Assembly (NCBI RefSeq): GCF_000764305.2 | Contig: NW_025941278.1 | Span: 620,001-684,000, forward strand | Direction: 5' to 3' | Length of the DNA stretch: 64,000 nucleotides | From: Hyalella azteca | Lineage: Eukaryota; Arthropoda; Malacostraca; Amphipoda; Hyalellidae | Shown here: in pieces, positions 1 to 64,000 of the stretch | How the letters are laid out: the number at the start of each line of letters is the position of its first letter | Position numbering within the stretch: position 1 is the stretch's first letter | Program-made: the position numbers and the translations under genes | The notes under the pieces: model-generated | Databases searched by the model: none | Told to the model about the DNA's origin: nothing | Seen by the model: the letters and a program-made list of their open reading frames with translations, nothing else

Positions 1-932
1 AATGAGCCTTAACCTTTATGTTAATTAGATAAGCAAAATTGTATTGATTTATGCTGGATGTTTGAGCAGGAACATCAACATACATACGTTACAAAGAATT
101 GTGACAATCTGCACATGAAGAAGTATGATGACAGCAACATTTCTGTCACACCGAATAATGAATTCCATGGGAAATGCAAAAATATTTAAAATATGCGTAC
201 AAATCTGAATCTTCAAATTTATTGAATTAGCTAATTTCTATGTCAAAATGTGATTATAAATGGTGTTTGCACTGCTTTTTCCCCAGTATTTCCTCGATAC
301 CTGCAGTTGCGTAAGTTTCAAATAGCACCTGTCCAACAAAATATAAATAACTTACATCAAAGGCTAGTTTAATAAAATGTTATTAGTTCAGTTACCTGCT
401 GTGAGCATGATGGCACAATGCTGATGGCTTCATGATTTCATGAGCATTATGGCACAATGCTATGGCTTCTCATTAGAATTATATGCATCCTTACATATCG
501 CCTGCAAACTCACCAGCATATGGCAGTCACTAAGGACTTTACCATTTATATTCATACTTATGTTTTTGCCATTGGCTATATTGGTATAGTATATATTAGT
601 ATAGTATATTGGTATGGTATTTTTTTCCATTGGCTATAATATCCGATGCACACGGAGAATTAGGTTTCAAAATACTTTAATGAATCTTTCCTTCCATCTA
701 CTGAACTCTCCTCTACCACTTATTCCAAATTTTGCTATCTCTCTTTTAACTGCTAAGTAATCCGGGACGATCACGCCCGTTATTATCTTATTCCACCATT
801 TTACTCACTGATTCTAGAAGATCTAATCTATAATAGTTGACGCAAAATTTGACGCATCTTCCCTGAATATATTTTTTCCGCTTCATTTCAACAAGAATTT
901 TTGGTATCATCTATTCCGGGGGTTTTACTCAC
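1..932. other. Intron or downstream sequence, no feature seen
   Basis: This is AT-rich sequence downstream of the last exon seen in the window (minus strand). The donor at 932 opens an intron whose acceptor is not visible here, so the next exon, expected to begin a PDZ domain if the family call is right, lies beyond base 1. No convincing reading frame was found. Confidence 0.6.
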
Positions 933-1150
933 TGATCCTGGACTGATCGGTCTCGACGTCATGGATGACGATCTTGATGGTCTCGGCATCGTTGATGGAG
1001 CTCTGACGGCGGTGGGCGGCATCATCAACGCTCAGAGACGCGTTGCTTTCCAGAGACGCTGTGCCCCGAGACCCACCGCTCGTCCCCATCCCGTATGCCA
1101 CCGCACGCGGGGAGTGCGGAGGAGTGGGCAAAACGCGGCAAACATCGGAT
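933..1150 (-). CDS. Exon of RIM/Fife-like active-zone scaffold (pre-PDZ linker)
   Basis: Internal exon of the large minus-strand gene. The acceptor is ttttatccccag before 1150 and the donor is A|GTGAGTAA after 933. It enters with one base completing a codon begun in the previous exon (GC|A, Ala), stays open for 72 codons and leaves in phase 1. The peptide contains PTPPHSPRAVAYG, a Ser/Gly stretch, SLSVDDAAHRRQSS and finally ETIKIVIHDVETDQSRIS. The charged beta-like ETIKIVIHDVE stretch resembles the linker ahead of the PDZ domain in RIM/Fife-type proteins; that comparison is from memory, not alignment. GC is much higher than in the flanking introns. Certainty is high that this is a coding exon and moderate for the family. 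Confidence 0.83.
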
Positions 1151-2355
1151 CTGGGGATAAAAGTTTACTTGTTTTTAAGGGGATTAAAGCCGAGCACAAA
1201 CTGACTGCCGCACTGACCAAAATGAGAGTCTTACGTTGCCTGGGATTGCGTGGTCGACGCTCAAGAAATGCCGAGCTCCACTATGATGGGAAAAATCTGC
1301 TCTGAAAAGCCCTAACACATCCTCTTATGGAGGATACATCGAGGAAGGCCGGATATGAAAGCTCTGACAGAGATTAATAAAAACCTTCGCACATTTGTGG
1401 GATAACCTCTTGCTTCGGAATAAAGGATTTTCTATATGAATATTGCAGAATTTATTATTTTTGATTTCTTTTTAATCGCGTGACATTAATAGTTTTATGG
1501 AAATTACTTCTCTGCATGAATTAGAATTTGAAAATCATTAATGGATGTCATTATTGAATAATTGGATTAATGAAAATAACTTTTCTGGAATGTTCTTTAT
1601 AGAGCGTTCTGTAAGTTTAAGTTTATTCATTTAAATTACAGGCATAACCCTTACGTTGATGCTTAAACAATGTACAATCTTTTTGATTGTTTCATGCAAC
1701 ATAATTTATTGTATAAAACATCACTGTAAAATCCAACTCGTGCAAAAGTTGACTCGATTTTATCGTTTTTTTACATCAATTCAGAAGTAAATGTCCATGG
1801 AAATAAGTACTTTAAAACAACTCATAAATTTGTGGAAATATCGGGTAATGTCGAACTCTGAAACGCATATCGATCGCACCAGCGCTTCGCCATCCAATTT
1901 AACTTATGTGGAGCTTCTGGCTTCACTGCGAGGTTTCTCGTCGCATCTTGGCAGACATTTAAATTACGATGAATGTAGAAAATTAAATTTTCTTTGTGTT
2001 ATGTCGTAATATGTGCTGCCGAAATAAAATATTTTCATGAAGTTGAATTTTGTTCCTGAAAATTCTGACTGCAAGCATCAGTCCCACCTCGAAAATCAAA
2101 ATTGAAACTTCGTCAATTTGAAAATGATATTAAAATGTGTCTAGTAACAATTGAAAATCTTTAATATTTTTTTTTGAAAGAATACCAGAGATATATTCAT
2201 CCTCAAACGAAAGGCGAAATTCTACTTCTTTTGAACGCTACTTCATCTCAAACTACTAAATATAATTCGAAACTCAAGTTAAGAGTTAAAAAAACGGAAC
2301 AACCAAATTAATTTCCAAGAAAATTTTGCTTAAAAGTGCAGAAAAAAGCACTCAC
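1151..2355. other. Intron between exons at 1150 and 2356
   Basis: AT-rich intron of about 1.2 kb, opened by the strong donor GC|GTGAGTGC at 2355 and closed by the acceptor at 1151. A short open stretch near 1791-2009 on the plus strand shows no coding character. Nothing else is seen. Confidence 0.7.
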
Positions 2356-2608
2356 GCTGTGGACGAGCGTCTTCTAGTGGATCTCCACTCATCCTCTGCA
2401 GGATGAAGGAAGTTTTCTTCTTCGAGACTCAGACTTGACGACGCCTCCCGCCGCCTGACTGGCTTAGCAGCGTCTTGTTTAGCCGCGCCGCTGTCTTTAC
2501 GGCCAGCCGAGGCTGGACCAGACGGCTTCACGGCCGACTTGGTAGGAAGTGGGTCGCCTTGACTCACCGGCGCGTCTGGTGACATGGGCGACGGAGACGA
2601 CTCCAAGG
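2356..2608 (-). CDS. Exon of RIM/Fife-like scaffold, Ser/Pro/Lys-rich linker
   Basis: Internal exon with acceptor cccctcttccccag just before 2608 and donor GTGAGTGC after 2356. The two entry bases complete the codon opened by the exon at 4665 (G|CC, Ala) and the exon leaves in phase 2, matching the exon at 1150. The peptide begins LESSPSPMSPDAPVSQGD, continues with basic and Ala-rich sequence, and ends with SLEEENFLHPAEDEWRST then RRRSSTA. It looks like a disordered, phosphorylatable linker with no folded domain. A second acceptor at 2678-2680 (ctttcag) is also in phase and open, and would add 23 codons. A consensus donor (CG|GTGAGTCA) lies inside the exon near 2561-2565, so alternative splicing is possible. 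Confidence 0.8.
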
Positions 2609-2657
2609 CTGGGGAAGAGGGGATTGTCAGGAGACGAAGGTGATAAAGGAGTGGATG

Positions 2658-2792
2658 ATCGCCTAGGCTTGGATTTGCTGAAAGCTTTTGATTTGATTTT
2701 TTTTTTTGACGTATTGTTAATAAATTATAGACATTGATTCAACTGTTTTAAGAGGCATTACTGGAAGCAAAATTATGACCCTAATACTAATA
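2658..2792. repeat. Intronic segment duplicated at 5557-5692
   Basis: About 135 bases beginning atcgccta-gcttggattt and running through gacattgattcaactgtttt reappear at 5557-5692 in the same orientation with scattered differences. Both copies are intronic. This copy sits immediately upstream, in gene orientation, of the exon at 2608. Confidence 0.8.
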
Positions 2793-3389
2793 CTAATAAT
2801 GTTGGGGAAATTCAAATTATGAACGACGAGGTATTAAAGAGACCAAGCGTCAGTCAAAGACGAACGAATTTAGCTAACTTATTATTCATCCATTCGACTA
2901 AGTCGTCTAAAATCTTCGGTTTTATAAGCGTGACGCTCAAGTAATTCCTGTAACCGTGAGCGCCGCGGTGTTCACAGCATAAACGAAATTCAGAGTTAAA
3001 CTTTTGCCCGCGTAAATCGAAACGTTGCACTCAATTTAATTCGTGACCGCGCTGTCACAGTTTGTTATATCTGAGGGCTGAGCTCAGATTAAGCTGCGTG
3101 GCAACTGAAACTGGATTTTGTTTTTTGTAGCGAATATCTGGAGCAAATAAATGAATTAACAATATTCTGGCGACAAATTCTTTAACTGATCAATATATAG
3201 GGATTAACCAGTCCATAAAAAAGTATCCAAACTACTAATTGCAGTGAAAACTATTGCTGGATATTAACTCGTCAAATACAATATATGATAAAATTTCTAA
3301 GACCATCAACTATTCATCAAAATCTTTTAAGCCACACTACGCTAACCTTAGCCAAATTTATAATATACTTTATTATCTAATATTAGAAA

Positions 3390-3635
3390 TTAACCGAAAT
3401 TGAGAATCAAAGCTGATCTCAAATCAAAGTTAGCTCGGCAATGGATGTAAGTCGCAGCCAGAACGAGCTTTCCTTCCTCGATTTGCCGACTATTTTGGGC
3501 GAGACAAAACAACGCTGATCTGCTTTCATTTGTTGTCGCCATACGGAGCCTGCAAATGCGGCTTGCGATAGTCTCGGTCCCTGACAGCGGCTCTGGAACA
3601 TCACTCCAGCTCAGGGAGAGAGGTGTGTCAGACAT
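3390..3635 (-). other. Coding-like open block, possible cassette exon
   Basis: This open stretch on the gene strand lies inside the intron between the exons at 4665 and 2608. It reads SWSDVPEPLSGTETIASR followed by about 45 more residues to a stop. A pyrimidine-rich run and the acceptor gatgttccag precede 3592 and would give the correct entry phase (1), but no convincing donor follows. The adjacent array at 3641-4107 is pyrimidine-rich on this strand. It is more likely a chance frame or a lost exon than a constitutive one. Confidence 0.2.
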
Positions 3636-3640
3636 TTGAT

Positions 3641-4107
3641 CGTAGAAAGGGAGAATGGGGGAGGAATGAGTAAATTTGGTGGAAGAAAGGGGGAATGGGG
3701 AGAGAAATGAGGAAATTTGTTGGATAGAAGGGAAAATGGGAGGAGGAATGAGGAAATTTGAAGGAAGAAAGGGAGAATGGGGGGAGGAAGGAGGATATTT
3801 TATGGAAGAAAGGGAGAATGGGAGGAGGAATGAGGAAATTTGAACGAAGAAAGGGCAATTTTAAGGAAGAAATGACGAATGGGGGGAGGAATGAAGAAAT
3901 TTGAAGGAAGAGAGGGAGAATGGGAGGTGGAATGAGGAAATTTGATGGGAGAGAGGGGAAATGGGGGGCGGAATGAGGAAACTTGATGGAAGAAAAGGAG
4001 AATGGGAGGAGGAATGAAGAAATTTGGTCGAAGAAAGGGAGAATGAGAGGAGGAATGAGGAAATTTGGTGGAAGAAAGAGAGATTCGTAGTAGGAATGAG
4101 GAAAAGC
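3641..4107. repeat. Purine-rich minisatellite, ~41-bp unit, ~11 copies
   Basis: Tandem copies of a unit like ggaagaaagggagaatgggg followed by gaggaatgaggaaatttg, spaced about 41 bases. The plus strand is almost pure A/G and the minus strand C/T. It lies within the intron between the exons at 4665 and 2608. Long open frames across it (up to 171 codons on the minus strand) are by-products of the repeat. Such homopurine mirror-like tracts can form triplex DNA. Confidence 0.9.
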
Positions 4108-4664
4108 GAAAGATAATGATAAAGGATTGAAAAATTCAATCATTCCAGAATGATATCGATAAAATGTATAAGTGTTTGAAAATAATAAATAATAAAATAA
4201 GTAACAATAAGTAAATAAAATAAAAACAATAAATAAAGTAATGAACGTGTTTCAAAAATTATTCAAAAGTTACATTTTTAGAAAATTAAAAAAATTGAAG
4301 TTTAGGTAGGAAGGCGAAAGCTAATTGAAACACAGATAGAAAAAAGGACGAAGGCAGCAAAAATAAAAAAAATACAGGCTCATCAGAAAAATCATTAAGT
4401 AAGAAAAAAACGAGAAAAGTCGACAAATGAATAAAAAATACAATGTTGAGATAAATAAGAAAAATAACTGGGTAAAGTAGGGAAAAAGGACAGCATGAAA
4501 AAAATCTATGAGAAATACAAAGGCTTTGTATAAATTTTTTTGGTCCTGTGGCTCTTTGTCCCGATATAATAAGGACTTATCGGTGCTAACCGAAGGAAGA
4601 GTATCACTATTTGGATACTATGACCCATTAATTAAGACATAGTGTGGAAATAGTGCGCACTCAC
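4108..4664. other. A-rich intron remainder
   Basis: Very A-rich sequence with many aataaa and aaaata runs, between the purine-rich array and the donor at 4664. No coding or structural signal is seen. Confidence 0.6.
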
Positions 4665-4852
4665 CCGAATATCCCGCTTCATGATGGTTTTCGTTGTTGC
4701 GTGAGATGGATGACCGGTAGCCAGAGTGTCGGCCTGCAGTGGCTCGAGATCCCCGTCTGTTGTCGTCTATGGCTGTCATGCTGCCCACCTCACTCGGTCC
4801 ACCGCTGCTCATGTCGCTCTCGCTGCTCTGCCATGATGACCCGCCTCCAGGA
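4665..4852 (-). CDS. Exon of RIM/Fife-like scaffold, Ser/Gly/Asn-rich
   Basis: Internal exon, 188 bases, acceptor tttttttccag before 4852 and donor CGG|GTGAGTGC after 4665. One entry base completes the codon from the previous exon (AC|T, Thr); it leaves in phase 1. The peptide reads PGGGSSWQSSESDMSSGG, then PSEVGSMTAIDDNRRGSR and a His/Ser/Asn-rich tail ending EAGYSG. It is low-complexity, with several RxxS-type sites that would suit a cytoplasmic phosphorylated scaffold. Both junctions fit its neighbours in frame, which is the strongest evidence that it is real. No domain is recognised. Confidence 0.85.
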
Positions 4853-6014
4853 CTGGAAAAAAATATAAAATTTATGTGGAACTAGAGCTTTTATAAAGAA
4901 ATTTTGATCAGGACGGAAGTATGGGGAAATTCCACATTAAAATTGCTATCGATTTCATCTGCCATGAAATTTTACTTCTGGGAAAAAAATTAGGCTATTA
5001 AAAAATACTTTTCAGAGATAACACTTCTAAAGAGGCCAGTGTCTCCGATGTTATACATGTACACTGAATTTCTTACTTTTTTATATATTAAAAATAATTT
5101 TTTCACATTTTTTATATTAAAAAATATTTTTTTATTATTATTTATTCTGTCAATTGATTCAAGCGTTGTCTCCAACTTTACGCAAGTGTGCAAACTTTCA
5201 GGTGCGAAATAAATTTGCAAGCGTGAAATAAATAATTATGAATTATAATAATAAATAAAGGCTTAAAATCGTAATAATTTTATTAAATCCCAGGGACCAC
5301 ACATAAAAAATTATATAGGATTTATACAACAACTGCTGATATAGATGTTTTCCCGGCTGCAATGCACTTGAAGTGCCGGCAAAACATTTAGTCTGGAAGC
5401 GCAAGTTTACCGAAACACCAACAAAAGGAGCTCTGCTAAAGCCTTCGCAATTGAATAGAAACGAACAAAATGAACGAGCGCAGAATTCAAACCGGCAGAT
5501 ATATACGAGCTGAAATAAAAGCATATAAGATTTATTAATGGTTTGCACGAAAATGCATCGCCTACGCTTGGATTTGTTGAAATTTTTTCAAAAGACAACA
5601 TTCATGTATTGTGAATAAATTATTGACATTGATTCAACTGTTTTGAGAGGCATTACAGGAATCAAAATTATGACCATGATACTAATACAAAAGTACAGAA
5701 TAAGAATACATTGAGTGACTACTTCCAAGTGACATGGAAATCGAAATTCTATTTGTAGATGACATTTATGGCAACGGTATTATTTGGGATAAAAAATTAT
5801 CTTTAAGAAATATAATTGAAATTATATAAATAAAAGGAAAATGAAATATTTTATTGTAAATCAAAATAATGGAAGAACCTATTATGGTTATACTTTAATA
5901 ATATAAAGTCATCCCTAAATTCTGACCGGTGTAAACGTAGCAAAAAATTCAGAATTTGAACCAAGCATGAAGGATGATAGAACAAATCGAGGTATTAATT
6001 AAAAGTAAACTCAC
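4853..6014. other. Intron holding the second copy of the duplicated segment
   Basis: AT-rich intron of about 1.16 kb between the exons at 6015 and 4852. It contains the copy at 5557-5692 of the segment found at 2658-2792. Short open frames at 5243-5601 on the minus strand show no splice context. Confidence 0.6.
5557..5692. repeat. Second copy of intronic duplicated segment
   Basis: Matches 2658-2792 in the same orientation (shared cores gcttggatttg, gacattgattcaactgtttt and aggcattac). The divergence suggests the duplication is not recent. It may be a relic of a local tandem duplication within the gene, or a dispersed repeat that landed twice. Confidence 0.8.
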
Positions 6015-7006
6015 GTGGCCATGAGCAGGTTCTGGTTGGGCAAGTCGTAGTCGCAGCTGTGGTGCCTCTGTGTCCGACATGGAACGTCTAATGAATCTCG
6101 GGCCTTCCTGGCAGCTTCAAGAGCTTCATCTCTTCGGGCAGGTCCTTGAGCTGAGTGTCTCCTAACAGGCAGCTGGCTCCCGCCACCCCATAGGGGAAGC
6201 AAGGAATTGTTTTGTGTTTCTAGATCCTCCTCATAGGATTGCTGGCGAACAATTGACTTGCGTCTTCCTCTCCGGCCTCCCTCCAGCCTCGATTCATCAC
6301 CCGAAGATTCTCCTGAAAGCTGCGATGTGCTGCGTTTCATTTCCCTGGGCGAAGAGCTTTCTTCGGACTCCTGAGAAATCTTTCGGCCGATTTGCTCCCC
6401 GTTGTTGTTCTCAGCCTCGGATTTCTTCTGGTTATCTGAAGGTTTGCTATCAGAAACATTTTGTGCCGTGGCCTCAGGCTGCGAATCGACTGGCTTCTTC
6501 TGAGAATCAATTGGCTCGGGCTTAGGAGTTTCAGTTAGTATTAATGGGGGAACGTAAGACATTGATGGCCTTCGTCGCTCGAGTCCACTGCCGTACGCCA
6601 ACGCACTTGTCACTCCGTCCACAGAAAGCGACGAAGCAGACGTGGTATTTGATATAGCAGGAGGGACAGGAACGAGCGATTGAGCAGTTGTCGAAGCTTG
6701 AAAACGCATCGTCGTGGCGGGGCTATTAGATAGTTTTTGTTGTTGGGAGAGCTGTTGTTGTGATTGAAGCTGATGTTGTTGCAGAGATTGTTGCTGCTGG
6801 ATTGGGGCTTGGGAACTTGCTAAAGCCACAGATGCAATCCCCGTCATGAGGGTCAGGGCTGTGGGTTTACCGGGGGTTGGGAGGACTGGGGCTGAGAGGC
6901 TTGGCTTCGTGGGAAGGATTATTACGGTCGTGTCTTGCGGTGGAGGGTCTGGAGGCCGGGCCCTCGAAGACAGGCGGCGCTTGCATATACTGCAGTGCCA
7001 TGTGTT
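6015..7006 (-). CDS. Large exon of RIM/Fife-like active-zone scaffold (end of zinc finger, Gln-rich)
   Basis: The main exon, 992 bases, acceptor tttttcgacacag before 7006 and donor CAC|GTGAGTTT after 6015. It enters in phase 0 and leaves in phase 2. Residues 1-15 are NTWHCSICKRRLSSR: the Trp and CxxC match the final cysteine pair of the FYVE-like zinc finger of RIM, Piccolo and rabphilin-type proteins. A Pro-rich stretch (16-50), a Gln-rich run (about 66-91) and long Ser/Glu/Lys/Arg-rich sequence follow, including EESSSPREMKRSTSQLSG and QLPVRRHSAQGPARRDEA, ending HHSCDYDLPNQNLLMAT. By family knowledge such proteins tether vesicles and calcium channels at presynaptic active zones. The protein identity is inferred; coding status is near certain. 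No exon carrying the central zinc-finger cysteines was found upstream. Confidence 0.88.
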
Positions 7007-8920
7007 CTGTGTCGAAAAATATGTCATATTCAAGTGAATTTTATAATAAACATGTTTCATTTCATACATACCTGAATTTTATTTTGATCATCAATAAAAA
7101 TTTGGATTAGATAAACTGTAAAGAATGTGCAACCATAGGAATTTGCACCATGTGCTAATGTGCAAACCAATGAAGCAAACGCGTGACAGATTGCGCACTC
7201 TGCCTTTGTCTTAATTACGAATTTTGTTCATTGTTTAATTCCAAGTACCGAGATTTAACCCAATTTTCGCAGTTCACTCGAGCTGCGCCATTGAAAGAAT
7301 TGAGGTTCATGCCTTATTTTCATGTCTTTAGTCTGTACAAAATCCCTTCTCAATAATTCCATTATTTCTCGATGCCGTGAACGGAGCAATTAAACTTTAA
7401 GAAGTTCATTAGAACTTTTAATGAGCATGAAATTAGTTTTTCCTAAGTTCGTTTGTCGTGACTGCGTTAGAAAACATTAAAAGTTTTACGAAAAATTTTC
7501 TCGCAAGCGTCAAAGTTCGGGCAGAGAGCAACACTTTAGAATCGGCCGACAGGATTTCTTAAAATTTTCTCAGGCTCTTCTCTTGAACGATTTAATATAA
7601 AAGAAAATTTCCTTCGGAACGGACTCAATCCGGGCACATTTCTCTTCAATACCGCACGAAAAAGCTATTTCGAAAAATCGAGCATCAAAATTTAATGTTT
7701 TTATTAAGTAACCTAATTAGATGAAGATAATTAATACTCAACTAGATGAAAACCATGAAGCATAAAATTAGCAGACCAACTCTCGTTAATATGTTCATGA
7801 CGTCAGAGCATTCACAATAGGACTTTTTTATTTGAAAGCTAGCGCATTTTTAGACTGCAAATAGACTGATTTTTATACATGTTAGCCCTTCTAAATAAGT
7901 CGAGTCTAGTATTTGGTCTCTTGATGAATTTAAGTTTATAAGCTTTTATGGTAAACTCTACTGGAATAATTTAGAAGAACACATCTCTTATGTTTTACAT
8001 GGAGGTAAAAATAATATTATGTATTTCCATGCAAATGCACAGTCGTCTCAGCAAAGAAAGCAATTATTTTCAGTATGATATCAATGCTCAATTCTGCTAA
8101 AAAGTTAGCGATGGAGTACAGCAAATTTTTTTAGGCGGTAAGACATGAAAATGCATTTTGTATAGAATGAGCCATTTGTGTGTTTTTCGTATTTCCATTA
8201 TATTCTTCTCATATTCGTATTAGCAAAAGTGTCAGAGATGAGATAAAAAGTAAGGTTAAAAATTTAATAATTTTAATTTGATTCTCTGTTCAAGAATAAA
8301 TTTCAAGTTGTCAGTTAAATTTTTCATCGAGACATTGAAAAGGAGATACGTGTTAAATGTGCATTCAAAAGAGTCTTCGTTTTATTATTGCACTTCAAAA
8401 TATAAACGGAATTCAGGGTGACACGATTCGAGATAACGAGATCGAGAATTTAATCCATTTAATCCAGTCAGACTTTCATGAAATCCGCTACTATTTTTCC
8501 TGTTCCAGAATATAAGTCAACAATGTATTAACTTTCGTCCATGATTTCTATTTATTTTAGTGAAAAGTAGAGTCTTCGCAGATTCCATTAATCAAGTAGA
8601 ATATGAAGAACATAACGAAAAAATCTGCCTTCACTAAATTCACTCCAGCGTTGTGTAGGAGTCTCTCTTTTATACGGGGAATTGTTGAAAGGAAAGCACG
8701 CTGATTTATGTCTTTGGAATAAGGTTCTACATTATTGTTCAACAGAACAGTACTCGTAAGTTTATCTCATTTGCGTAGAATATTTCTTAAGAAACTTCTG
8801 AATCATAAATTCCAACTGGAATATTCAATGAAAACTTGCGTGAAAAGCCACGTGCACATCACAACTTGGATTAACTTCTTTTCTTCCTCACCCACTCCCC
8901 TGCCTCACCCACTCCCCACC
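7007..8920. other. Intron, first part; one doubtful mini-exon
   Basis: AT-rich intron between the exons at 10438 and 7006. A phase-compatible open block at 7072-7209 on the minus strand ends at a fine donor (CAG|GTATGT) and contains ECAICHAFASLVC. Its later part is hydrophobic and intron-like, so I do not call it. Nothing else is seen. Confidence 0.5.
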
Positions 8921-9086
8921 TTGTCAGAAAATGTTATTGAAGAACTCACTCTCACCCAGCGTCTGGTGGGTTAAAATACCAAGCTTTATTTTATTGTTAT
9001 TTATTATCCCTTGTCAGAAAATGTTATTGAAGAACTCACTCTCACCCAGCGTCTGGTGGGTTAAAATACCAAGCTTTATTTTATCA
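8921..9086. repeat. Tandem duplication, ~76 bp repeated at 90-bp spacing
   Basis: The block starting ttgtcagaaaatgttattga at 8921 recurs at 9011 essentially unchanged, up to caagctttattttat. It is a recent, near-identical duplication within the intron. Confidence 0.95.
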
Positions 9087-10174
9087 TCCGTTGGCAGTAA
9101 AGCTATTTTACGCAACTAAATATACAAATAGTGAAACTTAAGCAACAAAATATACAGACGAGTTAAGAGCGAAACTTAGTCCAATTAGTTTCATAATGCA
9201 CTCGGAATGAACTATTTCTTCAAGGATGGATAAAATATTAAGAATTTAAATTCATATATGATTGAAAAAATAGATTAACTTGTTGGAAATAAGAAATTCA
9301 CGGGCCAAATAAAACTTACTTTGGAAATTAAGGCTTTTGTCCATGAAATTCAGATAACTTTGAACATCTCTTATCATAAAACAACTTGAAAATTTCACAT
9401 CAATCCTAGTGGAAAGACGGACACTGGAAACAAATGAATATTCAGTGGGGAACACTCTCTTACAATGAAACCTTAAACAAATTCTTATGTCATTTGATCA
9501 GTTGTTATACAGATCAACACAAGGACTCATAATTGTTTTAGTGCATTAATTCCTAACAACCCAAATCTTCGCACCAACAACAAAGGAATAAAAAAGCAAG
9601 GATATTAAATTAAAGTTCTCTACTAATAATTAACGTCGTTGAGGATGATTTTTTCGTCTAAATTAATCCACAACCAACATATTTTGATGCTGGAAATAAT
9701 TTTAAATTTCTGAAAATAATATAATTTATGTCACTTTCAACTCCTTGATACTCAGCCAATTTCACACTGCAATTCATCTTACGCTCACGTGAAACTCTAT
9801 TTTTGCTTGATGCTCCCGAGGCGGTCACCCACTGCAGTTTTGATTCACCCGCTGCACTTGAAACATGCCCATGACACGCGCATGCAACACATCAATCACT
9901 CATACAACAAACACGAATTCTATCGAAAAACACAACACCCGCAGCTAATGCTACTTCCTAAGCTCGCTACACACCATAACTCCACATGACTTACTTTTAT
10001 CACAATACAATAATCGCAGGCTATGTCCATGCAGCCTCATTATCTCGAATGACGCGCTATAACCACTTCCGGTGTTCATTTTGGCGCTCATTTGATACAT
10101 AATTAATATAAACGACTTTTGCGCGACGTTCATCTAAGGCTTAATCAACATTGCCGCACTGTCGCAGCACTCGC
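9087..10174. other. Intron, second part
   Basis: AT-rich, with a slightly GC-richer patch at 9780-9990 that is open on both strands without good splice sites. I looked here for the missing central zinc-finger exon by the CxxC-x4-CxxC spacing on the minus strand and did not find it. Confidence 0.5.
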
Positions 10175-10447
10175 CACCCACCTTGACGCACATTAGATAC
10201 TCCCGACACCCACCTTGACGCACACCAGATACTCCCGACACCCACCTTGACGCACACCAGATACTCCCGTCACCCACCTTGACGCACACCAGATACTCCC
10301 GACACCCACCTTGACGCACACCAGATACTACCGACACCCACCTTGACGCACGCCAGATTCTCCCGTCACCCGCCTTGACGCACACCAGATACTCCCGACA
10401 CCCACCTTGACGCACACCAGATACTACCGACACCCACCTTGACGCAC
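10175..10447. repeat. 32-bp minisatellite made of a splice donor, 9 copies
   Basis: Nine copies at exact 32-bp spacing (10175, 10207, 10239, and so on to 10431) of a unit that on the minus strand reads GTCAAG|GTGGGTGTCGGG then agtatctgGTGTGC. The copy nearest the exon (10431-10447) is the real exon-intron junction; the eight others lie in the intron and each keeps a consensus-like AAG|GTGGGT donor. Differences between copies are one to three bases. The array thus consists of the exon end plus the intron start. Confidence 0.95.
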
Positions 10448-10573
10448 ACCCGGCAGTTCGTGCTGGGGGAGCGGGTGGGTCTGGACGCGGGTTTCTCCTG
10501 CCGTCGGTTGGGGGAGAGGGGAGACATCCCGCTGACCGTGGGGGCTGTCGGGGTTGCGATTGGGGGAGCTTTG
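10438..10573 (-). CDS. Exon of RIM/Fife-like scaffold with first zinc-finger CxxC
   Basis: 136-base exon, acceptor ttttcaattgacag before 10573, donor GTCAAG|GTGGGT after 10438. The entry base completes the codon from the exon at 10900 (AT|C, Ile), 45 codons follow and it leaves in phase 0, as the exon at 7006 requires. The peptide is KAPPIATPTAPTVSGMSPLS, then a basic Pro/Ser-rich run and STNCRVCVK. CRVC would be the first metal-binding pair of the zinc finger completed by WHCSIC in the next exon seen. Its donor is the seed of the adjacent 32-bp array, so up to nine alternative donors exist; because 32 is not a multiple of three, using other copies shifts the frame or adds residues. Confidence 0.72.
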
Positions 10574-10899
10574 CTGTCAATTGAAAAACAATTATTTGTT
10601 ATAAATAACATAATTTTTTTGAGTTTTCAAAGCCCATTCTTCTTCATTACATAAGCTTGAAGCTTTATTGTGAATTCAAGTTCATGCGATGGATTGGACT
10701 CGATTACCTTCACTAATTTGGACCTCTTAATAAACATATATCCGCTTGATTTAAAAAAAATGTACAACGAAACCTAATTTATTCACAATAAATATTTGTT
10801 TGAAAATTAGCCGTTTTCCATGGTAAATGCAAGTGAGTAGCTCGTTCCATTATCTTTAATAAGCAATTTAAAGTCAAGTCGAAGTAATTTGTAACTCAC
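10574..10899. other. Short intron
   Basis: A 326-base AT-rich intron opened by GAT|GTGAGTTA and closed by gacag. No other feature. Confidence 0.7.
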
Positions 10900-11068
10900 A
10901 TCCTGCAGTCGCCAGGCTCGAACTTCTCTCCCTTGTCCCAGACTTTCTGCAGGAGCGAGCGATCTTCCTGTGACATGCCCATGCCGGCCAGCGGCGCGGG
11001 GTCAGGGTGGGCACTGGCAGGGGCCGTGCTGCTGCCTAGGCCTCCTCGAGTGGGTGACAACTTTGTAA
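10900..11068 (-). CDS. Exon of RIM/Fife-like scaffold, contains short charged helix
   Basis: 169-base exon ending at the strong donor AGGAT|GTGAGTTA. The peptide runs TKLSPTRGGLGSSTAPASAH, then PDPAPLAGMGMSQEDRSLLQ and KVWDKGEKFEPGDCR. The stretch QEDRSLLQKVWDKGEKF looks like a short amphipathic helix, which in RIM-like proteins precedes the zinc finger; here it lies about 50 residues before CRVC. The entry phase is 1 with the acceptor tatgcctccag (start 11068); a second AG at 11045 (cactcgag) is in the same phase and would trim eight codons. The acceptor lies inside a 32-bp tandem array. Confidence 0.7.
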
Positions 11069-11240
11069 CTGGAGGCATAGAGTAGGTGACAACTATGTGA
11101 CTGGAGGCACAGAATAGATGATAACTTCGTAACTGGAGGCATAGAATAGATGATAATTTTGTAACTGGAGGCATAGAATAGATGAAAACTTCGTCTCTGG
11201 AGGCATAGAATTGATGATAACTTTTTAATTGGAGGCACAA
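11069..11240. repeat. 32-bp minisatellite made of a splice acceptor, 6 copies
   Basis: Six copies at 32-bp spacing (ctgg at 11069, 11101, 11133, 11165, 11197; degenerate at 11229) of a unit reading on the minus strand ctatgcctccag|TTAC followed by gaagttatcatctattc. Five copies retain the acceptor AG. The copy at 11069-11072 is the one used by the exon at 11068. The unit length equals that of the donor array at 10175, but the sequences are unrelated. Confidence 0.92.
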
Positions 11241-12018
11241 CATTCCGAGAATCGATATTAACAGAAGATGATGAGAAGGTAATGAAGCTGTAAGATTACT
11301 AACTGAAGATATATCAAATGGAATCTCATAATTATTGTTCTCGCTATACAGGAGCTCGGATTTGCAACTGAACATCTAATTGCGGCTGAACTGTTAAACT
11401 TTTAAATGCAACGGAATTACCAATGCTAATGAATTCTATTATAAAGTGGTGAAGTACTTCAAACTGCAGCTAAACTTCAAAGTTCGGAAAGCGATTAAAA
11501 TGCAGATGAAGTTCAATATTTATACAAATTTAAATTATTCCAATCTGTTTCTTCAAACGAGAATACAACTTGGCATAAATGAATTATTCAACGGTGTCAC
11601 TCAAACTAGTGTTATTGAAGAGCGCTGTGAAGAAACTTTATTATCAAATTTGTTGAATAAATAGATCTGTTCATTCATCTTCTGTCACGTTACAAAGTTT
11701 CTTATAAGGCAGTAGGGAATTTGGAGCAATGCAGTCCAATAATTTTTGTTTGTGGGACGCCTCGCGGTCGACCATAGCTTGGAAACTTAGTCTTGGAAAA
11801 GATTATGAGGCTACTTAAAAATGAGATATACACTGCATACAATTCTGTTAACAAACAAAAGGATTAACAAATAGTAATTATCTGTGTAAAGGAACAGGAA
11901 ATAAAGAGACGAACGAATGGATTAACTATAATAGTAGATCGACAAACAGTTAACAAGGCAGCAGCAAAAAATAGACATAGAATCACACCACTAGTAAAAA
12001 TGAGATGAAACAATAGCG
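11241..12018. other. Intron sequence without features
   Basis: AT-rich sequence between the acceptor array and the next repeat. No coding-like block with splice sites was seen on either strand. Confidence 0.6.
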
Positions 12019-12088
12019 AATGAAGGTATCAACAGACAGTAAACGAAGGTATCAACAGCCAGTAAACGAAGGTATCAACAGACAGTAA
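12019..12088. repeat. 23-bp tandem repeat, 3 copies, at exon donor
   Basis: Three copies of gaaggtatcaacagacagtaaac-like sequence directly abutting the donor end of the exon at 12093-12162 on the minus strand. Confidence 0.9.
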
Positions 12089-12092
12089 CCAC

Positions 12093-12162
12093 CCAGGCCT
12101 CCAGCACCCGCCAGACCACCTGTCAGTCCACCTGCTAGGCCTCCGCCATCTGATGTGACCAT
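12093..12162 (-). CDS. Probable Gly/Leu-rich exon of the minus-strand gene
   Basis: Acceptor tattcctccccag before 12162; donor GG|GTGGTTAC after 12093, or three bases further at 12090. Both donors give phase 1, as the exon at 11068 needs. Entry at phase 0 with ATG joins the previous exon (AAG). The peptide is MVTSDGGGLAGGLTGG followed by LAGAGGLG, a glycine-rich linker. The ATG could also be a start codon. Short length and weak donor limit certainty; phase agreement on both sides supports it. Confidence 0.5.
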
Positions 12163-12760
12163 CTGGGGAGGAATATAAGAGTCGTGGTAATATACCAACA
12201 ATTGTTGAGAATAATACATTAATTGTGGATGTCACGTGAGAAAATAAGTAATTTATGAAGAATCCGTTGAATATTCTGGTGCGGGCATAGATTAAGAAGT
12301 AGCAGATTTAAAAAGTGAGTGACTATCTCGCAAATTCTACCAGAATTTTCACAACCATTTGTTGGTTTCGAGCCCCCAAGTTGATCAATTCTCTAGATTC
12401 TAACAGAATTTTAGTCACGGTTGGAGATTTCAAACCCCAACTAGCTGCACCAATCTTGGCGAGCTTCGTCATCATTATTGAAAATCATCCACCTCGTGCC
12501 TTTATTCATTAGTTATATAGAATTAAATTGTAAATGGATGGATAAAATATCTATATTTCGATCCAGAGGGGCATTAAATTCTGTTCTGCATGTGCACTTC
12601 TACCAAAAACGCACCTTACTAAATTTAACGTAGACTTATAAACGAAATTTATTTTTTACTGCATCTGCATGAATATGTATGACACACAGGAACAATACAC
12701 ATAAGCATTCTTCAATAAAGTTGAACTTAATGCGATATCTAAGACAGTGAGTGGAATGGT
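12163..12760. other. Intron, no feature
   Basis: AT-rich intron sequence; the open frame at 12315-12512 (plus strand) has no coding character or splice context. Confidence 0.5.
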
Positions 12761-12768
12761 CAATTTGT

Positions 12769-12853
12769 GTTCACCTTCATTCAGTTCAATTTGTGTTCAC
12801 CTTCATTCAATTTAATTTTTGTTCACCTTCATTCAATTTAATTTTTGTTCACC
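12769..12853. repeat. 26-bp minisatellite made of a splice donor, 4 copies
   Basis: Copies start at 12769, 12795, 12821 and 12847. On the minus strand each reads AAG|GTGAACA followed by an AT-rich spacer (attaaattgaatg). The copy at 12847-12853 is the exon junction; the three others are intronic donor duplicates. Confidence 0.92.
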
Positions 12854-12936
12854 TTTTTCATGAACGACGCGAAGTTGTTGGGCAACATGTCTGTGCTGTT
12901 GCTGAGGTCCCCGGCACGAATTTCCACGTTGTGGGT
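12853..12936 (-). CDS. Probable exon, possibly holding the start codon
   Basis: The GC-rich block ends at the donor AAAAAG|GTGAAC. The frame THNVEIRAGDLSNSTDML then PNNFASFMKK is open for 28 codons and leaves in phase 0, joining the ATG-led exon at 12162. An in-frame TGA lies two codons upstream of the first Thr codon. The block therefore either begins at the weak acceptor gtgagtgacag (12937-12939) or is the first coding exon with ATG at 12888-12886 (MLPNNFASFMKK). In the second case the GC-rich stretch to about 13030 would be 5' untranslated sequence. Both readings are open. Confidence 0.5.
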
Positions 12937-13780
12937 CTGTCACTCACGCCTGCGAGTCACCGATGTGGACACAGCGACCACCGCTGCACGTGGTTGACAG
13001 CAGCACGACGATGCATTTTGTTCCACGCGTTTGGCTTTTAAATATGAAAATTACACCATTTTCTCAACATAAAAGATATTTAAATGACTTGGCTCAACGG
13101 ATCGGACGTTACTGCCATCTTCGATTGAAGTGCATCTCTTGTTGATTTGACAGTAAGAATTTACAGCAATTCTGGAGAACTTGAATTCAGTAATGGGAGG
13201 TAACGTGAATTCGATTTGGATTTCTCATCAAATATTTTCCTTGGAGGAAAGTACTAAGTCTAATAACAATTTTAGTGGAGGATTTACGCTACGTAACAAA
13301 AAAGTTATGGGAAGACCTGAAAAAAGAAAGAAATGATTAAATTCAACGATTTAATTAATTTTTTTGCTGTTTGAGAAATGAACTTTGTTTTCTAGACCAT
13401 AAAATTATAACATTGGAGTATAATAGTACGTCAGGCCATAGAAAGTTCAACATGGAACCCAATTCATGTACGACGCGTTGACTTGATGACAAGTCATTTG
13501 AGCGCAAAAACTTTTAAATGTCTCTAGCGCATTTGGGATTTTCGGATTTGATATCAAACTCGCTCCGAGTTAAAAAAATAAAGTAGGAAAATATTATATA
13601 GATTATTTTTTTCTTAGCAAATGGATGACATCCTTAGTTTTGAAATTTTAATTATTTGAATAATTTTTTCTTGGCTGATGAATGATTCAAATAATTCAAA
13701 TTTGCACGTAAATTTGAATAGCATAAATTTGTTTCACGATGAAATTTATTAAACATGAATTCAAGTCAACCACTAATACC
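12937..13780. other. Possible 5' untranslated region then AT-rich sequence
   Basis: 12937-13030 is GC-rich and on the minus strand holds a short upstream-type frame (MHRRAAVNHVQRWSLCPHR, then stop). Beyond it the sequence is AT-rich with no signal. I cannot place a promoter. Confidence 0.3.
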
Positions 13781-13791
13781 TGTAAATAGCC

Positions 13792-13986
13792 TCATTGAAC
13801 TTCCAGGATCTTCTCTAGGCTCGGACGAGCTTTAATCACAAGCCTCGGTGAAGAATTTTTCAACGTGAAATGAACATCAATATTCTCGTTTCCTGGAAGC
13901 CTAATACTGATCAATCTTCCGTCCTTGAACGTGATTGATATCTTGCCAGGCTTAGCATAACTTCTAAAGTTTGTGAACACAGCCTG
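13792..13986 (-). other. Coding-like terminal block, gene unknown
   Basis: Open on the minus strand from a gcaacag acceptor-like site near 13986 to a TGA at about 13792. It reads VFTNFRSYAKPGKISITF, then KDGRLISIRLPGNENIDV and a tail ending LEKILEVQ. The alternating hydrophobic pattern looks like beta strands. An AATAAA follows about 45 bases after the stop (13745-13750). It could be the last exon of an unrecognised nested gene, or chance. It does not fit the phase of the large gene. Confidence 0.25.
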
Positions 13987-15575
13987 TTGCTGCTCGATCT
14001 AATTAGGCTGGGGCGGCCATTTCGTATTGGATAATTGAAAGCTTTTATCGAAGGTAACACACATTGTGAGGTTGAGCGAGACAAAAATGTTTAATTACAG
14101 CCTTCTGGACACACAGTGCCAAAACGGGTTGCGTGCGTTTACAAGTAAAAGAGTTTAGCGTGACCTGAAGAAATTTAAAATTTCCGAATTAAGAGCAATG
14201 AAGCTTTAAAATTGAACTGCGATGCAATTTTTGGATAAAAGATCTTCAAATAATAATTATGTAATAATGTAATATGTCAGTCAGATGGATTTTGGTTTCT
14301 TCTGAAATAACTTTTGTAGTTTAACGGTTCGCTTCCCTTATTATTGGGAATATATTGCATATATTCTTAGAGAACAATAATTGGCGTCAGGCATTTATAA
14401 CCTATCGCACTTATTCGCCTTGGCTTTATGGATTTCAATTTATCAGCTTATAAATCAAATCCATTCTGTAGAAACACATGCTGGCGTTACAGTGTTGTAC
14501 CATTCCAGCCGATGCTTATAATTCCTGAAATAAACTTTATTTCAGTTTGAAAAAACTTGATAAACAAACACAAATAAGCAATGTAAACTCAACCTATGAC
14601 GCACGACGGAGCGAGGAAGGTGCCGGGTCACCTCCCTAAATTGACACTCTAGGAGCCAGTGGCCGTGAAAATAGTCCTAGGAAGGATGCGAGCACAGCCC
14701 TTCGCCAGTCAGAATTTGTACTCAAAACAGAGCGCCTATATATACTGTACTTCCATTGCTATAACTCAACGTCGCAGCCCCGTTCAACTGAACTACCAAC
14801 TACTCAACTTTACCTCTATAGTTGCCGCGACCATCAGCTGCCAATGCACTTAATCAAGAGTACCTCACCCAATCGATTTCTTTAATACTTCATTTCATTG
14901 CAAAATTCGCCTCTCTTTCCTTATGCAGGTAGCATCAGAATCAAGTAAACTAACATATGGTTCTTATGAATTTGTTCCTACCAGCCAGACCCTTTGACAT
15001 GAACTTAATGCATCACTGCACCGAAACAACGTAGTAAGTTGAAGCAATTTGTATGCAAATTCATCACGCAACAGCCGTGTGTCTTACTCCATACAATATG
15101 GCTATCTCTCTCTATCTTGAACTTGGCTTCGTGGATTAGAAGCATGCCGCTCTCAGGTGAATGAGCCATGGGTATGATTTCCGTGGCTGCTTCTTTTTGT
15201 TTTGCTGGATCATAGACATAAAATGGAATTTGTATAAATGATATATCATAATCTTTTAGGATCTTTTAACTCATAGCATTCACGCCCACAGAAAGAATTA
15301 TAAATAGTTTGTAGATATTAGCCTCCTACAGGTATACACGAATTTCTACCAAACGAATAAAGCGCTTGTTGGGTGTGAAGCTCTGCTTCGAAAAAACGCC
15401 GCTTGTTTTTTGTTATAATTAACGTTTGCATTTCTATTAAAACGATGATTTTTTAGGCAAATCCCAGGAGAATTACATTAGTTTCAACAAAATAATAAGT
15501 TATTGGTGGGCACCTGAAATTTGAAGAAGAACAATCATAAATCAAGCAGATATGCACAACAACCTTTTCACATAC
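13987..15575. other. AT-rich sequence, no feature
   Basis: Intron or intergenic sequence. A moderately GC-rich patch at 14590-14860 has an open plus-strand frame but no splice or domain support. Confidence 0.5.
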
Positions 15576-15642
15576 GCCATCAGTGTCCATGTCTGGTCGT
15601 GGGAGGCAATATTCCCCTGAAGTTAGCAAGGTGTTGCCGGCC
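15576..15642 (-). other. Candidate upstream exon, or part of an old LTR
   Basis: On the minus strand an acceptor (gaggtccttatcag) and donor (GGC|GTATGTG) bracket 22 open codons, AGNTLLTSGEYCLPRPDM plus DTDG, entering in phase 2 and leaving in phase 0. It would fit between the candidate exon at 20048 and the exon at 12936. The competing reading is on the plus strand, where 15583-15792 resembles a solo LTR: it starts TGTCCATG, contains AATAAA followed by cggacttgtcgag, and ends near TTTACA. No target duplication was found, so neither reading is firm. Confidence 0.25.
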
Positions 15643-15792
15643 CTGATAAGGACCTCGAGGCCAGTGGCTTGTCTCTCCGTAGTGAGTGTCAACAAGCGGG
15701 CTGAGGCGACAGCACGACCTATTGGCGACGTCAATAAACGGACTTGTCGAGCACACACACCAACGCTATTCCTATTCTCTAGTCATTTACAA

Positions 15793-16827
15793 GAGCAAAT
15801 ACAGGCACACGAGATGACATGCATCATCGTTTGCAGGAACTGCATGCCTGCAGTTAGTTATTAACGCTTAACTCAATATAGATGTTCGAGTATCAAGGCG
15901 AAGCGGTGACAAACGGGCTGTTTAGATTCCGTGAACTTGGTAGATTCGATTTGCTTATTAACATGAGTAAAGCTTGAGAAAAAATAACTTAATTATGGGG
16001 TGTCAAAGGTATATATTGAGATATTCAGGACAATTAGGCTCATGTGACTTTGAAAGTAATTTTACACTCCAAAGTTGAAGATAAGAGAGCCATGATTCAG
16101 ATAAAAATGATCATTTCGACACGTCTGACGTTCACTTACGATTTGGAAATGGAAAAATTTTAGAGCTCTCTATTTGTAACCTGTATATTAAAGTTGCTCT
16201 GCCATGTTATTACAATCCAACAATATTTCATTGTTGTTAACTATCTTATTTTAATTCGCGTGGGCGATCAAGGTCTAATTTTTTGTCTGCTGCGTTCTAA
16301 ATTTCAATGGTGAAGACGTCAATTTCACTGACTTATTCCCGCAAAACTCTAGCAATTATAAGTGCACCGACACCCTATAGAACAAGTGCACTATAATTTT
16401 GTTTGAGCTTTGCGTCGGCAACGATTGTTTGTACAATTCTTGTTCAATCTATTGTTACGGTATATGGTATCTATTGCAGTTGCCTTTGCTGACCTTTTTT
16501 ATTTGTGAACGGATCACACGAAGGAAAGGAAAAGCGTTTTATCGCAGTGCAGAAACAAAAAAAAGCCCGTAATTCGTTATTATAGAACGTAGGTCATGAT
16601 AAACCACGTAGAGAATCCAGAGCTGTTAATATATAATTAACCATTTCGCAACCTCAGATTTTTTAACGCTTTCATGAGTTGAACTGCAGTTAGTTACCAG
16701 ACTTTGCGACCATTTTCAGTTTCCAGAGAATCGCATTTATTATTTTCATTTCGACCATCAGCATTAAAAACAGATCGATGGAAACTAGCGCATGTTAAGG
16801 ACTTTAAATAAGAGCAAGTGCTTTCAA
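15793..16827. other. AT-rich sequence, no feature
   Basis: No coding-like block, repeat array or structure was recognised here. Confidence 0.5.
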
Positions 16828-17473
16828 CAGTCAGATTACTTAGTGAAAATGCACGTATTACGGCACCCCTGCAGTACAGTCAGATTACTTAGTGAAGAAG
16901 CACGTATTGGCACCCCTGCAGTACAGTCAGATTACAGTCAGATTACTAAGTGAAGAAGCACGTATTGGCACCCCTGCAGTACAGTCAGATTACTCAGTGA
17001 AGAACCACGTATTAGCACCCCTGCAGTACAGTCAGACTACTTATTTAAGAAGCACGTATTAACGCCCCTGCAGTACAGTCAGATTACTTAATTCAGAAGC
17101 ACATACTAGCACCCCTGCCGTACAGTCAGATTACCTTGTGAAGAAGCACGTTTTTGCACGACTGCTGTATAGTCATAACTTAGTGAAGAAGCACGTTTTT
17201 GCACCCCTGCTGTACAGTCATAACTAAGTGAGGAAACACGTATTAGCACCCCTGCTGCAGGTACAGTCATAACTAAGTGAAGAAGCACGTATTAGCACCC
17301 CTGTAGTACAGTCATAACTAAGTGAAGAAACACGCATTAGCACCCCTGCAGTACAGTCATAACTAAGTGAAGAAGCACGTATTAGCACCCCTGCAGTACA
17401 GTCATAACTAAGTGAAGAAGCACGTATTAGCACCCCTGCAGTACAATCATTACTTACAGTGAAGAAGCACGTA
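16828..17473. repeat. ~46-bp minisatellite, ~13 copies, two sub-types
   Basis: Units contain acagtcagattacttagtga or the variant acagtcataactaagtgaag, then agcacgtatt and cacccctgcagt. The first half of the array uses the cagattac variant and the second half the cataacta variant, showing stepwise expansion. The right end touches a short open block on the minus strand (17474-17531) that has an acceptor (cgttctcag) and donors GTAATG and GTAAGT. Confidence 0.95.
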
Positions 17474-18480
17474 CTTACACGTGGGGCAAGTGCCTGTCAT
17501 TACCTACACGAACAAGGATTGAGGCGAAGGTTTTCTGAGAACGAAACAAGATTGGAAATGATATAGGGAGTTGATCAATTAAGTTCTACTGATTACTTAC
17601 TGGCAACTTCACGCAAGATAGAGATTACGAATTATGAGTAAAGAAGTTAAAATTATATTACGTTTGACAACTAAGGACCTGTCAAGAAGTAGATCTAATC
17701 AATTCTCGCCTTTAGAATAAGAAATGAAAAACATTAAATACAACAGTTATCCACAAAAATAAGAAAAAAGCCTCGTGATTGACCTAGAGCTTATAACTAA
17801 CCTGATGCGAAGATCAGCCTGAAGATAATGTTTAGGACTTAATGAGAAGGTGATATAAACTTCCTAAGCGGTGTTGCCTTATGAGAGGAAAATACCTAAT
17901 TTATTCAAAGTTAATCAAAATCGTATTTTTCTCAGGAACCCGGCAACCTTCAGCTATGAATCCTCCTCTTAATTGGTGGGAGATTGTGCCAACTATTATA
18001 TATTTCTCTAAAAATTGATAAACTGATGAATGATCTCATTAGTTTTAGATAACAATTTTCTCTGAATAATATTTTTAACAATGAACTCAAATAAATTCGA
18101 TCATTAGCCATAATTTTCACGGCAAACGACTTTAATTTGTTAGGACGCAAGTCGAACCAAACCTTAACTGCAGTCCATGAACATCGTCAATAAAACGAAA
18201 AGTCCATAACTCTCGGCCGTCATTTTTTACAGCGTCACACGCTTGCATTGTCTTGAGGACGTTTGGAGTTTATAAATGTATTAAATGCCTTTCAAACAAA
18301 GCCCAGTTCTTGCCAAAAATTTCCTCCTTTCATCAGTGAAAACCCTCGGAGCAAAAGACAAAGGAAGTTTGGGGCAAAGGAGCAAGAACTTCGGTAACTT
18401 GATCAAATGGTGTGAGGCTAAGCAACTTCTGTTGACTCTTTGCCACCTGACGCAAGGCTTCGACGTGACGACAAAATTGC
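17474..18480. other. Spacer with coding-like frames at both ends
   Basis: 17474-17531 (minus) reads KTFASILVRVGNDRHLPH between cgttctcag and GTAAGTACG. 18285-18480 is open in several frames on both strands (plus: MPFKQSPVLAKNFLLSS, continuing into the array). With so many frames open I cannot choose, and call no gene. Confidence 0.3.
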
Positions 18481-18795
18481 GCACGAAAAACGCAAGCTGC
18501 AGACTGGCAGAACTGAGAACACTTGCTGTAGGCTGGCAGAACAAAGAAACGCTTGCTGCAGATTGGCAGAACTGAGAACACTTGCTGTAGGCTGGCAGAT
18601 TAAAGAAACGCTTGCTGCAGACTGGCAGAGCTGAGAACGCTTGCTGTAGGCTGGCAAAACAAAGAAACGCTTGCTGCAGACTGGCAGAATTGAGAACGCT
18701 TGCTTGGAGGCTGGCAGATTAAGCGACGATTACTTCAGACTGGCAGAACAAGGAAACGCCAGCTTCAGACTGGCAAAACTGAGAACGCTTGCTGT
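18481..18795. repeat. Minisatellite, ~54-bp unit built of two ~27-bp halves
   Basis: Alternating halves like aacgcttgctgcagactggc and agaacacttgctgtaggctg form a higher-order unit of about 54 bases, about six times. Open frames crossing it come from the repeat. Confidence 0.92.
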
Positions 18796-19689
18796 AGGCT
18801 CCTGTAACTAGTGGCAGTTCATGAAGGAAAAAACATTCACTTTGAATAGGAAAAGTGGATGATTTTTCCTATTCAAGGAGGTTTACTGCAGTTACGGTAA
18901 AGAAATAGCGCAGACGCTCTCTTTAAATTTACCGTTTGAATAAAGAGTGAATACCAAAAATTCCCATATTTTTACTACAGACAATCCTGAATCATTGCGG
19001 ATATTATTGATGCCTGGAAAACTCACCTAGGCAGTTTTTGTTTGTGCGGTAATTAGTAGAGTCAAAACAATTTATAAATTGGCGCTTCGAATTCATCCTC
19101 GCCAAAAATGTATTTCTAAAATTCTTTCTTTACGACTCCAGTTGGCATCGAGTACAGACACAAGTTTAGCCGTGCAATGAAAAACGAGGATTAATAAAAT
19201 AAAGACACAAGAGAGATAAAGAACAAATAAAAATGCTTAATGTATATCTCACAAAATATATATGAATGACATTTTTCTGTATTTGAATAAAATTGAAATA
19301 AACGCTGCAGAGAAGGGCTCATTTGTGACAGTAGAGAAAGGAAAACCAGCATAATGGAGAAGACTTCATCAAGACTGAGAATAAATTTGCAATGATAGAC
19401 GAGCAGAATGAAACAGATTTGAAATTGAACAGAAAATTCAATTTGATATTTATCTCATTTATCTGCATTAACTATATTAATTAATTCAGCCGTTCGTCGG
19501 GTTGCATGCAATATTCCTCAAATTCCCACAAACGCAATCGAATTTATTAGGCGACCAATTAACCTGCTAAATTGAAATGCGTCCTTCAATTATGTTCCAC
19601 TCTAAGTGTTAATTCCAATAAACGCCATGTCCCTTTAATATGCGAAAATTAGTTTTTTTCCAGAGCGAAAAGGCAGCGAAAATAGCATA
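18796..19689. other. AT-rich sequence, no feature
   Basis: Nothing recognised on either strand. Confidence 0.5.
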
Positions 19690-20047
19690 GCAGCTAAGTT
19701 ACAAAATTCGCAAATTGGTAAATCTTGTAAATTTGCATTGCGGATAGCCTACAAAATTCGCATAGTGGTTAAGTGCTGATAACCTACAAAATTCCCGAAG
19801 CGGTTTAAGTTAATAAATCGACATAACGATAAACGTGCCAAATTACCTTAGCGTTAAATTTAATAAATTTACATACATTAAACCTGCGAAATTTGCATGC
19901 ATTTGGAAACCCGCGAAATTCGCATCGTGTTAAACCTACAAAATTCGCATAATACCTGCGAAATTCACACAATACCTGCAAAATTCACACAGGAGTAATC
20001 CCGCGAAATTCGCATAGCGGCAAACCTGGAAAATTCGCATACATTAC
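19690..20047. repeat. Degenerate repeat with acaaaattcgcata core
   Basis: Irregularly spaced (about 22-35 bases) copies of a/caaaattcgcat with aacctgcga linkers. On the minus strand the array begins at the donor of the candidate exon at 20048. Confidence 0.85.
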
Positions 20048-20174
20048 GGAGCTGTCGGGCGGGAGTGGAGCGACAAGCTATTCTGAGCGTCTGATGAAGT
20101 TGCTCGTCTCTGATAACGCAATGAATAGCCCGGAAATTGACTCAAGTCAGCGGCCGCAGAACTCATGCCATCAA
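20048..20174 (-). CDS. Probable Ser-rich exon of the minus-strand gene
   Basis: 127-base block, acceptor cgagcgcag before 20174 and donor CC|GTAATGCG after 20048. It enters in phase 1 and leaves in phase 2. It reads DGMSSAAADL, then SQFPGYSLRYQRRATSSD and AQNSLSLHSRPTAP. Composition (Ser, Arg, Ala, Pro) matches the confirmed exons downstream and GC is well above the surroundings. The plus strand is also open here (LSGGSGATSYSERLMKLL onward) with a donor at 20228, so the strand is not proven. The minus reading is preferred for its two good splice sites, its phase match with the candidate at 21268 and its array at the donor. Confidence 0.42.
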
Positions 20175-20828
20175 CTGCGCTCGAGTCGAACAACACCGGA
20201 CATTGAAGAACACGGGTTCGAATCTCGTAAGAATAGTATTAGAACATCTGCTAGTATGCTAGTATAAGAGAATATTGATGAGCTGATCAAAATTAAAAGT
20301 AGTGATACGGTAACATAATTGTAACGGTTTGATTGAAATTTACTCCAACGAATTAAGAGTGTATATGAGCATTTGATTGTCATCAAGAGTGTTTGTTCGA
20401 TGGCTATAGGTCTTAGAAATAATTCAGGTATTACTAATTCAGGTTTTTGATTCTAAAAATTATTTAAGTTTGCATTTAGGTGGTACTTTCACACATGTTT
20501 TACTCTATTCTTCACTTCATGTGGTGATAGCTTCACATATTTATGAATAGAATTTGAAGGTCAAAATACTTATTGCCATTCACTAGCCGTTTCATGAGAA
20601 AAAGCTCGCCAGTATTTAGGTTGTTGTTGAACTTGTAACTCATTTGATTCCGACTAAATTAAATACTCACAGTAATTAAGAAAATTCAAACTTGTAGATA
20701 GTGATAGATCACACAAGTTAACGTGTTGTCATGCGCTTGTCATTTCTCTACACAAATCTGTGTTGAATTCTAAATTTTCCAGAAAATTCACATATATTTT
20801 TTCTGCTGATCGGTATGAATCTACTCAC
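20175..20828. other. AT-rich sequence, no feature
   Basis: Contains a tRNA-like T-arm at 20212-20228 but no matching acceptor stem, so no tRNA is called. Confidence 0.5.
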
Positions 20829-21217
20829 ATTGCAGGTGGAATGAAGCCATTCACATTGCCGGTGGAATGAAGCCATTCACGTTGCAGGTGGATTGAAGCC
20901 ATTCACGTTGCAGGTGGAATGAAGACATTCACGTTGCAGGTGGAATGAAGCCATTCACGTTGCAGGTGGAATGAAGTCATTCACATTGCAGGTGGAATGA
21001 AGTCATTCACATTGCAGGTGGAATGAAGTCATTCACATTGCAGGTGGAATGAAGCCATTCACATTGCAGGTGGAATGAAGCCATTCACATTGCAGGTGGA
21101 ATGAAGCCATTCACACTGCAGGTGGAATGAAGTCATTCACATTGCAGGTGGAATGAAGCCATTCACATTGCAGGTGGAATGAAGCCATTCACATTGCAGG
21201 TGGAATGAAGCCATTCC
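20829..21217. repeat. 26-bp minisatellite, ~15 near-identical copies
   Basis: Unit attcacattgcaggtggaa plus tgaagcc, about fifteen times with very few differences (acattg versus acgttg; aagcc, aagtc or aagac). High identity implies recent expansion. Confidence 0.97.
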
Positions 21218-21227
21218 TCAGTCCCAC

Positions 21228-21268
21228 CGTTCAGGGATGATGGAGAGCTGAGCGCCGCAACCCCGCAA
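21228..21268 (-). other. Candidate micro-exon of the minus-strand gene
   Basis: 41 bases between acceptor ctcctttaatgttaaag and donor AACG|GTGGGAC. It enters in phase 2 and leaves in phase 1, matching the entry of the exon at 20174. It encodes CGVAALSSPSSLN; the junction codon would be GTT, giving LSSPSSLN-V-DGMSSAAADL across the splice. The donor lies about 10 bases from the 26-bp array. A second frame is open across a longer stretch (VVAERDPKCLPKEGHHSPLM onward), so this is tentative. Confidence 0.3.
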
Positions 21269-23094
21269 CTTTAACATTAAAGGAGAATGATGGCCTTCTT
21301 TTGGCAGACATTTTGGGTCTCGCTCTGCCACGACTTTCTTAACACATGAACACATTCTCCGGTTTATGAGTCGTGTTTAGTTGTTTTGGCACGCATTTAC
21401 ACTAGGTTGTGTTAAAGCATTTTATTGGTTGCCATTGAGTTCAATAATATCTTTTATTTTTACCCGGATTCCTAAATATTCCCGGATTTACTTCTAAAAA
21501 AATTCTGTAACCCTAACCAGAATTCTTCATGTGAAAAAAATGTATTTAATAATCTATTATTTCTGTCAAACAAAAAGTCTCAGCTACAAAAAATTTTGCA
21601 TATGATAATTTTAATGACATTTTGTATTGGGGCAAAAAAATAATCGCCTCTATTTAGCCGTCGATGCTGCAGATTTTTTAAAAGTAAACCATGATAAGTT
21701 CATTTTTTACCAATATGCAAGGACAGAATTTTTTATTCCCAATTAGTCCCATTTTAATTGATCCACATGCCGGCATTTGCCAACGATTATGTTGGCTAAC
21801 GAACCATCAGGCCGGGTGACGCGGGATGACCGGTCTCATAGGGCTTTGGGTGACGAATGTACAAATATAAGGGAACAGAGTATGAAGGCATCGCTTATTA
21901 TATGGTTTTTAAAAAATAGTTTGGTATAAATTTAATAGAATTATAGCAAATAATTTATTTATACAGGTCATTTTAACAGCTTGATTTGACATATTATTAT
22001 TATAAAGCTAAAATTTAATTACCTAAACCTTGAAGTAAGTCGACGTAGTCTCTCTAGCTGTGATTGCTGGAATCGAAGAATTCTGTGGAAACATTGAAAC
22101 GCATAAAATTAAGGGGTCAAGCAACTATCTGTGCGGGCAGTATTTTATAACGATTTCAATTGCTGAATGTTTTATTAAAACTCGGCGTTCTAAAAAAAGT
22201 TGACGTAAAAACTCGGCGTAAATCGAAATTGTACGGGAATGAACTTGGCAAGATTTTCTCGACACCCGAGGTTTTTATGTTTTGGGCATCATGGCTTGAT
22301 TAAAATGAATTGCGCATGCAACTGAATGATATTTACAAGAATGTCAGGAATGAAACATTATTGAACATGAAATGAATGTTTCACCATCCCTATTTTGACG
22401 ACTTTCAGAGAACTATTGAAGCTGAGTATTCATTATGCGTTTTTTATGAATAAATTATTTTTGTTATTGTCAATTTTGATTTTTCGAGATTTAGAGAAAA
22501 GTTTTCCTTGAGAATTTCTTAGTTATATTCAGAAGCACAGTTTGTTGATGTGTGTGATGCTTCCAAACCAGTAAATACGAACCGATAAACATTTACCAGA
22601 GCGATTTTGTATTTTTGCATAACCAAAGGACTTTGACCATTCAGAATTACTACAAAAAAATACAGAACAGCACATTTAGTGCAGGTATGAAGTTTTAGTG
22701 GCATTAGTGCCACAGCTAAATGTGACTGCTCCCATTTTATCTAACTCCTATGAATTTCGTACTACTGAATCTATCAATACTCAATAATAATAAACCTAAT
22801 AATAATAATAGCCACAGTGAACGCAATGGCGGGGTTTTGAAAATTTTTCATTCAATTTGGGACAGCAAAGCGCTCTTTCAGAATTATTTGTTCTATACAT
22901 GAGGTTCTCAATATATTTCATTTCGATTCTCTGAAGCAAATTCGACGCTGGTTGAGGTGGCAATTGATGAAATATTTTTGTGGAGCTTGAATAACGTACG
23001 CGGAGGCACTATCAATGTAGATCTATTTAAACAATTTCTTATTACCACATTTGTTTAGTCTTCACTCCTTCAGAAATTGAGAGTACCAAACAAA
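21269..23094. other. AT-rich sequence, no feature
   Basis: No coding block with splice context, no array. A GC patch at 21770-21850 has no structure I recognise. Confidence 0.5.
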
Positions 23095-23350
23095 TATTTT
23101 GTTACGTTTTTACTGATAACGTTATGATGCTAAACATAACGGATTATATCATGCATTGAACAGTTAGAAATTTTTACTGATAACGTTTTGAACCTAAACA
23201 TAACGGATTATTTCGTGTAATGAAGACGTTAACATTTTTACTTGTCACATTATGGTCTTAAACACAACGGATTATATCAAGTATTGAACCAGTTGAAAAG
23301 TTTACTCATCACTTTATGATCATAAACACACAACTGATTCTATCATCTAA
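23095..23350. repeat. ~60-bp diverged tandem repeat, ~4 copies
   Basis: Copies share tttttactgataacgtta, aacataacggattatatca and gttgaaa, with substantial divergence, so this is an old array. Confidence 0.85.
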
Positions 23351-23785
23351 TGAGAGATAAAACTGTTTACTCGTGACGCTAAACAAATTGTAGATTGTTG
23401 AAAATTTTCAGCCGATTCATTGGTCTATCATTTCCCGAGCGGGAGATAATGCTCATAGATTCATTTCAGTTTAACTCCCGCCATTCTTTCTTATTTCATC
23501 TGGTATGAAATATTAATTTAATAAATAATTTTCAAAATTTTCAGCGATCAAAGCACTTTTTGTTCACATTTTAGTCAGTTCATCGTACGTTCAGTGTAAT
23601 TTATCCGTCATCATTTATTTGCCGGGCTATTCTATTCATTTTCTTTTATTCTTTTTATTCTTCTCTTCACCACAATCTACATAATAGAAAATCTTTAACT
23701 CAATTCCAGCTTTCTCGTCACACCTGATATTGAGTGAGCCCTGAACATGAGCTGGACACTACACATTACTATCAAGCAGATATAT

Positions 23786-23890
23786 CTTCGTTGAACATCT
23801 TCGCTGAACATCATCTTCGTTAAACATCATCTTCGTTGAACAACATCTACGTTGAGCATCATATTCGTTGAGCATCATCTTCGTTGAACA
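23786..23890. repeat. 16-bp minisatellite, ~6 copies
   Basis: Unit cgttgaacatcatctt repeated at 16-bp steps with single-base differences. Confidence 0.93.
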
Positions 23891-26086
23891 TCAGAAACAA
23901 ACTTTTTGGTTCAGGCGAGAAAAGAAATTGACTTCTGAAGTCTGTGCTAAATTATTCGCTGCAGCGACGGCTCAGGCGGATTGTGTTTACGTGCTAAAAG
24001 ATTTTCATGCTGAACATAACCGAGGATATTTTCCTGCCACGAATTCAATATGAACTCGAGGCTGGGGGCAGCTCAGAAGAAATCAGGTGAGATTTCCTGC
24101 GCCTGAAATTTTAATTAAAATGTCGAGCCTTTGAGAGATACGGGAACATACAGGAAAACATATGTAGTTTACTGAGGAACAAATTGAAGATTTATGTTCA
24201 ATTATTGTGTTTATCGTCTTAGAAGTTGAAGAAAATAGTAGTTCAAATATTGTGATTTGAACGTCTAAAACATATTCACAAGTTGGCGACTAAAACGATT
24301 GAATTGCTAGAATATTTTTAGTTCAGCGATCGGCCTGATGCCATTAATTAATATGAAAAGTATTTACATGAATGATTATGTACACCAATTAAATTCAATA
24401 ATTAAATGTATTTCGTTTCAATTACTTGCATGTAATAAGACACGTTTAACGAAATTGTATTGCATTCGAATTTTATAGAGACGAGAATTATGATTGTTTT
24501 GCTATTAATTTGTCTGTAATATACTAATGCTTGTCATGACGGATGGCGGGGCGGTGTGGTTGTGTTGGCTCAAGCGCCCGTGCAGAATAGAACATTTACA
24601 TGATATGTTTCCATCTTACATTACCGGAGGTCATAAGCACGGTACATTACCATGCTATTTTACACCAGACGATCAATAAGATCATTTATTCACTTAAATC
24701 AACCAGGGCTATTGAAACCTTGAATTGACTCAGTACAACACCATACAATATTTATTTTCTTGTTCAATAACATAGCTTATTTATTATAAATCGATATAGG
24801 AAATTATGGTATAGCATCAACATACTTTATTTATACAGAATTTTAGCATTGTGAGTTGAGCTAGGTTATCTACACAATTCAGTAAAATGTTTACAATCTT
24901 CTGCAATGAAATAAAACATGATCACAATAATTAACATGGTATGTATGTAATTCGATAGTTAGTAGATAGTACAGAGTAGGTATAGAGTAAATAGTAGTAA
25001 ATAAAATTTGATTTCCAATAATGCAAGTTAATTTTACAAAGAAGAATCCACTCCTGTTTGATCTTTTACTTAGATTATCTATCCAGACACGGAGTCAATT
25101 AATCTTTGATTAGTTATAACGATGACCATTCCTTGAGTTTTAAAAACAAAATAAGTTAAAAAAATTGTCAAATATAAATAGCGTGTAATACGCTCAATAT
25201 CTGAGCATAGAGAGAGAAGCTTTACCTTTTCACATAAAGAGAAGCTTCATGTCAGTGTTTCTTATGTGATAAGAAACATATAATAATTTATTTCTATAAA
25301 GGAATTTTCTGCATTTTCTGCTTGTTGCTTAAACAAGCAACGTGCCCTAGTCCCTGAGCTCTTCCGTCATGCATGCTCTTCAAGCAAAGCAGCGGGTAAG
25401 ATTTACCCTAAAACAATGTTGTTACCCTAACATGAATACATCAAAGACATATTTGCAGGAGCAAAATTTCCTTTATAAAGTTAAGTATAAAAGAGAATGT
25501 CAATCTCATAAACAAATTAAATCATTTTCTTTTCATTTAAGAAGCACGAATTTATTTCGGCTGCAGAACAATTATACATTCTTGCGGAGATCTAGACCTT
25601 AATATGTCTCGATGTCATGAAACCGAGTTAATCGAGGATTCAAGACATCTGTCTTTGAGGTTAAAGGAAAAATGTGTGAAAAGCACATAGAATTAGTTTT
25701 TATATTAAAGATATAATAATGATGCATTGAGTGCATCAAGTGAGTTTCAGTAGCTCGCACATTAAAGATAGGATAACAAATAGAATTTATACGGTAGGGC
25801 GGAATATGTGTGGACGATACTATTCAATTTGCGTTCTAAAGCGCTAAATCAAAACTACGAGATCCTGAAAAATGTGTGTATTTTTGCCCTGCTCACCGCA
25901 TATGTTCGATAATTAATTATTTTTTTTTAATTTATACTATATTTTAAAGCCCATTAATTGTTGACGATAGACGCTGTGTGAATGGAGCGACTGAAGGCAA
26001 CAAAGTATCGTAGTCGGAGTTCAATGCCGCTCGCCAGCTCCCGAGTGTCAGTAATGAAAACTTTAAATTATTACTTGGCTGCTTAC
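23891..26086. other. AT-rich sequence with one weak coding-like patch
   Basis: 23890-24075 is open on both strands; on the plus strand a donor-like CAG|GTGAGAT lies at 24086. I could not decide on a gene. The rest, to 26086, shows nothing. Confidence 0.4.
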
Positions 26087-26154
26087 GTCGGCTGGTGCTT
26101 TGTAAGCGCTCAGCTGTGTCGGGATTTTGGGCCTTGAGGAGAAGTTTTTGGGAG
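26087..26154 (-). CDS. Probable short exon of the minus-strand gene
   Basis: 68 bases with an excellent polypyrimidine acceptor (ccctcttccccttcacccag) before 26154 and strong donor GAC|GTAAGC after 26087. Two frames are open: PKNFSSRPKIPTQLSAYK then APAD (entry phase 1, exit 0), or SQKLLLKAQNPDTAERLQ then STSR (entry 2, exit 1). Both look like the disordered linker of the downstream exons. The array at 26155-26400, whose units carry cccag|CTCCCAAA, sits on the acceptor. The gene it belongs to is inferred from strand and context only. Confidence 0.38.
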
Positions 26155-26400
26155 CTGGGTGAAGGGGAAGAGGGAATGGTTTTTGGGAGCTGGGGCGAGA
26201 AGGGGTCTTTGGGAGCTTCGGTCTTTGGGAGCTGAGTGGGGCAGGTGAAGTGGTCTTTGGAAGTCGGGGGTGAGAAGGGGTCTTTATGAGCAGAGTGGAA
26301 GAGGGTCCTTGCGTATCTTAGGGGTATTTCGCAGCTGGGTGGGTCTTTGAGGTCTTTGGGAGCTGGGTGGGTGTTGGAGTTCTGTGATCTGGAAGGGTTG
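26155..26400. repeat. Diverged repeat, gggagctggg and tctttgggagctg cores
   Basis: Irregular copies of gggagctgggtg...gggtctttgggagc. On the minus strand each carries a pyrimidine run and cccag|CTCCCAAA, a copy of the acceptor at 26155. Confidence 0.85.
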
Positions 26401-26655
26401 GATGGTGCATATGGCTGGTGATGAACATGGCTGGTGATGAACGTGGCTGGTGAGGAACATGGCTGGTGAGGAACATGGCTGGTGAGGAAAATGGCTGGTG
26501 AGGAACATGGCTGGTGAGGAACATGGCTGGTGAGGAACATGGCTGGTGAGGAAGATGGCTGGTGAGGAACATGGCTGGTGAGGAAGATGGCTTGTGAGGA
26601 ACATGGCTGTTGAGGAAGATGGCTGTTGAGGAACATGGCGGGTGAAGAACATGGC
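26399..26655. repeat. 16-bp minisatellite, ~16 copies
   Basis: Unit gaggaacatggctggt with variants (gaagatggct, gaaaatggct). Three units make 48 bases, so all minus-strand frames stay open and give a 16-residue period (MFLTSHVPHQPCSSPA). The long open frame at 25944-26636 is a by-product of this array and the one beside it. Confidence 0.95.
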
Positions 26656-28503
26656 TTGTGCGTTTTATACCTCCCAGAAATAAGGTTGAGTTGGGTGAGC
26701 GCTCAAGATAGCTGATGGCGGATCAATGAACGGCTTGACATAAGTATATCGCGATTGATATAATCATTTGCAGAGGTTGCAGATAAAATTTCATTAATAA
26801 ATTTGTAAGAGAATCCACCATTGGATAAAATTTCTGCAGAATTTTGTTCCGGTCGGCAAAATTTGTAACATTGAACATTTTGAGTGTGACAGCAGTTGTC
26901 ATGTTTCTGAACGTTGTGGTCACTTTTTGCATCGTGAGCACATCCGGCGTCCCGGCCAGTAGATCCCAAAAGTCGACATGCTGAACTTATTTCCACTTCG
27001 ATATGAAAGTCGTCTCGTTTCGAAAACGTGGATGATTTTTCATGTCATCGTCGACTGACGACGATTCGACTAACTATCGGTATAAATTATAGATCTTAAA
27101 TTATTAATTGAGAATATAATTACAACTGCACTCCCCCTAACTGCAATTAGTGTCTAAATGTGTTCAATTAAGCCCTTCCTAATAAGCCCACGTCGCTGCG
27201 AAATAAGGGCCGCAGTTACGGAGATGTCGTTTTAAGATCTCATCATTAATTTTTCTCTCACCGTAGAGCAGCGCTTATAAAAGGATTTAATGAACATTAG
27301 GGGAAAATTACCAGCATCGTGGGTGATAATAGGTAGTGGTTTCGGGAAGAAATTTCTGGCTTTGACAAAATCATGAGTAAAGTAATTAAGTCCAGGCAAA
27401 TCATAAAGTAATTAATGGTATTTTAAAGTGGAATTTATAGTCACTTTCTAAAGTACATTATATGATCATATAAGTACATATAAAAAGTATATCACTGATC
27501 CAACTTGTTACATATTTTTAATTCCATCACATCATCAATATCTTGCACGTGTTGAAAGAGCACCCATTGTAAAAATTCATTAAGTAAAGTTATTTATTAC
27601 CAAATCTTCACGAAATTCTGAACATCAAAATTCTTGTCTCTGGGCATATTTAACCCAGAAATTATTTTGTGGCTTCACCTATACCTTCTTATGAAACAAC
27701 TGCATTTTCTAAAAATTCCTGAAGTTATCGGGAAGCTTCTGCTTTTCTTCCAGTCTAAAAGTTTTCGGCTCATTACCCGTATGTAAAGTTTGGAGAGCGG
27801 CAATCACCAGATATTGCACTTCTGGCCCAATGGTCGATAACCTTGTATGGCGACGAGGATTCATAAGTGGAGACAACGCTAACAAAGCTGCGCCAAATTA
27901 CGCCAGATGAATCATCTCGTTTTGTGCAATTGGCAAACCCAATTACAGCGACAGTCTGCACTTCACAGACATTGAAAGGACCAAGAGATGGAAGGAACAG
28001 AATTTAAAAGATTGTAAACACGTGCCGAAATTTAATTAATTTGCAGTAGATATCGTGCAACATGACAACTGCCGTACGTTTTTGTTAATATTATATAGTA
28101 TCTATTTATTTGCAAATATATTTCATTTAAATAAAATTTATATAAAGTTATTCTACTATATTGCGTTAGAACCGAGTTTAACCACACACATGTGTCAGCG
28201 GAGGAACAAATTGAAGAATCTCGATTATCGCACGTGTCTTCGGATCAGCCTTATAAATCCTTCTATGACAAATTATGACAAATTAGTTTCAGTTCATGAA
28301 TCTATAGAAGCGCTGAGTAGTCGGAAATTAAAGGACTTTAAGACTCCTGCTCTCACAGTAACTCGATTGATGAGTCTAAATCCCATTCGAGCTCCTGATT
28401 TAATTTTATTTTTATTTTTAAAGTCCGTGGCAAGCGTGATATATGGCGTCAGATGCAGAGGACCAAAGCGTGATATGGTTTAACATTAGATAAGTTCGCA
28501 TAT
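26656..28503. other. AT-rich sequence, no supported gene
   Basis: Open frames at 26703-26996 (minus) and 28055-28483 (plus, 142 codons, Leu/Ile/Tyr-rich) lack splice, domain or codon support. Confidence 0.5.
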
Positions 28504-28703
28504 AAGGGTACGCACACAGTGAAAGCAGGTTTGCCCGCGCGGGCAACCTGCTCCAACCTGCCACATGAATGAACATAGGATAATAATGTAAGTGTTCACA
28601 GTGAAAATCTGTACGAATAGGCTTCTGTATTCTATGGTTTCAGGCGCCAGCCTGAGCAGGTAACCAGCATGCTGGCAACCTGCTTTCACTGTGTGCGTAC
28701 CTT
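28504..28703. mobile_element. 200-bp MITE with ~30-bp terminal inverted repeats
   Basis: The left end AAGGGTACGCACACAGTGAA continuing agcaggtt is mirrored at the right end by its reverse complement (AAGGTACGCACACAGTGAAA on the minus strand, continuing gcaggttgcc). One inserted G separates the ends. Inside lies a second palindrome, gcccgcgcgggc. Too short to encode a transposase, so a non-autonomous DNA element. No convincing target-site duplication was found. Confidence 0.9.
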
Positions 28704-28944
28704 AACTCATTTAATATAACATGTTTTAAATCCGAATATTTACAGTTCTTTAGATTCCGGATATCTGAGCTTCTGACATTGATATTCCTATCCGAATTTT
28801 AAAATAGGATGCGGTATATATGGCGACCGAATTTCATAGAAATTAATAAAAATCGTTCATACAAAAACTTCAAATGCAAAAGATTTCCGATTGTGTTAGC
28901 GTTATTGGGATACTACTCAGACGTTCTTTTTTATTTTTTTTATT

Positions 28945-29070
28945 AAAATTTTGATCGTAGAATCAAAATTTTGATCGTAGAACAATGAAATGTTATTAAA
29001 ATTCTGATCATAGAATACAAAGTTTGATCGTAGAATAATAAAATTTAAATAAAATTTTGATCGTAGAATC
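28945..29070. repeat. ~20-bp repeat, aaaattttgatcgtagaat, ~6 copies
   Basis: Tandem and near-tandem copies with spacing of about 20 to 40 bases. Confidence 0.88.
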
Positions 29071-29597
29071 TGATCCTATTGCTCGATTGCCTTATTTTTA
29101 AAACATTAACACTCTTCAGCATTTAGTTCAGCGCGATGTTCTCAAAACATTCGTACTTTGATTGTGAAGGAGCAGCTTACAGTGAATGGAAGAGCTGCAG
29201 GTAGAAAAGGCAGTGTACACTGGAGTTAAAATGACGTAAGAAAATCTCAGCGCGAAAGCACAGACACGCATTATATTCCTACGGCCTTCTAGGGCAGCAC
29301 AACGAACGGTAATGAACTCTTGAATTTATGGACGAAGTCACCCAACTTCGTCCAGGATGGAACCAAGAAACGAGGTACTTTTAGATCAGTATTTGTGTAA
29401 TCCTTGAAAATCATAAATAGAAATGCTTCTTTCCTCGAAACGAGCGAAACGAGAAGCCACCAGCGCTATTTATTCTCTAAAATGAAATGTTTTTACAATG
29501 TTTAAATTATCTTACTTCATTAATTAACTATGAAATGCTAGTAAAAGTAAAGCCGGATAGTAAATGGCTGATTTGTTGTGAGGTAGTCATTGTTTAC

Positions 29598-29740
29598 GAG
29601 GATCGTTGGGAAGTTTCGTGCTAGACGGCTGTAAAAGTCATCATAAGTACGCAGTGAAGCGCTAGCAAGTTTGGCTACGGGATTATCCTTAGCGCGCTGA
29701 AGCTTCCAATCATCACGAGCCGAGCCCAGACTTCTTGCCA
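29598..29740 (-). other. Candidate exon on the minus strand
   Basis: 143 bases between agaagctttcag and the donor CTC|GTAAACA. Entry phase 1, exit phase 0, 47 open codons: ARSLGSARDDWKLQRAKD, NPVAKLASASLRTYDDFY and SRLARNFPTIL. The composition differs from the Ser/Pro-rich exons, more like a folded helix. The donor is only fair and there is no array. Gene unknown. Confidence 0.22.
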
Positions 29741-29826
29741 CTGAAAGCTTCTACCCATAAACCGGGCCCAGTATGTCACGAAGGTGAAAGTGCTCGGTAC
29801 ACAGAGAGAAATAAGTGGGACAGTGT

Positions 29827-29860
29827 CTAACTAAACCCACCATGCAGTAGGTTTAGTTAG
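29827..29860. other. Perfect 11-bp inverted repeat, 12-base loop
   Basis: CTAACTAAACC and GGTTTAGTTAG form a perfect hairpin arm pair around ccaccatgcagta-like loop sequence. It is followed at 29861-29892 by a motif shared with 49901-49933, so it may be the end of a dispersed element. Confidence 0.8.
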
Positions 29861-29892
29861 GAAAGTCGTCTGTAATTGGCTGACGGAGTTAC

Positions 29893-32800
29893 TAATTTGT
29901 AACTACTTATAATAATGTGGTTATCCTGGTGTGTAGTATGGTGTGAAATTATATTGGATAGCCCGGAAGATAGATTTTGTTCGAGATGAACATATTGTTG
30001 GAAGACTTAACTATATACGAATGCTACATTATTGATCGTTTCATTGAGGTTACAATAACTCTACGGACGCTTACGAAACTTGTTTGTTTAGTGTGTTTTT
30101 AAAGCTTGAGCCCTGTGCGTTGAGAAATTTTCATTAGTAAATAATATATATAATTATATCATCCATACCTGGCTGATAAGGTGTCATGATAATCTATTTA
30201 GAACTCAATTTAAATTACAGTTGATTTGATTGATGAAAATTCTACCCGGCAATTTAATCTGGGGCTAATATCTCTTGTAGGAAATTTCCATTTCAACGTA
30301 ACGTGAATATTTTTCCAGTCTAATTAAAACTATTCAGAACACACTTCACTTATCGTCACATTTTTGAAATTCGTTGAAATTCTTTGAATAAGTTTGTCTA
30401 TTAAATCGCGTGTTGATTTTCCCGATTGAGAACAGTTCTCGGAGAGGTTCATCGTTCTTTCTTAACCCACGCAAGCGTTTTAGCCGCTGCTTTTCTAACG
30501 TCATTTACCAGAGATTTTTTCATGTGAATTGAGAATTTCTTCGTTCCAGATTTTTAAAGCCATAAACCATCGCCTCTTCAGGGCACCTGCATTTTTTTTA
30601 AATAAACTATCCGCTTTTTGAAGACATTTTTTGCGTTTTCTAGATTACAGTCATTTTCGCACCGTGAAAAAATCACCAAAATAACGGCACTTCAAAAGTT
30701 TATTGCCAGACGTGGGAGGCAGTAACGCTGCAACATTTTGCCAAGCATGGCTAGAGGTGCTACCAGCCTATATAATAAATTCATTATAACCAATTTATAT
30801 CACACAAGAGTCGATTATTTACCTTCTGATCAAGAACAAATTTTTAATTAATGTTCTTAATCACATTAGAGGATCGCCCAGATGATGCGGTCATTAGCCT
30901 CAATTAAATAGATGATAGCTTCCCGTTATTAGTGATGCTGATTAAATTAATAGATTGAAAAATTGATACTATAAATAAAACTTCGTCTCGTTGGTGTGCC
31001 TGACGGAATTGTTTACGATAAAACTAAATTTATCGCAAAAAATAAATAAATAAATAATAAAAGTTTTTCTCTGCGCTAATTATAGAATCCAGATTACGCA
31101 TGCAGTTTTATATTTCAAATCTGGTTATGCAGATAATTACATTATCTATTATCTTCTTAGCGCATTTATTTATTTGCTTACTATACTTTTCGTATTGTTT
31201 ATATTTATTATTATATTTATTAGGTCATCCATTGACTGCCACGCGATGTATTGTCTTTAATAAAGAAAACTGTATGTTATTATATAATTAGAGAAAAATA
31301 ACCTCGTCGAGATAAGGAGCGTATAATGCATGGAAACTTGGAAATGCATAGCAAATGGTCATATTGATTTCGTATTTTCTTCTTGAAGCGAGAGAATATT
31401 TCGATAAATTTCAATTTATCACTAGAAAAGAAAAATTAATTGTGAAATAATATTTTCGATTATTCATTGTGCTGCAAAAATACTGTAAAGATATTTGAAA
31501 TAAAAAAAAACCTGAGGCACCTTATTAACTTGCAATAATCAATGCGAGACGTAACAATGGTTTCAAATGGGAAATGCTCTGCTTTAAAATCAAAGTACCT
31601 CGATTCCAACAAAATTGGCCTTGAATTTAAAACCAAGTCAAGTGTCAGGCATTCATATGTTTGGCTGGATCGTTGATCACTTGCACTATACACTAATTGA
31701 TACCCGGGGCCATGTTGCTCTGTCAAGCGCAGCACTTCGTTGTAGGTCACAGTATTCATAGGCGAAAAACTCACACAAAAATTGATGGATATTAATAGTG
31801 ATCATAATATTGACTTTACTCAAATTATAAGGAAGAAATCTGATAATTAAATGCAATGGAATTGGCCCCGAATGGGAAAAAAAATAGGAATGTACTTTGT
31901 TTGACAAAGTACATTCAAGTCAACCCTTTTTAACATTGTGAGGCTTCTTGAAACTATTAAAATGGATCAGCCGTCTATAAATAAGCTAATTTCTTTATTA
32001 ATAATATGAAATAATCCTACACTCGGAAGAGTAAGTGGGTCAAGGCAACTTATTTGCAAGAATCATCGACCCTGTTTGGGCTGTCATCAACGTTGCACGT
32101 TAATTAAAATAAATGCATTCATTTTTAGACAAGCAATTCAGTCTCTAATTAAAAAACTGAAATGTCAGATGACTCACTCATTTCCCTAAAGTTCATATGG
32201 ATGCTAGCTACTGTTACGATAGGCTAGTGATGATATCGAACTATGTCGGGCGGTGATGGAAGGCGCAACCTGACTGATTATATATTTCTAGGAAAGGGAT
32301 TGATTGCACGACTAAGTGCGTGAGGGATAAGTAAGACACTCCTTTATAAAGAACTTATCTTGTTACGGGAAGGATAGAAGAGAGTTATATAAGTGGTATA
32401 CGGCTAAGATGTCGGCCGTTAGGTCGGAGTTACTCTAACGCGAGTTCATGGTGCACTGAGAGAAATGGGCGGGTCTGGATGACCCACTTTGATGAGTCAA
32501 CCGCATCCAAAAATGAAGTACTTTCATGAAGTACTGTCAGTTAATGGGGACTTTAATAATATGCCCAGCAGCCATTTTATAGAATCACGGCTTCCGCCCA
32601 CTACTGAGGTCTTGAGTGCGTGATGTGGTCCATGCTGACTCAGGTCTAATACTTTTCCATCAATCTCTACCACGTCTAGTGAACATTACATCTCAATTAC
32701 AGATGATCTAATCTTCGAATATAATTATAATGAATAGATTGAAACGTCTGTCTGTCACGGGACAACTGCAATAATATTAAGTGGTACTTCAAATACGAGT

Positions 32801-33974
32801 TAATTTTATACAGTATCAAGTTATTTCTTTTGCTCATCGGAGCAACAACAGTGATGCTCAATGCATCGAAGTCGGTAGCAAGCGCCGGACGTTGTGATAA
32901 CATAAATAGACATCCTAAAAGAAATACAGGATGCATATGCATGCTTTTCAGTGCAGAAATCGAATAGTTTGTTAGACTCTTCATGTTCGTTTATGTTGAA
33001 GGTAGATCTATCGTTAACTAATTAAAACGTTCAATATAAGTAGGAGACTTGTTTGTTAAAAAATTAAAAGTATAATTTTTTTGGAATTAGTACGAGTAGT
33101 TCAATCGTTTATTAAACACTTTCAAATACGTTTTATGGAGCAGATCACGAGTTTATTGTACAATCTGTTTTAGATGCTATGCAGGAAGTTGAACCATTGG
33201 AATACTTTTACAAATCAATCACACTAGAAAAGACAATACACGATTACGTACAAGTTATGCAAGAGCAGTTGAATTTCTGTTATTTAATCGTGATGGAGTT
33301 TGCCAGAAAAAGAATAGTCTATCAGAATTCTTAAATTACTGATTAAAGTTTGTGAGTAGCAGAGTTCAAAATTGTGAAATCTAGAAAAAACATGACGCCG
33401 TACTTTTTAATGTTTTTACTGTGGAAATAAACAATGGTAACGGTGAGACCATTCATGTAAGGATTATGGGTAGCGTTCACCGCAATTGTGTTCATACATG
33501 CAAAGGCATCGTTAAAGAACCAATCGATCCCCAATCCTATTATTATGTACATTCTTGGGGTCAATTTTACGATCATCGGAGAACTTACGATCACAGGAAT
33601 AAAGACTGAGAATGTAATAAAAGTTAACTCATTTCGCAGCTGCTAGTATAACAACGTCGATTTTACTAGCAAAGACTTGGCATTATGGCGACATAAGCGG
33701 CGTTCAAATTCTTGTAAATAATTGACAAATCATAAATCCGCCTTCCATTCACGTTAAATTTTCCAAATAATTTTACCGAACGCAAGCGCGGAATTCGAGC
33801 TTCATCGTAAAACTGTACTAAAACTCACACAAAATGTCAGCGTAAGAGTTTTGACCTCAAGTTAACTCACCATCAATGCTGCACTACTATAATCGTGGAT
33901 TATATGGGCGTCGTATAATCGTACGGCTTAAAGTCACGATGCGCATTGAGCAGTACAAGCTTAGCTCCGCCTCG
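29893..33974. other. Long AT-rich stretch without supported genes
   Basis: About 4 kb. On the minus strand near 33872-33930 a short open stretch (VRLYDAHIIHDYSSAALM) ends at a consensus donor ATG|GTGAGTTA, but its acceptor is poor. Other open frames have no support. Confidence 0.4.
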
Positions 33975-34950
33975 CACGACTGGCTGACTGGAGCCTGAAG
34001 TGGCTGATGACTGACAGGCTGGCTGGCTGACAGCAGTGTGAGGTGGCTGATGACTGACAGGCTGGCTGGCTGACAGCAGCGTGAGGTGGCTGATGACTGG
34101 CTGGCTGGCTGGCTGACAGCAGCGTGAAGTGGCTGATAACTGGCTGGCTGACTGGCTGACAGCAGCGTGAGGTGGCTGATGACTGGCTGACAGGCTGGCT
34201 GACAGCAGCGTGAGGTGGCTGATAACTAGCAGGCTGGATGGCTGACAGCAATAAGAGGTGACTGATAGATGGCAGGCTGGCTGGCTGAAAGTAGCATGAG
34301 GTGGCTGATGACTGACAGGCTGGCTGGCTGGCTGAGAGTAGTGTGAGGTGGCTGATGACTGACAGGCTGGCTGGCTGACAGCAGCGTGAGGTGGCTGATG
34401 ACTGACAGGCTGGCTGGCTACAGTAGCATGAGGTGGCTGATGACTGACAGGCTGTCTGGCTGGCTGACAGCAGCGTGAGGTGGCTGATGACTGACAGGCT
34501 GGCTGGCTGACAGCAGCGTGAGGTGGCTGATGACTGGCAGGCTGGCTGGCTGACAGTAGCATGAGGTGGCTGATGACTGACAGGCTGTCTGGCTGGCTGA
34601 CAGCAGCGTGAGGTGGCAGATGACTGACAGGCTGGCTGGCTGGCTGACAGTAGCATGAGGTGGCTGATGACTGACAGGCTGGCTGGCTGACAGCAGTGTG
34701 AGGTGGCTGATGACTGACAGGCTGGCTGGCTGACAGTAGCGTGAGGTGGCTGATGACTGACAGGCTGGCTGACAGCAGTGTGAGGTGGCTGATGACTGAC
34801 AGGCTGGCTGGCTGGCTGACAGCAGTGAGAGGTGGCTGATGACTGACAGGCTGGCCGGCTGACAGTAGCGTGAGGTGGCTGATTACTGACAGGCTGGCTG
34901 GCTGACAGTAGCGTGAGATGGCTGATTACTGGCAGACTGGCTGTCTGCAG
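33975..34950. repeat. 1-kb minisatellite, 43-bp unit, ~22 copies
   Basis: The unit gaggtggctgatgactgaca plus ggctggctggctgacagcagcgt repeats about 22 times with an internal ggct slippage that varies length by four bases. Minus-strand frames stay open for up to 231 codons (QPACQSSATSRCCQ-like repeats) because stops are absent from the unit. Open frames overlap in two frames, so I do not call a protein. Confidence 0.96.
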
Positions 34951-37900
34951 GTGTGTAGTGCGGCTAATAACTTTCTGACCTGCAAATAATATTATTATCC
35001 ATTTAAAGCGTGAAAGTTTACCATTTTACCAGCGTGAAAGTTTTTTCCAAGTATCACTAGGGAGTAGGGTACTTTATGCAGTGGAGTTAATAGTAAGTCA
35101 CAAGTTACGGCTAAACTAATCTCTGCGTTGAATGCCTGGCAATGAGGCAACACAAGCGCGCCGCGCTCGACTATTCGATATTTTAATGAGAAAAGCTGCT
35201 GGAAATTTTGGGAAAATTGGGGTCGGCCAACCAACAGTGACCACTGTTAATCAAACCGTAGTTTAGCTCTAGGAAGCAAATGCGACGTGGGTTGGGAGCT
35301 CGGTACGAGCTTACACTGAATACACGTTGCAATGCTATTCCTTCCGACAAGTCAGCTAATCATCAGGATAGGCTTTAATTAATACGATTAGCAGCTGATC
35401 AATCGTACTGCAGCCGATCTATCGCATTGCAGCTGGTCCATGTTCACTTCTGATGATCAATCGTTCGGTAGATCAATCAGCTGAGATAACTGCACTTAAA
35501 ATCGTGGCCTGTATTAGCATCAAACATCATTTGAAGAAAATGGAGGTCCATCTCAGCTGGAACTGAATTTCAGTGAGCATTCTCGTTAATGCTGAAGATT
35601 TAACGCGGTTCAAAATCGGGATTGTTCGAGTTTATAGTTCATGCAAGAATGTATTTTACATTAACATTTTATTCAGAGTAAGACATGATGAACTCGAAGA
35701 GAACACTTGGAACCGTTCTATAGACGAGTTCCATTACTAATATTTATCGGATAATAATCTGAAGACAAAACACTCCAAGGAATAAAAATGAGTCCAGTTT
35801 TACCGCTCAGCTAGTTGGGGTAACTCGATCTAGTGTATAAAGAACCATTAGTCTACAGAGCGGTTATTATAGTAAGCAAATGTTTAGGATATATGCAGTC
35901 AGGTCTGCGATAAAATAATGCTTGGATATTAGCGTGCGCAAAGGTTGTGTAAATCCCAAAGCTTTCAGACGAGCTTTGAAGAAACACCCTCATTATTGGA
36001 AAACAAATGACACCTCGGCAGGGAAGTAGGCGGTTTTTTTCTCTTTGAATCGAAAAATGTTTGAGAGTCCCATTAACTGGGAAGCTTTGTTAGAGAACTT
36101 ACGAACGGAAGCTCGGAAGTAGCAGTTCCATTGTTCCAGCCAGAAAAAAACTTAATAAGGGAGAAAACTGAGCCTTTTTGAAGTTACTTGAACGTTAACA
36201 CGTTGACTACGATTGCTTCATCTTGTACAATTATTTCATTTTTTGTACTTTTTTTAAGCAGGGTTGCCAGACGGTAATTTTTCCGGACAAATTCCGTGAT
36301 TTAGTTTTTCTCAATTGCGTTGCCCGGCTAAAATTTATGATAGGGGTACTTCCTAATTAAATTTTAAATACTGCAAACAGAAAATAAATGGAATTTTTCT
36401 AGCGGAACCTACAAATAAACTAGTACATTGAATTATCGGCTTTTTTTGGTCTTTTTTGTTCTCGGATTTGGCTGATTTTAGGTAACCTGAATTATGTACC
36501 ACTACCTCCTGGAGAAATACATTTCGTGGTACGCATATGTACCAATACGTAGTCAACGTGTTAAACTGGCAAAACAAATTAGTAAAATTATTAGTAGTAT
36601 AGCTTCCGCACTTTGTAAAAAACACAACACAGATCAAAAAGATCGGGGTCTCGCATTCAGGAAATTCGCATTTAACTTGACTACTAACTTCTCCGTTCAT
36701 CCAATTTTGGGCTTGGTTTGGAAAAACTGCAATATAAGAGATCCGACATTTTTCAGCGTTGAAGGGTTTACAGCGACAGGCCTCGTACCTTTCAGCTAAA
36801 GAGCTGTCTTCTTTCATGATCTTCGTAAGGACTGCGTAGTGCAGGACCGACCATCTTTCAACGTCTGCGCAGAGTCTCGAATTTTAAGGTCGCTCGTGGA
36901 CCGGCAAATAATCCTCTTGAAGGACCAAGCCCTCCGTTCTTGTCTTCTCTCCTTACAAAATCCGGCAGACAAGGCGAGAAATCGAGCAGAAAGTTGCCTG
37001 GAGGAATCGGTGTCATCTCTGGCGCAGTTTGAACTCTTCAACTCCGCTGACTCTTTCTCGATGAAGCTTAACAGGAAGATCAAAATCTACTGTTATGGCG
37101 AAAAAAATATGTGAATCTCAAGCATGCAAATCTAGTGGAAACATTTGATAGCCAATCGACTGAATATGGTTGAACGTCTTTTACTATTAAATTATTCGAA
37201 ATGGACAAATCTTGGAGAGTTTTCATTCAAATATAATTTAACTTTGATGATTGCACTAAAGTAGATGAGACTGCGCATCGGATTTGAGAATGACATGAAC
37301 ATTTTCTGCTTTCTCAGCCCAAAAACTATTATCTTGTATATAGTTATGTCATGTTTACGTTTATTTATGGATTTGAAAATTTTCGAAATGTCATTTCATA
37401 TTATATCAATCAAACTCTGACTCTCAGCTTTTTCAGGTGAACTTCTTGACGCTTGACAGTATTTCTATTCGATGAATCAACAACAACAAAAAAAAAAGAG
37501 CCGTGAGCCTTGGCGAGCTTCAGTAACGACTCGTGTAAGCCTCATTGCCATTCAAAGAAAATGGGTTCCTATTAAAGTGGACATTTGGAGCGGTTTTTAC
37601 AACCATCACAAATATTGGGAATCGATGTCTGATAACGGCCGTGGCTTGCCAAACAAATGGCTGCCTTATCTAAATCATCGTATCGTAAATGACCTTACGA
37701 ACACAGCGAGTTCTCTGTAACACGAAAAATGAACTCACCTATAGAAGATAAGCGCTGCTTCGCGACGATGAGTTGTCATCTGAATTGGAGTCGATTTTTC
37801 AGGATAGGATTCCAATGTCGATAAAACTTTTCTTGACTTCTTAAATTCATGCAATGCAAACGCAGCCGGGTTTCACTTCATTCAAAACATCTTTATTTTT

Positions 37901-40900
37901 GTGAACGATTTTGTTGCTAGACTCACTTATTCACTCTGTTCAATAAGCCAACATCCCCGTCGATAAATCCAAGAGACATGAAACGTTCGTTTGAAAACTT
38001 CCACTGCTCTCTCCACACTTTTGGAGGCTCTACGTTACCGCTTTTTGTGAAAGGAACAATGCAGACTAATACAGTCATCCGTCAGGCTGACATAGCGGAA
38101 TTTTCCTGGACGTGACAGGTATTTGTTTTGGTGCTCGGGGCTTGAGAACAACGGGGGATCGTCAGGCTCATGAATACTGGACGAGTTTTGCGCAACAGCT
38201 GTTAGGTTATATGGCTGCGCTCGAGACGTGCTTGAATTTTTGATCCTTTCATTGATGGCTATGAAAATGCTGATGGATTGCTTCTGCATGCAAGCTGCAA
38301 TTGAAGACAGGTTTCGAGTCGAGTCGATGTAATTACGAATGGGTTTTCTCGTGTAATATTTACTTAGGGGCGTTTCTTAGAAGAAAAATGTCTCAAAGAA
38401 AATGAAGATACACACGATTGAGTGGAAATTTACACTACGAATATTAACCGTCTATGCATGCAATTTTTCAACACTTTAATACGTACCTTATTTTTCTTCG
38501 CGCGCCTTTTTGTCACGTCACGAATTATAATCAATTCCTCTGTAAGCTTTAGATGTGAAGACAAATGAATGATTTCTTATTGCTAGCTCTACTCTTTTAT
38601 TTAAATGCTTCAATACTCCGTGGTACTAATAATTGTTAACAAATTCGAATGGAATAAGAATTATTGATATAAGACTTGCTGACGACTAGATTCTTAGAAA
38701 GAAACTTCCATTTTATGATCCAGTCTCAGTGAAGTGATGTCGGAGGGATTTACAATCTCTAACTGGACGGCCATACCGAATGAAAAACCTGCAAGATTGC
38801 TACAATTCTGATGTCAAAAAATTTTCCTGGCTGAGCAGCCGCCTCGTCTCGCGGGATTGCATCGGCATTGGGCTTCAAATATCACAATCAGGTTGCACAA
38901 GCTTGCATCGAAAAAGTCTCGTCGGCTGGCAAATGGACTCTGAAATTTTCCATTCAAAGTCCAATGGATGATGAGAGGCAGTCGAGTTAGTCCGCCGCTA
39001 GATTCAGGACAGATGCAAATCGCAACTGATGCAAGGACTAGCTGCCAATGCAACATCTGATTCCACAGGAAAATGGTTGGCCAAATTCTTTGTCTTGCGT
39101 AAATCATGTTTCTGCCGTGATTGAAGGAAATTTGATTTAATTTCTTTAATTTGATATATTCCAACAGATATTCTTAATTTTAGAAAAGATTTAACGAAGA
39201 CTCTACATCTCGTTGAGCTCATAGGCTCTACTAAGTTTATGGTGCCCACAGCATTATCAACAACAATAATTATTATTTTTTCTGTAGATCATTCAAAGAG
39301 TTGAAATTTATACTTCAAATTCTAACTTTCGACCACCATCACCAAGGAATAATGTCTGATTTATTTCGCTTTGAAGCTCATTTCTCTGAAATCATTATCA
39401 TTTCGCATGATGTTCCCTCTTTAGCTCAGGTATCCTACCCTGTTAATACGAGTATTTGGAACTCTATGTAATCAATTTATGTTGATGTGTCGACTTATCT
39501 CAGTTATCTTACCAAGGTGATATTTGCAGAAGGGTTAATCCAAGCTAGAACAGAAGAAGGCAAATAAGACGCGTCGGAGGAGCAGGTATGAAGCCGTAAT
39601 GTCCGCTTTGGGCGCAGATCGCGTTTCAATTTCGCTGCCACTGTGCTGTGTCCTACTCTGTTTTCCTGCACTCTAGAAGTTAATGACTATAATTAGCGGA
39701 AAAATGAAAGTTTGTCTTTAATGCTAATTACAGCATTATTATATACGACCAATTACGCATCTCCTACCAACCGATAAAAACAATTAAGGTCCCTGAACAC
39801 TGAACTTGCCAGGCAATAAAGCATATGACATCTGCACTTTATGTTCTCGTTTGCTTAGGCGCGCAGCTTCTGATTAGCTGCACAGCTTTGGCCTCGATTA
39901 CAGCTTCTGATAATTGCGCTCCGAGACGCTCGCAAATCTAACACAATTATATCGTGAGAAGATACACAATATCCTCGAATGCAGAAGCCAACGCTTGCCG
40001 AAAATTTTGTAATTAAAGGGTCATCTATTCTCACCCAGTTAGAGCCGTCGTTATTAGATAACTCCAGAGCAAATTGAATTCTTTTTATAGGATGTTACAA
40101 AAAAGGAAATATAAATAAATAAATTCACCACATATTGTGCAAATATTTTGTCAAATAAATAAACAAGCGGATTTAAAAAGTAATTTCATTTCTTCTATAT
40201 TTACTTATGTCAGAAAAGTTTCGGAACGAATGCCGTAATAAGGATGGTTAAAATTGTTGTTGCAAACAATATCTGGTATAGTCTTGACAACCTTAATTAA
40301 TAGGTTTTAGTGTTGAAATTGTGTTCGTGAAGCAAAAGTATCTTTGTCTAAAAGCCTCTTGATTTAATGGTGTTTTCCCGTCGATTTTGGCCAGACGTGG
40401 CAACCCATCGTTCCTCCACCTATAATCCACCACTCCAGCATGCAACCATCGATGTGCCATCCTTATTTTTTAGCAGGGTAGATTATCCATGAGCACTGAA
40501 AATATTCGTTCATGCTGCATTTTGTATAAACTCAATCGTTCTAAATTCACTGTAATGTTAAATTGTTTTTCGGTCCTCACATATAAAATTACTTCTTTAT
40601 AAGGACCAAGTTCAATGCTTGAATACAGAGTAACTTCTAACGGAGAATAACTATTTTTTTGATGTCGACAATAGAAGTGATTTTCCATTGTCGGTTCATG
40701 ATTCAGAAATGTTTCATTTCCCGAAGTTGGACCAACTTTTGATGCTCGACGCCTCATGAAAAGTTGTTGGGATTCTATCATCACAGCTTTTATTCGCGCT
40801 CTTTGGAAATATATACCGCTTCTGATGTGGCTTTATTTGAAGAACTGCGCGTAAATAGAATTAATTTCACGGATAAACCCGACTCTAGTCGTTAGCAGCA

Positions 40901-41880
40901 CGATGTGTTCATGATCATGGGTGGAATCTGGAAATTAGTGAATTTGTTATTTAACCACCTTTGCCAAGGTTATATTAAAGTTTTTAAAGCCAGTTAAGAA
41001 TTATATAGTAAGTTACTTCTGAAATCCAATTGTTCATCTATATCCTGATCATTATAAACCGGTTAATTACTAGACAAGCTAGGGTATTGATGGTGACACA
41101 GGTGTTCAGTCTTTGACTAAGACTTGAATGCGGATTCCACTTGCGAGAATATATATAATTGTACGGCGAGGTAATGAAGCATTAGTTTCTTCGATCCAAT
41201 TAGCCCTTGCACGATACTTTTTAATTTTATACTTTATTAGAATGGAATCTAACCTCGTACATAATCTTGAATTTTTTTCCGAAAGGTATTCATGATATAC
41301 AATACGGAAAGCTGGACGTTAAAGGGATTCATGGGAGCTGTTCGAGCCTATCTAAATTGAATGTTCTTATCAAAGATTAATATTCGTATCATGGTTGAAT
41401 GTTAGCATCATGGCGTAGCGCTGTTGCGGGAGAGGAGGCAACACATATGGGCTACCCCAACGGGATAGTTAGAAAGAATGAACAAATTATATAAATGAAA
41501 GCATGAACTATATATTTAGTGAATAATGTATAAAAATGAACAAGCGAATCCATGAGAAGTACATCAGTAATAAGCTTAGGTAGCTATCAGACGGTAAACC
41601 AATAGTTAAACATTGAAGAACATTAAATCTGGCTGGGTCCATCCGCAAGATCATCTGTGCTGTCGCCGAGAGGAAGTCAGTTCAGCGAAAATAGACAAGT
41701 CAAATCCAATCAAGGTGTGGGAATCTAGCGGAGGAGCGCAGTGCTTGCCGAGATTACAACGGGGCTCTTGTCCAACGTTGCCAACAAGTTGCAGCTTCCT
41801 GCTACGCTGTTCGACGAGTGGGAGGGAAATGTTCAAATCACCGACCAAGTCCTGGCGACGTACAGTGCCGGAAGCGTTAC
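34951..41880. other. ~7 kb gene-poor stretch with a few coding-like patches
   Basis: Mostly AT-rich. Patches: 36957-37046 (minus) has 29 open codons (ELKSSNCARDDTDSSRQL onward) between gagtcag and a strong donor TTTT|GTAAGG; 38035-38289 (minus) contains SSIHEPDDPPLFSSPEHQ. Both strands are open around 36.35-37.11 kb. None is firm enough to name. Confidence 0.35.
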
Positions 41881-42029
41881 CGTCTTGAGACTGGCACTTT
41901 AGCTCCGATTGCCTGCAGCCGCACCCGTCCATGGCCGACGAACGAATCAACCAAAATATAAGAACTGCTCCCGTCCAGGCAGGCGGCTCCATCGAGAGTG
42001 AGCCAACCCCGGCTCATGTCCAATTTCAG
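41881..42029 (-). other. Candidate exon in a GC-rich island, gene unknown
   Basis: 149 bases with a long pyrimidine run (gctcttcttctttctttccg) ahead of a cggag acceptor, and donor AGACG|GTAACG. Entry phase 0, exit phase 2: LKLDMSRGWLTLDGAACL, DGSSSYILVDSFVGHGRV and RLQAIGAKVPVSR. The surrounding 41.63-42.11 kb is a GC-rich island in AT-rich DNA and the plus strand is also open (GLLSNVANKLQLPATLFD onward), so strand is uncertain. It may be an exon, a transferred fragment or a processed copy. Confidence 0.3.
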
Positions 42030-42269
42030 CTCCGAGTAATGCGTCGGAAAGAAAGAAGAAGAGCGCGAACGACAGAAAGTCGGACCGCTACAGCGCGTAC
42101 CCAAAATAAAAATCGGAAGTTGATTTTTGAATTCTGGTATTAAAAATTTGCTTTCAACTCGTCAAATAGTTTTTTCATTTATTTAAACAAGAACCAAATT
42201 ATAGTTTTAATGTAAAACCTGGATTTGAACGGGTAATTCAGTTATTAGCATTCAATAATTTTATTTTTA

Positions 42270-42545
42270 CTTCGGGTACCAGTATACAGTTACCATTCTA
42301 ACAGTTGCCGTAATTACAGTTTCCAATATATCAGTTGCCATTATAACAGTTACTATTCTAACAGGTACCGTAATAGCAGTTACCATTATAACAGTTGCTG
42401 TTATTACAGTTATCATTACATCATTTACATTACAGTTACATCAGTTACACTTATAACAATTACCGCTATTACAGTTACAGTTACCATTTTTACAGTAGCA
42501 GTTATAACAGCTACACTTATGCCAGTTACAGTTATAACAGAGAGG
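42270..42545. repeat. 15-bp minisatellite, ~18 copies
   Basis: Units like cagttaccattataa at 15-bp steps, diverged. Because 15 is a multiple of three, the plus strand gives a Ser/Tyr five-residue periodic open frame (SYSYHFYSSSYNSYTY). Confidence 0.92.
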
Positions 42546-45500
42546 CCATACCTCGCCAGCATGAAGATGACATTAACAGCAGCACTTGACTATAAATCAA
42601 ACGATATTGCAGCGTCGAGAGCAGCTCGACTCTTGGGTTACGTGCTCGCTGCTGACTAGATTGAGGAGACATGCGTCGTATGTTGCGACGTGCATTGAAA
42701 CTCATCAATAGCCTCTTGAGTGTCAAATTAAACTCTTTGACAGCCTAGCATCAACCATTTTATGGACACTGATGACTAACACTCTTCGGAAGAGTGAGAT
42801 TAACAGTTAACTGGACATATTATGTTCACGCCTGAATGTTTTCTGGACTGTAGAGATTGGAGGTACAAAAAAAAAATTATAATAGTGGCCAGTTGCACAA
42901 ATTAAAATTCATTCTATGAGTTCCTCAGAATGTTTAAGTTACACCTAACAGTGCCTTTGCTACTTTTAGATAATAATTGAGATATTACGTGCTGAGAGAT
43001 GATAATCTCCGAATTAGAAACGCTCCCTCACAAATTTAGATCTAAAAACTTCAGCTAATAGATACTAACAGTAATACCTCGCAGTGTTCGCATCGCTGCC
43101 TTTCCTTGGAATGAATTCGCAAGAAGTCGAAGTAAAACAGTTTCAGTCCGAAAATGTCTCTCGGCAAGAACCTGGCGCTTATATTCGCGTTTATAGGCCG
43201 GCATTCGGCCGGCATGCCATTTCCTTTATACTGTTAAGTGCAGAGTTGCAATCATGGCCTCTAAATAGGCCCCAGTATTTCTTGAAACGGTATAAACTCA
43301 AATGGAAGTTGGATTTGAACGTTGTGTTGAAACTTGGACGGCTTCAAATTTTGATTAATTTCATGGGGCAGAAAGAGTAATTTCGTAGCCATCCTAGGTG
43401 GAGTGACATTAGAATATTTAAACTAATATTTTCAGAGGTTTTCTGCCAAGTTGAAAAATATTCGACCAGTTCCGTACGTTTCAACTTTTTGAGCTCTATA
43501 ATGAAATTAAGTATATATATAGTCACTGTGGTATTCGTGTAAAAAATTTCTTATTTAATAAAAAATGAGTATGGTTGAATTTAATCAAATAAGAATTTGC
43601 CACTTGTCAATGAAATACAGACTTATTCCTTGTGATCCGAGTCGCTAAAATCAGAACAGAAATTAATCCAAAAAACAAAATCTAACAAATACCTTATGTT
43701 AGCTTCCACATTTATGTGTCGGTCCTTTCATCAGACGATGCTAGGAATAAATATTGTTATTTTACAGGTCCAAATTTAGGAAGGCGGCTCATGTCAAAGA
43801 AATTATTTTGGTCTCGGATCGTGAAATTTATGACCTCTACCCTCACAAAAGATGGCAGAACATTTATAGTGATAGAATATCTGATCACCGCGCTCAATTC
43901 GTGAATTCGACCCAGACGGAAAATTGCAACAAATTTATACTCAAACCAGACACGAGCGGCAGGTGAAATTTATGAGCTTGACCTGCACGGAAAATTGGTG
44001 AGAATTTATCACTTGGTGAGTCTGGCATAAAAACACATCACTGGCTTTTGAAGTCCAAATTTTGCAGATAGCCTATCAGGAAATTTGCTTGCATCACAGA
44101 TCATCCGTTCAGTAAAGAAGTGATCAGAAAGTTGACAATGTTTTTCCTTAATACGGCTGTAATATTAGCTAATTGGTAGAGAATTATAAAACTAATTATC
44201 TTCTAAATCGTACTGAGCTCATTTCTCGAATAATTGAATAATTTGAAATCTTAATCGGCACCTATAATTCTTTTGAAAACAAAGATACCACAGAGAAATT
44301 TAATCAGCTAAGTATCATTTTACGTTATAATTTATCGCATCAACACGTCGAGTTTTAGCCTACGAGTTTAAATAAGGCTACGGAACCTTGCAGCAGGTGT
44401 CTCAAAGTCAGCGAAATAACTTTTAGAGAGCACTTCTTTGATTTTATTGACATCTCCACGAGTAAAGGCAATAACAAACCGAGTTTCATCGTTATCACAT
44501 TTCCCTAAAATGCCAGTCTGGACGAAAGTTCGCTAGAAGTAAAAGTGTTTTTTATTTGTTTGAAAGTTGCTTGAGCTGCGCTTCCCTCAAGGGAAATGAA
44601 TTTGGACGCGGGGGAAATTTCGAGTTTCACTCAAAAGGCAAAAAAACGGCGTTAAAAGTTCAGTGTAGCAGAACGATGATTGAGAAGTCCGTTGAGATAG
44701 CAAATTATTTTATCAGAATATTCTCGTACCAATGCTACAATGTGAAGGCTTGATACCGCACTATGTGAGTTCTGGTTACAATCAATGGACAATTTACGAT
44801 TTAATGCTCAACCTTTACAATTATTAATGGTCAATTCGCTGCTTAAAATAATAATAATTGCGAGGTCTAATTACTCCCCAATACTGTAGGTGAGAAGGTA
44901 AAATTTATAGGCAAAAATGACGATAATTGGAAGTTCTAGTGAATTCTTAAATTTTATTTAAAATGTCAAATTTATAACAAGAAATAATGAAAAAGTATGA
45001 AAGCTAACGACGCCTCTAAACTGTAGTTGAAATGTACAATTCATCGCCAGAAATGAGGTAGATTGAATTTTAGAGATTCATTAATGCAAAGTCTCACTAA
45101 AACGTCAATTTTCGTATTGCTCAGCTGCTTTTAGATTACAATTGAGGAAAATTGAAAATAGTTAATTCGGTTACTATTAACTCTTTAAGCTATTTGTGAA
45201 AACTTCTTATAAATTATAAATAACCTGTTGGGACAAGGTGCCATCGCCAAATTCAATCTTTTCCTATTCATTAGTTTTCAATTTATTTTCAACCTATTTT
45301 CAACCATTACACTGCAAAAATTTTTGACCCATTTTTTAGAAAATTTCGTATTTTGGTCATTCATTTCCATCCCCACTGATTCATAGGTTGAATGAAATTT
45401 CTAGTTTTGAAAACACAAGAGAGCGATTCGAGCGTGTATTCTAAATACCTTCCGTGCAGGGATATTGCAAAAGTCATTCGAACGTGAACAAGATCTAAAA

Positions 45501-46795
45501 GTTAAAATAAATATTGCACAAAATAAATGCGCTGGATACGCTCCAAAAATTAATTCCAATATTAAAATCCAATATCTCGCTTATTTTTTGATTAATGGAA
45601 TATTGAAGTAGTTCCGGGCTAGCCCAATAATAATTAATGCAACATCAGGTTGACCTGCAAATGTTGTACATCGTTACAAATTTTAAATTTGATACGATTA
45701 ATTTAGGATCTAAATTAGAAACATGGATGAGTCTGATTTCTCTAACAAAATGAAATGCGAGTCTATTGGGAAATCTTTTTTTCATGTTCTACATAGCTCA
45801 GAGAATTCGAAAATTTCAAAAAAACTAATTAGTTTTAGCGCAAAGTTGGAACACATTGGTAGTTGGAGTTGAAGTTAAACACCAGATATTGGGTGCTGAT
45901 CAATTAGAGTATAGAACGCTTTTGATGAGCACATCGAGTATATTTCAAAGCCACGCTTCACTAGCAACCCAGCTGCTCTCATAGCCGTCTCTGAGCGTCC
46001 GAAGTGGCCGAGCTTGGCCAAAAATATTAATTTGTGGATGAGTTTTTTTACATGGAATAGTTTATTGCTCGGCTGATGGAACATCGCAGCCAACGAAACA
46101 GCCAGGCCCGAGTTTATCCGGTATCAAGTAAATTCGCTTCACTGCTGCATTTTATTCATGTCATTGATTGTCAAGGTAATAGCGAAAGACAGCTGCAGGG
46201 GCCATACTTTCAAAACGCGCTAAGTGAACGTAAGTACTTACGCTCTATTTTCTTGTCCATGATTGGTGGATTTTGCTCGAAAGGCCGTCAATGATTGGCT
46301 GATGAACTTACGATCTCTTAACTTTTTTTGAAAGTATAGGCCCAGGACTGCAAATTTACGAGCTCGCCGATTACCTGAGCTTGAATTATTGTAGAGTTAA
46401 CGTATAAATGACTTGATTATTATTCATCACTTTAACAGCCTGCTTGAAGAGTTTTTAATTGTTTGTGCGTAAGTATATTGCGTAATTACCCTGCGAAAAT
46501 AATTGTAATAACAGTAAAAATATCATCAAACAGAAACAACTGTTAAACTAGGCATGCATAAAATTCCGCTCGTCAATGTAATGAATTCTAAATATTGAAA
46601 ATAAAAGCAAATTCAAGTCGCAAGTTAGAAAATGATTCTATCAAATGAATTTCTTGATCTAGTAAACTATTGATTTGAAACGAAAGCGAAATAGCCGAAA
46701 CAAAAAGCATGAAAATCTTGCTAAAATATTATCCGACACAAAAATAATGAATATTAATTCTTTTCAATAACATCAGCTCATATGTCAGAAGCCTT
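42546..46795. other. AT-rich sequence, no supported gene
   Basis: Open frames at 43084-43380, 43716-43966 and 45875-46093 show no splice or domain support. gccggcattcggccggcatgcc near 43197 is a small imperfect palindrome. Confidence 0.45.
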
Positions 46796-46950
46796 TTTAG
46801 CGCATTTTCTCATTTATGGAAAAAAGGCGCTATTGTGCTTGCCATGACCGTCTGTCCGTCTGTCTGTCCGTCCGTTCGTCTGTCCGTGACTTCACGTTTT
46901 CTTCGACGAGAAAATGCACTCTCTGTCACTCACTGCAGTGAGTGCTGAGT
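46796..46950 (+). mobile_element. Left copy of an inverted-repeat pair with (GTCT/GTCC)n core
   Basis: Starts tttttagcgcattttctcat, then atggaaaaaaggcgctattg, gtgcttgccatgaccg, a gtctgtccgtctgt tetranucleotide tract, and gacttcacgttttcttcgac to the hairpin-like cactcactgcagtgagtg. A second copy lies inverted at 47815-48021. The pair could be long terminal inverted repeats of one 1.2-kb element or two independent insertions. Confidence 0.85.
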
Positions 46951-47814
46951 TGAATTTTTTCACTAATGATTTTTTCCCGTGGCTAAGCAACGAAAAAGAT
47001 GGATAAGATTGGGTCAAGAACCAAACTCTTCTTTCGGAAACTTAGTTCAGTTCTACATAAAAACCGCTTAACAAATGTGTACAAGCTGTTAACGTGCAAT
47101 GCACTGAAGGATAACTGCGTCATTTGAAGAAGCAACAATAATAGATGAACATGAAGACTATGGTGGGCTGGCTGAGCGAAGTATATGCCTTAATATACGA
47201 TATGTAACTGTAACCGTAAATATTGTAACCGAAATGTAACTGCAAATATTTCAATAGCAATATTTCCTGGACATTCAATTGCACGTGTGGGAAGAGCCAG
47301 AAAACCTTGCGGCGTTGTGAAGTTTAAAGATGAAACACCGTTGATGAAGATAGACTAGCTGATATTTTACTTTTGATAAGAGGCAAACGAGATTTGTCTT
47401 ACGTAGCATCGAAATATTGGTTAATAATTCAATATCGTAATTGACCCACAAAGCACAAATGATTATAGATGGATGATTTATTGTGAGTAAACAGCATAGT
47501 GGTGAAGTAATAACACGACATACGCATATTTATTTACTCCCACATTTAGAATTAATTCAAATTAACGTTTTTTTTGCACAGACAATTGTAAGTTCGCTGA
47601 AGTATCTAAAGTTGTTGGTGTCCTAAAACAAGCAACCAAATAAGCAGGAATAGTGAAAATTATGACCGTTTCACAGTGACGGCACTTCTTCGGAAAAAAC
47701 AATGTTACGGGAACTTTCTGATATCCTTCATAATTCTAAGTCAGCAGGGCAATAAGCGTGAAGATTATGAGAATTAATTGTAATTACGCTAGGAATACGT
47801 ACAAAAATATAACT
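46951..47814. other. Sequence between the inverted repeats
   Basis: About 860 bases, AT-rich, with no open frame of transposase size. If the flanking repeats are one element this is its non-coding interior. Confidence 0.5.
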
Positions 47815-48021
47815 CTGTACTCACTGCAATGAGTGACAGAGAGAGCATTTTCTCAAAATCGACGAAAACGTGAAGTCGCAGACAGACAGACAGACAGATA
47901 GACAGACAGATAGACAGACGGACGGACAGACGGACGGACAGACGGGCGGACAGACGGACGGACATGACGAGCACAATAGCGCTTTTTTCCATAAGTGATA
48001 AAATTCGATAAAAATAGCGCT
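47815..48021 (-). mobile_element. Right copy of the inverted-repeat pair
   Basis: Reads on the minus strand tagcgctatttttatcgaat, then atggaaaaaagcgctattgt, gctcgtcatgtccgtccg, a longer gtctgtccgtc tract (about 85 bases) and gcgacttcacgttttcgtcg, ending cactcattgcagtgag. Same order of blocks as the left copy. Open frames rich in CPSVCLSVC are by-products of the tetranucleotide tract. Confidence 0.85.
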
Positions 48022-48944
48022 GAGACCCAAACGATTCAGTATTTTTCATTATTTTTTTCTTCGATACAATTTAAATTGACACTTGTGAATAACTTAAACC
48101 AGACGCATCGTACACACGTGGCTTGCATGACGTGACAATTTTGCGTGCGACCTTTCAAGACAAAATGAAGCATCGGCAGTGCTCGTTCTCCGTGAAGAAT
48201 TTGATTTAAATATGAATATGGAATTGACACATGGGATCCGTCTAAGGTAAGGAAATAATTTCCACTCTGTTGCTCACAAGAAATGCTGTGGAGCGACATG
48301 ACGACGGTGTCTGTTTCTGACGGGAAAATTCAGTTTGAAATTGCAGACAGGAAAGACGGTGAGCAGATTGACGGTGAAAGGGCACGAGAAACTTGTGTAT
48401 AAGCGTTCTACTCTTGAAAGCTGGGCTGAATTTCTGTCTAAAAGCAGAGGTTATGACGACGGTAAGACAAAGAGAATATTGATTGTGAAATGGCACGAGA
48501 AGTTTGTGTATAATAAGTATTCTCCACCGGTAAGCTTGGTTGAATTCTTGCTTACAATAACAGTTGTTCAACAATTATTTGATAAAACTAAAGCAAATCT
48601 GTTGCTTGCAAGCTCGGTATTACGAACTTTCATATAATAAATATTTAATTTGAAATTTTCACGTGTCACTAGTATATACGTAAATATCGAGAGGGCAGCC
48701 GAAATATTTCAGTTTCAATTCGCCTACAATTTCATCTCTGTATCTTCTGGGAAAGCTCTTTGATGTCTAGAACTCATCAGATCGCGCGTCATTAAACAAA
48801 ATACAAAATTTATTTATGCCTGAAAAAAGTTTTTGATCATTATAATACCTCAACATTTCACTGCACGTTGTGTAAAAAATACGATCGCATCGCAGTGCGC
48901 ATCACCTATGCGACGCCTCGTCAAGTGCAATAAATGCCTTGTTA
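48022..48944. other. AT-rich sequence, no feature
   Basis: Open frames on both strands at 48242-48637 overlap each other and show no splice or domain support. Confidence 0.45.
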
Positions 48945-49046
48945 TTATATTATATTGTTATTATTATATTATATTGTTATTATTATATTATATTGTTATT
49001 ATTATATTATATTGTTATTATTATATTATATTGTTATTATATTATG
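48945..49046. repeat. 20-bp repeat, ttattattatattatattg, 5 copies
   Basis: Five virtually perfect copies. The unit has no stop in some frames, giving a spurious Tyr/Ile/Leu-rich open frame. Confidence 0.97.
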
Positions 49047-49189
49047 CCTTGTATTGCTGCATCAACATCCGAGGCGGCGAGTCTGGTCCACGACGCCTAC
49101 AAATTCAGGCGGTACCATGAATATAGCCACCTCATGCTTCATGTATGAGTTGATGCAGAGATACCTTATGCATTATTTATGAGGTAACG

Positions 49190-49390
49190 CTATCAGATGT
49201 CTCATACATCATGAAGACCGTGGCGCGGTGATTCCTTCCGTATCGTGTATAAGGTAAAGTGCAGAGACCTCATATGAAACATATATGGGGTAACGTGCNT
49301 ATGAAACATATATAAGGTAACGTGCAGATACCTCATATGAAACATATATAAGGGACAGTGCAGATAACTCACGCATCATATGTGAAGTAA
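49190..49390. repeat. ~36-bp repeat with acctcatatgaaacatatat core; contains an N
   Basis: About five copies of tgcagataCctcatatgaaac followed by atatataaggtaacg. The single N at 49299 lies inside, where a unit seems to be cut short, which suggests a collapsed assembly gap. Confidence 0.88.
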
Positions 49391-50539
49391 TGCGAAATTC
49401 CTGCATATTCTTGACAAGTGTGCAGATTACGCATGCATCTACATGTTGTTGTGCCCAGTATGACATTTAGATTCTTGTTTTGCTTCCATCAGAATGTCCA
49501 AATAGGACTAAAATAGTTCCATTTAAAATAAAATAATCCTATACAAACCTAGCAGTATGCCTAGGATGGTAGACGATGATTTCATAATCTCGAAGCAGAC
49601 CTTTCGTCTATCTTCATTTCAGTGTAATACTGGAAAGATCGTAAATACTTAATTGACATTAAGTCAATTATGACTGATACAGTCCTAAAGCAAAGCTAGT
49701 TAGTAATTTTCCGCCTCTGTGCTAAGATCGCCTGCGCGCCCAAAGAAGATTGGATTAATTTGTATATATGCCCTGACCCATCATAATTTCTGAAGGGAGC
49801 GAATCAGGGGCTGTGCGATCAAAACGCACTTAAGCACACGTAGCCAATTTATAAGTAAGTTTTCGGAGGAGTTCTCGTCTGTGATAAGTGGGTTTCGCTT
49901 GAAAAGACGTCTGCAATTGGCTGACGGAGTTACGACCATGTAACAATTTTTGATAGTACGACCTTAGGTCAGGATTTCGTAGGTTTGAAAGTCGTCACTC
50001 ACGAGGAAAGGCAAAATGAGAACTTATTTATGCCCGCGGTCTTTAGCTGAGCAAAGCCTGGCAGTCATTTCGACCTCCTCACACGGACATGAATTACGCA
50101 GCCCCGTTTACAGGCCGGCGTCCAAAAGCTTAATATTCTTTGCGAGCTAACTCAACGCGAAATTAACAAAACCGCAAGAGAAAAATGCATCGGTTCCGCA
50201 ATATATGTCAACGTCCAAGTTCGTCGACAGCAAAAGAGCAGCTAAGCATTTTGTATTTTATTATGGGTGGATAATTTGCGAAAATTATGCAGTACCACAT
50301 CGTTTCCCAAAATCCATAGCAAAATTTTAAAGCAATAAATTTGTCATACAAGGTTTGACAATACCTTCAGCTCGTAGCATTTCGGCGCAGCAGTTTTGGC
50401 TTAGGCATAAGCACTAAATTATGCATACGTTAATACTCTCTTTTTCGCACCTTGCTTCATTTCTCCGAGTTATCTGATCACGGACGGGGAACGGAGACTA
50501 GCGGCACTTGGCGGATAGCAGCTACGCAAGCCGGTTTAC
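49391..50539. other. AT-rich sequence with one dispersed motif
   Basis: 49901-49933 (agacgtctgcaattggctga continuing cggagttac) is shared with 29861-29892. No gene seen. Confidence 0.5.
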
Positions 50540-50597
50540 TTAGATTGGCGGATGGTGTTGGGGGTTCGTGGATCCGTAGAGAATAACGATCTTCGCA
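50540..50597 (-). CDS. Possible Ser/Arg/Pro-rich exon of a minus-strand gene
   Basis: 58 bases with a clear acceptor (caccttgaaggctttcag) before 50597 and donor CTAA|GTAAACC after 50540. Entry phase 1 gives RRSLFSTDPRTPNTIRQS, exit phase 2; the frame of entry phase 0 (CEDRYSLRIHEPPTPSAN) is also open. The first reading resembles the phosphorylatable linkers of the confirmed exons. Whether it belongs to the same gene, about 40 kb downstream, cannot be told from sequence alone. Confidence 0.33.
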
Positions 50598-50682
50598 CTG
50601 AAAGCCTTCAAGGTGAAATCACGGTAATACTCTCATTCAATTATAAAACTAATATCCGATCATCTAATCACATTTCTGTGAT

Positions 50683-50816
50683 TAAAATCCTTCAACGTCT
50701 TAAATAATCTTACACTTCTAAATTTGAGATTCTAATGTGACCACGTTCCTATAATTAAAATGCTTCAACGTCTTAAATAATATGGCACTTCTAAATTTGG
50801 AATTCTAATTTCAGCT
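50683..50816. repeat. Two tandem copies of a ~70-bp block
   Basis: aaaatccttcaacgtcttaa and aaaatgcttcaacgtcttaa begin the two copies, each continuing to cacttctaaatttg...attctaat. It lies just upstream of the acceptor at 50598. Confidence 0.88.
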
Positions 50817-51517
50817 TAATGCGTTACTTTCATATCGTTCTACAGTCTGAATTCAACTTAAATCCTCATTTAAATTCCATTTGCGTTTTGTCATCAGACG
50901 CGAAGTTGCGCTGAAGTGGAAGATGGCTGGAACTGGGAGGAGTCTAGGTGGGAAGTACAATTCCGGTGAACTCTACTGATTAAACAAAATTTTTATACCT
51001 TTATTCTTGTACGTTTCTTTAAATTTTATTGCATCGAGGGAAATAGTAACATTTGCATTGCGCTTGCTTTTACACGACTAATCCGGTACTGAAATCGGAA
51101 ACGGAGGATTGAGTGACCAGTTTGCGATCGGACCCGCTGCCTTGTCACGGTCTCTCATGGATGTTATTGATCAACAGACAAAGGATGCGGTATATTCTTA
51201 TGTGGGAAAAAACGGAACGCGTTCCATGCAAGTAGTCTTGAGCCACCATCAAAGTGTGTGATGAAAGAAGGGAACAAATTCCAAGCTGCTAGTCATCGGA
51301 CATCATCAATAATTTCCTCGCAACCATGCATCTTCGTGTCGTTCAATCAAGAATTCTCGGGCAAATATTTAACAATAAAAATTTTTTCAAAAGGGCAGAC
51401 ATTAGTGCCTAAACCGTTTACTTATCATCCATGGCCTACTCATAATCAATGCCTTGCCACAACCAATCTTCATTTATTCCCAAACATCGCACTTATTTGA
51501 GCATTTCATTCACACTA
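50817..51517. other. No feature seen
   Basis: AT-rich; short open frame at 51258-51500 without support. Confidence 0.5.
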
Positions 51518-51665
51518 ACAAATGTTGTCTTCAACCAAGCGTCGTTCAACCAAGCGTTGTCTTAAACCAAACGTTGTCTTCAACCAAGCGTCGTTCAACC
51601 AAGCGTTGTCTTAAACCAAACGTTGTCTTCAACCAAGCGTCGTCCAACCGAGGGTTGTCTTCAAC
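51518..51665. repeat. Short-unit repeat, caaccaagcgt and cgttgtctt cores
   Basis: Alternating caaccaagcgtcgtt and cttaaaccaaacgttgtctt blocks form a higher-order unit of about 58 bases, about 2.5 copies. Confidence 0.9.
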
Positions 51666-52417
51666 AAACGTACCTGTGTTTGATTATGTAATTTAAATGA
51701 GCTCGGTTAAGCTCCGTGTTGCTTTAATATAATACTATTTCTGCGCATAAACAGCTTCTTACAATATCGACGTTTCTAGTCGATAGCATACATTTTAGCC
51801 TCAATATTTTGCATTGGCCTAGAAAGTTTGCACAAATTTGAGCGGCTTAAAGGGAAATTTAGGGTTATTTCAGTATCGCGTTAACGTCGATAATATTGGA
51901 TAAGAGGATGTCAGCCTTGGACCCAATATCGCTTTGGAAAAGCAGATGTGCGCCAATAGCAGGTCTTCTGCAGTATATAGTAAATGTGTGTATGATGCCG
52001 TAAATTCCGAAGTTGTTGACCAGTAAAGCCTCGTTTTGAACTTTTAATTCCATCATTTTATTATCTGAATGCATATCTAATGGTTACTACAGATAAGTTA
52101 TGTATTTTATCTCACATGATACATATGATCATAGCACAGGTCTGGTACATGAATAAAAAATTTGCCAATAATATATATAATATTTACTGTATTTTTCCTC
52201 GCATATCATTCAGTTATTATTTGTTGTGGTAGTTGTAGTGGTTACATACAGTGGTGTCATAAGGGTAAAAGTATTTTGAAATTATTACGAAGAATCATGA
52301 ATCATATTGAAATTAACATGACGCAGTGCAATGTCGATTAATTTTACTGCGCAGATAAAATAACTTTTCAAATACGTTAGCTTGCAGCGTTCGAATGAAT
52401 GGCCTGCAAACGTAGTG
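51666..52417. other. No feature seen
   Basis: AT-rich spacer between arrays. Confidence 0.5.
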
Positions 52418-52568
52418 AATTGTCTGCCACAGTGAAGTGTCTGCCACAGTGAAGTGTCTGCCGCAGTGAATTGTTTGCCACANAAGTGTCTGCCACACTG
52501 AAGTGTCTGCCACAGTGAAGTGTCTGCCACAGTGAAGTGTCTGCCACAGTGAAGTGTCTGCCACAGTT
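52418..52568. repeat. 17-bp minisatellite, ~9 copies; contains an N
   Basis: Unit tgtctgccacagtgaag, nearly perfect. The N at 52483 replaces part of one unit, so the copy number is unreliable. Open frames of the ADTSLWQTLHCG type are repeat by-products. Confidence 0.96.
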
Positions 52569-55500
52569 ATATGCACTCCTGCGTCTCTGATTATTCAAAC
52601 GAGTCACAAATCGCATCAACTTGCTAATTCATGCCATTCTTCATGCCACATTCCCGGCACTCTTAATGGCATCGGGACTGGCATTCCTGGCTTGGCATCT
52701 CGATATTAAACCAACGGAATTTATTTGGCTGAAGTTGGGCCCCGTGCACTAAAGAGCTAAGAAGATTCTGCTCCCAGAACAGTAGCATTAAACTCTACGT
52801 ATTTTCTAAGTAACTTTTTCCGAAAGAAAATCCCTAAAAATTGCGAGAGATTTGGCTGTATAGCGAGCACACAGACATTAGCGCAATTAATTCGTTGGCA
52901 ATATTACTTTTTACGTATAATTCAGCTAGGGACTTTATTCGAAAATAATGTTATTCAGTCATTCAATTGATGGTAGTTAATAGAATTTTTTTCTTTAAAT
53001 AAGTTCCAGCTTAAAATATAGCGACTCTTAATAGTTGATCTCACTTTTATGTGCAAAGTTTTAACTCTCTATTCACATTATAATAACGCATCTTAGCACT
53101 ATCATTATTATAATTTTAAAAATTACATTGTCAAATTTATTTCATAAAAGTGATTCTACCTATTGTTTCAGTTGTATAACAATATTGGGGTAAAATTCCG
53201 CTGCTCTGTTCTTTTGAAGATAGGATACATAAATGAATATATATAGTGCTAAGCGCGGAAGTTATCAAACATCTCAAACAAAATTAAATTAAGTATTCTT
53301 CTCTACGTAAAAATATTCTCGTGAAAAAATAATATGTATGGAAAAGCCCCATATATGGTTCCGGAGTTGAATTTTCACCCGTTAGTTTCAGGAAAAAAAT
53401 TCACAATGCATTTGAAACCATACCACAACTTTCCATTCTAGACACACAACTTTATTCCGCCGATGCTATCGATCAAAAAATGCTTTTACAAATGGATCAT
53501 GCCGACGATGCAAGGAAACATCGATGTTCACAAGGATTATTGATTATTTTCGTGTCGGCGTAGGCAGAGCTCAATCGTGCAATATTGCTACACCGATAAA
53601 TTGGTCAACTTTTGAATAATATTTCAGACTTTAGGCGATTCATTAAAATTGGTATTTCTGTTCGGTGCACCCATTTTTTACACGATTCGTTCAGAGCTAA
53701 AATTATATAAATGCTATTGTCTTGCCAATAATTTGATTTTAACTGCATATTTTCCCGATTAAATTTCAACGGTAATAATTTATGAATAACAGAATACTTT
53801 TGTACGCAAATGCTTGGAGAAACTGTGTTGTTCAGCAATCGAAATCCTCTGAACTATACATCCCTTGCCTCGCACAATCCACATGACCTCTCAAAGTACG
53901 ACTCGGAAAATATTGAATGTGTGTCAGCTAGACAGCAGATCGATATAACGGCAGCGTAAGTTGCGGTCTATCGGGTTACAAATTTTGTGAAGCACGGTCC
54001 TGGCCACCATTCGGGTGGCGAGGCTCCGAGGTCAAGTGCGGAAAAAGCCGACAATTCTACGAAGAGAAATGTGCCATTCCTTTCAGTCAAATATTCAAAT
54101 TGAAAAGATTAGTGATTCGTCCCTAAATGGTAATTTAGTTTCTTTTACTTTATTTTTCCTTTAGTTTATGTCTCAAAACCGTGCGTTCCACAGTTGGCGC
54201 AATCCTGGGTTACTTCATAATAACATTTTTAGTAAATATCAAAAATTTTCCATTTGGACTATCAGGGTTTTACCTGTCCCCTAACAAAAAGCACAATCAA
54301 AGATCCTTTAGCTTCATCAATTTCAAGTAACGTTCACACGACGAAGAAATCCGGAATAAAAAATAATGTTGTCGAGATTTTTTCAACCACAGTGTTCCTG
54401 AAATCCGCAGTATATTAGTATTATTTTAATGTCCGTATTTTGAATACTGTTTATATGACATTTCAAATGAACAAACATACATTTGAGCCGACAATGTTCT
54501 TTTTTAAAGAAAGAAAAGATTTTGGCTGACAGTGTCTCATTGATAAAACCTACTCGTTCTTATTGCAAATACATAGCTTGCTCAGTAAAAATCTTGCGAG
54601 CAAACTAAGAGCCCCAAATGCCGAGCAGTTTCTATTCGTATTCGTATATTCCTGTGAAGAACTCTTGAACATTTCCTTACGACAAGATTCCGGACAGTCG
54701 TCGACCTTAAGCGACTTATTTGAACGCTCATTTGCGATGTTTATGCAAGAACTTTCAGTAAAGACTGCCTCACTTTTAAAACAAGCCAAGATGATACTGC
54801 GAGACTCGAAGAAACACGGAAAGTTTCTGACAGAATACAATTATTCAAAGGCTTCTCGAAAGAAATGGTTTTTAGTGGCGGAATATTTATCGACAGAGCT
54901 CTGTCATTGTTTCAGATATTGACCTGACTTCCTACAATTTATATCAAAGAATTTTTTCTATCGAAACTCATTTATACAGCGAGAAACCCCTCCGTTGATA
55001 TTATAGAGCATCCGTTACAGACGGAGATCAAGTTACATTTAACAATATTCATATTTTGATGCCTATTTGAAGCGAAAATTCAAAATTTTTACATGACAAT
55101 TTTTTTCCTAGTGATGAGTAATGTCTTCGATTGGAATGTTCAGGACCCTCGTTATATGCGGCCATTTGCAAAACACGTGTAATTCTGCCGAAAAACTCCA
55201 AAAGTAGCTTTGAATAAAACGTCCTTGAACGAATCTGTTCATATGGGAAGGGTCGCCTGGGATATGAATGCAAGGGACTTTTGGGGGAAGATCACGTCAG
55301 TCCCGTAAATAATAATTCTATACGAGACCGATATTAAAGGGGGGAAGGCAGCGCTGCAATAAGAATCCCTGCGTGACGTCGAAACAGTCGTGTAATTTTG
55401 TCTGCTCTGCTCGGTCTATGCAAATCTATCGCGTTGCCAGCACACGGTACCAGCTCAGCAGAAAAACGTATACATCCGCAGCCAAAAATTTGTACTGTCA

Positions 55501-56585
55501 TTTTTCGAAATACATCTTGCAAGTCATGCATGAGGTAGCAACAACAAAAGTCATTTCCTGTTTTTATGGCTATAACGTCACTAATTTGCAGACTGACCGC
55601 GAAAGAGTGATTTTATATTTACGAATTTTGAGTATCTACTATCGTAATGATTGACCTACGTAACGATTTCAACTACAGTCCATGTCGAATACCTCGATGC
55701 AAGTAAAATCCCTTCTTATGTTTTATTTTTAACTCGTACGTGGCTTGATAAAAGCTTTTGTCTGAACTCCTCCAGTTCAATGATGCGGGAGATCAAGCGC
55801 CTTTACAGACGAGATAAGCAGCTACCATGAGTAACTGCTATAAATATATCTAAACATGGCAGCTTTTGAAGCAAGAATCGGTATAAATAATGTCGGTAAC
55901 GACCAGGATTACAAAAATTGATGTGAAGAATGTTATTTCATCAGACCGACAAAGATACAAAACCAAGCTTGTACAAGTTAACATGAATTAACACGTATTA
56001 AGCTTAATTAAGCTAAAACACGTATTTGAGAAGGATGACATGGTTAAGTGAAAATATAAATTTGTTCTGAAAACGATAAGGAAAAATACCACGGTCAAAT
56101 TATGTCACCATCGTGACTTATACGAGACAAGAATAAAACTGTGAATCCCATTTCAGGAGTTCCAATGAAGTTGTAAAAGCCGTTTGCCTGGTATTATGTC
56201 GTCTAAATTTTAATGGAATTGTCAAACTCGCGAATCTGCAAAGTCATTTCATTTTTATGTTCATGAGAATTTCCTTTCGCTTGAATTGACTGTTTAATAA
56301 TGATGACTGATTTATTCCAATTTAAGAAAATATGATTCGGTTGAACATTAAAAGCGAGAAAAATCTAGAAATATGAGTTTCAGAAGAGCTTAATTATTAA
56401 TTAATACGGTACAGATTAGTTATCACTATTACCGTTATAATGATTGACATAGTTCAAGCCGAGAGATTTTCTGCCTTACATAGAGCAAAATTGGCAGCAA
56501 ATAATCTAACTTGCCACTTTACCCAAAAAATTATTTCTTCTGGTAATAAACTGGCGTTAGTGATAAACTGCAGAGTAAAATAAAT
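52569..56585. other. ~4 kb AT-rich sequence, no supported gene
   Basis: The longest open frame (54563-54922, plus, 119 codons) looks like a helical peptide but overlaps another open frame on the minus strand and has no recognisable domain. Confidence 0.45.
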
Positions 56586-56684
56586 ATGCTCACCACCAAA
56601 TCGTTATCAAATTTACGGATTAAAATCAACCACGAAGACATTTGTGACCAAGCGGGCGATGGCCCGGAGCTCAGCGACTCTCAG
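56586..56684 (+). CDS. Candidate first exon of a small unknown gene
   Basis: ATG at 56586 opens 33 codons to the consensus donor CAG|GTGAGC: MLTTKSLSNLRIKINHED then ICDQAGDGPELSDSQ. The peptide is soluble-looking, with an acidic Gly/Pro/Ser tail and no signal peptide. It leaves in phase 0, which suits the acceptor at 57298. Against it: the minus strand of the following GC-rich patch (56685-56880) is open too, and no domain is recognised. Confidence 0.3.
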
Positions 56685-57298
56685 GTGAGCTCAGCCTAAA
56701 GGTGTGCTTCAGGTCCGCGTTTGCCGCGCTGTTGGCTTAGCGCGGCCGTCGTATGACAGGAATACTTTCCTGTCGCGGATAAGCGCTGCGCTGCGTCGGC
56801 CATCCATACGACACCTGGGTACCATGTGGCGCCTGAGCACTTGTTGCACTTGAGCAGTGACTTAGGCAGCTGCGTTCGACGGTCACAGATATTTAATGGA
56901 ATAGAAAGATCTATTTAATGGAAAGATGGCAGAAATCGATGACTTAACATGTTGGAAATATGGCAGAAATTGATGACTTAAAATGTTAGAGAAGGAGTAA
57001 TTCGTTCCACCAATTCCGTGTTTTCTTCTTGGGCCGCCCATATGAACGCTTGCATATTATTTTTAATGAATTCCATAGAATAACATGTTTGTTATTCCTT
57101 GGCGGACGTCGTAGTTCTAATTTATTCCGTTAAATATTAAAGCGATCAAAAGCGGGAGAACATGCATTGTTAAATATGAACGAACCAAGACAGATGGTGC
57201 AGAGATCAATATTATTCATGGCTGAAATTCAACTGAAAAAAAAAAACTCATTTAAGTATATAAAATAATTCAGCTCTTTCCGTTTTCGTATTTTTTAG
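56685..57298 (+). other. Candidate intron with GC-rich palindromic patch
   Basis: Between the candidate exons. 56748-56812 holds nested inverted repeats: gacaggaa-tact-ttcctgtc (56755-56774) within gtcgtatg (56748) and catacgac (56805). The 3' end has a strong tract, ctctttccgttttcgtattt then ttttag. Confidence 0.4.
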
Positions 57299-57523
57299 AA
57301 ATTCATGAATTTAGCACGAACGACCAGCGCGTGTGCAGCGCTGGACGCAGCCTCGTGTGCTGAGGGGAATGGGCTCAGGCCTCGGTCAGGACAGGCCAAT
57401 ATTTACGTGTTTGCCGCAGTGATGATGGATCTTCTTAAATGTCCTTCTTTCCCTGCCATTATCAGGACGCCAGGGCCATGCATCGTGGAGCCCTACATCA
57501 TCATGACTAAAAGGATGCGATGA
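57299..57523 (+). CDS. Candidate last exon of the same small unknown gene
   Basis: Preceded by the best polypyrimidine acceptor in this part of the window. It enters in phase 0 (KFMNLARTTSACAALDAA) and ends at TGA 57521-57523; the tail reads NIYVFAAVMMDLLKCPSF, PAIIRTPGPCIVEPYIIM and TKRMR. Joined with the exon at 56586 it gives a 107-residue protein with four to five cysteines. I do not recognise it. No AATAAA was seen close by. Confidence 0.3.
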   Translation, partial: KFMNLARTTSACAALDAASCAEGNGLRPRSGQANIYVFAAVMMDLLKCPSFPAIIRTPGPCIVEPYIIMTKRMR

Positions 57524-58119
57524 GAACGCCCCATACTCACTCAGAAATATCAACTTATCATACTCTACAATTAGTGACACACATTATACTCATAACACTG
57601 ATGTGCTACTGTCAAACTGGGTCAGGTTGACTCACGGAAGGGCAAAAAGTGCATCACTCTTTGGTCAGTTTCATTCCTTTCTCTCGATGCTGGACCCTGT
57701 ATAGCAAGGCAAATGCTCGTATTAACAGGATCATAAAATTCAGATTACGTTGATGGTCACAAATCTGAATGTACAGCAAATTTTTCGATTTTGCCCCTGA
57801 CCGACGGTCAAAAAGTCAAGAATGGACATCGTATCGATAAAATTAACTATATTAGATTATTGGTGAAAAAGTCTTTTGTATCTTAGTAAGGTTATGCCCG
57901 TCGAACAATTTGCTTTTACATTTATCAGACAACTAATTTAAGATAACTGATAAATCCTGGAGACCTAAATTATCAGAAAACGTTAACTACAAATTCCTGA
58001 TAAATTTAGGTGAATCGGAAATCTCTCTTCGACCAGAGATCATCTTGAAATAATACGACGTTATTTTTCAATTCGTGATAATACTAGAAACGCTTATATT
58101 TGAAGGCGTAAAATATCCT
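57524..58119. other. No feature seen
   Basis: AT-rich spacer. Confidence 0.5.
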
Positions 58120-58915
58120 CAACATGAGTCAAGTTTCGACCATAAAGAAGGAAAACTCGAAACTGATACCAAGTTGGTGTAAAAATTTGTCTCAGTATCG
58201 ATGCTATAGAGTACAAATTTAACACAGTATTGAGGATTACTTCAACACGAAATTGAAGATAATTTCACTACGATATGTAAAATAATATCAACACGATGCT
58301 GGCATCAATTTCAATACGATACTGATACAAATTTTGCAAGAACTTGAAACCAATTTCAGCACTAAATTAAAACCAATTAAAGCAAGGTATAGAAAGCATT
58401 GTAAACATGATATTTAAATCAGTTTTACTGCAATGCTGAAACCAATTTTGAAACCATGTCAATTTCAATATAATACTGAGACATATTTTAGCATGAATTT
58501 GGGACTAATTTCAACACGTCATACAAACTAATTTCAGCACAAACTTGAGAATGATTCAATAAAATTTTTAGTGAATTTCTGATGCGATATTGAGATAAAA
58601 TTAAACTCGATCTTGAGATCTATTTCAATATGATATTGGAATTAATTTTAGCACCGATATTAGAACTAATTTCAACAAAATTTTTTGATCAAGTTCAACA
58701 CGATATTAACATCAAGTTAACATGAAATTAGTACAAATTCAAACACAGAATAGGTGCTAATTTCAACACAAAATTAAGGCCAATTAAAATTTTTGAGGCC
58801 AATTTCAACGCAAAATTAGGGCCATTTCAACACAGAATTAGCGCAAATTTCAACTCAAAATTTAGGCCAATTTCAATACAAAATTGGGGCTAATTTGGAA
58901 ATAATGTTAGGGCCA
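58120..58915. repeat. Old, degenerate repeat with aatttcaacacaaaatt core
   Basis: About 800 bases of imperfect copies of (c)caatttcaacacgatattga or caatttcaacacaaaattag at roughly 25-45 base steps. Regular early spacing has decayed, and the right end is more homogeneous (attagggccaatttcaaca). Confidence 0.85.
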
Positions 58916-61629
58916 TTTGAAACTGGAAAAATGTTTTTTTCCACACACTTTATGACCTCGAGAGAAGAAGAAACGCCTGCCCTGATCTTGCCGTCTCGTC
59001 AGTGTCTTGCAAGCAATTAAAATTTCACGAGCAGGCTTCTCAGGGACCTTCTTTGAAATGATGTCCTGTGAGCTCAAAATACAGGAGAAAATGAAGAACT
59101 ATCGCATGTATTTCGTCTTCTTATTGTGTTTCCTTTCTGAAAACACAAAATTATTCTATGTGATTCTATCGTAAAAATTGTCCCAAGATTTTAAGGAATC
59201 TTAATTTAGTCAGGGAATAAATGTTTTTCAATTTAGACTTGGATAATTTTTTGAATATCTAAATTAATACTAATATGAGTTTTCGATTATTTATGATGTG
59301 TTTTTCAATCTTTTTTTTGGAAAACCGTTATCAGACAGAACCGTTGTAAAATACAGTTAAAAATATTATTTAAAAAAAATCGTCACATATAGTGCTCACT
59401 GAGACGCTAAGCTAAATTATTTGATATATACCAGGTTCTCCTTAATGCATTCTGCTCGGTTAGGTTTCTTTAACTCCCGGAAAAAGTTCAGGTCACATTG
59501 ACCTGGACATCCTTTACTTCCAAATAGCCTATGCCCGCTCACCCTATAGGTTTTAAGTCCAATTTAACGCCCCAGCCTTCGAAACGGAGTTGCAGAAATT
59601 GCGTTAACGCCCGAGGATAAATACGCTATTGCTTTTACCAGGGCAACTTTAGTAGGGCGCCGATCCTGAGAAGCAGAGAAACTCTATCGATAATATCAAT
59701 GAATATAAACCCAATATGGGCATCATGGATATCAGCTTACGCTAGCTTTGAAAGTGATCATTAATTATTATAAACCGCAAACACGTGACCATTAAATTTG
59801 AAGAAATAAAATCTTCAGCTAGAAAATTTATTAGCATTGATAAAATGATAAACTCTTAGAAAATTACATATGTTGAAGGTTTAGTGCAGGTTATGTATGT
59901 TTTAGATTTTTTGACGTTTATTTTAGGCATTTATTTTAATCCCTATTACAAGGCAATAATTAAGTCACTAGAGGTCATTTTATTAAACATTTGAAGGATG
60001 CTACAGAAAGTTCGAAGATTTGTAGTTTTTCAATCATGGATAATGCTCACTTTGTAATTTAAACCGAACTCGATTACTCAGTGGAAATCCACTTCATCCG
60101 AATATAAAAATTTTACTGTGCAATAAGCTATAACTGATATGTATATACAATAATAGCATTTAATTACACGTGTTTTCACAGAGAAAGTTTCATAGCTAAT
60201 TACAAATTCATAATTGTTCCCTGCATGACAACGGTAGTAATTCATCGCGAAATTCAAACGCGAGAACTTATTTTTACCATTTGAATGCAAATAACTTGTT
60301 CAGATGATAAATTAGGTTGTTTCCGGTTTAGGTCCGGAAATTGAACTCGGAGGTCTAGCTGCGCAAAGCCAAAATGCAAAACAGCTCGTATTTTTTTTTC
60401 AAAACAGCTCGTAAATAGGACGCCTCTGCCATAATTTATATCACAAACAATATTGTGTTAACTCATAATTTGCCTTATAATCTATGAACGTAAATGTGAC
60501 GGCTGAGAGGGTCTCAAAACTTTAGCTGCGTCCAGTTGACCAAAATAATTCAAACCAAACCAACAGAAAATATCAGCTGCATTTTCTAGAGTAGGACAAG
60601 AACGTGGTTGCATTAGAAGGTATTCTCTTATCGACGAGCGATTGTGGATTATCTATTTGTTTTCGAGAGGTTCATCCGCAAAGTTTAGCTCAATAAGAGT
60701 CAAAAATTATCTTCTATTCGTTGCTGAAATATATAGTTCACAATTGTCTGATCAACGAAACAATTTTAGCGCAGACTATTCGCTCTAAACGAAAAAACAA
60801 GCACAGATTAAAAATTTTTCCGCTGTTCCACAAAAGTGAACCGAGTCAACCGGGAAGCAAGTTTCGAAACTCAAGTTACAAGTCTGTCGAACTTCAGCTT
60901 AGCCTTTAAACCTACTGTTCGTATTTTCTTTGGATTAAAATTAAAAACATTCGTGAACATTCGAGGACCATTTTAATGATGAAATACCACTTGATCGAAA
61001 TTTTTTTCCCGAAATGAGCTGCTATTTGTTGGTCATATGACAAAATATACCAGATTATAACTAATAAGACAGAATAAATTAATTATATCATAGAGATTTA
61101 ATCGACAATCGATAAAATAGAAAGGACTGAATTTAGAATGATCTTAGACAATATATGTTTTTTCACAATTGAGGTGAATAGTTTTCATAAAACACTTTTC
61201 GATAAAAAATAAAATACAAGTAATATTGGTTAATAAAAACTGTTTATTTGTTTATAAGCGAAAGATGATTCAGAATAAAATAAATGGTGTTGGTCCCGTA
61301 TCAAAAGCCGGAACAAAATGTGATTCGAAGTGACACATCAAAAGACCATTACTGGACTAACCATTATTGATTGCCTTACTCGTTTGAACTTTCGTTTGAA
61401 TCAGTACTCGAGTTCAGCCTCAACCGTCGTCCCTTTTGTCTGTCTGTAGGAGCATTCAATGGGCGACCATTTACTCTAGTTTTCTTTCTAGGAAAAATCA
61501 CATTTTAATTTTCGATCTTGAATATTTGAGGTTGAGGTTCACATGAATAGAGATGCAAATGGAGCCCCACTGCAACTTTAATTCACGAGCAAAAGCTTCA
61601 TTGAAGCCACTGTGTGACGTTGAATGTGT
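58916..61629. other. AT-rich sequence, no feature
   Basis: No coding block with splice context and no array was recognised. Confidence 0.5.
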
Positions 61630-61672
61630 CTAGATATTTTATTTTATTTTATTTTATTTTATTTTATTTTAA
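61630..61672. repeat. (ATTTT)n microsatellite
   Basis: Eight successive tattt/atttt pentamers. Confidence 0.98.
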
Positions 61673-61896
61673 GTGAAGTAAGAAATTCTGAATGCGTGGA
61701 TAATATTCATCTCGAAGCTGAATTCATTTTAAGATGACTTAGATTACTGACGATTTACCTGATAATTTTCTATAAATCGATATATTCAGGTTGCTGCTGT
61801 TAGTGTACGAGTCACTTAAAAATGTATTTTAACTCTAAAAAGTTTCCCTCCACGCTTTTAAAAAATAATATTTTATAGTAAATTTCTCATTAATTA

Positions 61897-63218
61897 TAGG
61901 GTAACATGGGGCAGCGAGCCCACTGCGGGTCATGGGCCCATAGCGGGTTTCTCGCTAAGTATGGCAGATATTGGTCCGTGTTCTCTACCGCCGGTCGACA
62001 GTTTCTCTGGGATGAAGTGTACGGATTTACGGTTTGCTAAGTGGTTGCGTTATTAAGTTATTTGTGAATAACTGTTTTAGCCCAGATAAAAATTTTTTGC
62101 TGCTAAATAAAACTGTTTTCGATTACTGTAGATGAAGCTTTTGAAATTACTATGAATTATATTTTGAAAGAAATATTTATAGTGATAATTTTGAGATCAA
62201 GTTTAGACTATTAGTTTTTAAAATAAAATGTTGACACGTATACAAATTGAAATGATACCTAGTGGGGCAACGGGCCCAAGCGTGTCACGGGGCAAAGCGC
62301 CCATGGTGGGCTCAATACCCCTCTGCGAAGTCTTGTGTTATACATCATTAGATTTGTCTCAATGACCTTTTCAAACTATGACTAGCTTTTTGAATTACAA
62401 ATTACACTTCATATTGCATGATTTTTTGATTTGCCGCCTCAAGGCAGCAGGTTTAGTTTCTAGTTATGCGTATTTATGACCCCCTTATCAAGTTATTGAC
62501 TCTTGCCTTGCCAAAAGTTGATTTCAGTCAACACCAATGAGCCAAAAGTTGATGAGTTTTTATGGTGTTGGCTGAAATTACGATTAATTAGGTATACGAA
62601 TTCTCTGCACATAATATCTGGATTATGGACGAAACTGGAACGAAGTTTTTTTTCTTATCAACTAAATACATTTTTTCTAGTCAAGGCTACATTTTTTCAA
62701 GTCAAGGATATATTTTTCAAGTCATGGATGTATATTTTTATGTCAATGAAATATTTTTCTTCACGTCAGTGGTAGATTTTTTAAGCTAAGAGTATATTTT
62801 TTTCAAGTTAAGGATATGATTTTTTGAGTTGTTAATAAATGAATGAATGTTATATTTTTTATTATATTTTCCTTATTTTTAACTGTAAAGTGTTGTTTTA
62901 TCATTTTTAAACGAATTGTGGTAAAGGGATCAAGGGTGGGGGTAAAGGGATCAATTGTGGTAAAGGGATCAAGGGTGGGCGCCTTGCCCCAAGCCAATGG
63001 GCCCATTGCCCCAGAGGTGGGGCAATGGGCCCATTTTGACACTTTTTACAAATAGTGTTTCATTACAAATTTAATAACTCTATAGGCGTCTAATTCACAT
63101 CATACATTCCTCATTAGTTGTACCTTTAAACAAAACAAAGAACCACCTCGTATCAATTAAAACTTCATCAAAATTTTAGTTTAAAAAAGGGGGGGGGGCG
63201 CTGCCCCATGTTGCCCTA
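61897..63218. mobile_element. 1.3-kb DNA transposon-like element with terminal inverted repeats
   Basis: The left end TA-GGGTAACATGGGGCAGCG (61897-61916) is mirrored at the right (gcgctgccccatgttgccc-TA, ending 63218) with one mismatch in about 18 bases. TA flanks both sides, as a TA target duplication would. Inside are repeated GGGGCAnnGGGCCCA motifs at 61907-61950, 62262-62325 and 62985-63035. A direct repeat (gtaaagggatcaagggtggg) occurs at 62921-62976. No transposase-size frame is present, so it is non-autonomous or decayed. The family is not identified. Confidence 0.85.
62921..62976. repeat. gtaaagggatcaa repeat, 3 copies
   Basis: Three copies of gtaaagggatcaagggtggg-like sequence inside the right part of the transposon-like element. 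Confidence 0.9.
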
Positions 63219-64000
63219 CAGTTGATGAGGGGAAAAAGATTTTCTCAATTACTAGCGATCAAACGTCTGTATGGAATATGTAATCAATCTGGAAATGTGA
63301 TATAACTGATAGATGTATTAGAAAATTGCAGACATACTATGACTTAGCCATGCTGTAAATTAGGGAGTCGATGACCGAGAGTGTGTCTATATATTTGCTG
63401 CTATTTTAATATATTCATTAAAGGAAAGAAATTCTTCACTGCAACCCGACAGCTGAATGCTTTCGATAAAACCCATTTTATTGGTTCAGTTCGAAAAGTA
63501 AATCGTTTCAATTAAATAACGCAATTTAACTGAGTTCAGGAGTTCCATTTTCGGAGCTCAGTAGCGAGGTTCAGCCTGAGGCGCTGCTGCCGCTCGCTGA
63601 TGGCTGATACTTTCAGTCTAATATGGAGTCATTTGTTCGCGATCGCTGAAGAAAATTAAGAGTTAATCTTTCGCCTGTATTTGTCGGCCAGTGTGTACGT
63701 CTTACCTTTAATTTTAAATCGATGGGAAAAAGAGACGAGTCAATTCAAAATGAAGGGCTCTTTTTCTCAGGTCATGAAGTCTTTTTCACGATTATTTCTT
63801 CAAAGTTTGTTTTCTTTCTGGGTTGAGTGAAAAAAAATGTTAATTAATTTTTTTCAGCTTACATGTTTGGCCATTTTTTCAGCAATTTAAGAAAAAAATT
63901 ATTTGGACATAAATATGCGAACGAACTTTACACCAGAAATTCACCAAGTCTACTTCACAAACAATTTTCAATTAATAGTAACTTATTAAAGGTATGGCAG
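63219..64000. other. No feature seen
   Basis: AT-rich except for 63550-63610, a GC-richer patch without splice or repeat structure that I can interpret. Confidence 0.5.

Follow-up and report, generated by a model that had tools for sequence, protein, structure and literature searches.

The window, by which we mean the whole stretch of DNA analysed (positions 1-64000, 64,000 nucleotides), carries on its minus strand part of a gene whose exons, located by tblastn with the proteins of relatives in an assembly of 519 Mb, run in order from window position 11069 down to about -43694 and include PDZ and C2 parts. Peptides of these exons match decapod proteins that carry the names Fife or Piccolo-, RIM- or mucin-like (E down to 1.9e-142), among them a Panulirus protein named Fife (E 1.5e-133); krill, stomatopod, beetle and tick proteins come after the decapods. 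Both the sequence relationship and the exon order (zinc-finger end pairs, PDZ and two C2 regions) are those of Fife, and on these sequence grounds we take the host to be a Fife-type (Piccolo-RIM-like) active-zone gene of a crustacean-like arthropod. The gene runs on below the window with its PDZ and C2 exons. Pfam and PDB sequence searches with exon pieces returned no family and no meaningful chain, a protein search with model residues 1-125 returned nothing at E up to 1, and the first coding exon of the Fife-type gene was not found by a search whose empty answer shows nothing. Minisatellites abound in the window (66 rows in TRF); arrays with a period of 10 or more cover 9.5% of its bases and 12.3% of the gene region.

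Features of the putative Fife-type gene within the window (splice junctions are marked by a slash)
Feature	Position	Strand	Basis
Coding exon E_a (VTKLSPTRGGLG...KVWDKGEKFEPGDCR), next upstream of E_b	10900..11068	minus	tblastn
Coding exon E_b (KAPPIATPTAPTVSG...RSPSTNCRVCVK), ends NCRVCVK, native donor AAG/GTGGGT, GT 10437-10436	10438..10573	minus	tblastn
Coding exon E_c (NTWHCSICKRRLSSRAR...), next recognisable downstream, phase 0	6015..7006	minus	tblastn
Three more exons: 4852-4665, 2608-2356, 1150-933	933..4852	minus	tblastn
32-bp minisatellite, nine donor motifs (8 GT, 1 GC)	10175..10450	minus	TRF and unit listing
Second 32-bp array, 5.7 copies; unit holds acceptor CCTCCAG/ and first coding letters (VTKLSPTR) of E_a	11055..11237	minus	TRF and unit listing
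In-frame TGA within the third array unit; stops the E_b frame for donors 4-9	10366..10368	minus	Frame computation

One exon expected between E_b and E_c (7007-10437), that for the two inner zinc-finger cysteine pairs, was not found among the minus-strand matches of a tblastn search of 184 kb, and a profile scan covering window positions 1-20000 on both strands did not find it either. A genome search for it returned the end of E_c; its five other matches lie on different contigs and are weak (E 1.7 to 7). Real loss and an assembly gap are equally possible; loss would keep the reading frame, because E_b joins E_c in phase. The same intron holds a 90-bp tandem duplication at 8919-9084 (1.8 copies, 100% matches).

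The end of E_b is set by comparison with relatives. Searching with decapod relatives by tblastn places its terminal CRVCVK at 10438. In six decapod proteins from five species, namely those that contain this stretch, CRVCVK is followed at once by TLxxxEFFxVCxECG, and two beetle proteins have CRVCLK at the corresponding position. Because the decapod proteins run from CRVCVK straight into TLxxxEFF, the exon ends at AAG/GTGGGT in phase 0. In a stomatopod gene model the TLSDKEFF part is kept, with unrelated residues ahead of it, as expected if an intron lies there. A coding minisatellite, in which the exon would read on through the repeats, is ruled out both by the position of TLxxxEFF directly after CRVCVK in decapods and by the stop that the E_b frame meets within the array.

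The array at this junction has a period of 32, 8.6 copies and 93% matches (TRF), and its unit joins the 13 last exonic nucleotides to the 19 first intronic ones. On the minus strand, GTCAAG/GTGGGT, with T or C as the second intronic letter, occurs in nine units, whose last exonic bases lie at 10438, 10406, 10374, 10342, 10310, 10278, 10246, 10214 and 10182. The exon-proximal unit straddles the end of the coding exon, and spans, as amphioxus mirages do, an exon-intron boundary, here fixed by relatives. The preliminary description of this DNA had read the junction at 10438 as the exon-proximal unit of the array, which the tblastn and protein comparisons with decapods confirm. It had also placed the same donor in all eight distal units; seven of these have GT, and the third unit of the array departs from this in having GC. 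Its further proposal, that the array derives from the junction itself, is borne out by the repeated exonic letters, which encode R-V-C-V-K. Since these residues are conserved in relatives, the exon copy is ancestral, and for the same reason the array presumably grew from it into the intron. A lone junction inside an array is not improbable, given how much of the gene region arrays cover; junction-spanning arrays exceed chance through their recurrence, not through any single overlap.

The reading frame was computed for splicing each of the nine donors to E_c, the next recognisable exon, the true splice partner of E_b being uncertain because the zinc-finger inner exon was not found. Only with donor 1, the native one, does the frame stay open through E_c. 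Donors 2, 3, 5, 6, 8 and 9 (six of the eight distal) shift the frame; donors 4 and 7 (two of the eight) are in phase but lie behind the in-frame TGA. The earlier expectation that choosing a distal donor shifts the frame or adds stops thus holds for all eight. The sequence permits use of distal donors, in that seven of the eight have GT, but the distal donors of E_b cannot give the full-length frame. Junction calls from short reads would need filtering in such repeats, where aligners are reported to produce false junctions (PMC10632439).

Two further junctions of the gene are built in the same way, both of them acceptors. The array at the start of E_a contains six acceptor copies, with AG kept in five, and its units join CCTCCAG/ to degenerate copies of the letters for VTKLSPTR, a peptide present in decapod relatives. 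At an exon at window position -29675, a 79-bp unit is repeated in 7 copies, with GTGCAG/GTC in all seven units and the full GTCGGGCTCGA, with which that coding exon starts, in six. Three Fife arrays (the E_b donor, the E_a acceptor and that at -29675) thus hold, inside intronic units, copies of coding sequence shared with relatives. Unproductive distal sites are not the rule throughout this class: the frame stays open with one distal acceptor of the E_a array (+96 nt) and with one of those at -29675 (+78 nt).

As the array cover of the gene region made a few such overlaps expected, a wider test was run on exons whose choice took no account of repeats. RIM and related C2/PDZ exons were retrieved by searching the genome with a moth RIM protein. 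Channel exons came from a Pfam Ion_trans search, from which regions of clustered matches were taken and then 14 remaining matches <330 nt; from the 51 Ion_trans matches the sample thus took all those <330 nt and only part of the longer ones. Junctions were placed near the ends of homology or of reading frames by a simple splice-site score. Omitted from the count were the five weak matches of the zinc-finger search (L015-L019), locus L046 and a Fife exon near window position -40596; some reading frames, in L042, L044 and the part of L038 below 3440 (its last exon excepted), with ends that could not be placed; and single exon ends without a placeable splice site, including the acceptors of L053 and of the first L044 exon. 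In L042 and L047 the array starts at GTGAGT itself, and these were scored as not spanned.

Arrays span 10 of 99 junctions in the first set and 9 of 42 in the second, including 6/27 in the last 14 exon loci, which were chosen by match length and not by repeats. With exon intrusion limited to 40 nt, the first set gives 9/99 against 2.2 expected (P 3.6e-4), or 6/71 without Fife (P 0.006). Pooled, and with intrusion up to 50 nt, 18 of 141 junctions are spanned against 4.1 expected from intron positions (P 1.7e-7); without Fife the figure is 15/113 (P 1.0e-6), and a GC-matched control raises the expectation to 6.0 (P 2e-5). All these P values are optimistic, since they treat junctions as independent, which those within one gene are not, and since the placement of many exon ends relied on splice-site scores. 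The counts are uneven from set to set, at 3/28 for Fife (P 0.046), 4/34 for RIM/C2/PDZ (P 0.016), 2/37 for the first channel set (P 0.29) and 9/42 for the second batch (P 2.7e-6), so that the excess rests largely on the last batch. Spanned junctions comprise 11 of 70 donors and 7 of 71 acceptors in the pooled sample. There are 19 spanned junctions in all, two of them uncertain: L034, which is not among the 18, and L057, which is among them and has an uncertain donor. Exon-side array edges peak at the junction, with 18 edges from -20 to +19 nt and 35 from -60 to +59, compared with a total of 30 over +60 to +399 (17 bins of 20 nt, on average 1.8 each, though one has 5). Periods divisible by three occur in 2/17 junction arrays and 28/92 others, a difference that is not significant (P 0.15) in a comparison whose set of 92 still includes some junction arrays of other genes.

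Individual loci illustrate the range of forms; the channel gene names used here are those we assign from Ion_trans matches and sequence resemblance. In a sodium-channel-type gene (L038 4343-4709), the donor after the exon end SRMQGMR/ is carried by a 19-bp unit in 19.3 copies (TRF), and its decoys keep GT in 18 of 18 tracked, with positions +5/+6 altered in two. One channel exon, in L052, has its acceptor in one array (50 bp x 10.5) and its donor in another (39 bp x 3.9). A RIM zinc-finger exon has its donor end copied twofold in a 124-bp unit. The suggestion that such an array is peculiar to one splice donor is accordingly not supported, as the same build occurs at donors and acceptors in the same gene, in RIM, in the sodium-channel-type gene and in other channel and C2-domain genes. 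In L028, a junction array contains at about 1871-1909 a palindromic stretch that we take to be a transposase-library sequencing adapter, which suggests a gap-filling error there. Two near-identical channel exon copies lie about 1.7 kb apart in L043 (875-1138 and 2592-2825), representing either a tandem exon duplication or an assembly duplicate.

To our knowledge, boundary-spanning minisatellites are known only from amphioxus and some human genes. In amphioxus, 'mirages' are described in Adh3 and in the globins BflGb6 and BflGb9 as minisatellite-like repeats across exon-intron boundaries (PMC3087553, citing Canestro et al. 2002). The same source reports them at 5' and 3' boundaries of several genes, with AG/GT signals kept in many units and with length and somatic instability, gives RT-PCR data suggesting that regular splicing is undisturbed, and proposes mirages as an intron source (PMC3087553). 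The arrays described here resemble these mirages as reported, in that a tandem-repeat unit lies across the exon-intron boundary, at both boundary types and in several genes (Fife, RIM, the sodium-channel-type gene and other loci). They differ in that the window is not amphioxus, its genes matching arthropods best, in that they come from a crustacean-like genome, and in that their frequency among sampled junctions was measured. The E_b array belongs to the kind named in amphioxus, and this kind is apparently abundant in the present genome.

Human cases have also been described. Downstream repeat units of the IFI6 (6-16) minisatellite are reported to be used as splice donors (PMC4526556, citing Turri, Cuin and Porter 1995). 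Here too a minisatellite with donor-bearing units sits at an exon end; IFI6 is, however, a single case in which downstream units are reportedly used, whereas at E_b each distal donor either shifts the frame or comes after a stop. In human segmental-duplication genes, minisatellites with units of on average 30 bp at exon-intron boundaries are reported to alter gene structure, with 27 intron modifications after manual inspection (PMC2812944). Those repeats share the position at exon-intron boundaries, but as described they lie in recent primate paralogs, some with novel introns, in contrast to the conserved synaptic and ion-channel genes studied here and to the native E_b junction, which agrees with that of relatives. 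Among the titles and abstract openings searched, no report of boundary-spanning minisatellites in arthropods appeared; the nearest arthropod report concerns a prawn lectin family with coding tandem repeats (PMC7536079).

We consider it probable, on the features read from the DNA, that the E_b array is a mirage-type minisatellite that arose as a tolerated by-product of junction-centred tandem duplication, with splicing at the native site, and that it is not a dosage device. A tandem duplication would have taken up a 32-bp segment across the exon end and intron start, and this segment would then have expanded to nine copies into the intron, the direction indicated by the exonic letters. Such an array may be tolerable in that the original mRNA is regained when splicing uses the exon-proximal copy. 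Transcripts spliced at distal donors would be non-productive, given the frames computed above, and would probably be removed by nonsense-mediated decay. This decay has been argued to shelter new introns (PMC2809761), a logic that would also extend to the frame-breaking decoy sites seen here. The same process appears to have acted at many junctions of this genome, donors and acceptors alike, as the sample of 141 indicates, and the arrays would most likely reflect a high rate of tandem duplication near exon edges, with no role in Fife dosage.

Intronic copies retain most of their splice dinucleotides (51 of 53 donors and 33 of 36 acceptors tracked; the donor count takes in two positions beyond the E_b array). 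In donors of intronic copies the nine-letter core varies by 4.0%, compared with 8.8% in the rest of the unit, and this lower variation could mean that decoys are used; a rotation control, in which the core is slid around the unit, gave P 0.064 combined, 0.073 for donors and 0.32 for acceptors. These values bear on the alternative that extra splice-site copies help the spliceosome to locate exons between long AT-rich introns and that the arrays are kept by selection. The mostly intact dinucleotides and less variable donor cores agree with such selection, as does the three- to fourfold junction excess after controls, but we consider it unlikely, because the rotation control is not significant, the distal sites of E_b cannot yield the protein, and motifs would be expected to persist in young arrays even without selection.

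The dosage hypothesis builds on the idea of the preliminary description that copy number could tune protein output, and holds that donor number sets the fraction of productive splicing and tunes the Fife protein, with more units giving less protein. It would draw on the nine near-identical donors, of which all eight distal ones are unproductive, and on human IFI6, which reportedly uses downstream units as donors (PMC4526556). However, the same build recurs at many unrelated junctions, including acceptors, and regular splicing is reportedly intact with amphioxus mirages (PMC3087553). We therefore regard a dosage device as quite unlikely. Assembly error in the repeats, or chance contact of random minisatellites with exons, is a very improbable explanation: the adapter-like stretch in the L028 array and the 9.7% array cover of the first 246 kb sampled, from which some overlap is expected, speak for it, but substitutions distinguish the copies, the excess holds over intron and GC-matched controls, and duplicated coding letters within units are not expected of a chance neighbour.

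With the E_b array read as a tolerated mirage, the surprising part is how frequent boundary-spanning minisatellites are in an arthropod and how closely they focus on exon edges. We raise tentatively, as a possibility, that in this crustacean-like lineage splice junctions are hotspots of minisatellite birth, with about 1 in 8 sampled junctions lying in a junction-founded array, a 3- to 4-fold excess over introns that persists with GC matching. The measured frequency and edge focus make two questions testable: why exon edges are favoured by tandem duplication, and how the spliceosome handles near-perfect splice-site copies 19 to 124 bp away. If the hotspot reading is true, splicing would create or shelter genome-wide arrays of redundant splice sites, raw material for new introns and isoforms.
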